Of a stretch of DNA of 64,000 nucleotides, positions 1 through 64,000 are shown piece by piece. The position numbers were made by a program, and so were the translations under genes. Position 1 is the stretch's first letter; every line of letters begins with the position of its first letter. Source of the DNA: Moheibacter lacus (lineage in GTDB: Bacteria > Bacteroidota > Bacteroidia > Flavobacteriales > Weeksellaceae); NCBI RefSeq assembly GCF_014042165.1, contig NZ_JACDZE010000001.1, positions 1,138,595-1,202,594 on the forward strand. Direction: 5' to 3'. The notes beneath the pieces were generated by a model. That model saw only the letters and a program-made list of their open reading frames with translations, did no database searches and had not been told where the DNA came from.

Positions 1-787
1 CTCTGTAGGGATCATGTTCGAAGAAAAAGATATATTCTTCTTCTACCGCTTTTTCTAAAAATGCTCCTTTTTCCTCTAAAGTCAAAAGTGGCCTTGTGTC
101 ATAGCCCATGACATAAACGAGTGGAACATGTCCTGCAGTAGCAATTAAATCTGCAGTAAATACGATGGTTTTTCCTTTGTATTTGATCATCGGAAGCATT
201 TGTTTGTCTGTATGACCGTTAACAAAGAGGATGTCAAATCCCAGTGGGGAATTTCTCAATCGATTTCCTTCAGTTGGAACATCGATGAAATTTAAATTTC
301 CTGATTCTTTGATGGAAAGAAAATTCTCCGGTAAAAAGGAAGCTTTTTCTCTAGGGTTAGGTTTTGTCGCCCATTCCCAATGATCTGCATTGCTCCAATA
401 TTTGGCGTTTTTAAAGGTCAATTCATAGCCGCCATTGGTCAAATCCATCTGTACTGCACCACCACAGTGGTCAAAATGCAAATGGGTCAAAAACACATCG
501 GTCACATCCTCTTTTGAGAACCCATATTGCGCCAAAGAAGTTTCCAAATCATAATCTCCCCAAAGGTCATAATACCCAAAAAATTTGTCAGACTGTTTGT
601 TCCCAATTCCGCAATCGATCAAAATCAAACGGTTTCCATCCTCGATGAGCAATGCACGCATGGCCAATTCGATTTTGTTCTGGCTGTCCGCGGGATTGGT
701 TTTTTGCCAAATGCTTTTTGGGATCGTTCCAAACATGGCACCACCGTCCAATTTAAAATTTCCTGTTTCGATCGGGTAAAGTTTCAT
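1..787 (-). CDS. MBL-fold metallohydrolase (partial, runs off left edge)
   Basis: Reading the minus strand from an ATG at 787 gives an open frame of at least 262 codons that is still open at base 1. The start reads MKLYPIETGNFKLDGGAMFG, and a metallo-beta-lactamase metal-binding motif THLHFDH lies at about residues 101-107 (His102, His104, Asp106, His107), preceded by the strand LILIDCGIGNK. The visible distal end contains FFFEHDP. This matches the quorum-quenching/glyoxalase-like branch of MBL hydrolases; the substrate cannot be told. The gene is divergent from pth. It is a real gene because the metal motif is intact, although the C-terminus is missing. Confidence 0.85.
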   Translation of the reverse strand, partial: MKLYPIETGNFKLDGGAMFGTIPKSIWQKTNPADSQNKIELAMRALLIEDGNRLILIDCGIGNKQSDKFFGYYDLWGDYDLETSLAQYGFSKEDVTDVFLTHLHFDHCGGAVQMDLTNGGYELTFKNAKYWSNADHWEWATKPNPREKASFLPENFLSIKESGNLNFIDVPTEGNRLRNSPLGFDILFVNGHTDKQMLPMIKYKGKTIVFTADLIATAGHVPLVYVMGYDTRPLLTLEEKGAFLEKAVEEEYIFFFEHDPYR

Positions 788-865
788 TTCTAATTTGTGA
801 ATTGGTTTGAATTACAATTATACGAAATAAGAAACGGGAAGTTCCAAGTTCGAAGAAAATACTTC

Positions 866-873
866 TAAATTTG
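866..873 (+). promoter_or_regulatory. Candidate Bacteroidota -7 element upstream of pth
   Basis: TAAATTTG matches the Bacteroidota -7 consensus TAnnTTTG and ends five bases before the pth ATG at 878. If used, the transcript would begin at or a few bases before the start codon, so pth would be leaderless or nearly so. No clear TTTG -33 element is seen at the usual spacing, so this is tentative. Confidence 0.35.
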
Positions 874-877
874 CCGT

Positions 878-1444
878 ATGCAAAAATATTTAATCGTAGG
901 ACTGGGAAACATCGGTGAAAAATACAAATACACGCGCCATAACATCGGGTTTTTGGCAGTAGAAGAATTGGTGAGAAAAATGGATGCGAAATTTACTCCT
1001 TCCAATTTTGGTGAAATTGCACAATTCAAATACAAAGCCCGTCCCGTGACGGTTTTGAAGCCGAATACTTACATGAATTTAAGCGGAGACGCCGTGCGTT
1101 TCTGGATGCAAAAAGAAGGAATTCCGATTGAAAATATTTTTGTGGTGACAGATGATTTGAATTTGCCATTTGGGACGATAAGGATGCGCGGAAAAGGCAG
1201 CGATGGCGGACATAATGGACTGAAAGACATTCAAAATAAATTGCAAAATCAAAATTATCCAAGGTTGAGATTTGGGGTAGGAAATGAGTTTGAGCAAGGA
1301 CGACAAGTGGATTATGTGCTGGGAAATTGGTCAGAAGAAGAAGTGGAGAAACTGCCGGAAAGGTTAAATTTTGTGGCGGATGCGGTTTTAAGTTTTATCT
1401 TTAGTGGATTGAACAATACGATGAATGCTTTTAATGGGAAGTGA
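878..1444 (+). CDS. pth: Peptidyl-tRNA hydrolase
   Basis: Pth cleaves the ester bond of peptidyl-tRNAs released prematurely from ribosomes, recycling tRNA in the cytoplasm. The 188-residue length is normal for the family. The N-terminus carries the signature LIVGLGNIGEKYKYTRHNIGF, which includes the conserved Asn11 and catalytic His21, and the middle has the family sequence DDLNLPFGTIRMRGKGSDGGHNGL. The C-terminal FSGLNNTMNAFNG resembles the normal end of the protein. It stands alone between a divergent MBL hydrolase and a rhodanese lipoprotein. Confidence 0.97.
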   Translation: MQKYLIVGLGNIGEKYKYTRHNIGFLAVEELVRKMDAKFTPSNFGEIAQFKYKARPVTVLKPNTYMNLSGDAVRFWMQKEGIPIENIFVVTDDLNLPFGTIRMRGKGSDGGHNGLKDIQNKLQNQNYPRLRFGVGNEFEQGRQVDYVLGNWSEEEVEKLPERLNFVADAVLSFIFSGLNNTMNAFNGK

Positions 1445-1465
1445 CCCTTCGACTCCGCTCAGGGT

Positions 1466-1514
1466 GATGGAAGATGGAAGATGGAAGATGGAGGATGGAA
1501 GATGGAGGATGGAA
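1466..1514. repeat. Tandem heptamer repeat (GATGGAA/GATGGAG)x7
   Basis: Seven uninterrupted 7-bp units lie just after the pth stop: GATGGAA, GATGGAA, GATGGAA, GATGGAG, GATGGAA, GATGGAG, GATGGAA. Immediately before them, 1445-1465 holds a small inverted repeat (CCCT...AGGG). The tract is non-coding and could vary in copy number by slippage; no function is evident. Confidence 0.85.
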
Positions 1515-1515
1515 G

Positions 1516-1546
1516 AAATTTCCCACCCTTTGGGGCAGGGAAATTT
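1516..1546. terminator. Hairpin after pth, possible terminator or REP-like element
   Basis: AAATTTCCC at 1516-1524 pairs perfectly with GGGAAATTT at 1538-1546 around a 13-base loop. It is the only strong hairpin between pth and the next gene. It lacks a long T-run afterwards, so termination is plausible but not certain. Confidence 0.45.
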
Positions 1547-1582
1547 TAGGATGGAAGTAAGTCGAATTAGAAAATTAACAAA

Positions 1583-1948
1583 ATGAGATATATATTATTA
1601 ATAATTAGTTTTTTGATGATTTTGACGAGTTGTCAAACTAAAATGGAAACCCAAGAAATCAGTTCAGTCAATGAAATTGCTCAAATTGATTTTGCAGATG
1701 AAAACAAGGTTTTATTGGACGTGCGAACTCCGGAAGAATTCAATGCCGGAAATATTCCCAATTCTGTCAATATTGATTTTAATTCGGATGAATTTGATGC
1801 GATGATTCAGGATTTGGACAAGGAGAAAACTTATTATGTGTATTGCAAATCGGGCAATCGAAGCACAAAGGCAAGTCAAAAAATGCAGGAAGCCGGATTT
1901 CAACATGTGGTGAATCTGAAAGACGGGTATTCGGCTTATCAAAAATGA
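1583..1948 (+). CDS. Rhodanese-like domain lipoprotein
   Basis: This 121-residue protein has a lipoprotein signal (hydrophobic stretch, then LTSC at residues 14-17) and a single rhodanese domain. The domain shows the typical entry VLLDVRTPEEFNAGNIPNSVNI and the active-site loop YCKSGNRS containing the persulfide-forming cysteine. Family members transfer sulfane sulfur or act in redox relay; this one should sit in the periplasm, anchored to a membrane. Its stop codon overlaps the start of the next gene (ATGA), so the two are probably co-translated. Confidence 0.9.
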   Translation: MRYILLIISFLMILTSCQTKMETQEISSVNEIAQIDFADENKVLLDVRTPEEFNAGNIPNSVNIDFNSDEFDAMIQDLDKEKTYYVYCKSGNRSTKASQKMQEAGFQHVVNLKDGYSAYQK

Positions 1949-2172
1949 TGGATCAACCCAACCCCGAAATACTTAAAGAACTAGTTGTTCACACCATGCC
2001 GTTTGGAAAATACAAAGGCAGGAAATTATGCGATTTACCGGTTTTTTACCTCGAATGGTTTGCGTCGAAAGGTTTTCCGCAAGGGAAATTGGGAATGCAA
2101 CTGGCCACTGTTTATGAAATCAAAACCAATGGATTGGAAGAGATTTTGGAGGGATTGAAGCGATTGAAGTAA
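1945..2172 (+). CDS. DUF3820 family small protein
   Basis: The 75-residue product starts at 1945 inside the stop of the rhodanese gene (4-bp ATGA overlap), which favours this start over upstream in-frame codons. The sequence MPFGKYKGRKLCDLPVFYLEWFASKGFPQGKLGMQL is characteristic of the DUF3820 family, whose members are found in exonuclease-like and stand-alone contexts and have no firmly established role. It contains no signal peptide. The overlap suggests one transcript with the upstream lipoprotein. Confidence 0.85.
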   Translation: MMDQPNPEILKELVVHTMPFGKYKGRKLCDLPVFYLEWFASKGFPQGKLGMQLATVYEIKTNGLEEILEGLKRLK

Positions 2173-2201
2173 TTTTTATATTTTAGCCGAAATTTATCCC
2201 T

Positions 2202-3365
2202 ATGAGACTTAATTTATTCTTTTTAACCCTTTTATTTTCTTTTACATTTTCTAAATCAAATGCGCAATGTCCTGAAGGAGACGTTCAGCTACTGTCTCAA
2301 GCTGATGTAGATAATTTTGTTTCCACATACCCCAATTGTACCAATATATCAGGAATTCTAACATTTGGAGAATTTAATTCTGGTTTCAATGACATATCTG
2401 ATATCTCCGGATTAAATAATATGACTACAGTAGATGGGGAACTTAGAATATTTGGAACCCAATTAACTAACCTAAATGGTTTAAATAATTTAATCGAAAT
2501 TGGTGGGTTAAACATATTAGATAACAATCAATTAATAGCTTTAAGTGAATTGGGGAACATTTCAGAATTAAATAATGGACAATTACAAATTGCTTTCAAT
2601 TACAATTTACAGTCTTTGGAAGGCTTGGACAATATACAATCCATTAGTGGAAGATTGTACTTTGGTAAAAATGATAGTTTGTATTCATTCTCAAATTTAA
2701 GTAGTTTAAATTCGGTTGGAGAATTAGTCTTTATTGCAGGCACTAATGTGACCACATTAGGAGGATTGGAAAATCTGCAATACATAGGTTCTCGAATAAT
2801 CATTGGAGACAACCAAAACCTTGAAAATATTACTTCACTAAATTCCGTAAATTATGTAGGCGGCAATGTATATATTAGCGAAAACCCTCAACTAACCTCA
2901 TTGGAAGGAATCCAGAACATGGTAATTTCTACTGAAGGAGAAACTATCGGATTAATATTCAATGATAATCCTAATTTATCAACTTGCAACTTCCCAAATA
3001 TTTGTGAATATTTAAGCTGGAATTCTACAGAATACCCACGTGAAATTTCAGGAAACACCGGAAATTGTCTAGATGAGCAAGCCGTTTTGGCAGCTTGTGG
3101 TTTAGGTATATCAGATGTAGAAAATAATACGACAAACTGGAATGTTGCTTATCAGAAAAACAAAGGGTCTTTTTTAATTCAATCGAACGGATTTCAATTA
3201 GCTGAAATAGAAGTGTATGATTTGACCGGAAAATTAATTAAAAGCGTTCAAAATCTTAATTCAAACCAAGAGGAATTAAGGGTTTTCACTCCTGAAAATG
3301 TATTGATAATAAAAGTCAAATCAAAGGAAGGAAAAGTATTGGCCAAGAAAGTTTTGATGAAATAA
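2202..3365 (+). CDS. Secreted leucine-rich/receptor-L-domain-like protein with T9SS sorting domain
   Basis: A signal peptide ending at SNA-Q (about residue 21) is followed by irregular repeats of the pattern LxNLxxIGGxLxIxxNxxL from about residues 50 to 260, similar to receptor L-domain/leucine-rich solenoids. The last 75 residues (IEVYDLTGKLIKSVQ ... GKVLAKKVLMK) form a type A T9SS C-terminal sorting domain that directs export to the cell surface or medium. It probably binds an extracellular ligand; this is inference from the fold. A strong hairpin follows the stop. Confidence 0.85.
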   Translation: MRLNLFFLTLLFSFTFSKSNAQCPEGDVQLLSQADVDNFVSTYPNCTNISGILTFGEFNSGFNDISDISGLNNMTTVDGELRIFGTQLTNLNGLNNLIEIGGLNILDNNQLIALSELGNISELNNGQLQIAFNYNLQSLEGLDNIQSISGRLYFGKNDSLYSFSNLSSLNSVGELVFIAGTNVTTLGGLENLQYIGSRIIIGDNQNLENITSLNSVNYVGGNVYISENPQLTSLEGIQNMVISTEGETIGLIFNDNPNLSTCNFPNICEYLSWNSTEYPREISGNTGNCLDEQAVLAACGLGISDVENNTTNWNVAYQKNKGSFLIQSNGFQLAEIEVYDLTGKLIKSVQNLNSNQEELRVFTPENVLIIKVKSKEGKVLAKKVLMK

Positions 3366-3370
3366 AAAAA

Positions 3371-3393
3371 TACCGGAAGCTTAACTTCCGGTA
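3371..3393. terminator. Bidirectional intrinsic terminator between convergent genes
   Basis: TACCGGAAG at 3371-3379 pairs perfectly with CTTCCGGTA at 3385-3393 around a five-base loop, preceded by an A-run (a T-run on the minus strand). It lies between two convergent T9SS-protein genes and can serve both. Confidence 0.8.
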
Positions 3394-3415
3394 CAAGTTT
3401 CTGAACAAATCGAAT

Positions 3416-5023
3416 TTACTTGAGAATTATTTTTTTTGTGAGAGAGGTTCCCTTTTCCGGGGAAATTTTCATCAGGTAAACTCCTTTGTTCAGGTTAGAA
3501 AGGTTCAGTTCATAGGTTGAGTATTCTTTTTTCAGCAATTGGCCGGTCAAACTATAAATTTCAATTTTTTCAATTGGCGCATCGGACTGAATATGCAGGA
3601 TTCCGGAAGTTGGATTGGGATATACAGAAACAGAGCTCGACACCAAATCATTTGTGTTCATTTCCGGTTCTACCACAAAGTTCTGCGCAAAAGCTTGGGA
3701 AGTTCCGCCACGGTTTTCCGTCCAAACCGCCACACTTTGTCCTTCCGCATTTTGGGTAAAATCAAATCGACCTTTGTTACCTGCGCTAGTTGCGATCATT
3801 TGGTATTCTTCTTCCCAAACGAATTCTCCGTTTTCATCCAAATGAACAACGCCCAATTGAATCGGATTTACACCATCACTGATGTTGTTGGAAAATAAAA
3901 ACAAAGGTTTGTCATTGGCCAATTGTAATTCACCTACATAAATCCAATTTTGCGGATCTACCGGAAAAATCGTTTGACCAAACATATCCAACTCAACGGC
4001 TCCGGTTTCTTTGTTGAACCTTTGTACAGAAACGCCATATTGTGACTGTGCCGGCGTGGTGATATTTGAAATGGCCCAAACATAATCCAACTCTGGATCA
4101 TTTGCGATGCTCATATCCATTTCGAAGTAATTATCATCCGTTCCGAAATCAATTCCGTTTTCACCCCATGGTAATGTTCCGTCTGCATTTATCCGTTGTA
4201 AATAAGCATCAAATCGGTTGTTTTCTACACCCGAATACCCAAAATATACCACATCATTTTCTTGTGAAATTGAATACCTACGATTGCTTCTCATCAATTT
4301 ATTGGATACCGAAACGGGATTTTCCCACACCGCATTTCCATCCCCATCATATCGCTGCGCCCAGAAATAGGCATCTACGGTCCAAGCCGTTGCACTGTTG
4401 GTGATCATTTGAACAAAAGATCCGTCGGAAAGTGCGACCATATCTCCAATTCCGGTAAAGGGATTGGAAGCGTCCGGTTTGTCAATGATAATTTCAGTAT
4501 CCCAAGCCGGGTTTCCTGTCGCATCGTATTTCATCAAATGACCATAACTATCTGGTTCCCAGCCAACCACAACGCCACCATCGCTTAAAGGCAAAACGTT
4601 CATATTCCATCCGTCCGCAAACTCAATTCCGCTTGCGCCAAATATTTGTTCGCCTTCCGGTGAAATCTTATTTAGATAACCGGAACTGGAATTGGTCGCC
4701 GTAAAAACGATATACAAATTTCCTGCTTCGTCTACAGCTTGGGATCGGATAGCCGTCCAAGTTCCATTATCGGCAACATCGTTGGCCAATATTCCATTTG
4801 TTCCAAATAATTGGGTGCCGTCAACGTCCAAAAGTTGAACTCTTAATTCGTATCCGTCAGATTCATCCCAAAAAATAACATAGGTTTTTCCGTCATTTGT
4901 TCCGATGGATTGAATATCTCCAGTAGGTGCATCTGCGACCAAGGTGTTCACTCCATACTCATCTGTCCATTGTCCATAACATGTAAATGCCATCAAAATA
5001 ATTAGAAATGTAAATTTTTTCAT
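3416..5023 (-). CDS. Secreted beta-propeller-like repeat protein with T9SS sorting domain
   Basis: This 535-residue protein has an N-terminal signal peptide (MKKFTFLIILMAFTCYGQ) and degenerate repeats of about 55-60 residues that each contain a segment such as LLDVDGTQLFGTNGI, KISPEGEQIFGASGI or RINADGTLPWGENGI, consistent with a multi-bladed propeller. A type A T9SS sorting domain (YPNPTSG ... SLTGQLLKKEY ... SLTKKIILK) occupies the last 75 residues. No catalytic motif is visible, so the role is an exported or surface protein of unknown substrate. Three helically spaced repeats lie upstream of its start. Confidence 0.8.
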   Translation of the reverse strand: MKKFTFLIILMAFTCYGQWTDEYGVNTLVADAPTGDIQSIGTNDGKTYVIFWDESDGYELRVQLLDVDGTQLFGTNGILANDVADNGTWTAIRSQAVDEAGNLYIVFTATNSSSGYLNKISPEGEQIFGASGIEFADGWNMNVLPLSDGGVVVGWEPDSYGHLMKYDATGNPAWDTEIIIDKPDASNPFTGIGDMVALSDGSFVQMITNSATAWTVDAYFWAQRYDGDGNAVWENPVSVSNKLMRSNRRYSISQENDVVYFGYSGVENNRFDAYLQRINADGTLPWGENGIDFGTDDNYFEMDMSIANDPELDYVWAISNITTPAQSQYGVSVQRFNKETGAVELDMFGQTIFPVDPQNWIYVGELQLANDKPLFLFSNNISDGVNPIQLGVVHLDENGEFVWEEEYQMIATSAGNKGRFDFTQNAEGQSVAVWTENRGGTSQAFAQNFVVEPEMNTNDLVSSSVSVYPNPTSGILHIQSDAPIEKIEIYSLTGQLLKKEYSTYELNLSNLNKGVYLMKISPEKGTSLTKKIILK

Positions 5024-5092
5024 GTGTTTGATAAATTTTTCTCAAAATTCACCATTCAATTCTGATATTCAAAAAATCTACACCATGAAACA

Positions 5093-5134
5093 CCACTCAT
5101 TCCAAATTCTCCCACCACTCATTTACCACTCATT
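5093..5134 (-). promoter_or_regulatory. Three phased direct repeats AATGAGTGG upstream of the T9SS gene
   Basis: On the minus strand the nonamer AATGAGTGG occurs at 5126-5134, 5115-5123 and 5093-5101, with start spacings of 11 and 22 bp, that is one and two helical turns. The cluster lies 70-111 bp upstream of the start at 5023, where an activator would bind. The neighbouring upstream gene encodes a membrane-linked LuxR-type regulator, a plausible but untested partner. Confidence 0.5.
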
Positions 5135-5177
5135 TAAGTTTTTAAGTAGTTGAAAATAAATGATTTGATTATTAGCA

Positions 5178-6800
5178 TTATAGTTCGTCTAAATATTTGC
5201 TTAATTCTATTTTTCGATTGGTCAAACCCAATTTTTTTCGCAATCTCGTTCGGGTATTTTCGACAGATTTGACAGAAGTTTTGGAAATATTGGAGATTTC
5301 CTTGGTTGACAAATTGAGTTTGATGAGTGCGCAAATTCGTTTGTCATAAGCGCTTAAATTGGGATGAAATTGGTTTAGTTTTTCATAAAATGAATCGTAA
5401 ACATGGGAAAATCTCAAATCAAATTCTTCCCAATTATTTTGTGAAGAATTGGACTTTATTTTATTGACCAATTGATTTAAGGCCTTTTTGGTTTCGGACT
5501 GAATCGCCATCGATTGGATTTCTTTCAGGTCTTTGCGTACGATATTGATCAACTCAGACTGTTCTGTTTCTTTGATAGTTTTGGATGCCAATTCTTTATT
5601 TTTCAGTTCCAAAGCCAATTTCAACTCGTTTTCTTTCACTTCTTTTAATTCATTTTCCAATTTGGCTTTTACCAAACGGTTTTTATATCGGATCATAAAT
5701 AAAATCAAGACCAATAATAAAATGGCTAACCCAAAAATAGCAACCAGAAATTTTAATTGTTTGCGGTTGTTTTTAATTTCCGCTTCTTGTTCTTTTATTT
5801 TATAATCATATCCGATTTTAAACTTTTCGATGTTGACGGCCTTTTCTTCTATGTTCAAACTATCACGCACTTGATCATATTTTTGAAAATACCGACCTGC
5901 ATTTTTATAATCTTCATTGCCCAAATACGCTTGATACAGCGTTTTAAATATGTCTCTTTGGCTAAATCCGCCGATCGCAGGTTCCGCTTTTTCGGCCAAT
6001 TTGGAAAAATGAATCGCCTTTTCAAATTCCTTGTTTTGAAGATAATGATCGGCCGTTGCTTGATAAACAAAACTAACTAGATTTGGTTCAGTAGCATCAT
6101 TGATGAGGTTTAGTGCATTATTTAAATAAGTTTCGGCGATTTCGCCTTGGTTTAACTCATCATAACTACGCGCCAAATTGGTGTTAAGGTAGATTTCCAA
6201 TTTGGGATTGGGGCTTTTCTTTAAATTTCCTAAAGAATAATTGAAAAAAATCAAAGCCGAATCGGTCTTTCCACTTGTCAAATATAGATTTCCAATGTTG
6301 TTCTCGATGCGAGCCAATTGATCAAATTGCTTAGTTGTCGCATAGCGTTTCCTTAGATTGTTAAAATAAAACAAGGCTTTTTCTTGGTTGTTCATTCGTG
6401 CATAAATGATTCCCAATTGACTTTCTATTTCCAGCTTGCGTTCATGATCCGTTTTTTCATAATAAGCCAATTCTTTTAACAAATAATCAATGGCGACATC
6501 AAAAGCATCCAAATCATAATAGATCAAAGAACCTTCTCTGTAGAAGGTTTTCCAATTCTCTTCTTGATCCATTTCTTCCGCTTTTTTTCGGGCGAGTTCT
6601 AAGTATTGTATGGCGCGAGAAGTATTGGAATACTTTAATTCGTCGGCGATTTTTAGGCTGATGTCAAACGAATTTTGATCCGTTTTTATCATGGCCAAAC
6701 TGTCGAACAAAATATCGATGCGCTCTTGGCCTTGTGTTATCTGAATAGATAACAATTGAGATACAAAGAAAAAGGCTATATATAAGGCTGATTTTTTCAA
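5178..6800 (-). CDS. TPR-containing membrane-anchored LuxR-type transcriptional regulator
   Basis: The 540-residue protein begins with a signal or anchor segment (MKKSALYIAFFFVSQLLSIQ), followed by tetratricopeptide repeats to about residue 330, a transmembrane helix (LKFLVAIFGLAILLLVLILFM), a charged coiled-coil region rich in KELELK-like sequence, and a C-terminal LuxR-type helix-turn-helix (CALIKLNLSTKEISNISKTSVKSVENTRTRLRKKLGL). This is the common Bacteroidota architecture in which periplasmic TPRs sense something and a cytoplasmic HTH binds DNA. Its target is unknown; the phased repeats downstream of it, before the T9SS gene, are a candidate. Confidence 0.88.
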   Translation of the reverse strand: MKKSALYIAFFFVSQLLSIQITQGQERIDILFDSLAMIKTDQNSFDISLKIADELKYSNTSRAIQYLELARKKAEEMDQEENWKTFYREGSLIYYDLDAFDVAIDYLLKELAYYEKTDHERKLEIESQLGIIYARMNNQEKALFYFNNLRKRYATTKQFDQLARIENNIGNLYLTSGKTDSALIFFNYSLGNLKKSPNPKLEIYLNTNLARSYDELNQGEIAETYLNNALNLINDATEPNLVSFVYQATADHYLQNKEFEKAIHFSKLAEKAEPAIGGFSQRDIFKTLYQAYLGNEDYKNAGRYFQKYDQVRDSLNIEEKAVNIEKFKIGYDYKIKEQEAEIKNNRKQLKFLVAIFGLAILLLVLILFMIRYKNRLVKAKLENELKEVKENELKLALELKNKELASKTIKETEQSELINIVRKDLKEIQSMAIQSETKKALNQLVNKIKSNSSQNNWEEFDLRFSHVYDSFYEKLNQFHPNLSAYDKRICALIKLNLSTKEISNISKTSVKSVENTRTRLRKKLGLTNRKIELSKYLDEL

Positions 6801-6832
6801 TTCACCTGAAATTCAAAATATAAATGTACGGC

Positions 6833-7405
6833 TTATTTATACATCGAACTCCCATCCAAATATTCCCAAACTTCATCAGGCAACATCGGTTGTATGTTTT
6901 TCTTTTCTTTTAAAGCTTGTCGGATAAAAGTGGAAGAAATTTCCATGATCGGTGCATCTATAAAATGAAACTTTTCATGATTTTCCCATTGCCCAGGTTC
7001 AGAACCGATTCTCGGATATACATATACCGAATAATTCTTCAAAATCTGTTCATGATTTTTCCATTTATGAAAGGATTTCAAATTGTCCATTCCCATAATC
7101 AAACTAAAATCATGCTCCGGATGTTTTTCCTTTAAAACTACAAGCGTATCGATTGTATAAGAAGGAATTGGTAAGTTAAATTCTATATTTGAAGCCATCA
7201 AATGAGGATAATTCTCAATCGCCAAATTCACCAAATGAAGCCTGTCATAATCATTGGCCAGACTGGCTTTTTCCTTAAATGGATTTTGAGGCGAAACCAC
7301 AAACCAAACTTGATCCAAATCAGAAAATTGTTGCAAATGATTGGCAATCACCAAATGTCCGATGTGAATCGGGTTAAACGAACCAAAATATAAACCGATT
7401 TTCAT
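6833..7405 (-). CDS. nadD: Nicotinate-nucleotide adenylyltransferase
   Basis: NadD adenylates nicotinic acid mononucleotide in NAD biosynthesis. The 190-residue protein opens with the nucleotidyltransferase signature GLYFGSFNPIHIGHLVIANHL (His14 and His17 of the HxGH-type motif) and ends with the second motif ISSTFIRQALKEKKNIQPMLPDEVWEYL. Length and motifs are normal. It lies upstream of the TPR regulator on the same strand with a 32-bp gap. Confidence 0.96.
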   Translation of the reverse strand: MKIGLYFGSFNPIHIGHLVIANHLQQFSDLDQVWFVVSPQNPFKEKASLANDYDRLHLVNLAIENYPHLMASNIEFNLPIPSYTIDTLVVLKEKHPEHDFSLIMGMDNLKSFHKWKNHEQILKNYSVYVYPRIGSEPGQWENHEKFHFIDAPIMEISSTFIRQALKEKKNIQPMLPDEVWEYLDGSSMYK

Positions 7406-7450
7406 ACTGCGAATTTAGAAAAACTTCCATCACCTATCATCCAACTTCCA

Positions 7451-9142
7451 TCATAATTTGGGTATCGCCTCTATCAATTCTTTCGTATAATTGGTTTTGG
7501 GATTGGCATAAATTTCATCAGCATCGCCCAATTCTTTTTGTTCGCCATGTTGCATCACTAGAAGTTGATCGCTCATGTATTTTACCACTGCCAAATCATG
7601 CGAAATGAAAATATAAGTCAATCCAAATTCTTCCTTCAAATCGTTCAATAAATTCAAAACCTGCGCCTGAACCGAAACATCCAAAGCCGAAACGCTTTCA
7701 TCACAAATGATAAATTTTGGATTGACCGCCAATGCTCTTGCGATGCCGATTCGCTGACGTTGCCCACCGGAAAATTCGTGCGGATATTTCTTTAAATCAT
7801 TTGAATTTAATCCAACTTTTACCAATAGTTCTGCCGCTTTTCCTAAACGCTCTTTTTTAGTCGTTCCGATTCCATGAACAACCATCGGAGTGATTAATAT
7901 TTCGCCGATGTTCATTCTCGGATTTAAACTCGAATAAGGATCTTGAAAGATGATTTGAATTTCTTTTCTGAGTTTTCTGACTTCAGCTTTGGACAATTTG
8001 ACGATGTCCTTTCCACGGTAGAAAATCTCCCCGGCTGTTGGTTTTTCGAGCAATAAAACCGTGCGGCTCAATGTCGTTTTTCCACTTCCGGACTCACCAA
8101 CTAGTCCCAGAGTTTCACCCGGAAATACTTTGAAACTCACATCATCAACCGCTTTGACCGAAATTTCCTCCTTGCCGAAAAGAGAAGGTTTAGCATAAAA
8201 ATATTTCGAAAGATTTTTTACTTCAAGAATCGGGGTTTGGTTGTAAATTTTTTCATGAAAAGCTTTTCTTTCTTTTTCCGAATAAATTTCAGATAGATGG
8301 TTTTCATCTTTCAAGAAATCCGAAATGGTCGGTAATTCATGATAGCGGACGTCCAATCTCGGTCGGCAAGCGATCAGTCCTTTTGTATAATTCTGTTTTG
8401 GATTTTCAAAAATCTCCAGAACACTGCCTTTTTCTACGATTTCACCTTTGTACATCACCACGACTTCATCGCAAACTTCCGAAATAACGCCCAAATCATG
8501 CGAAATGAATATGCAACTCAAACCGATTTCAACTTGCAATTTTTTGATCAACTCCAAAATCGTACGTTGCACCGTAACATCCAGCGCAGTTGTAGGTTCA
8601 TCTGCAATCAGGATTTTTGGGTTGCAGGAAATCGCCATTGCGATCATCACCCTTTGGCGTTGTCCGCCGGAAAGCTCGTGTGGATAAGCACTGTACATCC
8701 TCTCGGGATTGGGTAAAAGCACCGTGTTAAAAAGTTCTATGACACGTTTTTTTGCCAAATTTTTATCCAATTTTAAATGCAATCGGATGGCTTCTTCCAC
8801 TTGTTCTCCACAACGGATGCTCGGATTGAGTGAAGTCATCGGTTCTTGAAAAATCATGCCGATTTCATTTCCCCTGAATTTTCTTTTTTCTTCTGAATTT
8901 AATTTCAATAAATCGATGGTTTCAGAATCCGATTGGAATAAGATTTTGCTTTTATCCGAAATCTGGGCGGATTTGGGTAAAAGCCCCATCACTGCGAGTG
9001 AAGTGATGGATTTTCCTGAGCCGGATTCTCCTACAACACCGATTATTTTTCCCTTCGGTACGGCAAATGAAATGTTTTTTAAAATTTCATTCTCACCAAA
9101 AGAGAGCGATAGATTTTGTATGTCGAGAACATTTGGATTCAA
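7451..9142 (-). CDS. Fused oligopeptide/dipeptide ABC transporter ATP-binding protein
   Basis: The 563-residue protein joins two nucleotide-binding domains of the DppD and DppF (OppD/OppF) type. The first half has Walker A GESGSGKS, signature LSGGQRQR and Walker B ILIADEPT; the second half has GESGSGKT, FSGGQRQR and FIICDES. Each domain should energize import (or, in some relatives, export) of peptides or nickel-like substrates by membrane permeases that are not encoded nearby. In the second domain the Walker B is followed by ES rather than the usual EP, as in many DppF proteins. The fusion is common in Bacteroidota. Confidence 0.94.
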   Translation of the reverse strand: MNPNVLDIQNLSLSFGENEILKNISFAVPKGKIIGVVGESGSGKSITSLAVMGLLPKSAQISDKSKILFQSDSETIDLLKLNSEEKRKFRGNEIGMIFQEPMTSLNPSIRCGEQVEEAIRLHLKLDKNLAKKRVIELFNTVLLPNPERMYSAYPHELSGGQRQRVMIAMAISCNPKILIADEPTTALDVTVQRTILELIKKLQVEIGLSCIFISHDLGVISEVCDEVVVMYKGEIVEKGSVLEIFENPKQNYTKGLIACRPRLDVRYHELPTISDFLKDENHLSEIYSEKERKAFHEKIYNQTPILEVKNLSKYFYAKPSLFGKEEISVKAVDDVSFKVFPGETLGLVGESGSGKTTLSRTVLLLEKPTAGEIFYRGKDIVKLSKAEVRKLRKEIQIIFQDPYSSLNPRMNIGEILITPMVVHGIGTTKKERLGKAAELLVKVGLNSNDLKKYPHEFSGGQRQRIGIARALAVNPKFIICDESVSALDVSVQAQVLNLLNDLKEEFGLTYIFISHDLAVVKYMSDQLLVMQHGEQKELGDADEIYANPKTNYTKELIEAIPKL

Positions 9143-9324
9143 AAGGAATATTTTTTACAAATTAAAACAAAATATAGGTATTTGGAAATCAGTGAAAAAA
9201 TTTTATTTTTGCTTGAAAGGTTTTTGACAATTATTTCGAAATTATTTTTCGAGTCAAAAGTAAACAAATGTTTATAAGTTCCTTAAAACAAATAGATTGG
9301 ATCTTGCCTTGTAATATTTTTTAA

Positions 9325-10728
9325 ATGGACTCAGACCCGTTACTTTCTTTTATTTTTGCCACCGGTGTTCCCGGAGGTGGACTTGTTTCACATGATATTT
9401 CTATTTGGAAATTAATTCTTACGATCTTTTTGGTTTTACTCAACGGCTTTTTTGTAGCTGCAGAATTCGCCATTGTAAAAGTTCGGACTTCACAGATTGA
9501 TGTTCGCACGGACTTGAGTCCGGTTGTGGCTAAAATGGCCAAAATGATTGTCAATAATTTGGATTCTTACCTCGCAGCAACTCAGCTGGGGATTACACTT
9601 GCTTCGCTTGGACTAGGTTTCGTGGGCGAAGGCGCCATTGCGCCTGTCATCGTCAAAATTTTTGATGGTTTTGGTTGGACTGGACCAGAGTGGGTAACCA
9701 TTGCAAATAATACCGCCGTTTGGGGTGCTTTTGCAGTCATTACGGTGTTGCATATCGTTTTTGGTGAATTGGCACCCAAATCTTTGGCGATTCAGTTTCC
9801 TGCAAAAACGACCTTTTCAGTGGCTTGGCCGTTAAGGATTTTTTATGTGGTTTTTGGGCCGGTGATCTGGATGATGAATGGTTTGGCCAACTTTATTCTC
9901 AAAATTTTTGGTATACGTGCGATCCATGGATCAGAAATTCATTCGGAAGAAGAATTGAAAATGATTATTTCGGAAAGTCAGGAAGGTGGCGCCATCGAAC
10001 AAACAGAACGTGATTTAATTCAGAATGTATTTGAATTTGATGACAGAAGAGTAAGTAATATTCAGACCTTGCGTAAAAATGTTTCAGCTGTGGAATTGGG
10101 AACGAGCGTAAGAGAAGCGATAGATTTTGCGATCAACGAAGGTTATTCGAGGTATCCGGTTTATGAAGAATCACTGGACAACATCAAAGGAATTCTCTAT
10201 ACCAAAGATTTGGTGAAATTAACGTTGGACAAACCAGAAGAGACGAGTTTTGCGGGGATTTTACGTAAGCCTTTATTTATTTCGGAGAGTTCTAAGATTA
10301 AAAATTTGTTGAAACAATTCCAGAAAAAACGTATCCAGTTAGCAATTGTGACTAACGAAATCGGTGAATTGACCGGAATCGTCAGTATGGAAGATATCCT
10401 AGAGGAATTGGTGGGTGAAATTCAGGACGAATATGACAACGAAGATCCAATTGTCGTAAATGTGGGCGAAGGCGTTTACTCGGTCGATGCACATAGTAAT
10501 CTTTCTGATATCAACAGATATTTGCCGTATCGATTTGAGGAAAGCGAGCATTATGACACACTTTCCGGATTGTTGGCTGAACAATTTCCTGATAAAGAAA
10601 TAAAAGCAGGCGATGTTTTGGACTTGAAAGATTATCAAGTGAAAATTATCAAAATGTACCGAAATTCAGTTGAGCGAGCGGAATTGACATTGACACATTT
10701 GACTGAGGAAGAAGAAGAGAATACCTAA
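9325..10728 (+). CDS. CNNM/CorC-type (HlyC-like) transporter-associated protein with CBS pair
   Basis: This 467-residue membrane protein has an N-terminal DUF21/CNNM transmembrane domain (ILTIFLVLLNGFFVAAEFAIVKVR; further helices to about residue 200), a CBS-domain pair (EGYSRYPVYEESLDNIKGILYTKDLV and IQLAIVTNEIGELTGIVSMEDILEELVGEI), and a C-terminal CorC_HlyC domain (YSVDAHSNLSDINRYL). Relatives are implicated in Mg2+/Co2+ handling, and older databases call them hemolysins. The 182 bp upstream contain no other gene. Confidence 0.92.
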   Translation: MDSDPLLSFIFATGVPGGGLVSHDISIWKLILTIFLVLLNGFFVAAEFAIVKVRTSQIDVRTDLSPVVAKMAKMIVNNLDSYLAATQLGITLASLGLGFVGEGAIAPVIVKIFDGFGWTGPEWVTIANNTAVWGAFAVITVLHIVFGELAPKSLAIQFPAKTTFSVAWPLRIFYVVFGPVIWMMNGLANFILKIFGIRAIHGSEIHSEEELKMIISESQEGGAIEQTERDLIQNVFEFDDRRVSNIQTLRKNVSAVELGTSVREAIDFAINEGYSRYPVYEESLDNIKGILYTKDLVKLTLDKPEETSFAGILRKPLFISESSKIKNLLKQFQKKRIQLAIVTNEIGELTGIVSMEDILEELVGEIQDEYDNEDPIVVNVGEGVYSVDAHSNLSDINRYLPYRFEESEHYDTLSGLLAEQFPDKEIKAGDVLDLKDYQVKIIKMYRNSVERAELTLTHLTEEEEENT

Positions 10729-10741
10729 ATTAGAAATTAAT

Positions 10742-11437
10742 CTATTTTCTTTCCAATAAATTTTCTCCTCTGAACTTTCTGAAAATCTGTGCAACGGTCA
10801 AAACATCCTTTTCACAATAAGTTTTAATTCTTCCCAAATCATGGTCGTCATAATAAACCGATGCGACTTGTGAGCCATCGATGTCGTCTTTGGGTGTAGG
10901 AATTCCGAGAACGGCGGCCAATAAGTTGAGCGAGGTATAATGTTTATAATCCCCAAATTTCCACAATTCCATCGTGTCCAAATGTGGAATTTCCCATGGT
11001 TTTTTTCCTTGTAAATCCAGTGCTGGAGGTAATTCTATTTCGTTGATGATCATGCGCCTTGCCATATAAGGAAAATCGAATTCTTTTCCGTTGTGCGCAC
11101 AAAAAATAACGTTGGAATCAAAATATTTACCGTTGATCAATTCATTGAAATCTTTTAAAATCTGGCTTTCATTGTCACCATAAAAACTTTTGAGGTGAAT
11201 TTTATCGTTTTCTACTATGATGCCGCATGAAATACAGATGATTTTTCCAAATTCAGCCAGAATCCCGGCGCGTTTTCCATAAAATTCTTCAGCGGTTTCA
11301 TCTTCAGTCAATTGTTTGTCGATCTTTTTAGCCCATAAATCTTTCCATTCATCGGAAAGTTCTGACCAATTTCCAACTTCCGGAACTGTTTCAATGTCCA
11401 GAAATAGGACTTTCTGTGAGGGAATCTTTTTTAACAT
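10742..11437 (-). CDS. DEDD 3'-5' exonuclease (PolB exonuclease-like)
   Basis: The 231-residue protein has the three exonuclease motifs of the DnaQ-like superfamily: LFLDIETV (Asp14, Glu16), FCAHNGKEFDFPYM, and the DEDDy-type third motif YCEKDVLTVAQIF. It resembles the predicted stand-alone PolB-like exonucleases common in Bacteroidota. It probably trims nucleic acid 3' ends. Its start overlaps the end of the upstream serine hydrolase gene by 47 bp, so the pair is translationally linked. Confidence 0.85.
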   Translation of the reverse strand: MLKKIPSQKVLFLDIETVPEVGNWSELSDEWKDLWAKKIDKQLTEDETAEEFYGKRAGILAEFGKIICISCGIIVENDKIHLKSFYGDNESQILKDFNELINGKYFDSNVIFCAHNGKEFDFPYMARRMIINEIELPPALDLQGKKPWEIPHLDTMELWKFGDYKHYTSLNLLAAVLGIPTPKDDIDGSQVASVYYDDHDLGRIKTYCEKDVLTVAQIFRKFRGENLLERK

Positions 11438-12641
11438 CTGTTTGTTGGTTTAAGAGGTTGTTTTCTTTGAGCATTTTCATGACTTCGTCTACAAAATAAT
11501 AGGTGTCTGTGTCCAGAAATCCTTTGCCCAAATTGCGTTTGTCTTTTTCGTGTCCCAATCGTACGATCACCAAATTCTCACTTGGAATGACGATCACACG
11601 TTGCCCCAAATGTCCCATCAAACCATAAAAATTGGGTTGATGTTCGTAGTCTGTCCATATGGAATAGCCGTATCGAGCCGGTTCATTCTTTTTAAATGCT
11701 TTATAATTGGGTGTGACCATTTTCTCTACAAAAGCGGAATCGAGAATTTGTCTGCCGTTCCAGTTGCCTTTTTGCAACAGCAATTGTCCAAATTTGGCGA
11801 AATCCCGTACATTGGAATTCAAACAACAATAGGCTTTTTCCATCCCGTCTTTTCGGTCTTTGGACCAATAAGCATCTTGTTCCATGCCCATCGGTTGCCA
11901 GAATTCTTCTTGTAGATATTGTGACATACTGATGCCAACAGCTCTCTCCAAAACGATTCCGAGCAATTGCGTCGTTCCAGAAGTATAATCAAAATGTTTT
12001 CCCGGTGCTTTACTAAAGCCTTTTCCAAGCATTTGTTTTTCGATGTTGTCGCCATAATAGGCTTTGGCCGTATCGTCAAAAGGATGGTAATAGTCTTCAA
12101 TCCAATCAAATCCTGATGTCATCGCAGATAAATCTCCGATCGTACATTTCTGCGCAAATTGATCGTCTTTGAATTCAGGTAAAAAGTCGGTAATCGATTG
12201 ATCAAGTGATTGGATATACCCTTGTTCTATTGCCTTTCCAAGCAACATGGTCACGACAGATTTCGCCATGGAAAAAGAATTGGTGTGGCTTTCTGCTGAA
12301 TATCCGTCCCAATAGTATTCCCAGAGCGCTTTTCCATCTTTCGCCACAAAAAAACCGATGGATTTGAATCGTTCCAATTCAGTTGTTAACGTATCTGTTA
12401 GTGGAATTTTATTGTAGAATTCATGTTCAAACCAAGGCTGAGGTTGTTTGGAAAGTACTATGTTGTAATCAAAATCTTTGAAATCATCGATGTTTGCTGT
12501 TTTTTTCCCTTGAAAATAAACCAATTGAACGCCTTTGATGACATGTTGGTTGCCGGTCAGATACAATAAACCAACTGCCAAAATGATCAAACCGCCGATG
12601 ATTTGTAAAGTTCTTGTGAAAATTTTCCTAAATCTTGTCAT
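11391..12641 (-). CDS. Serine hydrolase, beta-lactamase class C family
   Basis: A 416-residue membrane-anchored protein with an N-terminal helix (IIGGLIILAVGLLYLTG) and a penicillin-binding-type hydrolase domain. The nucleophile motif SxxK is SMAK at about 124-127, the second motif is YTS within HFDYTSGTTQLLG, and a HxG-type third motif lies in MGHLGQRVIVIP. Family members hydrolyse beta-lactams, D-amino peptides or esters; this one lacks features that would name it a resistance enzyme. It overlaps the downstream exonuclease gene by 47 bp in another frame. Confidence 0.87.
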   Translation of the reverse strand: MTRFRKIFTRTLQIIGGLIILAVGLLYLTGNQHVIKGVQLVYFQGKKTANIDDFKDFDYNIVLSKQPQPWFEHEFYNKIPLTDTLTTELERFKSIGFFVAKDGKALWEYYWDGYSAESHTNSFSMAKSVVTMLLGKAIEQGYIQSLDQSITDFLPEFKDDQFAQKCTIGDLSAMTSGFDWIEDYYHPFDDTAKAYYGDNIEKQMLGKGFSKAPGKHFDYTSGTTQLLGIVLERAVGISMSQYLQEEFWQPMGMEQDAYWSKDRKDGMEKAYCCLNSNVRDFAKFGQLLLQKGNWNGRQILDSAFVEKMVTPNYKAFKKNEPARYGYSIWTDYEHQPNFYGLMGHLGQRVIVIPSENLVIVRLGHEKDKRNLGKGFLDTDTYYFVDEVMKMLKENNLLNQQTDVKKDSLTESPISGH

Positions 12642-12728
12642 AATGATGAATTCAACTGCAATTTAGAAAATTTATAGACGAATCAGAAGTTTTAATTTAA
12701 TCTTCACATTATTTGAGAAAATGAGCCT

Positions 12729-12736
12729 TATATTTG
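12729..12736 (+). promoter_or_regulatory. Candidate -7 element for superoxide dismutase gene
   Basis: TATATTTG fits TAnnTTTG and lies 40 bp before the ATG at 12776. A TTTG occurs upstream at 12712-12715 but the 13-base gap is shorter than the usual 17-23, so only the -7 part is convincing. Confidence 0.45.
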
Positions 12737-12775
12737 GATTGAACATATTTAATAACAATTTAAAAAACCAAAATC

Positions 12776-13372
12776 ATGGCATTTGAATTACCAAATTTAC
12801 CCTATGCATTTGATGCGTTGGAACCTCACATAGATGCAAGAACGATGGAAATCCATCACGACAGACACCATAAAGGTTATACAGACAATCTGAACAAAGC
12901 GATTGAAGGAACAGATCTTGAAGGCGCTTCCATTGAAGAAATCTTGAAAAACGGTGTAGGAAATCCAGCCGTTCGTAACAATGGCGGCGGATATTACAAC
13001 CACAATTTGTTTTGGGAAGTGATGAGTCCAAATGGAGGAGGAGCACCAACTGGAGCATTGGCAGAAGCAATTGATACTGCTTTTGGTTCATTTGATGCCT
13101 TTAAAGAAGAATTCTCCAAAGCTGCTGCAACACGTTTTGGATCGGGTTGGGCTTGGTTGGTCAAAAAAGATGGAAAATTGGCTGTTACTTCAACCCCAAA
13201 TCAGGACAATCCTTTGATGCCGGTTGCTGAAGTTCAGGGAACGCCACTTTTAGGATTAGACGTATGGGAACATGCGTATTATTTGAACTACCAAAACAAA
13301 CGTCCGGACTATATCGCTGCATTTTTCAATGTGGTGAATTGGGACAAAGTAGCGGAATTGTTTGCAAAATAA
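12776..13372 (+). CDS. sodA: Superoxide dismutase, Fe/Mn family
   Basis: The enzyme disproportionates superoxide in the cytoplasm. All four metal ligands are visible in the 198-residue protein: His27 (MEIHHDRHH), His76 ([10 protein letters not shown]), Asp162 and His166 ([12 protein letters not shown]). The outer-sphere residue pattern (Gly-rich NNGGGYY and a Gln in TPNQDNPL) looks more like Mn or cambialistic enzymes than strictly Fe ones; that is an inference. It is monocistronic with a terminator hairpin after it. Confidence 0.96.
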
Positions 13373-13392
13373 TTAGATAGAAAGTAAAGCGT

Positions 13393-13427
13393 AAAAAGTA
13401 GAAGGAAATATTCTTTCTACTTTTTTG
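13393..13427 (+). terminator. Intrinsic terminator after sodA
   Basis: AAAAGTAGAAGGAA (from 13394) pairs with TTCTTTCTACTTTT (13411-13424) with one G-U wobble, followed by more T residues. This is a canonical terminator 20 bp after the sodA stop. Confidence 0.8.
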
Positions 13428-13432
13428 TTTAG

Positions 13433-14020
13433 ATGTATATGAATAAAAGTTTAGCGCTATTGATCATCCTGATTTTTTGTAATGCTTGTCAAAATGAATC
13501 GGCTTCAAAAGAAGAAGTTCAAAATGTGTTGGCAGAAAATTTAAAATCAAATTTTATTACAGATGGATTTGATTTTCCGGTCGGAAAACCGGAGGGTGAA
13601 GGTTATTATGATGCGCAACATTTTGGAGAGAATGGTCATTTGGGTGAGGACTGGAATGGAAATGGTGGGGGAGATACGGATTTAGGTGATCCGGTTTATG
13701 CTGTCGCCAACGGAAAAGTGAGTTTCGCTGAAGATTTAAAAGGAGGTTGGGGAAAAGTGGTTCGGATCATTCATACATTGCCTTCAGGCGAACAAGTGGA
13801 GTCACTTTATGCACATTTTGACGAAATTTTTGTTCAATTGGATGAAGAAATTAAAAAAGGACAAAAAATAGGAACGATCGGAACGGCTGATGGTCAATAC
13901 AAAGCACATCTGCATTTTGAAATCAGGGAAAAAATAGGGATGCCGTTAGGTAAGGGATATTCGGAGAAAATAGACGGTTATGTAAATCCTTCCAAATTTA
14001 TTTATCGAAACAGAAATTAG
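13433..14020 (+). CDS. M23 family metallopeptidase lipoprotein
   Basis: This protein has a lipoprotein signal (LLIILIFCNAC) and a LytM/M23 peptidase domain. Zinc ligands are seen in HLGEDWNG (His and Asp) and the HxH of YKAHLHFE; the glycine-rich core GDPVYAVANGKVSFAEDLKGGWGKVV is typical. Such enzymes cut peptidoglycan cross-bridges or regulate amidases at the envelope. The start is either 13433 or the second ATG at 13439, which gives a more typical lipoprotein leader. It stands alone between sodA and folB. Confidence 0.9.
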   Translation: MYMNKSLALLIILIFCNACQNESASKEEVQNVLAENLKSNFITDGFDFPVGKPEGEGYYDAQHFGENGHLGEDWNGNGGGDTDLGDPVYAVANGKVSFAEDLKGGWGKVVRIIHTLPSGEQVESLYAHFDEIFVQLDEEIKKGQKIGTIGTADGQYKAHLHFEIREKIGMPLGKGYSEKIDGYVNPSKFIYRNRN

Positions 14021-14075
14021 TCGATATTTCAAAAAATACAGTTTACTTTGTACCTCATACATTGTACTTTGGAAT

Positions 14076-14438
14076 ATGGGAAAAATCATATTAGAAAACA
14101 TCAGGATTTATTCTAATCACGGTTGTTTGGATGAAGAAGCGTTGATCGGTTCAGATTATGTAGTGGATTTGGAAATCGAGGCCGATTTGTCAAAATCTGC
14201 AGAAACAGACGAATTGGGTGATACGGTAGATTATGTTCATTTAAACAGAATCGTTAAAGAAGAAGTTTCCATCCGCTCCAAATTATTGGAAAAAGTAGCC
14301 GATAGGGTTTTGCAAAGAATTGGAAAAGAGATTTTTATGGTGCGTTTTGCCAGGGTGAAATTGTCCAAAATGAATCCGCCGATTGGAGGAAATGTTGAAA
14401 AAGTGAGCATCATCCTCGAAAAGAAATTTTCAGTTTAA
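14076..14438 (+). CDS. folB: Dihydroneopterin aldolase
   Basis: FolB converts dihydroneopterin to 6-hydroxymethyl-dihydropterin in folate synthesis. The 120-residue protein has the family start ILENIRIYSNHGCLDEEALIGSDYVVDLEIEAD with the substrate-proximal Tyr and Glu region, the motif DTVDYVHLNRIV and the C-terminal VRFARVKLSKMNPPIGG. Length is normal. A tRNA-Cys gene follows on the same strand. Confidence 0.95.
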   Translation: MGKIILENIRIYSNHGCLDEEALIGSDYVVDLEIEADLSKSAETDELGDTVDYVHLNRIVKEEVSIRSKLLEKVADRVLQRIGKEIFMVRFARVKLSKMNPPIGGNVEKVSIILEKKFSV

Positions 14439-14448
14439 CCGAATTTTA

Positions 14449-14456
14449 TATCTTTG
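14449..14456 (+). promoter_or_regulatory. Candidate -7 promoter element for tRNA-Cys
   Basis: TATCTTTG matches TAnnTTTG and lies 20 bp before the mature tRNA 5' end, a normal distance for a short tRNA leader. No clear -33 TTTG is present. Confidence 0.55.
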
Positions 14457-14476
14457 CAGTCCTGAATAAGGAAAAG

Positions 14477-14547
14477 GGTTCCGTGGCCGAGTGGCTAGGC
14501 ACCGGTCTGCAAAACCGTATACAGCGGTTCGAATCCGCTCGGAACCT
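14477..14547 (+). tRNA. tRNA-Cys (GCA anticodon)
   Basis: A complete cloverleaf is visible: acceptor GGTTCCG (14477-14483) with CGGAACC (14540-14546), an anticodon arm CGGT-CTGCAAA-ACCG reading GCA, and a T-arm AGCGG-TTCGAAT-CCGCT. The discriminator base is T, as is usual for tRNA-Cys. CCA is not encoded. Confidence 0.96.
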
Positions 14548-14555
14548 CTTGATTT

Positions 14556-14588
14556 AAAAGCAATTAACTTTTTAGTTAGTTGCTTTTT
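14556..14588 (+). terminator. Intrinsic terminator after tRNA-Cys
   Basis: AAAAGCAATTAACT pairs with AGTTAGTTGCTTTT (one G-U wobble) and is followed by a T-run. It ends nine bases before the convergent comF stop, so it may also serve that gene. Confidence 0.8.
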
Positions 14589-14596
14589 TGTTACCC

Positions 14597-15298
14597 TTAA
14601 ACCCCACAAGCGATCGTCATCACGCTGATTTTTACCTTTGGGAATTTAGCATGAATGAGGTTGACACAAGTCGAAATCGTCGCACCCGTCGTCAGCACAT
14701 CATCCATGATGATAAAATGTCCTTCTAAATTTTGATTTGTCAATCCAAATGCGTTTTGGATAGAGTTCAGGCGTTTTTCACGGTTTTTGAAAACTTGGGA
14801 AGGATTATTTTCTACACGAATCAAAATGTCTTCTCGAACAGGAATTTGAAAATGTTCAGCCAAAGTTATGGCGTAGGGAAGGATTTGGTTGTAGCCTCGT
14901 TTTTTTAATTTTTTCGGATGAATGGGAATCGGAATGATTCCATCGAATTTTTTTAAATCTACATCAAAAATGGTCTTTTCGGCCAATAAATATCCGATTT
15001 CAGGATGATTGAGGTATTTGAGATGATGCAAGAGTTTTTGGGTGACGTTTTCATGTCGGAAAAACAACAAACTATGGGCAGATTGGATTTTACAAAAGGG
15101 TTTCAATTTCTCAAAAGCCAAATTATATTGGTCCATATTCCAATGTGTTAAAGGCAAATCGGCAGCACAAGTAACACAAAGTGGATTTCGCTGCGAAATG
15201 ACCGAATCACAATTCAGACATCGTATCGGGAAAAATAAATCGAAAATAGACCGTCCTATTGCCAGTATTTCCATTAAATTTGTAATTGTTTTTGACAA
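14597..15298 (-). CDS. ComF family phosphoribosyltransferase-like protein
   Basis: The 233-residue protein has an N-terminal four-cysteine zinc ribbon (CLNCDSVISQRNPLCVTC) and a type I phosphoribosyltransferase domain whose PRPP loop reads FIIMDDVLTTGATIS. ComF proteins support uptake of transforming DNA in naturally competent bacteria, but in Bacteroidota the role is mostly inferred. The start at 15298 overlaps the leader of the divergent queD gene; an internal Met at 15274 would avoid this. Confidence 0.9.
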   Translation of the reverse strand: MSKTITNLMEILAIGRSIFDLFFPIRCLNCDSVISQRNPLCVTCAADLPLTHWNMDQYNLAFEKLKPFCKIQSAHSLLFFRHENVTQKLLHHLKYLNHPEIGYLLAEKTIFDVDLKKFDGIIPIPIHPKKLKKRGYNQILPYAITLAEHFQIPVREDILIRVENNPSQVFKNREKRLNSIQNAFGLTNQNLEGHFIIMDDVLTTGATISTCVNLIHAKFPKVKISVMTIACGV

Positions 15299-15306
15299 TT
15301 AAGTTA

Positions 15307-15759
15307 ATGAATAAAGTTCGCGTCACCAAGTCTTTTACTTTTGAAACTGCTCATGCATTGTATGGGTATAATGGAAAGTGCAAAAATATCCATGGTCATT
15401 CCTACAAATTATATGTGACCGTAAAAGGCACACCGATTCAGGATCCAACCAACCCAAAATTTGGGATGGTCATCGATTTTGGTGACATCAAAAAAATAGT
15501 GAGAGCGGAAGTGGTGGATCAATTTGACCATACCATTTTGTTGAATATCAATTCACCTCATAAAGAATTGGGAGAGCATTTGTTGGCAGAAGGACATAAA
15601 GTGATATTTACGGAGTATCAACCTTCTTGTGAAAACATGCTTTTGGATATGGTGCAATTGATTCGTCCTCAGTTAGATGCTTCTATAGAGTTGATCTCTA
15701 TGCGGCTTCATGAAACCGAAACATCTTATGCTGAATGGCTGGCGGAGGACAACAGATAA
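15307..15759 (+). CDS. queD: 6-carboxytetrahydropterin synthase (QueD/PTPS family)
   Basis: PTPS-family enzymes convert dihydroneopterin triphosphate; QueD makes 6-carboxytetrahydropterin for queuosine. Zinc-binding histidines are in FETAHAL and NIHGHSYKL, with the catalytic Cys region GKCKNIHGH and the pterin-anchoring Glu near the C-terminus (MRLHETETSYAEW). I chose the ATG at 15307 (MNKVRV) over one 21 bp upstream because it gives the usual N-terminus. The 3' end overlaps lpxH by 25 bp. Confidence 0.9.
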   Translation: MNKVRVTKSFTFETAHALYGYNGKCKNIHGHSYKLYVTVKGTPIQDPTNPKFGMVIDFGDIKKIVRAEVVDQFDHTILLNINSPHKELGEHLLAEGHKVIFTEYQPSCENMLLDMVQLIRPQLDASIELISMRLHETETSYAEWLAEDNR

Positions 15760-16523
15760 ATATCCAACTTCAAGAAGGAAAAAAAGTATATTTTGCTTCA
15801 GACCAACATTTGGGAGCGCCAAATGATGAAGAAAGCCGAATCAGAGAATTAAGATTTGTCAATTGGTTGAACCAAATCAAGCCGGATTGTCAGGTATTAT
15901 TTCTACTCGGGGATTTATTTGATTTTTGGTTTGAATACAAACAAGTTGTACCGCGTGGATTTGTGCGGATTTTGGGGAAATTGGCAGAATTATCAGATTC
16001 CGGAATCAAAATTTATTTTTTTACCGGCAACCATGATTTATGGATGCGGGATTATTTGGAAAAAGAAATCGGAATGGAAGTATTTCATGACCGAAAGCAA
16101 TTTCAAATTAATCAAACCAAATTTTTCATCGCGCATGGAGATGGTTTAGGACCCGGAGACAAAGGATATAAACGCATGAAAAAGTTGTTCCGAAATAAAG
16201 TTGCCCAGTTTTTCTTTTACCTTTTGCATCCTGATTTCGCCGTTTGGTTGGGCATCAATATGTCGCTTAAAAACAAATTGATTTCAGGTGACGAAGATGT
16301 GAAATTCCTCGGTGAAGAAAAGGAATGGTTGGCGCAATATGCCCGTAGAAAGTTAGAAAAGGAACATTTTGACTATTTCGTATTTGGTCATCGGCATATG
16401 CCGATGGAAATTCAAGTAGGTGAAAATTCTTTTTACATGAATTTAGGTGATTGGGTGAATCACTTTACTTATGCGGTTTTTGATGGCGCAGAACTAAAAT
16501 TAGAACGCGACGTTGCCCAATAA
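15735..16523 (+). CDS. lpxH: UDP-2,3-diacylglucosamine diphosphatase
   Basis: LpxH hydrolyses UDP-2,3-diacylglucosamine to lipid X in lipid A synthesis at the inner membrane. The 262-residue calcineurin-fold protein has all metal motifs: ASDQHLGAP, LLGDLFDFW, GNHDLW, AHGDGLGPGDKGYK and FGHRHMP. It starts inside the 3' end of queD in another frame, suggesting translational coupling. Its 3' end overlaps the convergent DUF6427-type gene by 24 bp. Confidence 0.93.
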   Translation: MAGGGQQINIQLQEGKKVYFASDQHLGAPNDEESRIRELRFVNWLNQIKPDCQVLFLLGDLFDFWFEYKQVVPRGFVRILGKLAELSDSGIKIYFFTGNHDLWMRDYLEKEIGMEVFHDRKQFQINQTKFFIAHGDGLGPGDKGYKRMKKLFRNKVAQFFFYLLHPDFAVWLGINMSLKNKLISGDEDVKFLGEEKEWLAQYARRKLEKEHFDYFVFGHRHMPMEIQVGENSFYMNLGDWVNHFTYAVFDGAELKLERDVAQ

Positions 16524-17435
16524 ATCTTCGTAGATTTCTAATAAATTCTCCCAAAAATAAAATCCTAAGATCGTGGCTAAATAAAGCCAAAGTAGAACTT
16601 CTTTTACCGTATTGGATTTTTGGTATTGGGTAAATCTAGTGAGGAAAATAGCGAGTGGAAGACCTAAAAACGCCAAAGCATCAGTATTTTCTCCGGCAAA
16701 TAAAATCAAGATAATGACCCAATTGGTGAAATAAAGAAAATTCAGAAAATATTTCTGGCGTTTGTTGATGTCTTGAGTTGCAGATTGAGCTAAATGATCC
16801 AACCAACTCAAAATGATAAGCAAACCGATGGGAATCAAACCCCAAATGGGGAAATCCCAAAAATCCATGCAAAATGCAGATTGATAGGAATTTATCCATT
16901 CGATTTGGCCGATTAAATACAGCAATTGGACGCCGACTATCAACGGTAAACTGATGCCGATTAGAAATAAAATAAATCCTTTTAAAGTTACGGACCGCAT
17001 ATATATGAAAAGGAACAATAGGAATCCGAAGAGCAAAAAACCAGGTGGAAAAAAGAAGCCTGAAATGCTTAAAAGGATGCCGACATCAAATAGAAATTTG
17101 GTATTTTCCGGACTTTGATCGGCTACAATCAGTCTCCAGAAAAGCAATGTGCTCATCAAAAGAGCAGCGGATAGTTTAAAATCGAGGGAAATTTCTGAAA
17201 AACAAAGCATCCAAATCAGAAAATACCAAAAGACCAATCCCTGGTGTTTAATCAGGGGTGAATTTTGATATAATAATAAGCTGACGAAGATGGAAATAAA
17301 AAACAAGAATATACCCGTAATGGATTGCCAATCAAAGGATAAGGTTTGTGTTTTGATGAAAAACAAAAGGATAAAAAGAATACCAAGAATAATTTGAGCG
17401 AAAAAAGACTTTCCAGAGAGTAATTTTACCAACAT
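16500..17435 (-). CDS. DUF6427-type polytopic membrane protein
   Basis: A 311-residue protein consisting almost wholly of hydrophobic helices (at least eight), starting MLVKLLSGKSFFAQIILGILFILL. The N-terminal KLLSGKS..FAQ sequence and the setting beside a DUF6341-like small protein fit the flavobacterial DUF6427 family. No transport or enzymatic motif is evident. Function unknown; it may relate to envelope biogenesis given lpxH and the polysaccharide locus nearby. Confidence 0.75.
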   Translation of the reverse strand: MLVKLLSGKSFFAQIILGILFILLFFIKTQTLSFDWQSITGIFLFFISIFVSLLLYQNSPLIKHQGLVFWYFLIWMLCFSEISLDFKLSAALLMSTLLFWRLIVADQSPENTKFLFDVGILLSISGFFFPPGFLLFGFLLFLFIYMRSVTLKGFILFLIGISLPLIVGVQLLYLIGQIEWINSYQSAFCMDFWDFPIWGLIPIGLLIILSWLDHLAQSATQDINKRQKYFLNFLYFTNWVIILILFAGENTDALAFLGLPLAIFLTRFTQYQKSNTVKEVLLWLYLATILGFYFWENLLEIYEDLLGNVAF

Positions 17436-17471
17436 TTTTATAACTTTGTCCTCACTTATAGAAACAAAGAT

Positions 17472-17663
17472 ATGGGATTAATTACAGATTTTTGGTTTGG
17501 GTTTGCGAATTTATGCAGATGGTTTTTTGAAAACACTTTGGTGCCAATCGGACATGCTTTTGACTGGATTTTATTCATCGTCGGAATGGTGTTGATGGGA
17601 TGGTGGTTAGTCAAACTGAAACAGTTCGGAAACGACAACGAGAAGGATTACGAAGGCTGGTAA
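17472..17663 (+). CDS. Small membrane protein, DUF6341-like
   Basis: The 63-residue product has one amphipathic segment and one clear transmembrane helix (FDWILFIVGMVLMGWWLVKL) and ends in a charged tail (NDNEKDYEGW). This matches the short DUF6341 proteins conserved in flavobacteria next to the DUF6427 gene, here divergently transcribed with 36 bp between starts. No function is known. Confidence 0.8.
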   Translation: MGLITDFWFGFANLCRWFFENTLVPIGHAFDWILFIVGMVLMGWWLVKLKQFGNDNEKDYEGW

Positions 17664-17700
17664 GCCTTAATAAACGACCTAATTATTTTTATATAATTTG

Positions 17701-17741
17701 AATTCCTGTGAAGCGTAAATGACGGTTTGCAGGAATTTTTT
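17701..17741 (+). terminator. Hairpin terminator after the DUF6341-like gene
   Basis: AATTCCTG at 17701-17708 pairs with CAGGAATT at 17730-17737, with a further imperfect inner stem and a T-run following. It separates core genes from the convergent polysaccharide locus. Confidence 0.6.
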
Positions 17742-17757
17742 ATGGATGAAAGTTTCG

Positions 17758-19164
17758 TCAGATGGCGTTTTTATCTCCGAAAATCATCAATTTTCCGGTT
17801 TTATAAATGATAAACAAATCCAAAAGGAAAGACCAATTCCGGACATAGTAAATATCAGTTCTGATACGCATTTCCATGTCTTTGTCTGAATCCACCGCTC
17901 CTCGATATCCTTTTACCTGAGCCAATCCTGTAATACCGGGTTTTACATAGTGACGTAATGAATACTTCTTAATGATTTCAGCATAGACTTCATTTTCAGA
18001 GACCATATGCGGTCGAGGCCCTACGATGGACATTTCACCTTTTAGGACATTGATGAATTGCGGGAGTTCGTCCAGGCTGGTTTTTCTCAAGATTTTCCCA
18101 AGTTTGGTCACACGCGGGTCATTTCGCTCGGTTGGTTTTTTATTGTTGTCTTTGTCGTCACGCATGGTGCGGAATTTCAAACAATCGAATTCTTTTCCGT
18201 TCAGGCCATTTCGTTTTTGTTTGAAAAGAATGGGACTCCCTTGGGAAAAATAAACCATGATGGAAAGTAGTGGCAATAACCATGATAATAGGAAGAGAAA
18301 GACAATAAATGTAAAAGCAATGTCAAAAACTCTTTTGATGAATTGATTTAGGATGTTGTCGAGCGGATATTTTTTATAGGTTAAAATAGGGAAACTGTCG
18401 AGGTAATTGATTTCCAAACTCTGTTTGATCTCTAATGAAGAACTTGGGATGAAGCCAATTGGGATGTATTTGTTTTCCAATATATCGGTTACTTTACCGA
18501 CCATTTTTTCATCCATTCCGTTGCCGAGCGAGATGTAGGCAAAATCGATTTCCTGGGTTTGCAAATATTGATTTAAAGAATTGAGATCCAATAAACTTTG
18601 ATTTTCCTTTGGATTTTTAACGACAAAGATGTCTTTGATTTTTAATCCAAATTCGGCTTTTTTAACAAGTAAATCTTCCAAACCTTGGGAATTGTCATTG
18701 AACCCGAGCAAGATGACATTACGGAGGTTAAAGCCTTTTTTTCGATAGTATTTTAAGATGTTTTGAATGAGTAATCTACTGAAAAATAGGTAAATAAAAA
18801 GGATGCTTAAGAAATAAAATGATTCTATACTTGTATATAAACTCTCTTTTTTTCCTCCTGAAATAGCAAAAAGGATAATGGCAAATATGACCATTTGGAA
18901 AACAATTCTCCTCAAAATATCTAAAAACCGAGAAAACCGGAACCTATTGTATAATCCAACTTGTCCAGCGACTAAAAGCCAAAAGAGGATGATAAGGACT
19001 AAGGATTTATAATGAACTTTTGCGAATACTAAAAGACCGTGCAAAGATCTTTCCCAGCCTGAATCGTGAATAAAAAGGAATAGGAAAAAGAGTCCGATTA
19101 AAAATATTAGATCAATAAATGCTAAAAGTAAAATAGAATAAGGAGAATACCTTTTTTTTGACAT
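17758..19164 (-). CDS. Undecaprenyl-phosphate glycosyl-1-phosphate transferase (WcaJ/WbaP-like)
   Basis: This polyisoprenyl-phosphate hexose-1-phosphate transferase should start polysaccharide assembly by loading the first sugar onto undecaprenyl phosphate. The 468-residue protein has N-terminal transmembrane helices, a central Rossmann-like domain (NVILLGFNDNSQGLEDLL), and the C-terminal catalytic domain with FKQKRNGLNGKEFDCLKFRTM, RKTSLDELPQFINVLKGEMSIVGPRPH and GITGLAQVKGYRG. It is the last gene of the minus-strand locus. The sugar is unknown. Confidence 0.93.
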   Translation of the reverse strand: MSKKRYSPYSILLLAFIDLIFLIGLFFLFLFIHDSGWERSLHGLLVFAKVHYKSLVLIILFWLLVAGQVGLYNRFRFSRFLDILRRIVFQMVIFAIILFAISGGKKESLYTSIESFYFLSILFIYLFFSRLLIQNILKYYRKKGFNLRNVILLGFNDNSQGLEDLLVKKAEFGLKIKDIFVVKNPKENQSLLDLNSLNQYLQTQEIDFAYISLGNGMDEKMVGKVTDILENKYIPIGFIPSSSLEIKQSLEINYLDSFPILTYKKYPLDNILNQFIKRVFDIAFTFIVFLFLLSWLLPLLSIMVYFSQGSPILFKQKRNGLNGKEFDCLKFRTMRDDKDNNKKPTERNDPRVTKLGKILRKTSLDELPQFINVLKGEMSIVGPRPHMVSENEVYAEIIKKYSLRHYVKPGITGLAQVKGYRGAVDSDKDMEMRIRTDIYYVRNWSFLLDLFIIYKTGKLMIFGDKNAI

Positions 19165-19243
19165 TTTTTAAGAATTACAAATTATATTCACCTTTTCGCC
19201 CTTCACTTAAGGACAAAGATATTAAAAGCATTTCATTTAACTG

Positions 19244-20350
19244 TTAAGTAAAATCCTGATATTTTCTTTCTACATATGATTTAAACTTTTTCTCGAAATT
19301 ATTTTTTGAAAATTTCAGGACATTTTCTCTGATTAACTCAGGGTCAAAAGACAATGACTCAAAATACAGAATTGCTTCTTTTATTTCATTTGAAACCGGA
19401 TTTTTAAAATGGACCCCCGTTTTTTCATTTATAACCGTTTCTTTTGTTCCGCCTTTTCCAAGGCAGATTACCGGAGTTCCGCAAGCTTGGGCTTCAACCG
19501 GAACAATGCCAAAATCCTCGAGTGCTGCGAAAACAAATGCTTTCGCATTTTTTAAATAGGATTTTAGTTCATCATTTGAAATAAAGCCTACAAATTCAAT
19601 ATTGGGTTTGGCAATTTTTTTTATTTTTTCCAATTCAGGACCATCACCTGCCACAACTAATTTTTTATTAGGTATCTCATTAAATGCTTGAACAATTTGT
19701 TTGGTGTTTTTATAGGGAACCATGCGAGAAGCGGTAAAGTAAAATTCATCTTTTTCTTTTTGGAATTCAAAAAATGAAACGTCAACGGGAGGATATATTA
19801 CTTCTGATTCTCTTCTGTATACTTTGTGTATTCTTTCAGCAATATAATTTGAGTTTGCTACAAAATGATCTACTCGGTTTGAGCTGATGATGTCCCAAGC
19901 ACGTATTTTGTTTAACACGTATTTTGCATAAATTCCTTTTAATCCTTTGTTGAGATTAGCTGATTTTAAATAATCGTGGTACAAATCCCAAGCATAGCGC
20001 ATAGGGGAATGACAATAACATATGTGTAATTGATCTTGATGAGTCAAAACACCTTTAGCAATTGACGAAGATGAGCTTATAACCAATTCAAATTCTGATA
20101 GATCAAATTGTTCAATTCCATATGGGAATAATTGTAAGAACTTTCGATGATTAGATTTTGCAGTAGGAAGTTTTTGAATAAAACTTGTGTGAACATTTGC
20201 TCCATTAAGAATATAGTCCCTGTCTGAATTTGTTAAAAAATCAGTAAGCGCATAATGTTCAAAATCATCCCACATAGAATTAATAGAACGAATTACTTTT
20301 TCGGCTCCTCCATTTACATAATACCAATCATGTACCAATGCTTTTTTCAT
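19244..20350 (-). CDS. Glycosyltransferase family 4
   Basis: A 368-residue GT-B glycosyltransferase with an N-terminal GGAEKVI segment and the C-terminal donor-binding EX7E-type motif EDFGIVPVEAQACGTPVICLGKGGTKETV. It is a paralogue of the next upstream gene, both beginning with a LVxDWxxxxGGAEKVI pattern. It likely adds one residue to the lipid-linked repeat unit; donor and acceptor are unknown. Confidence 0.92.
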   Translation of the reverse strand: MKKALVHDWYYVNGGAEKVIRSINSMWDDFEHYALTDFLTNSDRDYILNGANVHTSFIQKLPTAKSNHRKFLQLFPYGIEQFDLSEFELVISSSSSIAKGVLTHQDQLHICYCHSPMRYAWDLYHDYLKSANLNKGLKGIYAKYVLNKIRAWDIISSNRVDHFVANSNYIAERIHKVYRRESEVIYPPVDVSFFEFQKEKDEFYFTASRMVPYKNTKQIVQAFNEIPNKKLVVAGDGPELEKIKKIAKPNIEFVGFISNDELKSYLKNAKAFVFAALEDFGIVPVEAQACGTPVICLGKGGTKETVINEKTGVHFKNPVSNEIKEAILYFESLSFDPELIRENVLKFSKNNFEKKFKSYVERKYQDFT

Positions 20351-20385
20351 AAAAATGGTGTTTTAAAAATGGTGTATTTTATAGA

Positions 20386-21468
20386 TTAATAATCGATTGC
20401 TTCGATAATTTTCTTACGAAATACATCCGTTGAGAACTGATTTGCCTTTTCAGAAATATAGTGGGGGGGGGGGAGCTTTAGCGTTTCAAATGTACGTACA
20501 GCATTCGTAATCTCTTCAATCGATTGTTTGTTGTATAAATATCCGGTTACGCCATGTTTAATTGTTTCACCAGTTCCTCCGACTTTATAAGCAATTACGG
20601 GAGTTCCGGCAGATTGAGATTCCACTGCTGCAATTCCAAAATCTTCTATTCCTACATAAACAGAGGCTTTTGCCTTTTTCACATATTCGTATACTTTATC
20701 AGAAGATAGAAAACCGGGAAATTCAATATTGGTTTTTGCCATGGATTTAAATTGAGGCATCAACTCTCCATCGCCGATTAATATCAATTTTTTCTCTGGC
20801 ATTTGATTAAAAGCTTTAATCAATAAATCAAATCGTTTCATTTTGGCAAAACGACCAACGGCTACATAATAGTTTTCTTTTTCAGGATAAAGCTGGAACA
20901 AAGATAAATTTACAGGAGGGTAAACGACAATAGAATCACGGTTATAATGTTTCTTAATCCATTCTTTTTGGAAATTAGAATTAGCGATTAATACATCAGG
21001 TTTTTGTGCACTTTTCACATCGTAAGCCCTTAAATAATTTACGAAAGGCTGAATCAAAAAACGAAAATTCCCAAAATAAATTTTCAATTGTTCTTCATCC
21101 CAAATGTATTTTAAATTTCGGGATTGGATATAAGAAATGTGTTTTTGATGAAAATTTGATTTATTTACTCCTTTGGCAATATTATGCGAAGAACTGATGA
21201 TAACTTCTGCATTTTTGTCAATTCTAATTTGATTTACAAAATAGGGAAAAAACGGTAGCAAGTACCTAAAGTATTTACCGAAAAACTGTAATTGAGTAGT
21301 AATGATTTTAGGATTGTTTTTAAAGAATTTATGTTTTTCTTCCTCTTTTCTTATATCTGTTAAGGCATAATATTTTTCAAAATCAAAGATTTTGTCAATT
21401 TCTGTTATTACTTTTTCAGCACCTCCATATAAATCTAACCAATCGACAACTAAAACGTTTTTGCTCAT
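20386..21468 (-). CDS. Glycosyltransferase family 4 with homopolymeric C tract
   Basis: A 360-residue GT-B enzyme like its neighbour, with GGAEKVITEI near the N-terminus and EDFGIAAVESQSAGTPVIAYKVGGTGETI as donor site. The coding strand holds 11 consecutive C residues (20463-20473 on the plus strand as G) encoding Pro-Pro-Pro at about residues 333-335. With 11 C the frame is intact. Adding one C gives a stop four codons later; removing one gives a different tail of similar length. This could tune or switch activity by slipped-strand mispairing, or be a sequencing artefact. Confidence 0.92.
   Translation of the reverse strand: MSKNVLVVDWLDLYGGAEKVITEIDKIFDFEKYYALTDIRKEEEKHKFFKNNPKIITTQLQFFGKYFRYLLPFFPYFVNQIRIDKNAEVIISSSHNIAKGVNKSNFHQKHISYIQSRNLKYIWDEEQLKIYFGNFRFLIQPFVNYLRAYDVKSAQKPDVLIANSNFQKEWIKKHYNRDSIVVYPPVNLSLFQLYPEKENYYVAVGRFAKMKRFDLLIKAFNQMPEKKLILIGDGELMPQFKSMAKTNIEFPGFLSSDKVYEYVKKAKASVYVGIEDFGIAAVESQSAGTPVIAYKVGGTGETIKHGVTGYLYNKQSIEEITNAVRTFETLKLPPPHYISEKANQFSTDVFRKKIIEAIDY
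20463..20473. repeat. Poly-G(11)/poly-C homopolymer inside glycosyltransferase gene
   Basis: Eleven consecutive G on the plus strand in an otherwise AT-rich region. Such tracts in surface-polysaccharide genes are classic contingency (phase-variation) sites in other bacteria. Confidence 0.9.
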
Positions 21469-21598
21469 AAAATAACCAGTTTCTTATAAAGGAAATCTAC
21501 TAAATATTATCCTTTCTGAATTTAGTGAATTTTCAATCAAGTTTAAATCTTTAAAGTATCCAATGCAATTTTTCATATTTCTTTTGATCTTTTTAGAC

Positions 21599-22708
21599 TC
21601 ATAAACGAATCTTAGTAAAATTCAGACGAGCCCGCTCAATGGTTTCCTGTATATTGGATGGATAACGATAATTTCCTGCCAGTATGGACAGAATACCATC
21701 CGTAACTTCTCCTGCCGGTTTTTGAGCATCATAAACTCTTCGGTTCTCGTCATATCCGATGTCCATTAAAAAGTCTGCACATTTCCTATGGTACTCTATC
21801 AAAACAAATGGCACATTGGCGTAACATGCAAAAACCGAAGCGTGTAATCGTGTAGAAATGATAAAGTCACAGTTTTTAATTTCTTGCCATACTGATTTTA
21901 CATTATTCATATAAGGAATAACAGAAATATTTTGTTGAGGCAGCTGCGAGATAATTTCTTTTGTAAGTTGTTCATCGCCTATTTTTTTATTACCATTGAA
22001 AATAAAGAATTTAAAATGAATTTCCGGATTTTCAGAGAGGAGTTTCAAGACATCTTTTACAAACTGATTTCTCCTATTTTCATTTTCTAAATCGCCATTG
22101 TGAAAACGCTCATAATTACATACACTGACACCGATCGTTTTCTTTTTAACCAATGGTTCTAAGGTGATTTTTTCCATATCACCAAAACATTCGGAAAGCA
22201 AAGCAGCTAGATCGAACGCCCGTATGGGTTCGTAATTTAAATCAAGTGACTTTGCATACTCAAAAGATTCTGAATCTCTTAAAGAAAGAAAACTTGACTT
22301 TTTCAGGTATTCAATCACTTTTTTTTCATCTTCTACGGATTGAAATGGTCCCAAAGAGACTCCGATGCTACCATGTTTTAAACTTTTATTCAAGATTCCC
22401 GCTTTTTCGGCAAAAATAATATCACTGAGAGGAGTGATTTTACTGAAAACGGAACCGCCGGCATTGATGAAATAATCAGCCGAAAGAGACTCTTTAAAAA
22501 CTGAGAGTTTTTGAATAAGTCTGTTTGTATTATTTGTTGGATAAACATTTTTTATAGGTGTTAAAGAAATCGGTAAAGGATTTCCCGTAAAAAGGGCCGG
22601 GTTTTGATTATGCCAATAATATTGATTTCCCCACGAAGATATTTCTACAAAGGCATCGTCTCCTGTATTTTGGTATCCATAAAAACCGTTAAATATGATT
22701 TTCTTCAT
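21599..22708 (-). CDS. Polysaccharide pyruvyl transferase family protein
   Basis: The 369-residue protein starts KKIIFNGFYGYQNTGDDAFVE, the N-terminal nucleotide-fold pattern of CsaB/WcaK-type pyruvyl transferases, and contains DYFINAGGSVFSKITPL and the conserved late segment CDFIISTRLHASVFACYANVPFVLIEYHRKC. Such enzymes attach ketal-linked pyruvate from phosphoenolpyruvate to sugars. Here it would decorate the polysaccharide built by neighbouring enzymes. Confidence 0.88.
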   Translation of the reverse strand: MKKIIFNGFYGYQNTGDDAFVEISSWGNQYYWHNQNPALFTGNPLPISLTPIKNVYPTNNTNRLIQKLSVFKESLSADYFINAGGSVFSKITPLSDIIFAEKAGILNKSLKHGSIGVSLGPFQSVEDEKKVIEYLKKSSFLSLRDSESFEYAKSLDLNYEPIRAFDLAALLSECFGDMEKITLEPLVKKKTIGVSVCNYERFHNGDLENENRRNQFVKDVLKLLSENPEIHFKFFIFNGNKKIGDEQLTKEIISQLPQQNISVIPYMNNVKSVWQEIKNCDFIISTRLHASVFACYANVPFVLIEYHRKCADFLMDIGYDENRRVYDAQKPAGEVTDGILSILAGNYRYPSNIQETIERARLNFTKIRL

Positions 22709-22737
22709 TTCTTGTAATCTTTTTCCTTTTTTGTAGA

Positions 22738-23982
22738 TTAAGTATTTTTTATGAATTTCCTATAATAATAAACTAAGATTGCATTTGAACTTAAAAAAGA
22801 AATAAAAATGGCCAATGCTAACCCGATATCTCCTAAAAAAATAATCGCCATAGAGCCTATTATGATTAAGGCCAATGAGGCAAATAGATGTGTATAAAAT
22901 AAGGGCGAAGTTATTTCTTTTGCTTTTAATGCCATAGCTAATGGCCTAGAATATACAGTAATAATTTGAGATACCCATATAATAAATATGATCCAAAAAC
23001 CATTTCCATATTTTTCTTCATACACAAAATAATATACTCCGTAAACCAATGGTAGAGAAATGAAGAATAAACCTATAAGTGGTATGTTGAGATTTTTATA
23101 AAATTGATGAACCGTATCAGAGAGATTTTCAGTTTTTTGCGAAAATAATGGAATATAATAACTCTCCATAGCAGCGAGAAGAATGGTAAATAAGCCTAAT
23201 AAGTTTTGAATGCTTCTCACCTTAGCTGTTCCCAACTCGTCTACTCCCAATGCATCTCCCAATATAAAAACACCTTGGCTGTAAACCCAGAATAGTATAC
23301 CTCCTGCTATAATCCACTTAGAGTAAACGTAATGTTCTTTAAAAATTTTAGCAAAGGTTTTGATTTTGTTGTTATTTGGCTGCTTTGGATGATTGACAAC
23401 TCCTCCCCATTTAATAAGACTAAATGCCGTAATGCAGATGGCTCCTAAATAACTGATGGAATATAAAGTCAAAATAAGATTTAAGGATAATTCATTTGAA
23501 AAATAAAAAGTTAAAGCGAAAAATGACCCAACTAAAAAAATGGATGAAACAACGTTCGCATGAAAACAAATGACCTTACTTGCGAAAATTGTCTTTTTCA
23601 GTAAGTCGTTTACAATCATCCCCAAACTGAGGCCTAAGAATGCCCATAAATTTACATTTTTCACCTGAATATTAATAAAATAGCGACAAATAAAGTTTAT
23701 CGCAAAAGTTCCAATTATGGCTAAAATAAGTAATGAAATTATATAAATTAATAGATTGGATTTCCATTTTTTAGGGATAAAAACTAAAACTGGAGAAGAA
23801 ATGAAATAGGAAATAAAGATAAATACAAAACTTGCATAGCTGTAAACCAGTACAAAATCAGCAAATACTGAAACCGAAGCCAATTTGGATAGCAAAAATA
23901 CGGCTCCAAAACTTAACAATGAAACGAGCGATTGATCAATTAGTATTAAAAATTTATCTTGAAATAGATCATTTACTTTCAC
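22738..23982 (-). CDS. Oligosaccharide flippase (Wzx-like)
   Basis: A 414-residue polytopic membrane protein with about 12 predicted helices, typical of the MOP/MATE-like polysaccharide exporter superfamily. It should flip the undecaprenyl-linked repeat unit to the periplasm. Sequence motifs are weak in this family, so the call rests on topology and on the position among glycosyltransferases, polymerase-like and chain-length genes. Confidence 0.8.
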   Translation of the reverse strand: MKVNDLFQDKFLILIDQSLVSLLSFGAVFLLSKLASVSVFADFVLVYSYASFVFIFISYFISSPVLVFIPKKWKSNLLIYIISLLILAIIGTFAINFICRYFINIQVKNVNLWAFLGLSLGMIVNDLLKKTIFASKVICFHANVVSSIFLVGSFFALTFYFSNELSLNLILTLYSISYLGAICITAFSLIKWGGVVNHPKQPNNNKIKTFAKIFKEHYVYSKWIIAGGILFWVYSQGVFILGDALGVDELGTAKVRSIQNLLGLFTILLAAMESYYIPLFSQKTENLSDTVHQFYKNLNIPLIGLFFISLPLVYGVYYFVYEEKYGNGFWIIFIIWVSQIITVYSRPLAMALKAKEITSPLFYTHLFASLALIIIGSMAIIFLGDIGLALAIFISFLSSNAILVYYYRKFIKNT

Positions 23983-24068
23983 AGAAATAAATTTATGCTT
24001 GTCCAGAGTTTTTTTATTCGGGCTAAGGTAAATAAATTTGGAGACTTATAGGAGTTTAGACTTTTTAT

Positions 24069-25523
24069 ATGCGAAAAATCAAAATTCTTTTTTTTAACCT
24101 CATTTTGCTTTTTTTCACCAATTGTGTGGGGCTTTTACCGTATTCCCAAAATTCGATGAAAGAAAAATCAAATATTTTAAACCCTAATGAACCCATTATT
24201 TGGGGCATAAATGGTCATCCGGTAACCTCAAAAGATTATTTAAAAATAAGTATAGATCAACAACTTCAAATTCTTCAACAACATCAGATAAGTTATTATA
24301 GATTTGATGTACGACTTGATTTAGAAGGAAATGTTGTATGGTATGAAAATGAGTTTGAGGAGTTGTTAAAAAAGTCCCAATCCTATCAAATTGAATTAAT
24401 GCCGGTAATCCTTATTAATTTGTTTTTTGATGATTACCAAATAACAGAAGAAGAGGCTTTTCTAAGAGGTCAAAGGCAAATGAAAGGATTTGTCAGTAAA
24501 TATGGTCAAAATATCGATGTTTATGCTTTAGGGAATGAACAGGATCTCCGCTTGCTTAAAAATGATAGCACAGGGCTTTACCCATCAGATTATGAGGTTG
24601 ATAAATTTAAAATTGTAGCTGCCTATTTTAAAGGGATGATAAGTGGAATCAAACAGGTAAATCCAAATTCAAAAACTATCATCAACAGCTCTAATGGGCT
24701 ATATTTCGGTTATTATCAGCTTTTAGAAGATTATCAAATAGATTACGATATCATCGGCTATCAATGGTATTCCTTTTCTTATGGATCTGAAAAAATTTTT
24801 GCAGATGCTATAATGGATTTATACAGTCAATTCAAAAAACCGATTTGGGTAACCGAAATCAATCGAACTCATGGGAGTTTAGAGGATGATAACAATGATC
24901 AGTCTTATTTGATGGATTCGTTTATGCGGACTTTAAATTTAATTCCGGAAATAAAAGCTTTTTTTATTTACGAATTATTTGATGAGCCGTCACTTAAGGG
25001 TTTACATAAAGAGTTTGAACAGTCTCAATATGGAATTTTCAAGTGGAATGGTTCAAATAAAATTGAACCTAAACCAGTGTCTGATGTTGTCAAACTTAAT
25101 ATTGAAGAAAAGAAAAATGGTTCTGAAAATTATGTTTTTTCCGTTTTTCAAAAATTGCTTTTGAAAGAACCTTCAAAGGATGAATTGGATTTTTGGAGCA
25201 AGCAATTTGAGTCTGCCAATTCAATGGAATCATTTTTAGAACTTTTTTTATCGGAACAACAAGTTTATTTTGAAAAAGTACTATCTCTTAATCGATCAGC
25301 AAAAGAAAGAAAAGAAATCAGTGGAGTAAAAACGGACCAAGTTTATGAACAATATTTAAACCGTTTGCCCAATCCCGTTGAAAAAAGGTTTTGGGTGAGT
25401 AAGCTGTCAACGAAAAGCCCTATTTTTGATATTCATCGGACAATTTTATTGTCAGAAGAATTTTGGGTAAACGCCATGCGAAATGGTTATGAAAGAAATT
25501 CGGGGTTTAAATTTAATAACTAG
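24069..25523 (+). CDS. Clan-A glycoside-hydrolase-like lipoprotein with DUF4214-like C-terminus
   Basis: A 484-residue protein with a lipoprotein-type signal (FFNLILLFFTNC). The TIM-barrel region carries an acid/base-like Asn-Glu in VYALGNEQDLRLL and a second Glu in PIWVTEINRTHGS, a pairing typical of clan GH-A. Residues from about 350 on (FQKLLLKEPSKDELDFWSKQF ... YEQYLNRLPNPVEKRFWVSKL) resemble repeated DUF4214-like helices. It is the only plus-strand gene within the polysaccharide locus and may cleave or edit the polymer; family number not assignable here. Confidence 0.72.
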   Translation: MRKIKILFFNLILLFFTNCVGLLPYSQNSMKEKSNILNPNEPIIWGINGHPVTSKDYLKISIDQQLQILQQHQISYYRFDVRLDLEGNVVWYENEFEELLKKSQSYQIELMPVILINLFFDDYQITEEEAFLRGQRQMKGFVSKYGQNIDVYALGNEQDLRLLKNDSTGLYPSDYEVDKFKIVAAYFKGMISGIKQVNPNSKTIINSSNGLYFGYYQLLEDYQIDYDIIGYQWYSFSYGSEKIFADAIMDLYSQFKKPIWVTEINRTHGSLEDDNNDQSYLMDSFMRTLNLIPEIKAFFIYELFDEPSLKGLHKEFEQSQYGIFKWNGSNKIEPKPVSDVVKLNIEEKKNGSENYVFSVFQKLLLKEPSKDELDFWSKQFESANSMESFLELFLSEQQVYFEKVLSLNRSAKERKEISGVKTDQVYEQYLNRLPNPVEKRFWVSKLSTKSPIFDIHRTILLSEEFWVNAMRNGYERNSGFKFNN

Positions 25524-26727
25524 ATAATTCTTGGTCAGAGGGTGTTTTAATCATACTCAGAATAGATAGAACGACTCCAAACATCATGGCTCCGAGCTGA
25601 CGGCTCAGAACATTTTCAAAAATACAAAATAAAAACAAGGCTAAAACCAAAGCAAAGGAAACATAATTTTTATATTGGCTTTTGAAAAGCATGACAAATA
25701 TGATCAAAAAAACGATTAAGGAAAAAATCCCACTGCTTAAATAGAAATTTATAAATTGATTGTGGGAATTAAACCGACTTTTCACAAAAAACTTTCGATG
25801 TTCTTCATTTAAGAAGTTTTCATGGGTTAAGTAACAATCTTCAAGTTGGTTGATTGAGTTTTTGAAACCTAAGCCCATCCAAGTTGCTGAATTAGATTTC
25901 ACAATTTTAGCTGAACACTGCCAAATATGGGATCTGGGTTCCAGTAAGATTATTTTCTGAATTTCGAGTTTGTCCTGTTCAAATCCTGCTGTTAAACGAC
26001 TGATAAAATTAGGGTTGAGAACTCCCGCAAAAGCCATAACAACAATTCCTCCTAAAGAAATCAAAAGCGTCCGTTTTTTATTTTTGGCATAAAAAACAGC
26101 AACACCTATTATGATGAGTAGAGATAAAATTGAAAGCCTTGCGGAAATAAATAAAATGAATATGCAGAAAATGAGACACAATAAGTAATGGAAGATTTTT
26201 ATCCTTTTTTTTCGTTGATATCTGACCAAATACAGACATACACAAAAGGAAACCAAATAGATGAAACCCAAATAAGGTCTTTCACCCATCAGTAATTCAT
26301 TGACTTTTGCGCCAACATCCAGATTCAGGTTTTGATAGGAATTATAGTGAAGTCCTAATTTTATAACAGAAAGTAACAATAAACTCGTAGAGCCGATTAG
26401 AAATGCATATAGGGGAGGCATATTGTTTTTAATAGGAATTGAAAGAAATAAAATAACGGGAATTGTAATTATTTTAGTTAAAAATGAAAAATCTTCCCAT
26501 CTATTCCAAACAAGAATTCCGATTAAAATTATTAAAATCAACCCTGTAAATAAAAAGATAATTTTATTGTTCTCCTTTTTCCAATCTTCTTTTTTAACGA
26601 CAAATGGAAAGCAAGCAAGTAGTATTCCCAATATTATATTGGGTGCTGCTTGAAAATGTTCCGTAAATGGAATCACAGCAAAGAAAAGAGAAAATATGAA
26701 ATTGTATATTTTGTTTAATTGTTTCAA
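25513..26727 (-). CDS. O-antigen polymerase/ligase-like membrane protein
   Basis: A 404-residue protein with about ten transmembrane helices and a large periplasmic loop containing LEPRSHIWQCSAKIVKS ... GLGFKNS and HNQFINFYLSSGIF, the arrangement of Wzy/WaaL (O-antigen ligase) family proteins. It should polymerise or ligate the repeat units in the periplasm. The locus holds a second such protein at 27610-29010, so one may be polymerase and the other ligase. The 3' end overlaps the convergent hydrolase gene by 11 bp. Confidence 0.82.
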   Translation of the reverse strand: MKQLNKIYNFIFSLFFAVIPFTEHFQAAPNIILGILLACFPFVVKKEDWKKENNKIIFLFTGLILIILIGILVWNRWEDFSFLTKIITIPVILFLSIPIKNNMPPLYAFLIGSTSLLLLSVIKLGLHYNSYQNLNLDVGAKVNELLMGERPYLGFIYLVSFCVCLYLVRYQRKKRIKIFHYLLCLIFCIFILFISARLSILSLLIIIGVAVFYAKNKKRTLLISLGGIVVMAFAGVLNPNFISRLTAGFEQDKLEIQKIILLEPRSHIWQCSAKIVKSNSATWMGLGFKNSINQLEDCYLTHENFLNEEHRKFFVKSRFNSHNQFINFYLSSGIFSLIVFLIIFVMLFKSQYKNYVSFALVLALFLFCIFENVLSRQLGAMMFGVVLSILSMIKTPSDQELSSY

Positions 26728-26809
26728 TGGTTACTCAAGTTAAGAGTTATAATAAAATTAATTTAAATAGGGAGGATTTTTCAGATTGAATTCTTTTTTT
26801 GATTTAATT

Positions 26810-27613
26810 TCAAAATAAATTGCGTTTGGTTACGATCAAAAATCTTCTGAAAAATTTCAGCAAAGAGAAAGAAGAAAAAGCCAGATATTCCCAAAAATTT
26901 ATGTCCTTATCTTTATATAGTATTTTAAAATTGCTCAATTCTCCTTTTTCCATTTTCCAAATATTTTGAGAAAGTCCAGATTCACCATAAGGATTCTTAT
27001 CCAATACACAAAAAGCTAATATTTCATTTAAGCAAATAGCTTTATAGTTTTTAGTTATTTTCAGCCAAACCATATAATCTTCTGAATGTTTCTGATCTGG
27101 ATTAAAGGGAAATTCCTCAAGAACTTTTTTCTCAGCAAATACAGTTGGTGTTTCAAAATAATTTTTAATAAAGCTTTGTTTGAAGTTAATTTCTTGATAA
27201 GGAACTGAATCAGGCAGTTTCTTTTTTTTATATGCGCAGGAAATCAATTTTACATTTTTTTCCTTGTGAAAAATAGCAACTTGTTTTTCTAATTTGGTTT
27301 TATCCCAATAATCATCTGAGTCTAAAAATGCAATCCAATTGGTATTGGCCATTTTGACACCGATATTTCTTGCGACTGAAGGCCCAGAATTTTTACCGGT
27401 ACTCGTAAGTTTTATTTCAATTAAATGATTATTATATTTTTGGATATCTTTTAAAACTTCCCAAGTATTATCTGTAGAACAATCATCGATAAGAATAATT
27501 TCGTCTGCTTTGTAGGTTTGATTAATTACGGATTCAATACACTTATTAATTGTTTTAGATGCATTGTAACATGGTATAACAACAGTTATTTTTAACTCTG
27601 TAGTTTGTGTCAT
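26810..27613 (-). CDS. Glycosyltransferase family 2
   Basis: The 267-residue protein has a GT-A fold start KITVVIPCYNASKTINKCIESVINQTYKADEIILIDDCSTDNT and the DxD-type motif WIAFLDSDDYW. It should transfer a sugar from a nucleotide donor at the cytoplasmic membrane face. The start overlaps the upstream O-antigen ligase-like gene by 4 bp. Confidence 0.93.
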   Translation of the reverse strand: MTQTTELKITVVIPCYNASKTINKCIESVINQTYKADEIILIDDCSTDNTWEVLKDIQKYNNHLIEIKLTSTGKNSGPSVARNIGVKMANTNWIAFLDSDDYWDKTKLEKQVAIFHKEKNVKLISCAYKKKKLPDSVPYQEINFKQSFIKNYFETPTVFAEKKVLEEFPFNPDQKHSEDYMVWLKITKNYKAICLNEILAFCVLDKNPYGESGLSQNIWKMEKGELSNFKILYKDKDINFWEYLAFSSFSLLKFFRRFLIVTKRNLF

Positions 27614-29010
27614 TTGATTTGATTTGAAATATCTTTTCTGAAATCTAATCTACATTTTATTAATAATATAAGACAAAGCCAAAATCCATATTGTTTAAAG
27701 TGGTCAACTTGTAACCAATTTATTGATAGTCCAATAAATGAAAGTAGTAAAATTACACCTATGAATCGATATTGATTAGAAGAAAATTTCCAGTATAGGA
27801 GAGAGTAGTATATCGTTAAGAATAAGAGGCTTAACCAAATAATTATTCCAATTAGACCTAATTCTGCTATTACACGTATGTGAAAATTATAGATTGGAGG
27901 AAAGGATTTGAGATTTTGATTTTTGTAAAATAGATCATATTCATAATTATTTACAGTAGCCCAATAGGGGTAATGATCTCTTGAATGATAGGTTAGCTGC
28001 CCTATTCCTACTCCGGTGATTGGATTTTCTTTAAATACCTGTATAGCAGCGTATTGCATGCCGAATCTTGACTTGTTTGATACATTTTTTGTTAGGTTTT
28101 TGGAGAAATTTATGCGATCTGTTTTTTCATAAAAGGTATTAATTATTTGCTCAGACTTAAACAATGTAAGGAGGAAGATCAAAACTACTCCATATTTTAA
28201 AATTCTGATCGTGCCTGCTCTAAACCTAATATCATATATGAAAAGGAATAATAGTACTAATAATTGCACTGATATAATAATTAGTGCCGACCTAGAATCT
28301 GAAAAGAATAATAAAACTAAGATGACCCCTAAAGGGATATATTTATATACCTTTTTTTCAGTAAATATATAACTAACCATCCATGGCAGGATTGTGAGTA
28401 AATATGTGCCCAAAGCAGGGATTTCAAATGTAATTGATGAAATTCCAAGTCTTCTTCCTATGCTTAAACTGGTGTTAACAAAAGGGAATATATCAAATGA
28501 TTCTAATACAGGAATTAGGAAACTCATTCCAAAGAAAACAATGGCTATTTCTATAAAACCATATACTGATACAAAAATGAAACTAAAGAGAAAAATTTTC
28601 CGAATGAAAAGAAATATATTCATGACAGAGTAGTTCTTTATCACATTCCAAAATAATATCGTGAAGATTACAGCAGAAATTAACATGGAAATACTCTGTC
28701 TTATATATCTGCTTATCCCGGAAGTGTGTTTGAAATAACTGGTAGAAATCGTCTCGAAATTGATTAATGCTGATAAAACCGTCCAGAGAATAAAACAAAT
28801 TAATAGGATAGACAAAGAGTTTCTGTATGGAAAACTAAATTTTCCCTTTATGCCACTTTCTATAATTACAAAAACAAATCCTATCAAAAAGAAATAAGTT
28901 GCCGACTCATCGCTATATTCACCCAGAAAAGACATTCCTTCAAATTCATTAAAAGGAATAAAAAACACCCCTAGTGCAAATAATATTGTATATATTTTAC
29001 GAAGTGACAA
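27610..29010 (-). CDS. O-antigen ligase/polymerase family membrane protein
   Basis: A 466-residue polytopic protein whose large loop has the ligase-family motif GVGIGQLTYHSRDHYPYW followed by NFHIRVIAELGLIGIIIWL, both typical of Wzy_C/WaaL proteins. It overlaps the downstream GT2 gene by 4 bp. With the protein at 25513-26727 it forms the polymerase/ligase pair of the locus; which is which is undetermined. Confidence 0.85.
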   Translation of the reverse strand: MSLRKIYTILFALGVFFIPFNEFEGMSFLGEYSDESATYFFLIGFVFVIIESGIKGKFSFPYRNSLSILLICFILWTVLSALINFETISTSYFKHTSGISRYIRQSISMLISAVIFTILFWNVIKNYSVMNIFLFIRKIFLFSFIFVSVYGFIEIAIVFFGMSFLIPVLESFDIFPFVNTSLSIGRRLGISSITFEIPALGTYLLTILPWMVSYIFTEKKVYKYIPLGVILVLLFFSDSRSALIIISVQLLVLLFLFIYDIRFRAGTIRILKYGVVLIFLLTLFKSEQIINTFYEKTDRINFSKNLTKNVSNKSRFGMQYAAIQVFKENPITGVGIGQLTYHSRDHYPYWATVNNYEYDLFYKNQNLKSFPPIYNFHIRVIAELGLIGIIIWLSLLFLTIYYSLLYWKFSSNQYRFIGVILLLSFIGLSINWLQVDHFKQYGFWLCLILLIKCRLDFRKDISNQIK

Positions 29011-29059
29011 ATCAGGTGAATTTATGACATATAGAGAATTTATTTAAGCATCTTTAGTT

Positions 29060-29983
29060 TTATGCTTTTTGGTATTCCTTCGTCTTGTATTTAATAAAAA
29101 GGACCTTAAGTAAAGCTACAAATAGGAAAATTCCAAATAAAATAATTGGTAATAAAATGGTTTTAGGAAGTTTATTTACTTCAATATTTGGAAAAATAGC
29201 CGCATCATAAATGACCTTAGTTTGTTCTAGTTTTTGAAGATTTAATTTTCCTAAATCTCTTATTAATATTTTTTTACCAGTTATCAAATCATTTAAATCA
29301 GCATACATCTCTATATTCATATCAGAGCTGTTTACAGATGGAGAACTTATTTTTTGTAAAATCCTATTCACTTCAGTAACAGAAGAATCTATCTCTGCAA
29401 TTTCTTTTTCTATGTTTTTCTGTTCAACTTTCTGACGTTCTATGTAATATTTTTCCTGATTGATGTTGGTAATAAAATCATTTACGATTTTACGATCCAA
29501 ATCTTTGCCTTTTGTAGTTAATGTAATTAAATGATATTTATATAATTTCTCAACATTTGAACCTTCTTCATAATTTTTTAATTCAATATTGTTTTCACTC
29601 AAATATTTGGCAATTTCCAAATTATTATTGCCATCATTTATGAATTGGTATATATCAACAACCGGCTTGATCTCTACAGTAGAAATTGGACCTTCTTCAA
29701 ATTTCTTGTTTTCAATCTCACTATACAAATAATTTAAACTACCAAAATTAGGAATTACGATTATCTCTTGCTTATAGGTTTTTTCCATGATTTTATCTAA
29801 AAAGTAACCTGAAATAGCTCCAAGAATAATTAAAATAGAAATTATGATGATGTTTCTTGTTAAAAATCTAAAAAATTTATAAATCGAATATCCTAAATGG
29901 TCAATAAAATGGATAGACTTTTTAGTTAAATATGATAAATCTATTTCTTGAGAATCTGAGTTTTGGTGAGAATTTGTAGTCAT
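29060..29983 (-). CDS. Wzz-like polysaccharide chain-length determinant / Lps biosynthesis protein
   Basis: I place the start at the ATG at 29983 (MTTNSHQNSD), giving 307 residues; a longer frame reaching 30241 runs through the end of rfbD and is not credible. The protein has an N-terminal transmembrane helix (IIIISILIILGAISGYFL), a periplasmic helical domain with coiled-coil content, and a second helix near the C-terminus (PIILFGIFLFVALLKVLFI), the Wzz topology. It should set polymer chain length together with the Wzy-like protein. Confidence 0.8.
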   Translation of the reverse strand: MTTNSHQNSDSQEIDLSYLTKKSIHFIDHLGYSIYKFFRFLTRNIIIISILIILGAISGYFLDKIMEKTYKQEIIVIPNFGSLNYLYSEIENKKFEEGPISTVEIKPVVDIYQFINDGNNNLEIAKYLSENNIELKNYEEGSNVEKLYKYHLITLTTKGKDLDRKIVNDFITNINQEKYYIERQKVEQKNIEKEIAEIDSSVTEVNRILQKISSPSVNSSDMNIEMYADLNDLITGKKILIRDLGKLNLQKLEQTKVIYDAAIFPNIEVNKLPKTILLPIILFGIFLFVALLKVLFIKYKTKEYQKA

Positions 29984-30059
29984 CTTAATTAATATTACAA
30001 GTTGGGCAAATATAACAGAATTATCATTATCAAAAAAAAGAGGGAATTCCTTTGATAGC

Positions 30060-30842
30060 CTAATCCCCCAGCACACTCCACATCGGCCTTCTAGCCGGTG
30101 TCGGATATTCAGATGTAGGAATTGGGTTGATTTGGGTGGTGAAGCCGTTTTCTTTGGCGATTTTTTGTGCAAATTCAAACCAAGACATTTGGTCAGGGCC
30201 TGAAAAATGATGGATGCCGTAGTTATGATTTTCCGATACAATCAAGTCATATAGGTATTGCGCCAAATCACGTGCATCTGTCGGTTTTCCGATTTGATCG
30301 GCTACGATGTTGAGTTCATCTTTTTCCGCCATCAATCGGAGCATGGTTGTATAAAAATTTTTGCCATAAGGCGAATACACCCAAGAAGTCCTGATGACAA
30401 AAGTTCTGGGGTTTAATTCTAGTGCCCATCGTTCTCCTTCCAATTTTGATTTGCCATAAACGTTAATCGGATTCGGTTTATCTTCTGGTAAATAAGGTTC
30501 TCGGCTTTTTCCGTCAAAGACATAATCGGTCGAAATATGGAAAAGTGTAGCACCTTGTTCGGCACATTCTTCTGCCAAGTATTTCACCGCATCAGCATTG
30601 GCTTTAAAAGCCAATTCGGCTTCATTTTCTGCCAAATCCACAGCCGTATAAGCTGCACAATTCACACAAAAATCGATTTGATTGGAAAAGAAAAAAGTTT
30701 CGACCAATTCTTTTCTGGAAACATCCAATTGGCTTCGATCCAAAAATAGAAATTGATAGTTAGAGGTAGGATTTTCTGTTACAACATCCTGAAGACATTT
30801 TGCCAATTGACCATTGGCACCCGTTACCAAAACCTTTTTCAT
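30060..30842 (-). CDS. rfbD: dTDP-4-dehydrorhamnose reductase, C-terminally short
   Basis: RfbD reduces dTDP-4-keto-L-rhamnose to dTDP-L-rhamnose. The N-terminal NAD(P) loop VTGANGQLAKCL, the STDYVFDG motif and the catalytic YGKSKLEGE (Tyr-x3-Lys) are intact. The 260-residue protein ends ARRPMWSVLGD, whereas family members usually continue for some 20-25 residues after this point with a final helix. The end abuts the junction with the Wzz-like gene, so the tail may have been lost by recombination. The start overlaps rfbC by 4 bp. Confidence 0.9.
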   Translation of the reverse strand: MKKVLVTGANGQLAKCLQDVVTENPTSNYQFLFLDRSQLDVSRKELVETFFFSNQIDFCVNCAAYTAVDLAENEAELAFKANADAVKYLAEECAEQGATLFHISTDYVFDGKSREPYLPEDKPNPINVYGKSKLEGERWALELNPRTFVIRTSWVYSPYGKNFYTTMLRLMAEKDELNIVADQIGKPTDARDLAQYLYDLIVSENHNYGIHHFSGPDQMSWFEFAQKIAKENGFTTQINPIPTSEYPTPARRPMWSVLGD

Positions 30843-31393
30843 AGAGATACAGGCGTTAGTTCACGAAATGATTTGGCATGTCGGTCTTTTTCCGAAAGAA
30901 GCATATCCGAACTCGGAATTTGCCAATCGATTTGTAAATCCATGTCCAAAGGATTTACACCATCTTCTGAGGCTTTGTTATAAAAAGCATCACATTTATA
31001 ATAAACGACCGCTTCATCGCTTAAAACGGAGAAGCCATGTAGGAATCCGGTTGGGATGAAGAGTTGTTTTTTATTTTCATCGCTGAGTTCAACCGCAATG
31101 GATTGACCATAAGTAGGTGAATCTTTTCTGACGTCCACCGCTATGTCCAAAATCTTTCCGGAAAGGACACGGACGAGTTTGGCTTGTGCAAATTCTCCTC
31201 TTTGCAAATGAAGACCACGCACGACACCATATTTGGATTTGGACTCGTTGTCTTGTACAAATTGGATGTCGATTCCGGTGTTTTCTTGAAACTTTTTTAA
31301 GTGGTAACTTTCGTAGAAATATCCACGTTCATCAGCAAAAAGTTGAGGTTCTATCTCAAAACAGCCTTTTAATATGGTTTCTTTAAACTTCAT
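30839..31393 (-). CDS. rfbC: dTDP-4-dehydrorhamnose 3,5-epimerase
   Basis: RfbC epimerises dTDP-4-keto-6-deoxyglucose in dTDP-L-rhamnose synthesis. The 184-residue cupin has the signature FYESYHLKKFQENTGID, KYGVVRGLHLQRGEFAQAKLVRVLSGKILDIAVDVR with catalytic His, and FIPTGFLHGFSVLSDEA. It lies directly upstream of rfbD with a 4-bp overlap. rfbA and rfbB are not in the window. Confidence 0.96.
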   Translation of the reverse strand: MKFKETILKGCFEIEPQLFADERGYFYESYHLKKFQENTGIDIQFVQDNESKSKYGVVRGLHLQRGEFAQAKLVRVLSGKILDIAVDVRKDSPTYGQSIAVELSDENKKQLFIPTGFLHGFSVLSDEAVVYYKCDAFYNKASEDGVNPLDMDLQIDWQIPSSDMLLSEKDRHAKSFRELTPVSL

Positions 31394-31422
31394 TTTTTGA
31401 TTTAAAGTTCGAATTTAAAAAG

Positions 31423-31457
31423 AAAAAGCCGTTTTGTAGATACAAAAACGGCTTTTT
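31423..31457 (-). terminator. Strong intrinsic terminator between ompH and rfbC
   Basis: On the plus strand AAAAAGCCGTTTTGTA (31423-31438) pairs with TACAAAAACGGCTTTTT (31441-31457) with a single bulge and a two-base loop. It ends the bamA-ompH operon on the minus strand before the polysaccharide locus. Confidence 0.85.
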
Positions 31458-31477
31458 AAGTTTGAATTAAAATGAAT

Positions 31478-31996
31478 TTATTTAATTCCTAAATCTTTTT
31501 TCACATCTGCAGTGATATCGGTTCCGTTTGAATAAAGCAAGATGGATTTTTCCATTACATATTTTAAACCTTTTGCAGCAGCAACTTTGTTAATAGAAGC
31601 TTTTACTTTGTCTTCAATTGGTTTTAATAATGTGTTTTCTTTTTCGCCCAATTCTTTTGCAGCAGCTTGCTGATAAGTAACCAATGCTTGTTGCTTAGTC
31701 ATGTAATCTTTTTGTTTGGCTTCCAATTCTGTCATCATTCCTTGAATCTCAGCTTGAGATTTTCCTTCTGTTTTAGACTGAACTTCAGTTTCGATTGCTA
31801 GAAGCGCATCTTGCTGTTTTTTGATTTCAGCTTGGTGCTTTTGTACCAAAGCATCTAACTGCGCATCAGCAGAAGTTTTTTCAGGGAAAGAGGAAAGTAC
31901 TTCTTCTACGTTTACTACGCCGAAATCCTGTGCAGAAACTGCAAAGCTTCCCAATAATATAAAGCTAAATGCTACAAATAATTTCAAATTTTTCAT
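31478..31996 (-). CDS. OmpH/Skp family periplasmic chaperone
   Basis: A 172-residue protein with a signal peptide (MKNLKLFVAFSFILLGSFAVSAQ) and a long alpha-helical, Lys/Gln/Glu-rich centre (coiled-coil tentacles) between FGVVNVEEVLSSFPE and KGLKYVMEKSILLYSNGTDITADV, both hallmark ends of OmpH/Skp. It should hold outer-membrane proteins for delivery to BamA. It is the second of two tandem paralogues after bamA. Confidence 0.92.
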   Translation of the reverse strand: MKNLKLFVAFSFILLGSFAVSAQDFGVVNVEEVLSSFPEKTSADAQLDALVQKHQAEIKKQQDALLAIETEVQSKTEGKSQAEIQGMMTELEAKQKDYMTKQQALVTYQQAAAKELGEKENTLLKPIEDKVKASINKVAAAKGLKYVMEKSILLYSNGTDITADVKKDLGIK

Positions 31997-32021
31997 TTCA
32001 GTTATTATTAATTTTAAGTGT

Positions 32022-32672
32022 TTATTTTTTTAAATTGTTTGAATTGCTTTTTGAACTTCCAGATCGGGAAGTGCTTTTTCCAGACGAATTTGATTTTTTA
32101 GTCGAATTACTTGTCCTACCGTTTGAACTATTTGAACTGTTTCCTTTGCTTGGCTTTTCAACTGCATTTGGGTTCAATAATAATAGTACTTCGCGGCTGA
32201 TGTCAAATTTTGGGTCTGTATATACCATGATCAAATCACTTCCTTTGTCAAAAATGAAACCATAGTTTCTTTTTTTTGCAACTTCATCAACAGCAACATA
32301 GATTTGATCCTGAATCGGTTTTACGAGTGATTTTCTCAATTTGATCAAATCGCCATCTTGACCATATCTTTTTTCTTGAATTTGTTTGATCTCACGAAAT
32401 TCACGGTCTATTTCTTCTTGTTCTTTTCTGATTTGATCTTCTGTCAAAAGGACTTTTTCATTCAAGAAATCAGCTTGTCTTTTGTTGGCATTGTTCTGAC
32501 GATTTTGAATTTCTTTGTTCCATTGTTCAGTTTGCGTTTTCAGCATTTGTTGTGCATCATTATAAGATGGAAGATTTTCCAAAATATAATCCGTGTCCAC
32601 ATATCCAAATCGTTGCGCCGACAAAGAAACTGTTGCTCCAAAAATTAAAATTGTCAATAATAAATTTTTCAT
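32022..32672 (-). CDS. OmpH/Skp family periplasmic chaperone with Ser/Lys/Asn-rich tail
   Basis: The 216-residue protein has a signal peptide (ending LSAQ) and the OmpH pattern RFGYVDTDYILENLPSYNDAQQML ... helical region ... RNYGFIFDKGSDLIMVYTDPKFDISREVL. Unlike its neighbour it carries a low-complexity tail of about 45 residues rich in Ser, Asn, Lys and Gly. It follows bamA in the same transcript, fitting a role in outer-membrane protein assembly. Confidence 0.9.
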   Translation of the reverse strand: MKNLLLTILIFGATVSLSAQRFGYVDTDYILENLPSYNDAQQMLKTQTEQWNKEIQNRQNNANKRQADFLNEKVLLTEDQIRKEQEEIDREFREIKQIQEKRYGQDGDLIKLRKSLVKPIQDQIYVAVDEVAKKRNYGFIFDKGSDLIMVYTDPKFDISREVLLLLNPNAVEKPSKGNSSNSSNGRTSNSTKKSNSSGKSTSRSGSSKSNSNNLKK

Positions 32673-32728
32673 CGTGTTGTCGTTTTATCGAAAATTATGC
32701 CATAACAGATTTGGCAAAAATACGTTTT

Positions 32729-35287
32729 TTAAAATTGTTGTCCAATAATAAAGTGGGTTTGCCATCCTGACGGTTCGTTGGAGTACATGGTGTTATCAAA
32801 TCCATATCCAAAGTCAAATCCTAACATCCCAAATGCTGACATGAATATACGGACACCTACTCCCGCAGACCTTTTTAACTCAAATGGTTTGAAATCTTTG
32901 GTGTCTAACCAAGTGTTTCCGGCCTCAGCAAATCCGAGTGCAAAGATTTTGGCTTGTTGACCCATCGTGATCGGATAACGCAATTCCAAAGTAAATTTGT
33001 CATAAACACTACCACCACCGGTCGGTGTGATGTCGTCTGCGGTTCCTCCGGACTGAGTCGAATCATCGTATCCACGCAATGGCACGATTTCACGACCATC
33101 AAATCGGTTCCCCATCAAACCTGTTCCACCTAAATAAAATCTCTCAAATGGAATGGTTCCGACTTCACTGTTGTAACTTCCTAAATACCCAAATTCACCT
33201 CCGATTTTTAAGACCATTTTACCGGCCAATTCTTTGTACCAATAAGCGCGTGCTTTAACTTTGTAATATTCCAACCACTCAAATTTTTCTACATCTTCCA
33301 AAGTCGAATAATCTTTCCCATTCAATAAAGAATAAGGAGGTGTTACGGTCAAGGAAACACTCATGTCCGATCCGTTTTGTGGGAAAATCGGATCTGGTCC
33401 GGAAGAATTTCGGGTCAAACCTATAGTGTAATTAAAGTTATTGGAAGATCCGTTTTCATATTGCAAATCACCTACGGTCAATGCATAATTGTCAAAATTA
33501 TAACGTTGATAAGAAAGAGAATGTGAAAGTCTGAACCAGTCGTCCGGCCAGGTCAATAATTTGCTTAAACCTACCGTCGCACCGATGATATTCAGCGCTG
33601 CTTCTTGACCATAAACATCACGATAATTGTATCGAGAATAATAAACTGAGGTAGAAAGTGCAGTAGGTCTTTTTCCTCCGATCCATGGTTCTGTAAAGGA
33701 AACACTAAAGTTTTGGTAACCACGTCCGGCTTGTGCTCTTAGAGACAAGGACTGTCCATCTCCCATAGGAACTGGCTTCCAAGCGTCTTTATTGAAGAGA
33801 TTTCGTACCGAGAAATTCCCAAATGTTAATCCGAGTGTACCCAAAAAGGTTCCGGCTCCATAACCTCCTTGTAGTTCTACTTGACTGGAACTTTTATGTA
33901 CCAACTCCCAATTTAAGTTAACAGAATTGGTTTCTGGGTCTGGCTGGATATCAGGATTGATTTGAGTTGGCTCAAAATAGCCTAAAGCTGCCAATTCATA
34001 TAAAGTCCTTTTGATTTCGGTTTTGGAAAATAAATCACCCGGTTTTGTTCTTAATTCTCTTGCGATAACATGGTCATAAGTCACATCGTTTCCGCTAAAT
34101 GTAACACGGTTATAAGAAGCAGGTTCACCTTCTATGATTTTGATTTCCAAATCGATGGTGTCATTTTTTACGTTTTTCTCTATCGGAATCATTTGTGAGA
34201 ACAAATATCCGCGGTCCATGTACATCGTAGAAATATCATCATCTTTTTCAGATCCACTGATTTTTTTCTGAATCCCAACCGCATCATATCGATCTCCTTT
34301 TTGGTAAGCAAATTTTCTTTCCAAAATCTCCGTTGGGAAAACGGAATTTCCGGTAAAAGTTACATCACCCAAATAGTAAGGCTTTCCTTCTTCCACTTCT
34401 ATTTTGATGGCGATATTATTGGGGTCAACTTTAATCACGGTATCAGAGATGATTTTGGCATCACGGAATCCGATGGATTTGTATTCCTCGATGACATTTT
34501 TTAAATCTTCGCGGTATTTGGTAGGATTGAATTTCGAACTTTTGAAGAAATTGATGGATTTTTTCTTGGTACCTTTCATCGCTTTTCTTCTCAATTGACC
34601 ATCACGAAGCTCATTGTTTCCTTCAAAATCGATGCTTTTGATTCTAACTCTTTCGCCTTTGTCTACATTGATTTCCAAATCAATTTTGGAGGCATCTTCT
34701 TCTTTTTTCTTTTCGATAAAATCTACTTTGGCCTCAGGATATCCTTTTTCCAGATAATGACCTTTGATGGAATTCCTGATTTGATTTTTCAAATTACTGG
34801 TGATTTTCACACCCGGATCCAACTTATGTTCTTTGGTAAAATCTTCTCTTTTTCCTTTTTTGATGCCGTTAAATTTGGCTTCGACCAACTCAGGAAGCCC
34901 TACTAAATGTAAACGTAGATAGATTTTATCACTTTCGGTTTTGGAAACGTATAGATCCACATCAGAAAAAAGATTGGATTTCCATAGTTTCTTTAAGGCA
35001 TTGTTGATTTTTGTCCCTGGAATCTCCAGTTTCTCACCCAAACGCAAACCTGTAAAACGCATGATTTGGTTTTTGGTGAATTTACTTTCTCCACTGATCT
35101 CTAAATCGGCTAACATATATGTCTGCGGATTGGTATATCCGGCCTGTGAAATATCCTGACTGGGCACGGTAGGAAGTACCGGCATGGTTTCAGTTAATAT
35201 AGAATCTTTTTCTACTGTCAAGGAATCTTCCTGGGCATACAATATTCCACTCAAACTCAAAAGGATGATTGCATATAAGTTCCTCAT
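32729..35287 (-). CDS. bamA: Outer-membrane protein assembly factor BamA
   Basis: BamA inserts beta-barrel proteins in the outer membrane. Starting at the ATG at 35287 the protein has a proper signal peptide (MRNLYAIILLSLSGILYAQ) and about 852 residues; a frame extending to 35383 overlaps uppS and is unlikely. Several POTRA domains occupy the first half (for example YNRVTFSGNDVTYDHVIARELRTKPGDLFSKTEIKRT), followed by the 16-strand surface-antigen barrel with PFERFYLGGTGLMGNRFDGRE and C-terminal FIIGQQF. Confidence 0.95.
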   Translation of the reverse strand: MRNLYAIILLSLSGILYAQEDSLTVEKDSILTETMPVLPTVPSQDISQAGYTNPQTYMLADLEISGESKFTKNQIMRFTGLRLGEKLEIPGTKINNALKKLWKSNLFSDVDLYVSKTESDKIYLRLHLVGLPELVEAKFNGIKKGKREDFTKEHKLDPGVKITSNLKNQIRNSIKGHYLEKGYPEAKVDFIEKKKEEDASKIDLEINVDKGERVRIKSIDFEGNNELRDGQLRRKAMKGTKKKSINFFKSSKFNPTKYREDLKNVIEEYKSIGFRDAKIISDTVIKVDPNNIAIKIEVEEGKPYYLGDVTFTGNSVFPTEILERKFAYQKGDRYDAVGIQKKISGSEKDDDISTMYMDRGYLFSQMIPIEKNVKNDTIDLEIKIIEGEPASYNRVTFSGNDVTYDHVIARELRTKPGDLFSKTEIKRTLYELAALGYFEPTQINPDIQPDPETNSVNLNWELVHKSSSQVELQGGYGAGTFLGTLGLTFGNFSVRNLFNKDAWKPVPMGDGQSLSLRAQAGRGYQNFSVSFTEPWIGGKRPTALSTSVYYSRYNYRDVYGQEAALNIIGATVGLSKLLTWPDDWFRLSHSLSYQRYNFDNYALTVGDLQYENGSSNNFNYTIGLTRNSSGPDPIFPQNGSDMSVSLTVTPPYSLLNGKDYSTLEDVEKFEWLEYYKVKARAYWYKELAGKMVLKIGGEFGYLGSYNSEVGTIPFERFYLGGTGLMGNRFDGREIVPLRGYDDSTQSGGTADDITPTGGGSVYDKFTLELRYPITMGQQAKIFALGFAEAGNTWLDTKDFKPFELKRSAGVGVRIFMSAFGMLGFDFGYGFDNTMYSNEPSGWQTHFIIGQQF

Positions 35288-35312
35288 AATCACTTCTTTT
35301 CGCATAATTCTA

Positions 35313-36065
35313 TTACTCTGTTTTGATCTGTTCGCCAGTTTTACCAAATCGCCTTTCTCTTTTAGAAAAATTGGAAATGGCATCTAAGAAATGCTCTTTT
35401 CGGAAGTCGGGCCATAAAACGTCCGTAAAATACAATTCAGCATAAGCAATTTGCCACAAAAGGAAATTACTGATTCTGAATTCTCCGCTGGTGCGGATGA
35501 GCAAGTCTACTTGGGGTATGTTGTAGGTATATAAATTTTCTTCAAAAATACTGAAGTTGATGTCATTTGGGCTGAGTTCACCATCTTGAACTTTTTGTGC
35601 AATTTTTTGGGTTGCACGTAAAATTTCCGCTTGGGAACCATAATTTAAAGCAATGTTTAAAGTTGCTTTTTTATTGTCCTTGGTTAGATCTATTGCTTTT
35701 TGCAATGGTTTTTTTACATAGTCAGGCAAAGGTTCGGTTTCGCCAATGACCATCAATCTGATTCCTTTTTCATGCAATTCTTGGATTTCAGATGCAATGG
35801 TTTTGGAAAGCAATTTCATCAAAAAAGCAACTTCCAGTTTGGGACGGTTCCAGTTTTCAGTTGAAAAAGCAAATAAAGTCAAATAGGGAATGCCTAAATC
35901 TCCACAGCTTTCGATCGCCGAACGCACCGATTTGATCGCATTTTGATGACCAAAAGTTCTTTCCAACCCTTGATTTTTCGCCCAACGTCCGTTTCCATCC
36001 ATAATGATGGCGACATGTTGAGGTAAGTTATGGAGATCAATAGTATCTGTAATGGTTTGATTCAT
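35313..36065 (-). CDS. uppS: Isoprenyl transferase (undecaprenyl diphosphate synthase)
   Basis: UppS extends farnesyl diphosphate to the C55 carrier used by peptidoglycan and the polysaccharide locus nearby. The 250-residue protein has the catalytic start VAIIMDGNGRWAKNQGLERTFGH (Asp23), FAFSTENWNRP, and the C-terminal LLIRTSGEFRISNFLLWQIAYAELYFTDVLWPDF. It lies between DUF6089 and bamA in the usual flavobacterial order. Confidence 0.97.
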   Translation of the reverse strand: MNQTITDTIDLHNLPQHVAIIMDGNGRWAKNQGLERTFGHQNAIKSVRSAIESCGDLGIPYLTLFAFSTENWNRPKLEVAFLMKLLSKTIASEIQELHEKGIRLMVIGETEPLPDYVKKPLQKAIDLTKDNKKATLNIALNYGSQAEILRATQKIAQKVQDGELSPNDINFSIFEENLYTYNIPQVDLLIRTSGEFRISNFLLWQIAYAELYFTDVLWPDFRKEHFLDAISNFSKRERRFGKTGEQIKTE

Positions 36066-36073
36066 GTAGAGGA

Positions 36074-36907
36074 TTAATCACAATAACATGGAGGGCGTCC
36101 AAATGTGTAGGTTAGTGTAAGTCCGGTAAAGACATACCAGTCAGTATTGGACATGTTTCCAACTTGTCGGGATTTGATGATATTTGAATTTAAATCAGTC
36201 ACTTCCTGTTCATTTAGTCCTGGTTCTGAATTAAATGTAAAATCTTCAGTACTTGCAAAACTATGATCGAGATTGTCCGTTGAAGTATAGCGGAATCCTA
36301 CTTCTGCAGATACGACAAATTGACGGTATTTGTATTTGTAACCTGCTCCAAAAGGAAAGGTAAATTTCGTTTCTTTTTCTGTTCTGGTAGAGATATCAGT
36401 TGCCAAAGTTGGTGGGTCTAAAATCACACCGTTTTCATCTCTGGCAAATGTGTTTTCTACTGTGTAAAGTGCTTTGTCATAAAGAAATGCACCTACTCCT
36501 GCAAAAATATAGGGCGAATGTTTCTTTCCATGCTCATCGTTGATGTCAAAGAAATTGTATTCAAACACTAGTGAACCCTCGATTATATTGTTTTTGTAGG
36601 CGTAATCTCGCTGTTTTTTATATTGTTCCGGAGCGCTGGCATCTGCCCCAACTACGCGGCTGTAGATTCCATTAAAGCGCACACCCATATAAGGGTTGAA
36701 ATTAAAACGGTATAACGCTCCTACTGCAAAAGGAATTCTGTCGGCTAAAGATTCTGAACCATATGAAACCGGCATGGGATTGATATAATTGGATTTACCA
36801 ATGTCTCCGATCACATTTGCTCCTCCTGCAAATATTCCGATTTCATGTCTCTGTGCAATTGACAAAGAAAAAAATAGCCCGAGTGTTAAAATAAGTAGAT
36901 TCTTCAT
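36074..36907 (-). CDS. DUF6089-type outer-membrane beta-barrel protein
   Basis: A 277-residue protein with a signal peptide (FFSLSIAQ) and alternating beta-strand pattern (HEIGIFAGGANVIGDIGKSNYI, ALYRFNFNPYMGVRFNGIYSRV, YIFAGVGAFLYD) ending in an aromatic-rich strand with CYCD. It sits just upstream of uppS and bamA, where flavobacteria place the DUF6089 family. Probably an outer-membrane protein of unknown function. Confidence 0.82.
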   Translation of the reverse strand: MKNLLILTLGLFFSLSIAQRHEIGIFAGGANVIGDIGKSNYINPMPVSYGSESLADRIPFAVGALYRFNFNPYMGVRFNGIYSRVVGADASAPEQYKKQRDYAYKNNIIEGSLVFEYNFFDINDEHGKKHSPYIFAGVGAFLYDKALYTVENTFARDENGVILDPPTLATDISTRTEKETKFTFPFGAGYKYKYRQFVVSAEVGFRYTSTDNLDHSFASTEDFTFNSEPGLNEQEVTDLNSNIIKSRQVGNMSNTDWYVFTGLTLTYTFGRPPCYCD

Positions 36908-37047
36908 ATTTTAATTAAGAATAGATGTGCAAAAATTGAACGGAAAAATAACAAATTTGTTGCACATTTTTTCTAATAAGCGACAAATATAATCAAATAT
37001 GCTCGGCAGCTATATGCTTTAACAAAAATTATGAAAAAATTCTAATT

Positions 37048-37926
37048 TTAATTTCTTCTGTCTGAGCCCCAAAACATCTTTTCCCGCAATGTCATCAAAT
37101 AGGTTTTGTCGTTAGGCTCCACAATTTTTATTTTAAATTTCGCTTTTTTTAACTGTAATTTCACATCTGTAGACAATGGCTTGTTCCGCGCATCTAGCGA
37201 TAAGAAATATTCGCCAACTCGACTGTGAATTTTTAAATCTAAAATCGAATGGTCTGAAATCATGTACGGCCGAACATTCAGGTTGTGCGGTGCTATTGCT
37301 GTGATGATAAACGTATTGTTCTCCGGATGAACGATTGGGCCACCACAACTTAAGGAATATCCGGTTGAGCCCGTCGGAGTTGAAATGATCAAACCATCTG
37401 CCCAATAAGAATTTAGAAATTCCCCATTGACATAAGCGTCTACCGTGATCATACTGGTCGTTTCTCTTCGCGTGACCGTAATTTCATTTAATGCAAATGG
37501 AAATTCGATTTCAGTATCTTCAGAATGGACTTCTATCAGCGAACGACTGCTGATTTTGTAATTGCCTGAAAATATGTTTTCTAGGCTTTCCAATAAAAAT
37601 TCCAAATTGATCGTGGCCAAAAATCCCAACCTCCCGGTATTTACACCTACCACCGGAATGTTTTTGTCTTGTATAATGGTCGCAGCACTTAAGATGGTTC
37701 CGTCACCGCCAAATGTGAAAAACAATTCGACAGATTTTTGTAAATCTTCATAAGAGGAAAATGTCTCTGAATCCAAATGGATGGAAAGTTCTTCTTTCAG
37801 TATTTTTTGGAATTCTTTTTCGACAGTATAACTGATGTTTCTACGGTGAAGTTCAGCGAAAAATGCTGAAAATGAGTTTTTCTGCTCTACCGAAGCCTTC
37901 AAGCCATAAATCGCTACTTTCATCAA
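37048..37926 (-). CDS. nadK: NAD kinase
   Basis: NadK phosphorylates NAD to NADP. The 292-residue protein has the diagnostic FTFGGDGTILSAA, the NE-type motif in PFALNEITVTRRETTSM, and the glycine-rich SYWADGLIISTPTGSTGYSLSCGGP. Two adjacent ATGs (37926 and 37923) could start it. It overlaps nothing and is 6 bp from the upstream CBS gene. Confidence 0.96.
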   Translation of the reverse strand: MMKVAIYGLKASVEQKNSFSAFFAELHRRNISYTVEKEFQKILKEELSIHLDSETFSSYEDLQKSVELFFTFGGDGTILSAATIIQDKNIPVVGVNTGRLGFLATINLEFLLESLENIFSGNYKISSRSLIEVHSEDTEIEFPFALNEITVTRRETTSMITVDAYVNGEFLNSYWADGLIISTPTGSTGYSLSCGGPIVHPENNTFIITAIAPHNLNVRPYMISDHSILDLKIHSRVGEYFLSLDARNKPLSTDVKLQLKKAKFKIKIVEPNDKTYLMTLREKMFWGSDRRN

Positions 37927-37932
37927 TTGAAA

Positions 37933-38589
37933 TTAAATATCTAAATATTTCATCAACATATCAAATCGGTCTTTCATCAAATCCTCTTTTTCATCATTGA
38001 AGAACTTATATAAAACCGAATAATTAAATCGTTCAAAAGTTTCACTTACCGAAACCAAATTATCAGAAATCAATTTGATCGCAATTTGGATTTTATCTTC
38101 CTGATAGCCAGTGATGAAAAGTCCTATGATTCTTGCGTTATTGCTTTCCGCAATTTTTGCTATTTCGCTGATGGAAAATTGTTTCTGCGAAACCTCTACG
38201 ATCATAATTGCGCCGGGTTCAAAAATAAAAGGCAATGTTGACAATCCTGAGATCACATCTTCCATCATCAAAAGACCCAAATATTGAAGTTCTGTGTTCA
38301 ATACCACCAAAACATTGGCAGTATGATTGTGAAAGTTTTGAACTGCATCTAGTAAAGAACCGGTTTCTGTCATATAAAAGAATTCGGCGAAATCTTTTAA
38401 TTCGGAAAGTTTTATTTCAACTTCAGAATCTTCCAGAGTCTCTCTTGAAAGCATGCCCACAAAACCCAATCCTTCGAAAACCGGAACATGCGTTAACCCA
38501 AATTCTCTCATCAATTCCAAACCATGCCCAACGGTTTGGTTGAGTTTGGGTGGAATAAAGTCTTTACTGATGTAGTCTGTTACGATCAT
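37933..38589 (-). CDS. CBS domain-containing protein
   Basis: A 218-residue protein with a CBS-domain pair in the first 125 residues (LMREFGLTHVPVFEGLGFVGMLSRETLEDSE and FHNHTANVLVVLNTELQYLGLLMMEDVISGL) and an ACT-like C-terminal half (IMIVEVSQKQFSISEIAKIAESNNARIIGLFITG). CBS pairs often bind adenosine nucleotides. It probably shares a transcript with nadK (6-bp gap), but the ligand is unknown. Confidence 0.85.
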   Translation of the reverse strand: MIVTDYISKDFIPPKLNQTVGHGLELMREFGLTHVPVFEGLGFVGMLSRETLEDSEVEIKLSELKDFAEFFYMTETGSLLDAVQNFHNHTANVLVVLNTELQYLGLLMMEDVISGLSTLPFIFEPGAIMIVEVSQKQFSISEIAKIAESNNARIIGLFITGYQEDKIQIAIKLISDNLVSVSETFERFNYSVLYKFFNDEKEDLMKDRFDMLMKYLDI

Positions 38590-38673
38590 CTTTTACAAAG
38601 ATAGGAATTAAGAGAATAGTAAAAAGGAATTAGTGATTAACTGAAAATTTATTTCCATTGACTTAAAAAAATA

Positions 38674-38692
38674 CCCTCTCCATCGGAGAGGG
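38674..38692 (-). terminator. Intrinsic terminator after tryptophanase
   Basis: CCCTCTCC (38674-38681) pairs with GGAGAGGG (38685-38692) around a three-base loop. On the minus strand it is followed by a T-run (AAAAAA at 38666-38671 on plus), directly after the tryptophanase stop. Confidence 0.85.
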
Positions 38693-38698
38693 TTAGGG

Positions 38699-40075
38699 TT
38701 ATTTTTTCTTCAATTCCACTGTAAAATGTCTCAAAATCGGAGATTCCCATACGATTTCATATCCGGAAGTGATATCATTTCTTCTATCGTAAATATTTTT
38801 CAGCGCAACAGCGATGTAATCCATGTGGTTGTACGAATAGGTTTTTCTCGGAATCGCCAATCGAAGAAGTTCCAATTTAGGAAAACGATCCAATCGGGTT
38901 TCAGGATCTCGGTCAGCCAATAAAGTTCCGATTTCTACACCCCGTACACCGGCTTCTTTGTACAATTCGATTCCCAAAGTTTGGGCTGTATATTGTTCGC
39001 GAGGTACATTGGGTAAAAAACTCAAAGCATCCACAAAAACTGCATGACCACCTATGGGCTTCTGAACCGGAATGCCAAATTCGATCAATTTATTGCCCAA
39101 ATATTCCACTTGACTGATACGCGCTTTTAGATAAGGATGTTCCGTAGATTCCATCAATCCTTGCGCCAGCGCTCCCAAATCGCGTCCCGCCAATCCGCCA
39201 TAAGTCAAATAACCTTCGTAAATGATCCCGAAATTTCCACAAGTTCTGTAAAGACTTTCATCACGCAGACAAAGCAATCCTCCGATATTTACCAATCCGT
39301 CTTTTTTTGCAGACATCGTAAATCCTTCTCCATAAGAAAACATTTCCTTCACGATTTCTTTGATGGTTTTGTTTTGATAGCCGGCTTCTCTTTCTTTAAT
39401 GAAATAAGCGTTTTCTGCAAAACGCGCCGCATCGAAATAAACCGGAATTCCGTATTGATCTGACAAAGCCTTCACCGCTTTGATGTTTTCCATAGAAACC
39501 GGTTGCCCGCCAGAAGTATTACAAGTAACGGTGACCAAACAGAAAGGAATATGCTCTTTCGGATGCGATTTATAAACCTCTTCCAATTTATTCAAATCGA
39601 TATTTCCTTTAAATGGATGCAAATCATGGATGTCAAAAGCTTCGTCGATCGTACAATCCACCGCATGTGCTTTTCTGAATTCAATATGCCCTTTGGTCGT
39701 GTCAAAATGAGAATTTCCCGGAACAACCATTCCTTCTTTCACCAAAACACTGAACAAAACATTTTCCGCCGCACGTCCTTGATGCGTTGGTAAAACATGG
39801 GGCAATCCCAATATTTCATTCACCACTTTTTTAAGTTTCAAAAAGGACTGTGAACCGGCATAACTTTCGTCTCCTACCATCATTTCAGCCCATTGTCTAT
39901 CGGACATTGCGCCCGTTCCACTATCGGTAAGTAGATCTACAAAAACTTTATCACTCGTCAGGTTAAACAAATTATAACCGGCTTCTTCGATCCATTTCTC
40001 ACGTTCTTCGCGCGTTGAAATGTAAATATCTTCAGTCATTTTGATTTTATAGGGTTCTACCCAAGGTAATTCCAT
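38699..40075 (-). CDS. tnaA: Tryptophanase (PLP-dependent beta-eliminating lyase)
   Basis: Tryptophanase cleaves tryptophan to indole, pyruvate and ammonia. The 458-residue protein has the family signatures DLLTDSGTGAMSDRQWAEMM, PTHQGRAAENV, FDAARFAENAYFIKEREAGY and the PLP-lysine motif MSAKKDG. Where tyrosine phenol-lyase has a substrate-binding Arg (MERG context), this protein has Ile (GVEIGTLL), as in tryptophanases, which favours TnaA over Tpl. No TnaC leader peptide is evident upstream. Confidence 0.88.
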   Translation of the reverse strand: MELPWVEPYKIKMTEDIYISTREEREKWIEEAGYNLFNLTSDKVFVDLLTDSGTGAMSDRQWAEMMVGDESYAGSQSFLKLKKVVNEILGLPHVLPTHQGRAAENVLFSVLVKEGMVVPGNSHFDTTKGHIEFRKAHAVDCTIDEAFDIHDLHPFKGNIDLNKLEEVYKSHPKEHIPFCLVTVTCNTSGGQPVSMENIKAVKALSDQYGIPVYFDAARFAENAYFIKEREAGYQNKTIKEIVKEMFSYGEGFTMSAKKDGLVNIGGLLCLRDESLYRTCGNFGIIYEGYLTYGGLAGRDLGALAQGLMESTEHPYLKARISQVEYLGNKLIEFGIPVQKPIGGHAVFVDALSFLPNVPREQYTAQTLGIELYKEAGVRGVEIGTLLADRDPETRLDRFPKLELLRLAIPRKTYSYNHMDYIAVALKNIYDRRNDITSGYEIVWESPILRHFTVELKKK

Positions 40076-40140
40076 ATGGTTTGTTTTTTTGTGTGCGGTT
40101 AAAATTAGGGATTCTTTGTTGAATGTTTCAGGTTTGGAGT

Positions 40141-40809
40141 TTAAAGTTTTTTAGGTCCAGCCACAAATTCCTTCAAATAAAAAGGTTCAAAGTAAGCTAC
40201 GTCTTCAAATGTTTTTTGGGCGAATTTATTTTCGGCTATTCGAATCATATTTTTTGCAGAAGGATGAATGCCTTCGATGAAGGAAGCATTCGGTAAATTC
40301 AAAATTTCTTTGCTCTTTTCAACGCCATCACCTATGAAAACAATTTTTTTATCAGCCCATTCTCGAAAAGAACTTTCATCTAGGATTTTGGCTTCGATTT
40401 GAGAAATTTGATTTCCACTTCCATCAAATTTAGCCGTATAAACTTCCATACGCCGCGCATCGATCATCGGGATGATTAAATCAAAACCTTTGTCAATTTG
40501 ACTTTGTGCCAGAATTTCCAACGAATTTAATGAAAGCAAAGGAATGTTCAGTCCAAAACAAAATCCCTTTGCCGCCGAAACGCCTATTCGCAATCCGGTA
40601 TAACTTCCAGGTCCTCTGGATACACAAACCGCATCTATTTCGTTTAATGAAATTTCTGCACCTTCCAGAGCCCAATTCACAAACTGGTGCAACTTTTCAG
40701 CATGTCCGTAGTTGTTGTCATATTCCTCACAAAGGCAAAGCAATTCGCTGTTTCGGGAAATGGATACCGAACAGTTTTTGGTGGAAGTTTCCAAATGAAG
40801 GATTGTCAT
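40141..40809 (-). CDS. tsaB: tRNA threonylcarbamoyladenosine biosynthesis protein TsaB
   Basis: TsaB is the inactive partner of TsaD in t6A37 tRNA modification. The 222-residue protein shows the ASKHA start ILHLETSTKNCSVSIS, the family motif SRGPGSYTGLRIGVSAAKGF, and IPMIDARRMEVYTA. Length and motifs are normal. Confidence 0.95.
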   Translation of the reverse strand: MTILHLETSTKNCSVSISRNSELLCLCEEYDNNYGHAEKLHQFVNWALEGAEISLNEIDAVCVSRGPGSYTGLRIGVSAAKGFCFGLNIPLLSLNSLEILAQSQIDKGFDLIIPMIDARRMEVYTAKFDGSGNQISQIEAKILDESSFREWADKKIVFIGDGVEKSKEILNLPNASFIEGIHPSAKNMIRIAENKFAQKTFEDVAYFEPFYLKEFVAGPKKL

Positions 40810-40852
40810 TTGTTTTGAATTTATTGCAAAGTTAATCGAAATAAACGGCTTA

Positions 40853-42172
40853 TTACAAACCTTCCGTCAATGGAATTCCGGCATAGAAATCAAGCACTTT
40901 CATGCGGAAAATGAAATTGTATTTGGCTTGAGCCATTTGAGATTGCGCTACCACCAAATTATTTCTGGCGATGTTCAGATCATAAATATTCAACACGCCG
41001 GCATCAAAGCTTCGCTGCGCAAAATCAGCCGAAATTTCAGATGATCTTACGCTTTCTTTGGCGGTTTCAAAAGCGATGGAAGAAGCATTGGCATTGAAAT
41101 ATGCTTCTTGTACATTTTCTCTGATGGTTTGTTTTTGTTGTTCCAAATTATTTTGCGCAAGTGATTCACTGATTTGGGCTTTTTGAACGTTGAGTTTGTT
41201 GTTGAATTTTTCAAAAATCGGAATGTTGACTTGAACCCCAAAAACGTTTGTCAGGTTATCGTGCCATTGGCTGAGCCAAGCATCTGCCACCAAACCTTTG
41301 TTAAAATAATCGGCATAACTGGTCCCGAAATTATAAGATCCTGTGATCGTTGGTAAAAATCCGGTTTTGGCAATTTCGATGTCTTTTCCGGCGGTTTCCA
41401 AATCTACTTCTGCTTTTTTAACAGCCGGTTGCTCTGCGTACGCCGTAGCCAAAACTTGGTTCAAATCATAAAGCCCCATCTTTATATCATCAGAAATGTT
41501 GACGGTTTCGATGTCAAATTCTCGGTAATCAGGCAATTGCAATAAAACGGAAAGGTTAAATAAAGCGCGATCGACTTCGATTTTTGCATCGGCAACAGTT
41601 TTTTTATCCTGGGCGACATTGGCTTCCGCTTGAACCAAATCAGCTCGGGCGATGCGTCCGTTGTCAAATAATTTCTGTGAGCGATCCAATTGTTGTTCTG
41701 TAACAGCTAAATTTCCTTCAGCAATCATCAATAATTCTCTGTTCAAAACGATGTTGAGGTAATAATTGATGACCAAAAGTGAAATATCATTGATAGCAGT
41801 TTCGGTTTGGAACTGATAGGAATCCACGACCAAATTGGCTTTTTCTTTGTTTAAATTTAAAAGTCCACCGTTGTAAATCGTGATTTGCGAATTAATACCG
41901 AGACTATTGGTATATTGTTGATAACCTTTGTCGATGCTGGGATGATTGGTTCCCAGCGTCAAAGAGTTGTCAAAATAACCGTTTGCTGTAGGAAGCCATT
42001 GGTTGTTGGCGTATTGCAAATCATTTTCAGAAATTTCTTCATTGATCCGATTTTGGATAATCGTCAAATTATTTTCTGTAGCATGATTCACACAAGCTTC
42101 TAAACTCCATTTTTCTTGCGCAGAAAGGCTGATAAAGCAAATAAAAATTGGGACAAAAAGGATTTTCTTCAT
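40853..42172 (-). CDS. TolC family outer-membrane efflux protein
   Basis: A 439-residue protein with a signal peptide (ISLSAQ) and two outer-membrane-efflux repeats (SLEACVNHATENNLTIIQNRINEEISENDLQYANNQWLPT and the matching second half beginning about residue 240). Long helices form the periplasmic tunnel. No HlyD or RND partner is encoded beside it, so the pump it serves is unknown. Confidence 0.9.
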   Translation of the reverse strand: MKKILFVPIFICFISLSAQEKWSLEACVNHATENNLTIIQNRINEEISENDLQYANNQWLPTANGYFDNSLTLGTNHPSIDKGYQQYTNSLGINSQITIYNGGLLNLNKEKANLVVDSYQFQTETAINDISLLVINYYLNIVLNRELLMIAEGNLAVTEQQLDRSQKLFDNGRIARADLVQAEANVAQDKKTVADAKIEVDRALFNLSVLLQLPDYREFDIETVNISDDIKMGLYDLNQVLATAYAEQPAVKKAEVDLETAGKDIEIAKTGFLPTITGSYNFGTSYADYFNKGLVADAWLSQWHDNLTNVFGVQVNIPIFEKFNNKLNVQKAQISESLAQNNLEQQKQTIRENVQEAYFNANASSIAFETAKESVRSSEISADFAQRSFDAGVLNIYDLNIARNNLVVAQSQMAQAKYNFIFRMKVLDFYAGIPLTEGL

Positions 42173-42296
42173 AATTCGATCAACTGAACAATTGGTATAA
42201 AACTAATCTAAATTGTTACAAAATTGACAAAGATTTCATTGGGTTAATCTTATTTTCTAATTCTTCAATTATATTCGTATTAAATTTAAAACTGAT

Positions 42297-43688
42297 ATGA
42301 ACGACAAAATGGTGGCTGGAAGTGAAGAATGGGTTTCTCTTCCCGGATTGGGGCTTCCGACTATAAAAGTACGTGTAGACAGCGGTGCCAAAACTTCGGC
42401 TTTGCATGCGGTCAACATCCAACCATTTCAAAGAAATGGCGAAAGTTGGGTGTCCTTTGATGTTTATCCTTTACAATTTGACGGAAAACGAGTGGTGCAT
42501 TGTGAAGCACCTGTTGTGGATAAACGCATCATCAAAAGTTCGACCGGGAACAGAGAGTCTCGGTACGTCGTCAAAACGATTTTGAGAGTAGGAGAGGAGA
42601 GTTGGGAGATTGAGGTTTCGCTTACGGACAGAGATTCTATGGGATATAGGATGCTTTTGGGAAGAGAAGCCATGATGGGAAAAATGATGGTCGACCCTGA
42701 GAGTAGTTTTTTGTTTGGGCAATTGGCCAAAGAAGATGCAGAAAAGTTTTATACAAAAGGAGATGAGAATGTCCAAGGGTTAAGAATCGGTTTGCTGGCC
42801 AGTAACCCTGAATTGTACAGCAACCAACGCATCATCGAAGCTGGTGAGCAATTGGGGCATCATATTGAGTTTTTTAACATCAGCCAATGTTATATAAAAT
42901 TGGACGCCAAAACGCCTGAGGTTCATTATCGCGGAGGTCGTATTTTAAATGATTTTCATGCGGTGATTCCAAGAATCAGACCGAGCATGACCTATTATGG
43001 ATGTGCGTTGACACGGCAATTTGAGTCTTTGGGTGTTTATGCTTTGAATAATTCTTCGGCCATTACGCATTCGCGTGACAAATTGTATTCTTTACAATTA
43101 TTGTTGAACAATGGATTGGACATACCGATTACGGGTTTTGCCAATTCCCCTTTGGACACCAATGATTTGATCAAAATGGTCGGCGGTTCGCCTTTGATCG
43201 TGAAACTTTTGGAAGGAACACAAGGAAAAGGAGTCGTTCTCGCTGAAACCAAAAAAGCAGCAGAATCGGTTATCAACGCTTTTAAAAGTCTGAATGCCAA
43301 TATTTTGGTTCAAGAATTCATCAAGGAAGCAAACGGGAAAGATTTGCGATGTTTCGTGATCAACGGTAAAGTAGTGGCCGCGATGCAAAGAGAAGCGCCT
43401 CCGGGGGAATTTCGTGCCAACATTCATTTGGGTGGAACGGGATCTGTGGTGAAAATCACAAAAGAAGAAAAAAGATTGGCGATTCAAGCAGCAAAAGCCA
43501 TGGGACTGGATGTGGCGGGTGTAGACATGATCCGTTCAGCAAAAGGACCATTGTTGTTGGAAGTGAATTCTTCTCCGGGACTGGAAGGAATAGAAGGAGC
43601 GACCGGAAAGGATATAGCCGTCGACATGATCAAAGCCATCGAGAATAATGTAGCCAAACGTTATGTGAAGAAAAATAGAGTAAGGTAG
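42297..43688 (+). CDS. rimK: Fusion of RimB-like (ATP-dependent zinc protease fold) and RimK ATP-grasp ligase
   Basis: Residues 1-145 form a retropepsin-like RimB domain (PF05618 type) with the catalytic-like [14 protein letters not shown] and [11 protein letters not shown]. Residues 155-450 form a RimK-type ATP-grasp ligase with [50 protein letters not shown] and [20 protein letters not shown]. RimK adds glutamates to the C-terminus of ribosomal protein S6 in proteobacteria, and RimB-like partners can trim them; in this fusion both activities would be on one chain. The exact substrate here is unknown. Confidence 0.88.
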
Positions 43689-43713
43689 AAATCCGCCTGA
43701 TCAGCTGCATAAA

Positions 43714-43739
43714 AAAAGGAGCTTAAAAAAGCTCCTTTT
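43714..43739 (+). terminator. Intrinsic terminator after rimK fusion
   Basis: AAAAGGAGC (43714-43722) and GCTCCTTTT (43731-43739) form a perfect stem, 25 bp after the stop, with T residues on the 3' arm. It marks the end of the core block. Confidence 0.85.
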
Positions 43740-43799
43740 GTACCCCAAACCGAACCAATGTCGAACCACTTCATTGAAGATTTAGTATATTTTTCCGAT

Positions 43800-44475
43800 T
43801 CAGAAATCGGTATTTCCACTCCAAAAATAGATTGTCAGAACATCAATCATGATAATTAAACTTTTAGAAAAACAAATGGTTCTGCGGTTGAGTCTTTTCA
43901 AATGAGTTCGTAGATTTAAATTCATACGCTCAATGTGATTGGTTTCAAACCGATTTGTTTTATGAATTTCTTTAGGAATTAATGTTTTGTAATTCTTAAG
44001 TCCATCTGTATAGATTTGCTTAGCCTCTGATAAAATCAATGTTTGGATAACTCCGTTAAGTGTTTTGTTTGACCGAGAGCCAATTCTGAAATCTGCAATT
44101 TGTTTTGAAATTCTCTATGGCATAACAAATCCAAATTTGTCGTGAATTTCGTTGTATAAAAGTACAGAGTTCATCCATTTTATATTGCTTTGCAAATGAA
44201 ACCATAGGCTTCTTAATTGTTCGGGCTATTTCAATTATTCTTCTGATAATTGTTGTCGTAGAGACTTTCAAATACCGAGACAGACTTCTGATGCCTAGAC
44301 CTTCTTTGGTCAGAGAAATAATATCAACGTTAAGATCGACACGATAGGCATTGGATTTGTAATTGCTCAATTGCCTTCTCCCACACGACTTGCATTTGAA
44401 ACGCTGTCACCCATTGGAGTGAAAACCATTTTTAACACAGTGGTTTTCACAATATTTACAATTCAATTTTTCCAT
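43800..44475 (-). pseudogene. IS1-family transposase, inactivated
   Basis: Reading the minus strand from an ATG at 44475 gives a zinc-finger start (MEKLNCKYCENHCVKNGFHSNG) that hits an in-frame TGA at 44409-44407, then continues as QRFKCKSCGRRQLSNYKSN. The middle resumes through SVSRYLKVS-like helix-turn-helix and MDELCTFIQRNSRQIWICYAIE, where a one-base shift near 44114 moves the reading frame to KQIADFRIGSRSNKTLNG. The end (IHKTNRFETNHIERMNLNLRTHLKRLNRRTICFSKS) is the typical IS1 InsB C-terminus. Two lesions make it non-functional. Confidence 0.85.
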
Positions 44476-44540
44476 GTCCCAATCTGATACATTAGATTCG
44501 ATAATTACGATTTTAAAGCTATTTAAGCAATTATAAATGA

Positions 44541-44565
44541 CAAAACCAACCCGAAGGCTGGCTTT
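44541..44565 (-). terminator. Hairpin with TTCG loop in IS leader
   Basis: On the minus strand CAAAGCCAGCC and GGTTGGTTTTG pair with G-U wobbles around TTCG. It lies between upstream genes and the transposase start and may block transcription entering the element. The T-run is weak. Confidence 0.4.
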
Positions 44566-44592
44566 GTTTCTCTAAATCATTTTCTGAAATAT

Positions 44593-44721
44593 ACTGAAAA
44601 TGAATTCTTTATGTTTTGGTTTTTGGCAAATGTCCCAATGTGGAACACTACCACCAAATTAACTGAAAATGAGTTTCTTATGTTTTGAGTTTTGGTAAAT
44701 GTCCCAATGTGGAACACTACC
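44593..44721. repeat. Two 60-bp direct repeats plus a partial third IS-end-like copy
   Basis: 44593-44652 and 44662-44721 are 60-bp direct repeats (about 54 of 60 identical, the final 24 bp ending GGAACACTACC identical). Right after, 44720-44738 reads on the minus strand GGTAATGTCCCACATGGGG, a related sequence in the same orientation. All resemble the terminus of the adjacent IS1-like element, suggesting stacked or nested insertion scars. Confidence 0.8.
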
Positions 44722-44738
44722 CCATGTGGGACATTACC

Positions 44739-45056
44739 CTATGGTTTAAAATATAGGATATTATAAATCTTATTATTATTTTTTTCTATTTGTATTCCAT
44801 AAAAATCAATATACTGATTTTTAGACTTCATTATAATAATACTTTCATTAGGGTATGAAATAATGTAGTCTCTGCCGAAATAATTTTGTAATGAGTCTGT
44901 TTTATTTATGTACAAAAAATTAACGATTTTTTGATATTCATACATTTTAATCTCGTCATTATTAACTTTATTTTTCAAATTATTGTTTTTATATATCACT
45001 AATACTAACGCAATGATATTGAGTATTAAAGATAATGTTATAAATAATCTTTTCAT
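44739..45056 (-). CDS. Hypothetical small membrane-anchored protein
   Basis: A 105-residue product with one N-terminal transmembrane helix (LFITLSLILNIIALVLVIY) and an Asn/Lys/Tyr-rich domain. I do not recognise a family. The codon use is strongly AT-rich, more than in the core genes, which fits accessory DNA. It lies downstream of the lipoprotein gene on the same strand with a 33-bp gap and next to IS remnants. Confidence 0.55.
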   Translation of the reverse strand: MKRLFITLSLILNIIALVLVIYKNNNLKNKVNNDEIKMYEYQKIVNFLYINKTDSLQNYFGRDYIISYPNESIIIMKSKNQYIDFYGIQIEKNNNKIYNILYFKP

Positions 45057-45089
45057 AGTTATGGGTATTGACGGTATATCGGAGTCGCC

Positions 45090-45770
45090 CTAATTAGGGG
45101 TTTGATAAAATAACTTATCATATCTTTTAACAATATCACTTATTATAAATTCTCTTCCTTGTTCAAATGGAATTTTTTGTACTTCACGCAAGTAAATATT
45201 ATACATAGAGTCGTTGGGATTTCTTTGTTGGAAATCCTTAATGACTTTTTCAAGTTGAATTTTAAAATTCGCATTATTATTTTCAATCAAATATTTAGTG
45301 AAAGCATAATCCATAGGAATTTTATCCTTAGTTTTTTCAATAATATCTAATGCTTTTCTATAATGAAGATTTGCACTATCTCCCATATCAATCTTTTCAT
45401 AACCAATTCCAGTAAGAGATTCAAAAGCGTAGTTAAAATCATGGTCTATTGGAGTAGGGGTATTCTTCATTGAGTAAATTAATGAATCATATTCTTTTAA
45501 TATGAAATAAGTTTTAGCTTGCCAAATGTAATTTTCATAATTATCGGGAGATAGTCTAATCATACAGTTGATATATATTTTAGCAGAGTCCGGCATATTT
45601 AAAGGTATATTGTTGTATTTATCGTATGAATAGCTAGGCATTGTTGACAATGTAAAATAACTTGCAAAAAATTTTTCTCTACATATTTGTTCATTTTGTC
45701 TCTTTTGACAAGAACTAACTATTAAAAATAAACCAAAACACACAAATTGAATTGCTTTTACTATCCTCAT
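45090..45770 (-). CDS. Hypothetical TPR-like lipoprotein
   Basis: I start the gene at the ATG at 45770, which gives a clean lipoprotein signal (QFVCFGLFLIVSSC) and 226 residues. The mature part has helical, TPR-like spacing (DSAKIYINCMIRLSPDNYENYIWQAKTYFILKEYDSLIY ... DSANLHYRKALDIIEK). Function unknown. A similar class of TPR lipoprotein occurs in the peptide cluster at 60349, but the two are not obviously orthologous. Confidence 0.65.
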   Translation of the reverse strand: MRIVKAIQFVCFGLFLIVSSCQKRQNEQICREKFFASYFTLSTMPSYSYDKYNNIPLNMPDSAKIYINCMIRLSPDNYENYIWQAKTYFILKEYDSLIYSMKNTPTPIDHDFNYAFESLTGIGYEKIDMGDSANLHYRKALDIIEKTKDKIPMDYAFTKYLIENNNANFKIQLEKVIKDFQQRNPNDSMYNIYLREVQKIPFEQGREFIISDIVKRYDKLFYQTPN

Positions 45771-46061
45771 AATTAAGAGTATTAATAATTTTATTAAAAG
45801 GAGAAATAACTGGTACAAGATAATTAGCTCCCATCAAATCATTGCCTGCCGCTGCTTTATTGTCCATACCTACATTAATATTAATATATGAGTTGAGCGG
45901 ATACATAGGAGTAATAATTCTCCGATGGCGCGGATTTGCAATCCGTGCCTAAACTCATTTTCAAACATACTCAAAAATACAATTATAAATCAAATCCGTA
46001 TGTATTATCGAGAAGGCGTAATTAGAAAAGAATTGAATAACAATGAATTACATCCAAAAAG
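45771..46061. other. Gene-poor accessory stretch with degenerate coding remnant and palindrome
   Basis: On the minus strand 45906-45770 reads MYPLNSYININVGMDNKAAA and on, which looks protein-like but has no credible complete gene and runs into the lipoprotein start; I treat it as a possible remnant. At 45927-45949 GGCGCGGATT and AATCCGTGCC form a 10-bp stem with a TGC loop (one wobble). No other feature is seen in this stretch. Confidence 0.35.
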
Positions 46062-46100
46062 AAAAAGGACAAACAATCAATTTGATCATTTGTCCTTTTT
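46062..46100. terminator. Hairpin terminator of the target tRNA gene
   Basis: AAAAAGGACAAA (46062-46073) pairs with TTTGTCCTTTTT (46089-46100). On the minus strand it directly follows a tRNA 3'-end fragment and ends in a T-run, as expected for the original downstream terminator of the tRNA gene into which the element inserted. Confidence 0.75.
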
Positions 46101-46117
46101 AGTACCCGAGGCCGGAG
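46101..46117 (-). other. Attachment-site fragment: 3' end of a tRNA (probably tRNA-Leu)
   Basis: The minus strand reads CTCCGGCCTCGGGTACT, the end of a T-arm (CCGGC), a seven-base acceptor strand (CTCGGGT) and discriminator A. There is no D-arm or anticodon arm before it: sequence from 46118 on is unrelated AT-rich DNA leading to an integrase. This is the signature of an att site left when an element integrates in a tRNA 3' end. The rest of the tRNA should sit at the other end of the element, beyond 64000. Confidence 0.65.
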
Positions 46118-46288
46118 CCCATTAATAATTTTCTATTCTTAATTCAATTTTAATCATCTAATAATCACTATATTTGAATATTAGCAGAGATTACAGAAAT
46201 AAAATTAAGCTATATTTAGCTACTTTAAATTTATAATTAACCACCTTTTTAGCCACCCTTTAATTTTGTTTAATCAAGTTGAATTCTG

Positions 46289-47512
46289 ATGAAAGTAAGT
46301 TTTGAATTAAGAAAGGAAAAAATAAACGTAAATGGATTAATTCCCATACAGGTAGTTGTAAGATCTGATGGAAAGCGTTTGCGCAAAAATATAGGAGAAT
46401 CCGTAGTAGAAAAATATTGGAATGGCACCCGAGTTGTTCCCAATTCAAAAAAAGAATCTTATAATCGATTTCAGGAAATAAATGATAAATTAGTTGAGGT
46501 AGAAGAAAGGATTAGGAAAATTTCGCTTTATTTTACTTTGAACAAAATAAAATTTTCTAAAGAACTGTTTCTTGAAAAGTTTGAAGCTAAAGAAGAAATC
46601 GCAGTAGAAGTATTTGACTTTTTTAAATGCTTTGATGAATTTATTGAAGTTGGAAAATTATCTAAATCATACAATACTACAAAGGCTCAAACAACGGTAA
46701 TGAATTTTCTAAAACTATTTAGAGATGAAAAAAATATCAAGATTGACTTCGAATCTATAGATAGTCAATTTTTTGAAGAACTCTCAAGATTTTGCTTTTT
46801 TGAGAAGGAAATTAAAAATAATTATTTTGCGAAAATCATTTCTGTACTCAAAACATTTTTTAGATGGGCAATTAAAAAAAATTATACAAATAATCGAAAT
46901 TTTGAAGAATTTAAAGCATCAGAACATGACATTGACATTGTTTATTTGACATTTGAAGAACTAATGACGCTATATGAGAAGGAGTTCGATACAGACCGAT
47001 TATCTCACGTCCGTGATTTCTATTGCATGGGCTGTTTTACCGGATTACGATTTTCTGACTTATCTAAACTGCATTTAGCCAATATTTCAGAAGACCACAT
47101 TGTGCTTTCCATTCAAAAAACAAAGACACAAAACCATGCCATAAAACTTAATAAATATGCAAAGGCTATCCTGGAAAAATATAAGGGAACAATCTATGAG
47201 CCATTACCTGTAATTTCTTCTCAAAAATTCAATGAATACATTAAAAATTGTTGCGAAATTGCTGAAATTAATCAACCATTCACTACCCATTGGTATGTCG
47301 GAAATAAGAAAAAGACACTAACCCAGCCTAAACATAAATTCATAACCAGCCATACAGCTAGAAAGACATTCATTACCAACTCCTTATTGTTAGGAATGGA
47401 ACCTAAGGCAATTAAGAAAATTGCTAATATTAAGAAAGATGCTGTGTTGGACAAGTACATGAAAGTAACGGAAGCATTCACGGACGAACAAATGGACAAA
47501 GCATGGGGGTAG
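46289..47512 (+). CDS. int: Tyrosine recombinase / integrase
   Basis: A 407-residue Bacteroidota-type phage integrase with an N-terminal arm-binding domain (VSFELRKEKINVNGLIPIQVVVRSDGKRLRKNIGES), a SAM-like core-binding domain (about 105-205) and the catalytic domain. Catalytic residues seen are Arg254 (TGLRFSD), Lys near 278 (IQKTKT), His355-x-x-Arg358 (SHTARKTF) and Tyr390 (VLDKYMKV). The usual second His/Trp before the Tyr is not obvious (ANIKKDAV). It lies 172 bp from the tRNA fragment and should drive integration and excision there. Confidence 0.93.
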   Translation: MKVSFELRKEKINVNGLIPIQVVVRSDGKRLRKNIGESVVEKYWNGTRVVPNSKKESYNRFQEINDKLVEVEERIRKISLYFTLNKIKFSKELFLEKFEAKEEIAVEVFDFFKCFDEFIEVGKLSKSYNTTKAQTTVMNFLKLFRDEKNIKIDFESIDSQFFEELSRFCFFEKEIKNNYFAKIISVLKTFFRWAIKKNYTNNRNFEEFKASEHDIDIVYLTFEELMTLYEKEFDTDRLSHVRDFYCMGCFTGLRFSDLSKLHLANISEDHIVLSIQKTKTQNHAIKLNKYAKAILEKYKGTIYEPLPVISSQKFNEYIKNCCEIAEINQPFTTHWYVGNKKKTLTQPKHKFITSHTARKTFITNSLLLGMEPKAIKKIANIKKDAVLDKYMKVTEAFTDEQMDKAWG

Positions 47513-48723
47513 GGAATTTTGATTTAATTTTCTATGCACTTATTTTGGTGCTGATAGCTTTGGCAGTTTGCTATAAGTTCTTTGCCTACGTCATTAGAAG
47601 TTACTTTTTAAATGAGTCCACTTGGTTTGTTCAACAAACAATCTTAAGCTCTTATTTTGTTTTTAAATATTTAACTTCAGCTATTATCATTTCTTACTTG
47701 ATTATTGGAGTTTATTTTTCAGTTTTCACCCTGTACTGGTATTATGGGCTGATTTTATTGGGGTTAACATCCTATTTGATTTATCGAATATTAAAAGACA
47801 TAAGAGATGGAAAGTTCAATCTTAGAGATGATTTTGAATTTAATAAATATAGTACCGCAGTAAGTTTTTATAATAATCAGTCTGAACAATACCGAAAAAA
47901 GAGTTTTCAGGCAGTAATTGACAAAATAAAAAGAACCGAAATAAACGGGCTAGGTAAGGAAGATTATGCAGAGTTTCTAAATAGAAATGTCCTATCAAAA
48001 ATAGAAAATGTCTTAACATTCGAATATTACGATTCTAAATTAAATCATTCCATTTCTGATCATTATACTGGTAATCTTTTTTATAGAAAATTTCTGAAAA
48101 ATTTAAAGGAAGTATTAAGTCGTATTGATAAACGAACAAATGATTTGAAACTTTTAAATTCCGATTATCAAGTAATTGTTAATTTACTTCTCAATATCAA
48201 ACTTTTAAACTTCGATGACATTCAAGGCTATCACTACAAAATTGATTTATTGGATGAAGAGTTGGATGTGGTTTTAAAGGAAAGAAATGACTATTCACTG
48301 GAACAATATAAAGACTTATTAAAATTTAATGGCGATTCAAAAAAGATCTATAGCCTTTTTGAAAAATATTTGGAATTCAAATACAACAATAGTAATCATC
48401 TAAAAGAACTAAAAATTCAATTTATATCTTTTGTGAACTTTTTTGGCGATGGAAAATATTATGAACCACCATATATAAAAAGTTTTGAAACAAAAGATAT
48501 TAAACATCTGATAGGATTTTTTTCATACTTATCCGGTAAAGGACTTGTAAAATACAATGTTCAAGATTTAGTCTTTCTCGTTTTAAAGATAACCGGACAT
48601 GAAGAAGAAGTCAATAACACATCTTTTGAACAAGCGCACCGGAACATTAAATTCAAATTATCAGAAATTGAAGAAAAAGCACTAAACGCTCGTTACAATA
48701 AGTTATTTAATTCATTAAAATAA
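47503..48723 (+). CDS. Hypothetical two-part membrane protein linked to integrase
   Basis: A 406-residue protein whose first 100 residues hold about three transmembrane helices (FDLIFYALILVLIALAVCYKFFAYVI; YLTSAIIISYLIIGVYFSVFTLYWYYGLILLGLTSYLI) and whose remainder is soluble, charged and helical. Its ATG overlaps the last 10 bp of the integrase, so translation is probably coupled. I do not recognise the family. The position suggests a role in the element life cycle or a protection/exclusion function, but nothing in the sequence proves this. Confidence 0.75.
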   Translation: MGVGNFDLIFYALILVLIALAVCYKFFAYVIRSYFLNESTWFVQQTILSSYFVFKYLTSAIIISYLIIGVYFSVFTLYWYYGLILLGLTSYLIYRILKDIRDGKFNLRDDFEFNKYSTAVSFYNNQSEQYRKKSFQAVIDKIKRTEINGLGKEDYAEFLNRNVLSKIENVLTFEYYDSKLNHSISDHYTGNLFYRKFLKNLKEVLSRIDKRTNDLKLLNSDYQVIVNLLLNIKLLNFDDIQGYHYKIDLLDEELDVVLKERNDYSLEQYKDLLKFNGDSKKIYSLFEKYLEFKYNNSNHLKELKIQFISFVNFFGDGKYYEPPYIKSFETKDIKHLIGFFSYLSGKGLVKYNVQDLVFLVLKITGHEEEVNNTSFEQAHRNIKFKLSEIEEKALNARYNKLFNSLK

Positions 48724-48806
48724 ATATCTCTTTTTCAAACATATACATTTAGTAAAAATTACTTAATTCACCGTAAATTTTTCCATTGGCATTAATGCTT
48801 AGAAAT

Positions 48807-48825
48807 TTGGTTTCAGTTAAACCAA
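48807..48825. promoter_or_regulatory. Inverted repeat upstream of excisionase-like gene
   Basis: TTGGTTT (48807-48813) and AAACCAA (48819-48825) form a perfect 7-bp inverted repeat with a five-base spacer, 15 bp before the HTH gene start. It may be an operator for that protein or another element regulator. Confidence 0.4.
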
Positions 48826-48840
48826 TAAAAAAGAATTAAA

Positions 48841-49119
48841 ATGTCAGTACAATTGTATTCCCATTCCAAATCAGATTTGGAAAAAGCGGTTGAAATTATT
48901 CTTAAAAAAGCAACCGAATTCTCATCGCCTCTTAAAAAAGAGGAAGAACAACCCGAAGACCTCATTCCACAAATTGAAGCAGCAAAATTCCTGCATGTTT
49001 CCATTCCTACCATTATTGAATGGAGAAAGAATAAAAACTTACCATTTTATAACTTCAGTGGGAGGTATTACTATTCCAAGAAAGAACTTTTAGAATATGG
49101 AAAAAACAGAAGAAGGTAA
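48841..49119 (+). CDS. Helix-turn-helix excisionase-like DNA-binding protein
   Basis: The 92-residue protein has a MerR/excisionase-type winged helix in its C-terminal half: LIPQIEAAKFLHVSIPTIIEWRKNKNLPFYNFSGRYYYSKKELLEY. Proteins of this kind next to an integrase usually bend DNA for excision or regulate element genes. The N-terminal 35 residues are charged and probably disordered. Confidence 0.85.
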   Translation: MSVQLYSHSKSDLEKAVEIILKKATEFSSPLKKEEEQPEDLIPQIEAAKFLHVSIPTIIEWRKNKNLPFYNFSGRYYYSKKELLEYGKNRRR

Positions 49120-49201
49120 TAATTACAACTTCTGTTTACAAGTAATTAGTTTTTGTGTATGGCTTCCGTACTAATCATACAAACTAAAAAAAACATTTGA
49201 A

Positions 49202-50440
49202 ATGAGCGAAAAAATCCCATACCTGAGAGTAGGCACAACCTATTATAAAACCATTGAAAAACCTTTAATTTCCGGAGACAAAATTTCTATTTTGGTGCGA
49301 TGGAATAGAGAAACCATTGTAAGCGATCATGGAAAAACCTATGTTTCACAAGTCCCTAAATATGACGGTTTCTGCTGTATTCCAAGCCATCTGAATTATC
49401 AGCAAATCATTGATGGTTTTTATAATATCTATAACGAAATTCCTTATTTACCTGATAAGGTTAAAAATGAGAAAAGAAAAGGGACAGAAGAAATTCCGTT
49501 TTCTATCGGTTTTATGAAACATATCTTCGGAGAACAATTGGAACTAGGATTAGACTACCTGAAAATTTTGCTCGAATCTCCTACTCAAATGCTACCAATT
49601 CTCTGTCTGGTTTCAAAAGAAAGAGCGACCGGAAAATCAACTTTCATCAAATGGCTGAAAGAGATTTTCGGACTGAATATGACCTATATCAAAGGCGATT
49701 CTTTCAGCAGCCAGTTTAACGCCGATTGGGCAGCTATGCTTATAGTAGCAATTGATGAAGTCTTCTTTGATAAAAAAGAGATTACGGAACGGTTAAAATA
49801 CCTTTCAACCACTAATAAAGATAAAGTAGAAGCCAAAGGAAAAGACAGAGAAGAAATCGACTTCTTTGCAAAATTCATTCTTTGTTCCAATAATGAAGAT
49901 AATTTCATTCAGATTGATGAAAACGAAATTCGTTTCTGGATTATCAAAGTAAAACCAATTCAGACTGAAAATACAGAATTCCTGCATAATTTGATTAAAG
50001 AAATCCCCCACTTCCTAAGCTACTTGATTAAAAGACCTTTCCATACTCAAAAACAAACCCGAATGTGGTTTTCGCATTCTGAGATCAGAACCAAGGCTTT
50101 ACAAAAACTTGTCTGGAAAAACAATAATAAATTGGAATCTAAAATCATTGAACTCTTATATGAATTCTTTGAAAGCACCGAAGATGATGCAATACAATTC
50201 ATCCCGCAGGATGTTTTCAGCATGTTGGGAAAAATGTTCAGGAATCACTATTGGACGGTTAATGATGTCAGAAAACTCCTGAAAGAAAACTGGAAGTTAG
50301 AACCACAAAAAAATTCATTGTCCTACACCAAATACGATATTGATTATAGCGGAAGCTTTTACGGGCAAAGCAAAACAGGACGATACTTTACACTGGAAAG
50401 AAATTTCATTCTTCAAAAATTTGATGAAATGATGAATTAA
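49202..50440 (+). CDS. SF3-type helicase of primase-helicase family
   Basis: A 412-residue P-loop protein with Walker A SKERATGKST (about 138-147), Walker B MLIVAIDEV (Asp185-Glu186) and a sensor-1-like KFILCSNNE, matching the helicases found in Bacteroidota mobilizable transposons and islands. It should unwind element DNA for replication in the excised form. The following gene encodes a toprim primase, and a repeat cluster lies between them. Confidence 0.85.
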   Translation: MSEKIPYLRVGTTYYKTIEKPLISGDKISILVRWNRETIVSDHGKTYVSQVPKYDGFCCIPSHLNYQQIIDGFYNIYNEIPYLPDKVKNEKRKGTEEIPFSIGFMKHIFGEQLELGLDYLKILLESPTQMLPILCLVSKERATGKSTFIKWLKEIFGLNMTYIKGDSFSSQFNADWAAMLIVAIDEVFFDKKEITERLKYLSTTNKDKVEAKGKDREEIDFFAKFILCSNNEDNFIQIDENEIRFWIIKVKPIQTENTEFLHNLIKEIPHFLSYLIKRPFHTQKQTRMWFSHSEIRTKALQKLVWKNNNKLESKIIELLYEFFESTEDDAIQFIPQDVFSMLGKMFRNHYWTVNDVRKLLKENWKLEPQKNSLSYTKYDIDYSGSFYGQSKTGRYFTLERNFILQKFDEMMN

Positions 50441-50484
50441 CTGCTAATGAAAAGAAAATCAATTATTTACTTTTCATCAAAAGC

Positions 50485-50616
50485 CTCATCAAATTTATAA
50501 CCCCTCAATTTTGATGAGAGACTGATGAGAATAAAACTTCGGATTTGATGAGATGATGAGCATTTGATGAGTCTATAAAATAATGTAAAACAGAAACATA
50601 CAGCGTCCCCTCATCA
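50485..50616. repeat. Cluster of seven TGATGAG heptamers, candidate replication origin
   Basis: TGATGAG occurs at 50512, 50523, 50546, 50554 and 50565 on the plus strand and as CTCATCA at 50485 and 50610: seven copies in 132 bp of non-coding DNA. The cluster lies between the helicase and primase genes, where an iteron-type origin or a regulator-binding region would be expected. No other feature is seen in 50441-50694. Confidence 0.65.
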
Positions 50617-50694
50617 ATTCATCAAAAATTTAAGTTTGCAAAAGCCGGACTTTAATTAACTCCTAAAATTTTATTAACTACAAACAAATTAAAA

Positions 50695-51633
50695 ATGAAC
50701 TGCAAACAATTTAACAATATACCGTTGGAAGAAGTCCTCCAAAATCTCGGACACCTTCCAACGAAACAAAACGAAAAAGAAGCCTGGTATCTAAATCCTT
50801 TTTCCAACGAATCTCAGGCATCTTTTAAACTAGATAAACGTCAGAACCTTTGGTATCTGTTCTCGGAAGGAATCGGAGGAAACAATACCGATTTTATGAT
50901 GAAATACCTGAATGCTTCAGTCAAAGAAGTATTAGTCTGGGTTAAAGAACAGTATTTTTCTTCTTTTCATCAGCAAAATCAAAATTATACTCAAGGTTCA
51001 GACAAAACGAATTACCAAATTACTGAAATTAAGGAATTGCAAAATCCAAATCTGATAAAATATCTTCAGGAAAGAGGACTCTCTTCAAATGTTTACCCTT
51101 TGATCAAAGAAGTCCATTTCACAATCGGAGATAAAAAACTCTATGCGATTGGATTTAAAAATGAGTCCGGAGGATGGGAGCTTAGAAATCAATATTATAA
51201 AGGCGCTGTTTTGAAAAAGGATATTTCTATGATCTATCTCAATCAGAACAATCAATTAAAAAACAAAAATGTAGTCGTTTTTGAGGGATTTATAGATGCA
51301 TTATCTTTTGTTGAAATAAAGAGGTTTTTCAAGGGAGATTTATTGGTAATGAATTCAATTGCATTATTGAGCAAAACCAAAGAACAATTAAAAAATTATT
51401 CGAAAATCCATTTGTTTTTGGATAATGACCGATCTGGAGAAAAATGTAAAATAGAACTTTTAAGCAGTTTCCCTCAAGCAAAAGAATGTTCCAAAATTTA
51501 TTCTGATCATAAGGATTTAAATGAATATCTGCTACACAGAATCAGAAATGAAAACAAGAATCAACATAGTGAGAAAAAACAGCAGGAACAAGATAAACAA
51601 AAACATTTTCGAGGGCATAAACGTGGAAGATAA
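50695..51633 (+). CDS. Toprim domain primase of mobile element
   Basis: A 312-residue DnaG-like protein. The N-terminus (LNPFSNESQASFKLDKRQNLWYLFSEGIGGNNTDFMMKYL) is the CHC2-zinc-finger fold with its cysteines lost, as is common in Bacteroidota element primases. The toprim core follows with VVVFEGFIDALSFVE (Glu) and IHLFLDNDRSGEKC (Asp-x-Asp). The C-terminal 30 residues are basic and Gln/Lys-rich. It should prime replication of the excised element together with the helicase. Confidence 0.87.
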   Translation: MNCKQFNNIPLEEVLQNLGHLPTKQNEKEAWYLNPFSNESQASFKLDKRQNLWYLFSEGIGGNNTDFMMKYLNASVKEVLVWVKEQYFSSFHQQNQNYTQGSDKTNYQITEIKELQNPNLIKYLQERGLSSNVYPLIKEVHFTIGDKKLYAIGFKNESGGWELRNQYYKGAVLKKDISMIYLNQNNQLKNKNVVVFEGFIDALSFVEIKRFFKGDLLVMNSIALLSKTKEQLKNYSKIHLFLDNDRSGEKCKIELLSSFPQAKECSKIYSDHKDLNEYLLHRIRNENKNQHSEKKQQEQDKQKHFRGHKRGR

Positions 51634-51700
51634 AATAGGAAAATGGAAATACTTCCGGCTATAAAAACAGTACTTGGACTATATATTTTACCAAACTACC

Positions 51701-51764
51701 CGCAGAAGTTAGGAGCGCATTCGCAACTTTGAAAGTCGTCCCTCCTAACAAAGTTTCTTCTGCG
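51701..51764. other. Nested inverted repeat, candidate origin of transfer (oriT)
   Basis: Two nested arm pairs are present: CGCAGAAG (51701-51708) with CTTCTGCG (51757-51764), and GTTAGGAG (51708-51715) with CTCCTAAC (51742-51749), plus an inner ACTTT-G-AAAGT. A second TTCTGCG follows at 51765-51771. The region is non-coding and sits 70 bp before a relaxase gene, the usual place for oriT. The nick site cannot be assigned. Confidence 0.6.
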
Positions 51765-51839
51765 TTCTGCGAAGCTTTATAAAAACGTGTAAAACGCAAA
51801 TATTTTTAGTTGATGGTATAATCTAAATTTTCAGTGATA

Positions 51840-53003
51840 ATGAAAACATCCATTAATTTCAAAGCTGCAAAATCTGATTCTGAAACTCATAATTTCAGAA
51901 AGAAAACTTTGGATTACATCTGCAAAGAACTTACTCCAAAAAATGAATACTGGATGGAGGAAAAAATTGCAGACAGAATTCAGAAAATCGAAGTTTATTG
52001 TAAAGAAAAATCAGGAAGGAAATTACAGAAAAATGCTATGCCGGTACGTGAAGCGGTAGTTGTAATTAAAGAAGATACAAATTTGCAGGATCTTCATCAG
52101 CTCGCTAAAAGATTAGAAGATGAATTGATGATCAGAATATTTCAGATTGCCATTCATAAGGATGAAGGACATTATGATAAAGACACCAAAGAATGGAAGC
52201 CTAATTATCATGCGCATTTGGTTGCTGACTGGCAGGATTTGAAGACCGGAAAAACCTTAAAGCACCAATCTTTTCATTATTCTAAAATGCAGGATCTGGC
52301 AGCAGAATGTTTGGGCATGGAAAGAGGAATCTCAGGCTCTAAATCACGATTGGAAGCCATAGAATTTAAAATTCAGAAAAAAGAGGAAGATTTTAAGGCT
52401 CTGGAAGAAAAGTATAACGAAATGAAATCAGCAATCAATTCTAAAAATTTTGAAGAATTAATTGTTAAGGAATCAGACTTCTTAGGGTTTAAGCATATCA
52501 AAACCGATAAAACTATTGAGAATTACGAAAAAACGTTCAAGGTCTACAATCATAGACTATTGAAAAACAAGACAGAATTAGAATCCAAAACCAAACAGAT
52601 AACTGAACTTCAAGTACAAAATAAAGAACTCAAAAAGGAAGTATCTTTTCTCAAGTACAAAACAAATTCCATATTGACAAACAGCAATATATATTCCGTT
52701 CAAAAAGATAAATATCTGAAAATGGTCATCAATGCCCTTGAAAGAACAATTAAATTTGAACGCTTTAGAAATCCACATTTTAAGCATTTATCTGACTCTC
52801 AGGAAATGATCAAAGAAATGTCCGGAATCTGTAAAAAATTATCCAAAGAAAATAATATTCCAGTGTCTGCATTTGAAGAAATTTTCAAGGATTCAGAAAA
52901 TAGTGTCAGGTTTTTATCTTTATTGCGATTTGGGAATGAAAATCTCAATTATAATGATGAAGATATTCCAATTAAGAAGAGAAAGAGAGGGAGAAGATTG
53001 TAG
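51840..53003 (+). CDS. MOBV-type relaxase / mobilization protein
   Basis: The 387-residue protein should nick oriT and pilot DNA during mobilization. The metal-binding region reads AIHKDEGHYDKDTKEW ... NYHAHLVADW (His106, Asp108-Glu109, His124, His126), the Pre/Mob (MOBV) arrangement. Residues 170-290 are coiled-coil. I use the ATG at 51840; a GTG two codons upstream is possible. No type IV secretion genes are in the window, so the element may be mobilizable rather than self-transmissible, or those genes may lie beyond the edge. Confidence 0.83.
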   Translation: MKTSINFKAAKSDSETHNFRKKTLDYICKELTPKNEYWMEEKIADRIQKIEVYCKEKSGRKLQKNAMPVREAVVVIKEDTNLQDLHQLAKRLEDELMIRIFQIAIHKDEGHYDKDTKEWKPNYHAHLVADWQDLKTGKTLKHQSFHYSKMQDLAAECLGMERGISGSKSRLEAIEFKIQKKEEDFKALEEKYNEMKSAINSKNFEELIVKESDFLGFKHIKTDKTIENYEKTFKVYNHRLLKNKTELESKTKQITELQVQNKELKKEVSFLKYKTNSILTNSNIYSVQKDKYLKMVINALERTIKFERFRNPHFKHLSDSQEMIKEMSGICKKLSKENNIPVSAFEEIFKDSENSVRFLSLLRFGNENLNYNDEDIPIKKRKRGRRL

Positions 53004-53064
53004 CTGTCAGATTGGATATTGACAAGTTCAATTTAATTGAATTAGCACTACCTGCTTTTGACGT

Positions 53065-53160
53065 AAAAAAGAGCCCACGCCGTTGTATATACTTTTAAGT
53101 ATTTAGTGAGTGTTCATGACCTCACCCTGCGGGTTTACAAGCACCCTCGTTATTTTTAAG
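53065..53160 (-). ncRNA. Candidate guide RNA of the dead Cas12f-like protein
   Basis: Directly after the dCas12f-like stop, the minus strand folds into three small hairpins: GGGT/ACCC (53131-53146), GTGAG/CTCAC (53106-53125) and ATACTT/AAGTAT (53089-53102). It then reads TATACAAC, resembling the CAAC ends of Cas12f repeats and TnpB omega-RNAs, followed by GGCGTGGGCTCTTTTTT. I infer a scaffold followed by a short 3' guide and a T-run terminator. No CRISPR array is present. RNA boundaries are inferred. Confidence 0.5.
53070..53082 (-). repeat. Guide-like 13-mer, copy 1
   Basis: Plus-strand AGAGCCCACGCCG, identical to 55230-55242. On the minus strand it is the last GC-rich block of the candidate guide RNA. 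GC-rich 13-mers are rare in this AT-rich region. Confidence 0.85.
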
Positions 53161-54255
53161 CTATCCAATGATCAATTCGATGCCTGCCTTTTCTGCTTTG
53201 TATTTTATTTTGGTCTGCAATTCATAATAACTCCAGTTGCGAAGCACAAATTCCTGTTCTTTTGCAATTCCTATCTTGTCTTCCTGATTTTTAAGAATAA
53301 GCGTGCCTGCTTTTTGCTGGATGCAAAAATCAATAAGCTTCCGGCTATACAGATGAAGTCTATGACTTACATAATGGCTTTCCAGATTTTCTGTTTTATA
53401 CAATGCCTTTTGTTTCCGTTTCGCTCCTTTTCCGGAACGAGAATAGGTGATACCAGTCTGAATTCTCTTTTGTTTTGCCTGAATCGCAAGTCTGCGATAT
53501 AAAAATTCCTCTTTCGAGCCAATATTAATACGTACGTTGTTAGCTTTTACTACAATAGGATGTTCCAGAGAAAGGGAAGCTTCTGCGATGATTTCGGGTT
53601 TTAGCAAGTGCTCTTCTTTTTCAAACTCAAAAACTGCAAGCCAATAAATTTTTCCCGATTTCAGCTGAATCTGGGATGTGCAAAGTTTTATTTCTCCCTT
53701 TAAAAGTCTTTCCATTATCAGGCGTTTATCAGAAAAGTCTTTCCCTAAATACGTTTTAACCGGAATAGCAAACATATTGAAACAAAACGCTTTCTTTTGG
53801 GAATCATACTTCATTTTGCTGATACATCTAACCGGAAGCGGAATGGGAATATCTCTTCTATAGTTTTGCAAAGATTTTACCCCCTGCCAATAATCGGCTT
53901 TATTTTTAGAAAAGGTTGATTGAATAGTATTATTCAAGCTTCCCAGAATGTCAGTGGGAATCTCACCTTTAAATCGGTCGCAAACCATTCGTGCAGTGGT
54001 GCTTGTTTTCGAACGTGTAAATATTCCCATTTCATTTTTGTTTACATCAGCCAGCTTGTATTGAATTTCTTCTGTGAAGTAAAAGAAATCCTTGATCATT
54101 TCCTGAACATAAAGATGGGAAACAATAAAATTTGCTGCACGAAAGCAGCGGTTCTGATAACGGTAGAGTCTCTCCCACATTTCTTTTTTTTCATCGAACG
54201 GAACGTCGATTAACAGCTGAATTTTTCGGGTAAGTGTAATCGTAGATTTTTCCAT
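53161..54255 (-). CDS. Nuclease-dead Cas12f/TnpB-family protein (dCas12f-like), sigma-factor-linked
   Basis: I start the gene at the ATG at 54255 (MEKSTITLTRK), 1 bp after the sigma-factor stop, giving 364 residues. The body matches Cas12f/TnpB: PIPLPVRCISKM, GEIKLCTSQIQLKSGKIYWL, RSGKGAKRKQKALYKTE, and FVLRNWSYYELQTKIKYKAEKAGIEL. All three RuvC catalytic positions are gone: no Asp occurs between residues 177 and 308 (RuvC-I), the RuvC-II Glu site reads LILKNQ, and the chain stops at residue 364 before the zinc ribbon and RuvC-III. It should bind RNA and DNA without cutting. Confidence 0.85.
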   Translation of the reverse strand: MEKSTITLTRKIQLLIDVPFDEKKEMWERLYRYQNRCFRAANFIVSHLYVQEMIKDFFYFTEEIQYKLADVNKNEMGIFTRSKTSTTARMVCDRFKGEIPTDILGSLNNTIQSTFSKNKADYWQGVKSLQNYRRDIPIPLPVRCISKMKYDSQKKAFCFNMFAIPVKTYLGKDFSDKRLIMERLLKGEIKLCTSQIQLKSGKIYWLAVFEFEKEEHLLKPEIIAEASLSLEHPIVVKANNVRINIGSKEEFLYRRLAIQAKQKRIQTGITYSRSGKGAKRKQKALYKTENLESHYVSHRLHLYSRKLIDFCIQQKAGTLILKNQEDKIGIAKEQEFVLRNWSYYELQTKIKYKAEKAGIELIIG

Positions 54256-54256
54256 T

Positions 54257-55072
54257 TCAAATAGATTTTGAAAATGTGTTCTCCTTCTGTAAATACTGAT
54301 ATGCATGGAGGAAATCCCGATGAACTTCCTTTTCAGAAAGTTTGAGTTCTTGTGCAATAACCATGAAAGAGGATTTTTGTTCAAATCTTCTCTTCATAAT
54401 CTCGAGTTGTTGACTGGTTAGTTTGCTTGGCTGTTCTTCATTTTCGGAGGTTCTCTGCTTTGGCTGTTCAAAAGAACTCCTATTAAGAATTTTCCGAAGA
54501 TCATTTATGGCTCTGCTTACCTCATTACTTATACCTGTCACACTGCTTCCCATTGCTTCTGAAATTAATTTGTACTGAAAACCATATTCAAGGCAAAGTT
54601 CAATCAGGTATTTTCTTTTGGGATCAAGTACGCTTAAGACTTTATTAACTTCGTCAAAATTTCTTTGATCAGATTCCTGACGGAGAAGATGTTCCTTATC
54701 TTGCAAAGGATCGTAACCGACAAGATAATCCTGATAATTCTCAAAACGTTCAAGTGAATTAATTAATCGATGAAATTTATTCCTTGGAGCAGTGACATAC
54801 GATATACAATCTCTTTTCATAACAAACCGTAAAAAGCCAAGAATATGATTAGGCGTTTCAATGGTGTCGCGGTGTAGCCAAAGTTTGAGGAATGTATCCT
54901 GAAGAATAGTTTCCACTAAAAAATCATCCTCAAGCACTTGCCTTCCAACCCAGAAAAGAAGTCTTTTATAGCGTAAATGAATATGTTCCAGAGCGATTGG
55001 ATTGCCTTTTTTCAACAGTTCGTACAATTGAAGATCATTCATTGTTCGAGGCAAAGAGTTTGTTCTTTTCAT
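54257..55072 (-). CDS. ECF-type sigma factor with extra C-terminal HTH, partner of dCas12f-like protein
   Basis: A 271-residue sigma-70 family protein. Region 2 spans about 20-92 (NPIALEHIHLRYKRLLFWVG ... ILQDTFLKLWLHRDTI ... LGFLRFVMKRDCISYV) and region 4 about 144-196 (VLDPKRKYLIELCLEYGFQYKLISEAMG ... NEVSRAINDLRKIL). After a polar linker, residues 218-264 (LTSQQLEIMKRRFEQ ... LKLSEKEVHRDFLHAYQYLQ) resemble a second region-4-like HTH not found in ordinary ECF factors. Its stop lies 1 bp before the dCas12f-like start. No anti-sigma gene is adjacent. Confidence 0.85.
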   Translation of the reverse strand: MKRTNSLPRTMNDLQLYELLKKGNPIALEHIHLRYKRLLFWVGRQVLEDDFLVETILQDTFLKLWLHRDTIETPNHILGFLRFVMKRDCISYVTAPRNKFHRLINSLERFENYQDYLVGYDPLQDKEHLLRQESDQRNFDEVNKVLSVLDPKRKYLIELCLEYGFQYKLISEAMGSSVTGISNEVSRAINDLRKILNRSSFEQPKQRTSENEEQPSKLTSQQLEIMKRRFEQKSSFMVIAQELKLSEKEVHRDFLHAYQYLQKENTFSKSI

Positions 55073-55194
55073 AAGCAGTGTATTTTAGCCAATTATAGCT
55101 CGAAGAACTGCTTTGATCAATAAGGTAAATTCTCTACATAAAAACGCTAACTCTACATCTTGTACAATAGAAAAAGCGTGGAACTCAACTTACT

Positions 55195-55302
55195 GCATTA
55201 GAGGCACTGGTATGCCCGTGTACGATAAGAGAGCCCACGCCGCGGTCGTGAGCTAATTTACTTATCTTCTCGTACACATAAAAATTACCAGTTTTCTAAT
55301 GC
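55195..55302. promoter_or_regulatory. 108-bp imperfect palindrome upstream of sigma-dCas12f operon
   Basis: Nested arms pair across the region: GCATTAGA/TCTAATGC (55195-55202, 55295-55302), ACTGGTA/TACCAGT (55206-55212, 55286-55292), GTGTACG/CGTACAC (55218-55224, 55271-55277), ATAAG/CTTAT (55225-55229, 55261-55265) and AGCCCACG/CGTGAGCT (55232-55239, 55247-55254, one mismatch). The apex holds the 13-mer shared with the guide-like RNA. It could be a structured RNA, a regulatory site or a recombination end. Confidence 0.75.
55230..55242 (-). repeat. Guide-like 13-mer, copy 2: possible target site
   Basis: AGAGCCCACGCCG, identical to 53070-53082 and in the same orientation. Read on the minus strand it is 158 bp upstream of the sigma start, oriented toward the gene, and the base just 5' of it is G. 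If the downstream RNA is a guide, this is the only visible match in the window. Confidence 0.7.
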
Positions 55303-55368
55303 GAGATTCTAAGCAATTGCTTCAATATTTTATTAGAATAATTGCATTTACATTATTGCAAATATACT

Positions 55369-55408
55369 AAAACTTTCATGTAATCCATTTGGATTACATG
55401 AAAGTTTT
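55369..55408. promoter_or_regulatory. Perfect 18-bp-arm palindrome before XRE gene
   Basis: AAAACTTTCATGTAATCC (55369-55386) and GGATTACATGAAAGTTTT (55391-55408) are perfect inverted repeats with a four-base spacer. The palindrome lies 22 bp upstream of the XRE regulator start, so it is a likely operator for that protein; as RNA it would also be a strong hairpin. Confidence 0.75.
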
Positions 55409-55430
55409 GATTTTTTCACAAAATTGCATT

Positions 55431-55673
55431 ATGGCTGGGCTCAACGAGAAAGATATATTGCTAAAAAACAAAATTGCTGATAGGATTAAGTTTCTAAGAA
55501 CTAATACTGGCTTGTCACAATCTGAATTTGCTAAAAAATATGAAATTGACAGACAAATATTAAATCGTTGGGAAAGTAAAAGCAATAAAAGAGGGTTGAC
55601 AATCTATACTATAGCGAAATTTTGTGATCTTGTAGGTATTTCTCTAAAGGATTTTTTTGATTTCGACGCATAA
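55431..55673 (+). CDS. XRE-family helix-turn-helix regulator
   Basis: Using the ATG at 55431 the protein has 80 residues and one Cro/cI-type HTH (ADRIKFLRTNTGLSQSEFAKKYEIDRQILNRWES), with NKRGLTIYTIAKFCDLVGISLKDFFDF following. An upstream in-frame ATG lies inside the palindrome and is less likely. It is divergent from the sigma operon and convergent with the TolC gene, so it could regulate either cargo module or itself. Confidence 0.85.
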   Translation: MAGLNEKDILLKNKIADRIKFLRTNTGLSQSEFAKKYEIDRQILNRWESKSNKRGLTIYTIAKFCDLVGISLKDFFDFDA

Positions 55674-55738
55674 GAGAATAGAAAAATTACTCTTGAAAAA
55701 TTTTTAAACAGAGTTTAATAAAAAAGACAGTTGAGGTG

Positions 55739-57031
55739 TTAATCTATTTGACCTTCGGAATACCAATTCAACAATACAGAATTCATATAAAAAGTATATT
55801 TGGCAATGAGATTGTCAGACTCAACCTGAAGAAGATTGTTTTTCGCAGTCAGGTATTCATAAATGTTAATCATCCCAAACTCAAATTTATCATTGGTCTT
55901 TTCAAAGGAGAGTTGGTGGGCATTGAGATTGGTCTCTGAAGATTGCCATTGGTTGTATGAATTATTTGTTTTCAGATAGGCTTCACTCAGTAAATTATAA
56001 TACTCCTGCTCATACTGTCTTATCTGGAGTTGAGAACGTTCCAATTCTATTTTGGACTGTTCTACTGATTTTTTTGTTTGTAGCTTATTGAATATTGGGA
56101 TGTTCAACGATAAACGTATGAAATGGCTTCTATTATCTGCAATCTGGTCACTGAACGCTCCGACTCTCGAATCTGTGTAAAAGGAGGAAAGAGAATAACC
56201 TGCACTTAAGGTTGGATAATATAAGCTCTTTTGCTCATCTATTTGTTTCTGGGCTATTTCCTCATCTTTTTGAGCAAGTTTGATTTCAGGTCTTGTGGAC
56301 AATCCGTTTTCGTAAAGGTTTTGAATTTCTTCCGACGGTTGTGAGACCAACAATTCATTTTCAAACAAATAATTGCTTGAATCTTTCCTATTCAATAAAT
56401 TCTGCAAAGAAAGATAGGCTTGCTGACAGACAGATTCCGCATTGGTCTTTCTCTGATAATCGGAAGTCAGATTGGCTTTCATTTCCAATAGATCGCTTTC
56501 CGATTTATTACCTAAATCGACTTCTTCTTCAATTCTTGAGAGATGTGTTTTTGTATTTTCAATTTGGGATTCTACCAGCTTTAACTGTTCTTTGCTAAAC
56601 TGTAGCTGATAAAATGCTTGAACTACCTGAATCAGAATATCATTTTTGGTAATCTTGATATTGTATCGAACTTTTTCCTTTTCAAGTTTAGCAATTTTAA
56701 TCCTTTCAAAATTCTGCCAGTTAAACAGATCCACATTAGAACTCAAAGCGATATTGGAAGATTGAATGTCCAATGTTTCTCGGCTGTTGGTTGCAGGATT
56801 AATGACTGATCCAAATTCAAAGTTCTGCCCTGCCGAAATTCCCAATGTTGGAAGTAAATTACTACGTGTTTTTTCTACTTCTTTTGCGGAAATTTGCTCC
56901 TGTAATTGCTGATCTTTGATAGTTAGATTATTTTCCCAAGCATAGTTTATCGCTTGTTCCAATGTAAAGGATTGTTCCTGCCCTGCAACCACTATACAGT
57001 AGAATAAAAAAATGATTGTCAGTTTATTCAT
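55739..57031 (-). CDS. TolC family outer-membrane protein of peptide export cluster
   Basis: A 430-residue TolC-like protein with signal peptide (IFLFYCIVVAGQ) and two efflux repeats (SFTLEQAINYAWENNLTIKDQQLQEQISAKEVEKTRSNLLPTLGIS and a second set from about residue 235). It lies 15 bp downstream of the methyltransferase genes and, with HlyD and the ABC transporter at the right edge, completes a type I-like export channel for the modified peptide. Confidence 0.9.
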   Translation of the reverse strand: MNKLTIIFLFYCIVVAGQEQSFTLEQAINYAWENNLTIKDQQLQEQISAKEVEKTRSNLLPTLGISAGQNFEFGSVINPATNSRETLDIQSSNIALSSNVDLFNWQNFERIKIAKLEKEKVRYNIKITKNDILIQVVQAFYQLQFSKEQLKLVESQIENTKTHLSRIEEEVDLGNKSESDLLEMKANLTSDYQRKTNAESVCQQAYLSLQNLLNRKDSSNYLFENELLVSQPSEEIQNLYENGLSTRPEIKLAQKDEEIAQKQIDEQKSLYYPTLSAGYSLSSFYTDSRVGAFSDQIADNRSHFIRLSLNIPIFNKLQTKKSVEQSKIELERSQLQIRQYEQEYYNLLSEAYLKTNNSYNQWQSSETNLNAHQLSFEKTNDKFEFGMINIYEYLTAKNNLLQVESDNLIAKYTFYMNSVLLNWYSEGQID

Positions 57032-57046
57032 CTGTTAAAATTAAAA

Positions 57047-58042
57047 TCAACTTTGTTTTTCCGCAACGAAAAACCAGTTTTTATACACTTGATGAGACAT
57101 AAAGTTAGAATCCTCAAGATGAGGGGTCTCCACTACAGAATCAATTAATGTAGTATAATTATTCTTTTCAAAATATGCCCTTATTTCTTCTGCGGTAAAC
57201 ATTTCCGTTTCATCGCTAAAAAAATAATCCAACGGACCAAAATGTATAAACAATCCTTTCTTCTTTAAGACCTGATCTATTTTGCCGAACCAAAGTTTTA
57301 AGGCTATGACATCTGTAAAATAAATTGAAAAGACACAATCTATTTCATTATCATCAAAAGGTAAGTTGAAAATATCAGCAACAAAAAAGTCAACTTTGGA
57401 CTGAATTATTCTTTTTCGTTCTTCATCTATATAGGCAGAATGCTTTTGAGCAACATTGTCCAAAGTCAATACATTCTTATTTCTTGGTTGATAGAATTCG
57501 TATTGCTCTCTTTTCATCAACTCTTTGATATGCCAAATCATCGAATACGACTTATCTAAAGAATAAACTTTTTCAAACAAATCCGCAAGATCAACCGAGA
57601 GCCTACCGGTTCCACAACCTAAGAATAAAGACTTCTTATAAGCATTTTCAGAAATAACTTCCTTTATAGAATTAACTATCGTACTAATTTGTTCCTCCCC
57701 TTCCTTATAATAGCACCAATCCCTCCTTAAATACCAAAAGTCTTTTAATGTTGTATTCAGATTATCATTGGGATTAATTCTCAAATCCAACAAAGGAGTG
57801 ACAGAAATTTCTTGCATAATTGCATTTAAGATTTCTCTGACATTATTATAATTATGCAGATAACCTTCGACCAGTCTGTTAATAAATTGCTTTCTATCTC
57901 CATCATAATTAGATAATTGAAAAATTTTATTTCCCATCAATTTATTATGGTTATAAAGCAAATAAAATGTTTCAGCTATGTATGGCGGTATATTATCTAT
58001 GTAAATTTTTACGTCATCAATTTGAGTGAAATTATCTTTCAT
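57047..58042 (-). CDS. SAM methyltransferase resembling carnosine N-methyltransferase (N2227) family
   Basis: A 331-residue protein. Residues 100-320 form a class I methyltransferase: YLRRDWCYYKEGEEQI, the SAM loop SLFLGCGTGRLSVDLA, the acidic strand YSLDKSYSM, CVFSIYFTDVI and IHFGPLDYFF with TAEEIRAYFEKNNY after it. RDW, the HFGPL segment and the spacing resemble the N2227/carnosine N-methyltransferase family, which methylates histidine imidazole. The N-terminal 95 residues are extra and unrecognised. The nearby precursor core contains one His, a possible substrate; this is inference. Confidence 0.65.
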   Translation of the reverse strand: MKDNFTQIDDVKIYIDNIPPYIAETFYLLYNHNKLMGNKIFQLSNYDGDRKQFINRLVEGYLHNYNNVREILNAIMQEISVTPLLDLRINPNDNLNTTLKDFWYLRRDWCYYKEGEEQISTIVNSIKEVISENAYKKSLFLGCGTGRLSVDLADLFEKVYSLDKSYSMIWHIKELMKREQYEFYQPRNKNVLTLDNVAQKHSAYIDEERKRIIQSKVDFFVADIFNLPFDDNEIDCVFSIYFTDVIALKLWFGKIDQVLKKKGLFIHFGPLDYFFSDETEMFTAEEIRAYFEKNNYTTLIDSVVETPHLEDSNFMSHQVYKNWFFVAEKQS

Positions 58043-58047
58043 GTTGG

Positions 58048-58737
58048 TTATTTAATTGCTAAAAATCCTTCAAAACAGACATACTTCATTATAGTAGTAA
58101 TATCAGTAAATCCGGCTCTTTCTAATAAGTCTAAGTTACCTTGAGTTGAAAACGGTTCTAAAATACCTTTCAAACTTCTCGTTTTATCTAAAATTTCTTC
58201 TTTACTAAATCCTTGTTCCAGTTTATAATCGGTATAAAGTGCTGTCGATATATCCTGAAAGCGTGCGTCTGCACCTCTTACTTTTTCAAAAAGTAAAAAA
58301 GCCCCTCCCCAATTAAGAGAATTGTATATTTTATCAAAAATTAGTTGTCTTACTCTCGGTTTTATAAATTGAATAGTGTAATAAGAAATTATCAAATCAG
58401 ATTTTTCCAATTCCAAGTTGAGAATATCATCACAGAGCACATCAACATTTGAATAAGAAGATAGCTTACTTTTGGCACAATTTACCATATCTTCTTCTAT
58501 TTCTATCCCGATTATTTTAATTGACTTTGCTTTATTATGTTCTGCCAGACTTTCAAGTAAAGTTCCGGTACTGCATCCTATTTCATAACAGATAGATTGA
58601 TTGGAAAGGAAAAAGTCGGATAATCGACAAATTAGATCATGTCCTTCCTTATATAATGGAACGGACTTTAGAATATGGTTGTCAAATTTTTTGGCATTCT
58701 CGCCTGAAAAAGACCAGTTGGCATTTTTTAAATTCAT
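58048..58737 (-). CDS. CmoA-like class I SAM methyltransferase
   Basis: A 229-residue protein close to CmoA in layout: SFSGENAKKFDNHILKSVPLYKEG, the SAM loop CYEIGCSTGTLLESLA, ISYYTIQFIKPRVRQLIFDKIYNSLNWGGAFLLFEK, and a C-terminal KTRSLKGILEPFST with the Arg-Ser pair of CmoA. CmoA makes carboxy-SAM for tRNA modification; here, between a peptide precursor and another methyltransferase, it more likely serves peptide tailoring. It is 5 bp upstream of the N2227-like gene. Confidence 0.75.
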   Translation of the reverse strand: MNLKNANWSFSGENAKKFDNHILKSVPLYKEGHDLICRLSDFFLSNQSICYEIGCSTGTLLESLAEHNKAKSIKIIGIEIEEDMVNCAKSKLSSYSNVDVLCDDILNLELEKSDLIISYYTIQFIKPRVRQLIFDKIYNSLNWGGAFLLFEKVRGADARFQDISTALYTDYKLEQGFSKEEILDKTRSLKGILEPFSTQGNLDLLERAGFTDITTIMKYVCFEGFLAIK

Positions 58738-58790
58738 ATTATAAAACTAAGATGCATTTATTTAAACAACTCTTGAAAAGAAGAAGTCTC

Positions 58791-58824
58791 ACAATTTCCG
58801 TAATTGAACCATTACAGAAATTGT
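58791..58824. other. Hairpin between precursor and methyltransferase genes
   Basis: ACAATTTCCGTAAT (58791-58804) and ATTACAGAAATTGT (58811-58824) pair with one mismatch around a six-base loop. It lies in the intergenic leader of the methyltransferase genes. Confidence 0.6.
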
Positions 58825-58849
58825 TTCAGAAAATAGCCTGAGTTAAAGA

Positions 58850-58888
58850 AAAAGAGGCTGTTTTCACGAGTTGTGTACAGCCTCTTTT
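58850..58888 (-). terminator. Leaky terminator or attenuator after the precursor peptide gene
   Basis: AAAAGAGGCTGT (58850-58861) and ACAGCCTCTTTT (58877-58888) form a perfect 12-bp stem with a T-run on both strands. On the minus strand it lies 26 bp after the precursor stop. Partial termination here would give more precursor mRNA than enzyme mRNA, a common arrangement in peptide clusters. Confidence 0.7.
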
Positions 58889-58914
58889 CTAAATTTTTCG
58901 AATTTTTTAATTGA

Positions 58915-59070
58915 TTAGGTATAAATCCACACTTGATTTTTAGCATCCCATATTCTTCTAGGCATTTTATCATGGCAGTCACCTAAAATACCACCTGTTA
59001 ATTTTTCAAGCTCGTTTGAACTCTCATCAACAAATGAATTTTTAAATTCTTCTAATGATAATTTTTTCAT
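58915..59070 (-). CDS. Double-glycine leader peptide precursor (RiPP/bacteriocin-like)
   Basis: The ATG at 59070 gives 51 residues: a Glu/Leu-rich leader MKKLSLEEFKNSFVDESSNE-LEKLTGG ending in Gly26-Gly27, then a 24-residue core beginning ILGDCHDKMPRR and ending QVWIYT. The core has one Cys, one His and two Trp. A GG leader is cut by C39-type peptidase ABC transporters, and such a transporter, HlyD and TolC lie nearby. It heads an operon with two methyltransferases. An upstream ATG at 59106 is unlikely. Confidence 0.75.
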   Translation of the reverse strand: MKKLSLEEFKNSFVDESSNELEKLTGGILGDCHDKMPRRIWDAKNQVWIYT

Positions 59071-59177
59071 AATTACTATATTTTTTAAGTTGTTAAACAT
59101 TGGCAATTTAAAAATATTTTTTGATTTAACAAATTATTATATAATTTAGTCATCTAATCATAATTTAAATTTAAAAG

Positions 59178-60344
59178 ATGGATTTAGAGATTATATCAAA
59201 ACTCTTTTATGAGGGACAAACAAGTCTTGTTGATGCAATAAAAAGACTTCTATATAAAAATGACCAATCCATTTTTGAAAAAATAGACTTTTATAACGAC
59301 CAAATCTATTTAGATCCGCTTTTGTATTCTTATTTTACTTTAGGAAGCGATGGATTAAATATGACCCTTGAACAAATATTATATTCATTTCTTCCTGACA
59401 CATCTACATTAAATGTTATTAGTGACAAAAATGGCATTATATATTTACCAAATTTTGGATATTTATCAAATGTAGAAAGAACTTCGGTTTTTGCTTTTGA
59501 TAAAAGCAATCGCCAATTATTTTTGAAAACCGATTTAAATTCAGTCATTTCGTATGTATATGAGCCTATCAATAACATAGAAAAACATCAAATAGAGTTA
59601 TGTATATACAATAATCCATATTTTGATAAACTCATGCAAACTTCATGGGTAGAATCTGGTGATAATTTTTCACAAACTGAGCATAAGGATTTAGTAAATA
59701 ATAACAAGGAAAGTATAGAAAAAGCTCTGGAAATCATTAGAAAAAATATTCCAAGCTTTTATCAACTAATTATAGACTCAACGAAAAAAATATTTCTATA
59801 CGAAAACTCGGAAATTAGAAGTTTTGTTACTAAGCAGTGTCACGGTGCTATTTTTTTAAGCGTAGATCAACATTCAAATATTAATTACTTCTTAGAAGAG
59901 CTTTTGCATCAATGTGGGCATAATATATTTAATGCTGTCACATTTGATGTAAGTGAATTTCTTCAGGTATCAGAGAATACAAATCTTGGAGCACTAATCG
60001 GCAATAACGACTCAAGAACAATTTACGGAGCACTGCATGGTGTATTTACAGTAAGTTCAGGTACTCAAGGATTATATGAAATATATAAAAATGTCGATTT
60101 AGAAAATGATGTGTTAAACGAGGAATTAATGGCTAGATTAGCAATAAAATCGAGTCGATTTAGGTCTGGTATTGAAAAAATAGACTTCCAAAGTATATTT
60201 ACAGAGAAGGGAAAGTACATATACGATTTGTTAGATCAAAAATGTGAGCAAATAATAAATGATAATCCAGATATATTTAACAAGTTCGATTTTTCAAACC
60301 AACCACATGTTTTTTCGTATGAGAAATTCAAACAGATTAATTAG
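59178..60344 (+). CDS. HExxH-like putative peptide-modification protein
   Basis: A 388-residue soluble protein, divergent from the precursor gene. It has a metalloprotein-like helix FLEELLHQCGHNIF with His244 and His248, and a later RTIYGALHGVFTV segment (His287). This layout recalls the HEXXH-motif peptide-modification family found in RiPP clusters, in which an LHG segment follows the metal helix. However, the Glu of HExxH is Gln here (HQCGH), so the metal site differs. Function is inferred from context; it could also be an immunity or maturation factor. Confidence 0.5.
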   Translation: MDLEIISKLFYEGQTSLVDAIKRLLYKNDQSIFEKIDFYNDQIYLDPLLYSYFTLGSDGLNMTLEQILYSFLPDTSTLNVISDKNGIIYLPNFGYLSNVERTSVFAFDKSNRQLFLKTDLNSVISYVYEPINNIEKHQIELCIYNNPYFDKLMQTSWVESGDNFSQTEHKDLVNNNKESIEKALEIIRKNIPSFYQLIIDSTKKIFLYENSEIRSFVTKQCHGAIFLSVDQHSNINYFLEELLHQCGHNIFNAVTFDVSEFLQVSENTNLGALIGNNDSRTIYGALHGVFTVSSGTQGLYEIYKNVDLENDVLNEELMARLAIKSSRFRSGIEKIDFQSIFTEKGKYIYDLLDQKCEQIINDNPDIFNKFDFSNQPHVFSYEKFKQIN

Positions 60345-60348
60345 GATA

Positions 60349-61173
60349 ATGAAAAATTTTATTTATATACTTCTCCCATTTTACCTTGTTTCTTGTCTAA
60401 ACAAGTCACAACCAAAACAAAATTTGAAATCACCTGATTACTACTTTGCTCTTGCAAAAAAATATGGGTCCCAACAACAAGGAAGTGAGATACAGCAGAT
60501 ATATTATGACAGTGTACTTTATGTAGATCCTAACAATGCGAATACTTGGTGGGAAAAATCAACTTGGGAAATAAAAATTGGAAATTATATCAAATATTTT
60601 GAATACATGAACAAGGCTGTGGAGCTAGACCCCGGAGCTCACTTAGGTTGGAGAGGTGCTGTGAAGTTATATTACCTGCATGACTATGACGGAGCCTTAA
60701 AAGACTTTTTTGACCTAAAGAAATTATATCCTAATGCTACAAGTCTTGCTGCCAGAGGAGAAGATTTGGATTTCCTTATTGGAAGTGCTTATTGGCAAAA
60801 GAACGACTTTGAGGAAGCCATCAAATATTTCAACAAATCTATTTCAGAAAATAAGAATGGGGAAGAATGGGCTGATGTTTATACGTTTGTTTACTTAGGA
60901 ATTTGTTATAATGAAACCGGAGAAAAAGATTCTGCAAAAATCCAATTTGAAAAGGCATTAAAATATTACAAACAATGCGTTGATGCTTACTACTATTTAT
61001 CTAAAATCTATTTAGAAGAAGGTAATAAGGTAGTTGCTTTGAATCATATCAACAATGCTATAGATTATGCCGATAAGGGTTTTATCAAACAAGATTCTTA
61101 TCGTGATGTACTCGGGCAAATTTACTATTCGGATTTAACAGATTTAAGAAACTCCATCAGATCTGATAAATAG
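60349..61173 (+). CDS. TPR lipoprotein in peptide cluster
   Basis: The ATG at 60349, 4 bp after the previous stop, gives 274 residues with a lipoprotein signal (YILLPFYLVSC) and at least four TPRs (NTWWEKSTWEIKIGNYIKYFEYMNKAVELDPGA; AYWQKNDFEEAIKYFNKSISEN; GICYNETGEKDSAKIQFEKALKYY). It is probably an envelope scaffold or immunity-type protein; nothing specific is visible. It is in one transcript with the HExxH-like gene. Confidence 0.75.
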   Translation: MKNFIYILLPFYLVSCLNKSQPKQNLKSPDYYFALAKKYGSQQQGSEIQQIYYDSVLYVDPNNANTWWEKSTWEIKIGNYIKYFEYMNKAVELDPGAHLGWRGAVKLYYLHDYDGALKDFFDLKKLYPNATSLAARGEDLDFLIGSAYWQKNDFEEAIKYFNKSISENKNGEEWADVYTFVYLGICYNETGEKDSAKIQFEKALKYYKQCVDAYYYLSKIYLEEGNKVVALNHINNAIDYADKGFIKQDSYRDVLGQIYYSDLTDLRNSIRSDK

Positions 61174-61296
61174 TAATTAGTGTTCTAAATTTTAGTGCAA
61201 TTATGTTTGACAGATAAAGAAATAGAAATATACCATCATTTTTAGACAGCTCATGCCAAAAAATAGTAGAATTTAATCCTCAAATATTGTAGAAAT

Positions 61297-62376
61297 ATGA
61301 TTTTTCTAATCAATCAAATGTCTTCTCTTATAAGAAAATCAATCCTTTATAGATTAGGGTTTATTGTCTTATTCATTAATCTTTGTTCTTGCGATTTATA
61401 TCCACCCCAAAATAAGAATAATATATGGATTGGTCAATTTACTAATAAGGTGTATAAAATTTCCAATCCCTATCTGTATGATTATAATGATTCCATCATT
61501 ATTTCTGTTTTTAATCAGGCTCAAAAATTGTCAGATAGTTCTCAAGTATTTACAAGAGATTCTGTACTACTTATTGAAAGAGATGCAGATACTCTTTATT
61601 TTAAGAAAGCTAAAGAGGTAAAACCAATCAACTACTTTCATTATCTAACGGATAAAAATTGGCTGATCAAAGAGAAAAATGAAAATGAATCCTTGATAAA
61701 GGAAAAAATATATCAATTCAAGAAAGACAGTACAGTCAATATTTTAACGAAGTACAAATTAGATAATTCCATTCTTTATAGTGAGTCGGAAGCATATAAT
61801 TACAAAATAGTTTCTAGAAGTGATGTGACCATACTAGCCATATTTAATGATTATTTTGTAATCCAAGGACAAATAACAACATTAGAACAAGACAAACTAA
61901 TTGTAGATTTTGTAAATAATATCCTACCAAAAACCTATGAATTTATTGGATATGAAAATAAATCTATAAATTTAGATAACCCGTTTCAAACCTGTTATGA
62001 ATCTTCAATTGGACAATACTTTTATTATGAGTTAGGAGCTAAGTATAATGGCGGATTAAGAAAAATTAAAGAAATATTTGCAGAGCAATATAAGTATTCT
62101 TCTGAAACAAAAAATCAAGATGGATACATAAGAATCAGGTTTGTTGTGAATTGTGAAGGGCAAATCGGTCGCTTCAGTATAATGGAAACGGATGATAACT
62201 ACCAACCATATTTATTTGACAGAGAGATTGTGAAGAATCTTTTTTTTATTATAACAAAATATCTAAAAGATTGGACTCCAGGTGTTGTTGACAAAGATAA
62301 TTCAACTCAGTTTGATTACTATAAACACCTTACTTTTAAAATAAAGGAAGGTAAATTAATAGATATATTACCATAA
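61297..62376 (+). CDS. Lipoprotein with TonB-C-like terminal domain
   Basis: A 359-residue (or 352 from the ATG at 61318) lipoprotein with signal FIVLFINLCSC. The middle is unrecognised; the last 110 residues (YIRIRFVVNCEGQIGRFSIMETD ... LKDWTPG) have the strand-helix pattern of the TonB C-terminal-like domain seen in many Bacteroidota lipoproteins. Role unknown, perhaps interaction with outer-membrane partners. The 123 bp before it contain no other feature I can support. Confidence 0.7.
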   Translation: MIFLINQMSSLIRKSILYRLGFIVLFINLCSCDLYPPQNKNNIWIGQFTNKVYKISNPYLYDYNDSIIISVFNQAQKLSDSSQVFTRDSVLLIERDADTLYFKKAKEVKPINYFHYLTDKNWLIKEKNENESLIKEKIYQFKKDSTVNILTKYKLDNSILYSESEAYNYKIVSRSDVTILAIFNDYFVIQGQITTLEQDKLIVDFVNNILPKTYEFIGYENKSINLDNPFQTCYESSIGQYFYYELGAKYNGGLRKIKEIFAEQYKYSSETKNQDGYIRIRFVVNCEGQIGRFSIMETDDNYQPYLFDREIVKNLFFIITKYLKDWTPGVVDKDNSTQFDYYKHLTFKIKEGKLIDILP

Positions 62377-62389
62377 TATAGGAATTATT

Positions 62390-63694
62390 TTAATTTTTAA
62401 AATTCTTCGTCAATAGATGTAAAAACCTTTCTGTTAATCTTAAATCATCCGTAATTATTTCCGCTGTACCTATAAGATTTTTGGGTTCAATCTCTTTTTT
62501 GTAAGTTGTTTTTAATCCATTAGGTAATGAGGCCTCTACAAAATAATAGTCTTCATTTACCACTTCTGAAATAGCTTTAACTTTCCCTTGTAATACGCCA
62601 AATTCCTCGTAAGGATAGTTATTGAGTTTTATGTTAACTAATTGTCCCTCCTTTACTTTACCTGAGTTATTGGTCGGCATTTTTAGAGTGACTCTGTAGG
62701 TATGCTTATCCTCACTTTCATTTATAATTGATAAAAGATTGGAGTCTATGTTTATAAATTTATTTTGATATATATCATCCAGATATTGAATCTTTCCATC
62801 CCTTGACGCTCGCAAGGCATAGGTATTTGCCCAATCTTCAAAAGATTTAGTCATCTCTTTTATGCTATTTGCTATATCAATATCATAATCCTGATGCGTA
62901 TCTTTATCTGTTTGTTTCAATGTTTGAAGATTACTTCGAATCAGTTCTATATCTTGTTGAATTTGAAAAATTTGATTATCATACTGCTGAACCTGCCTTT
63001 GATACTGTAAATACTGGCTTTGTGAAATTTCATAATCAGCTTTGGTTACAATTCCTTTTTCAAGCATTTTCTTTTGCCTGTCCAAATTCAATTTACTGAC
63101 TTGCATTTCTTCAAACGCAATTTCCTTTTGATTTCTCAAATTAGAAATTGAACTCATCAAATTACTTATCCTTGATTGATTTATGGAAGACTGATTACCA
63201 TAGTTATTGTCAGTTGAATAGCTTCTGTACTTTTTAATCAACCGAAGAAAATTATTATATGAAGGCTGTAATTCTCCAACGTCAAGATAATTGAAGTCTA
63301 CACTAAAGACTTTATCGACATCACTAATATTTTCGTTTAGATATTTTAGTTTTTTTTCCAGTTCGAGAATATCCGGAATTGATGCCTTCGTATTTATAAT
63401 TAATAACCAATCTCCCTTTTTGACCAAAGAATTATTTTTTAGAAAAATAGAATCAATTTTACCTGTTGTCCTGGAAACCAGCTTTATAGGAGGTGCTTCC
63501 GATGTGACTTCTGCTTCACACCTAACTACGTCCGGATACTTTATAAACCATGTTAAAAAGATCAGTAATAGTAAAAAGATCAGAAAAAAAGTATTTCCCC
63601 AGGACAGTATCCAGCTAGGGGTTTTATTCAGAATATCATTTACAAAATCACTTCTTTTCCTTATATCGTAAACTTTTGAAGATTCTTCCATCAT
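62390..63694 (-). CDS. HlyD family periplasmic adaptor of peptide exporter
   Basis: A 434-residue membrane-fusion protein: an N-terminal cytoplasmic stretch, one transmembrane helix (TFFLIFLLLLIFLTWFI), a lipoyl half (VVRCEAEVTSEAPPIKLVSRTTGKIDSIFLKNNSLVKKGDWLLII), a long coiled-coil hairpin (about 115-270) and the second half DGKIQYLDD with KVKEGQLVNIKL. It links the ABC transporter to TolC. The ATG overlaps the ABC stop by 1 bp (TAATG). Confidence 0.92.
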   Translation of the reverse strand: MMEESSKVYDIRKRSDFVNDILNKTPSWILSWGNTFFLIFLLLLIFLTWFIKYPDVVRCEAEVTSEAPPIKLVSRTTGKIDSIFLKNNSLVKKGDWLLIINTKASIPDILELEKKLKYLNENISDVDKVFSVDFNYLDVGELQPSYNNFLRLIKKYRSYSTDNNYGNQSSINQSRISNLMSSISNLRNQKEIAFEEMQVSKLNLDRQKKMLEKGIVTKADYEISQSQYLQYQRQVQQYDNQIFQIQQDIELIRSNLQTLKQTDKDTHQDYDIDIANSIKEMTKSFEDWANTYALRASRDGKIQYLDDIYQNKFINIDSNLLSIINESEDKHTYRVTLKMPTNNSGKVKEGQLVNIKLNNYPYEEFGVLQGKVKAISEVVNEDYYFVEASLPNGLKTTYKKEIEPKNLIGTAEIITDDLRLTERFLHLLTKNFKN

Positions 63695-64000
63695 TATCTA
63701 CTTATTTCAAGTTGATTTTTTACGAGTGTATAGTATTTCCCTTTCTGATCAATTAGGTCTTGGTGTTTTCCTATTTCGGCTACTTCTCCTCCGTCTAAGA
63801 CAACAATCTGGTCAGCGTCCCTAACTGTACTTAATCTGTGAGCAACTATAATAACTGTTTTATTCTCATAGAATGCCTTCAGATTCTGCATTATGGTCAT
63901 TTCATTATTCGCATCCAAAGCCGATGTTGCCTCATCTAGAAATATATATTTTGGATCTTTATATATGGCTCTCGCAAGCAATATTCTTTGAGCCTGCCCT
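63694..64000 (-). CDS. Peptide-exporting ABC transporter, C-terminal fragment (runs off right edge)
   Basis: The minus strand from the edge reads GQAQRILLARAIYKDPKYIFLDEATSALD, giving the end of the ABC signature, Walker B with catalytic Glu, then the H-loop VIIVAHRLSTVRDADQIVVLDGG. It lacks the N-terminal part in this window. The neighbouring HlyD and a GG-leader peptide suggest a C39 peptidase-containing transporter (PCAT), but the peptidase domain is not visible here. Confidence 0.85.
   Translation of the reverse strand, partial: GQAQRILLARAIYKDPKYIFLDEATSALDANNEMTIMQNLKAFYENKTVIIVAHRLSTVRDADQIVVLDGGEVAEIGKHQDLIDQKGKYYTLVKNQLEISR

What the first reader, a model, noticed from the sequence alone, without database searches (positions are those of the whole stretch)
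53065..55302. Sigma factor paired with nuclease-dead Cas12f homologue: likely RNA-guided transcription system
Seen: an ECF sigma gene and a Cas12f/TnpB-family gene 1 bp apart on the same strand, with the Cas12f-like protein lacking RuvC-I Asp, RuvC-II Glu and the whole RuvC-III/zinc-ribbon end. Known: Bacteroidota carry reported dCas12f-sigmaE pairs that recruit RNA polymerase by guide RNA, and dead TnpB homologues (TldRs) act as RNA-guided repressors. Inference: this locus is such a system, here carried as cargo on an integrative mobile element.
Basis: partly seen in the sequence, partly recalled or inferred. Interest (0 to 1): 0.95.

Follow-up and report, generated by a model that had tools for sequence, protein, structure and literature searches.

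The report
RNA-guided sigma factor and its regulon
A bacterial locus pairs a disarmed CRISPR-like protein with a sigma factor, a kind of system already known, and its guide RNA appears to aim it at a conserved leader element in front of nutrient-uptake genes and of its own genes.

Summary
The pair is real and belongs to the known dCas12f-sigmaE kind. dCas12f (53161-54255, -) matches PDB 9n9c "Nuclease-deactivated Cas12f" end to end (E 6e-163); sigma (54257-55072, -) matches 9n9q "RpoE" (E 5e-81). The RuvC-I Asp and RuvC-II Glu are replaced, and the RuvC-III/zinc-ribbon end is absent, as in its relatives.

Added here: the guide RNA lies directly downstream (scaffold 53082-53148, 12-nt guide, T-run). 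In the 2.77 Mb assembly the guide 12-mer occurs at four places: the guide itself, the leader of the sigma-dCas12f operon, and the leaders of two SusC/SusD-like operons. All three targets lie inside one ~145-nt element with strong covariation (23 of 34 pairs change on both sides), without a match in Rfam 15, behind a divergent small (mostly HTH) gene. The element also occurs in 55 of 116 dCas12f-negative family genomes, so it has its own function, which the guide exploits.

Best reading: RNA-guided activation of SusCD leaders, with self-activation here; self-matching is not universal in relatives. No activity was tested; the transcription mechanism rests on the family and on recalled literature.

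The parts
54257..55072 (-). ECF-type sigma factor gene (271 aa), partner of dCas12f
   Evidence: phmmer to PDB 9n9q_C 'RpoE' E 5e-81
53161..54255 (-). nuclease-dead Cas12f gene (364 aa); the ORF list starts it upstream at a TTG (54384)
   Evidence: phmmer to PDB 9n9c_A E 6e-163, full length; profile A6 E 9e-213; dead motif in 16 homologues
53082..53148 (-). guide-RNA scaffold
   Evidence: conserved in relatives; model R2 finds it here at E 7e-18 (the window is one of the 22 sequences of the model)
53070..53081 (-). guide GGCGTGGGCTCT, running into a T-run 53065-53070 (probable end of the guide RNA)
55169..55314 (-). conserved structured leader element upstream of sigma
   Evidence: model R1 E 9e-36 (the window is one of its 25 source sequences); covariation on 90 distinct copies
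55230..55241 (-). guide target in the element, 12 of 12 identical to the guide, 169 nt upstream of the sigma start; also the 3' strand of helix 5
55175..55181 (-). tail complementary to the target core (terminator-like 3' arm), followed by T-rich sequence
   Evidence: 99% of 630 cells pair across 90 distinct elements; T-rich tail
55369..55408 (.). perfect 19-nt inverted repeat between element and HTH gene, probable operator
55431..55673 (+). divergent small Cro/C1-type HTH gene (ORF listed from 55389; ATG at 55431)
   Evidence: HTH_3 E 1.4e-7; sequence
51834..53003 (+). relaxase-like gene next to the guide RNA (mobile-element context)
   Evidence: Relaxase E 0.014, below cut-off; relatives in 17 of 79 loci
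46289..47512 (+). tyrosine integrase gene (mobile-element context)
   Evidence: Phage_integrase and SAM-like domain above cut-off

Best explanation
The locus is a dCas12f-sigmaE RNA-guided transcription system. dCas12f binds the guide RNA encoded just behind its gene; the short guide (11-12 nt before the T-run) leads it to the core of a conserved structured leader; the sigma partner brings RNA polymerase, which starts transcription downstream of the target in the same direction. The predicted regulon in this genome is two SusC/SusD-like uptake operons and the sigma-dCas12f operon itself (positive feedback). Shown by computation: membership, guide, target sites, their orientation and the shared element. 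Inferred from the solved family and recalled literature: RNA binding, polymerase recruitment, a start about 46 nt from the target. Further inference of mine: such a start would lie downstream of the probable HTH operator and between the two arms of the terminator-like pairing, so it would bypass both local controls.
For: Full-length match to solved dCas12f and its sigma. Scaffold in 32 of 32 dCas12f-positive family genomes and 1 of 116 others, which keeps a 30-aa dCas12f remnant. Guide 12-mer at only four places in the assembly: guide plus all three R1 elements, each target on the same strand as the gene behind it. 67 of 80 loci have a guide beginning GGCGTGGG or GCGTGGG. 30 of 32 dCas12f-positive family genomes carry the element against 55 of 116 negative; 20 of 20 genomes reached through dCas12f loci carry 1-8 copies. 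In Allomuricauda taeanensis, whose dCas12f is the PDB chain, the different guide matches with its first 10 nt, behind a 5' G, 190 nt past that genome's second element and before a SusC-like gene.
Against: No expression, binding or start-site data. The element exists without dCas12f, so it was not made for it. Guides of 11 of 80 loci do not begin with the core, L072 has a one-base variant, L044 is interrupted. Of 51 loci with a sigma-upstream element in A3, 17 share a run of fewer than 8 nt with their own guide and one has no readable guide. Counted from the scaffold end ACAAC, the base before the target is C here; the recalled 5'-G motif fits only if the guide is read from its second base. The A. 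taeanensis match is weak taken alone: 31 sites with up to 2 mismatches against 26 for the reversed control.
Confidence: 0.7

Rival explanations
1. Binding inside the leader mainly blocks polymerase coming from an upstream, HTH-controlled promoter, so the system represses SusCD and itself (a roadblock, as in TldR), with sigma playing a lesser part.
For: The probable operator lies 5' of the element in many copies, so a promoter upstream of the target is likely, and the target would sit in its path. The protein is nuclease-dead.
Against: Sigma is conserved next to dCas12f in 78 of 80 loci and sigma is a chain of the solved complex entry 9n9q.
Confidence: 0.15
2. The guide RNA acts on the leader RNA by pairing with the tail or the 5' strand of helix 5, shifting it between folds.
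For: The guide has the same sequence as the strand that pairs with both, so it could replace it in either pairing.
Against: Family relatives are DNA-binding Cas12f/TnpB proteins, sigma would have no role, and in A. taeanensis the guide matches a site outside the element.
Confidence: 0.06
3. The element is a recombination site or mobile cassette joint that lets HTH genes and downstream operons be exchanged; the guide match is a by-product.
For: Constant element between varied HTH genes (21 clusters) and varied downstream genes.
Against: The guide 12-mer meets all three elements and nothing else but itself in the assembly; the stems covary rather than merely persist. No recombination was tested.
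Confidence: 0.06
4. A decayed TnpB/Cas12f relic without function.
For: Catalytic residues and the C-terminal end are lost.
Against: Homologues 61-91% identical keep the same ends and many invariant blocks; sigma and guide RNA stay linked.
Confidence: 0.02

Closest known systems
dCas12f-sigmaE RNA-guided transcription system (PDB 9n9c, 9n9m, 9n9o, 9n9q; dCas12f chain identical to locus L065, Allomuricauda taeanensis)
   Same: Full-length dCas12f with the same end, same sigma partner, same gene order, same guide-RNA scaffold
   Different: About two thirds identical in dCas12f; the guide is another and matches the core of the leader element, also in front of its own operon, whereas the A. taeanensis guide matches a site behind an element
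TldR, TnpB-like nuclease-dead repressors (Wiegand 2024, seen only as a reference in PMC13418256)
   Same: Nuclease-dead, RNA-guided regulator
   Different: Here closer to Cas12f nucleases (E 2e-41) than to the TnpB-type entries (1e-15 and weaker), and paired with a sigma factor
Structured leader RNAs of Bacteroidetes such as Flavo-1 and Bacteroid-trp (listed in PMC2864571, passages)
   Same: Candidate structured RNAs of the same phylum
   Different: Both are listed there with Rfam numbers, and no Rfam 15 family matches this element at E <= 1 or at gathering score in the window, L089 and L090

Membership tests
dCas12f-sigmaE RNA-guided transcription | Nuclease-dead Cas12f ending before RuvC-III | tested here: met
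dCas12f-sigmaE RNA-guided transcription | Adjacent ECF-type sigma of the RpoE of 9n9q | tested here: met
   (E 5e-81); adjacency in 78 of 80 loci
dCas12f-sigmaE RNA-guided transcription | Guide RNA encoded beside dCas12f with the family scaffold | tested here: met
dCas12f-sigmaE RNA-guided transcription | Guide matches upstream of genes in the genome, in the coding orientation | tested here: met
dCas12f-sigmaE RNA-guided transcription | 5'-G motif next to the target (recalled) | tested here: inconclusive
   C before guide base 1 here; G only if read from guide base 2; invariance of the G is also explained by the leader pairing
dCas12f-sigmaE RNA-guided transcription | RNA binding, polymerase recruitment, start about 46 nt from the target (recalled) | not testable with these tools
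   needs RIP-seq, ChIP-seq, start-site mapping
TldR (TnpB-like dead repressor) | Closest to TnpB, no sigma partner (recalled) | tested here: not met
   Cas12f nucleases closer than TnpB-type entries; sigma partner
Rfam 15 families, for the leader element | Covariance-model match | tested here: not met
   (E <= 1, 52900-55700): two sub-threshold hits, neither on the element; (gathering): only tRNA

The most novel reading that the evidence does not exclude
The target is a general Bacteroidota regulatory module not held in Rfam 15: an exchangeable HTH repressor with its own operator, then a constant switch-like leader with a terminator-like alternative fold, then usually an outer-membrane uptake operon. 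dCas12f-sigmaE is a master override of it: it starts transcription inside the leader, past the operator and between the terminator arms, so one guide opens separately repressed SusCD operons and its own operon at once.
Probability: 0.3. Interest if true: 0.9.

Novelty: new variant of a known kind. Interest (0 to 1): 0.74.

Why it matters
RNA-guided transcription is a recently found kind of bacterial gene control. This locus gives it a concrete native regulon of three predicted transcription units, including its own, that can be tested directly. It also ties it to a conserved leader element that occurs well beyond dCas12f and mostly precedes nutrient-uptake genes. If the bypass idea holds, it would explain what a guide RNA is good for here: one conserved site addresses several operons that otherwise have separate repressors.

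Tried and rejected
Rejected: a decayed relic. The two 16-bp repeats as a target-site duplication: one copy is a guide behind a conserved scaffold, the other part of a conserved element. The element as specific to dCas12f: 55 of 116 dCas12f-negative family genomes and 29 of 292 phylum genomes without dCas12f carry it. Orphan guides in dCas12f-negative genomes: of 37 exact GGCGTGGGCTC sites in 20 such genomes, 33 lie in elements (28 of 30 loci by model; 5 by overlap) and 4 elsewhere, without a scaffold.

Led nowhere: viral-contig search (4 stretches matched a pattern, none a relative). A scaffold text pattern with too long a gap missed even this locus and was replaced by model R2. The AlphaFold model was poor (pLDDT 41), so no fold search was run. 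Paper searches for dCas12f-sigmaE did not find the primary paper in the held library; what I say of its 5'-G motif, its ~46-nt start and SusCD targets is recalled. Searches for the leader/HTH module gave no description that I saw, but only titles, abstracts' starts and passages were seen. PMC9723704, PMC6414381, PMC2864571 and PMC13418256 were seen in passages only.

RNA or DNA level of the element: G.T cells outnumber A.C 120 to 15. After thinning to 32 sequences it is 43 to 9, and without two wobble columns 16 to 8, p 0.15. So RNA is favoured, not proved. The terminator-like fold is by a median 5.4 kcal/mol less stable than the hairpin fold, which speaks against termination as the default.

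Full report
WHAT IS THERE. On the minus strand a sigma gene (55072-54257) is followed after 1 bp by a dCas12f gene (54255-53161). The ORF list starts dCas12f at a TTG (54384), but the PDB homologue begins at the residue encoded by the ATG at 54255. Its best solved relative is 9n9c 'Nuclease-deactivated Cas12f' (E 6e-163, full length), then Cas12f nucleases 9nzr and 9nzo (E 2e-41), then entries between 2e-18 and 7e-8 that include TnpB-type and other Cas12f proteins. Sigma matches 9n9q 'RpoE' (E 5e-81). Against 9nzr the RuvC-I Asp is Ser, the RuvC-II Glu is Lys, and the protein ends before RuvC-III (motif places recalled). Sixteen homologues, 61-91% identical, share this. The PDB chain is letter for letter the protein of locus L065, Allomuricauda taeanensis.

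RELATIVES. One scan of species genomes gave 79 loci (84 relatives, best 80 kept). With the window that is 80: 78 have sigma immediately upstream on the same strand, the other two have dCas12f at a contig edge.

GUIDE RNA. Directly behind dCas12f these loci carry a strongly conserved scaffold, GAGGGTGCTTGTA..CACTCACTAAAT..TATACAAC; in L044 its end is interrupted. In the window it spans 53148-53082; the guide starts at 53081, GGCGTGGGCTCT, and runs into a T-run. A covariance model finds the scaffold in 33 of 148 family genomes: all 32 with dCas12f (E <= 1e-20) and one with a 30-aa dCas12f remnant. In 67 of 80 loci a guide begins GGCGTGGG or GCGTGGG (one search counted 66; L056, lost by its filter, is added). 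Eleven loci have other guides, L072 a one-base variant, L044 none readable.

TARGETS. In the 2.77 Mb assembly the guide 12-mer occurs at four places (reading its first base free): the guide itself, a site 169 nt upstream of the sigma start, and two sites before SusC-like proteins of 1000 and 991 aa, each followed by a SusD-like ORF. Each target lies on the same strand as the gene behind it. SusC and SusD were named from appearance and mutual similarity; no family search was run on them.

THE ELEMENT. The three targets share about 145 nt. A model from 25 copies (these include all three) finds only these three in the assembly, E 3e-35 to 3e-31 (150 of 913 first candidates scored). On 93 aligned copies (90 distinct), 98.7% of cells pair, 23 of 34 pairs change on both sides, and the covariation score is 0.379 against 0.128 in shuffles and at most 0.053 when slid. 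That alignment was fitted to the model; the independent MAFFT alignment gave 14 of 34 such pairs. The guide target is the 3' strand of helix 5. A tail 58-64 nt further on is complementary to the same strand in 99% of 630 cells and is followed by T-rich sequence. The two pairings exclude each other, as in an attenuator, but the hairpin fold is the more stable. Some copies close helix 5 with CTTCGG, a loop that favours RNA over DNA (argument seen in a passage of PMC2864571). The excess of G.T over A.C points the same way but is not significant after thinning and leaving out two columns. Rfam 15 has no match to it.

THE MODULE. Of 93 elements, 92 have a divergent ORF of at least 50 aa starting within 200 nt. 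Of nine such ORFs tested in Pfam, mostly as 60-aa pieces, six hit Cro/C1-type HTH families (some below the curated cut-off), one CENP-B_N, one DUF7698, one nothing; the window's own is HTH_3, E 1.4e-7. They form 21 clusters. In 63 of 93 the 150 nt before the element hold an inverted repeat with arms of 8 nt or more, against 39 of 465 shuffled stretches; the copies are related, so this is not 63 independent cases. In 41 of the 63 the centre is 75-100 nt before the element. In some clusters one repeat recurs (7 of 8 and 6 of 7 members of two clusters), and repeats differ between clusters; the two largest clusters are mixed. This suggests exchangeable repressor-operator units before a constant leader. 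Behind the 93 elements were sigma (57), SusC (23, five with a TlpA-like gene first), TlpA-like up to the end of the flank (2) and 11 unclassified; among those 11 are other genes, short flanks, and one with a sigma-like ORF about 1 kb on.

INDEPENDENCE FROM dCas12f. In 148 family genomes the element is in 85 and dCas12f in 32; comparing the lists, 30 of 32 positive and 55 of 116 negative genomes have it. In 296 phylum genomes it is 32 and 4, with 3 in common. At 20 places in dCas12f-negative genomes (two of them alike), all 20 have a divergent ORF and 18 a SusC-like protein behind the element. The core is as well conserved there: 18 of 19 compared are GGCGTGGGCTC. No orphan guide was found. So the leader has a job of its own, and the guide uses its most conserved stretch.

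SELF-TARGETING IS NOT UNIVERSAL. Of 80 dCas12f loci, 58 have an element before sigma (one more, L053, only at E 0.002). Of the 51 in A3, 33 share a run of 8 nt or more with their own guide, 17 less, and one has no readable guide. Seven have an element that departs from the guide at position 7; in six of them the tail carries the matching change, so the fold is kept while the guide match is weakened. In this window the match is 12 of 12. In L071 a second guide-like stretch behind a partial scaffold (GTGTGGG..ACTTATT, printed) has the same changed letter as its own element. In A. taeanensis the guide does not match the core, but its first 10 nt, behind a G, match 190 nt past that genome's second element and before a SusC-like gene; the site is weak taken alone.

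MECHANISM. Shown here: parts, target sites, orientation, conservation. From the family and recalled literature: the complex recruits RNA polymerase and starts about 46 nt from the target. That would put the start near 55195, past the 5' arm (55241-55235) and before the 3' arm (55181-55175) of the terminator-like pairing, and downstream of the probable operator (55408-55369). The bypass of both controls is my inference.

CONTEXT. Integrase, VapE-like, primase-like and relaxase-like genes lie on the plus strand at 46289-53003. Relatives of the relaxase-like and primase-like proteins lie in the flanks of 17 and 20 of 79 loci. Mobile cargo is a fair reading; the ends were not mapped.

VERDICT. A member of the known dCas12f-sigmaE kind. 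What is added is a predicted regulon with self-activation, and a conserved HTH-leader-SusCD module that my searches did not find described. I rate it a new variant because of where the guide points, not because of the proteins; if the primary paper already reports these targets, 'new member' would be right.

Noticed in passing
L143-L162; window 55369-55673: The HTH-element-SusCD module occurs in many genomes without dCas12f and seems to combine different HTH genes and probable operators with one constant leader.
   Followed up: partly
L032, L037 (three scaffolds each), L068, L070, L078, L082 (two), L081 (three): Some relatives carry short arrays of guide RNAs with different guides behind dCas12f; in L032 and L037 the last one is the core guide. 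What the other guides target is unknown.
   Followed up: no
L031, L036, L038, L050, L076, L084, L086: The sigma-upstream element departs from the guide at position 7, in six of seven with a matching change in the tail, as if self-targeting were weakened while the fold is kept.
   Followed up: partly
L044:6194-6397: The guide-RNA scaffold is interrupted just before the guide by sequence resembling that found behind the guide in the window.
   Followed up: no
L205:2110-2290 (genome G075, same genus as the window): A scaffold with only a 30-aa C-terminal dCas12f remnant, a probable decayed copy.
   Followed up: partly
L100, L101 downstream of the element: Elements followed by ORFs that are neither sigma nor SusC-like (342 and 261 aa, similar to each other in appearance), so other cargo may sit behind the leader.
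   Followed up: no
window 14477-14547: A tRNA gene, a possible integration site for a mobile element; not examined.
   Followed up: no
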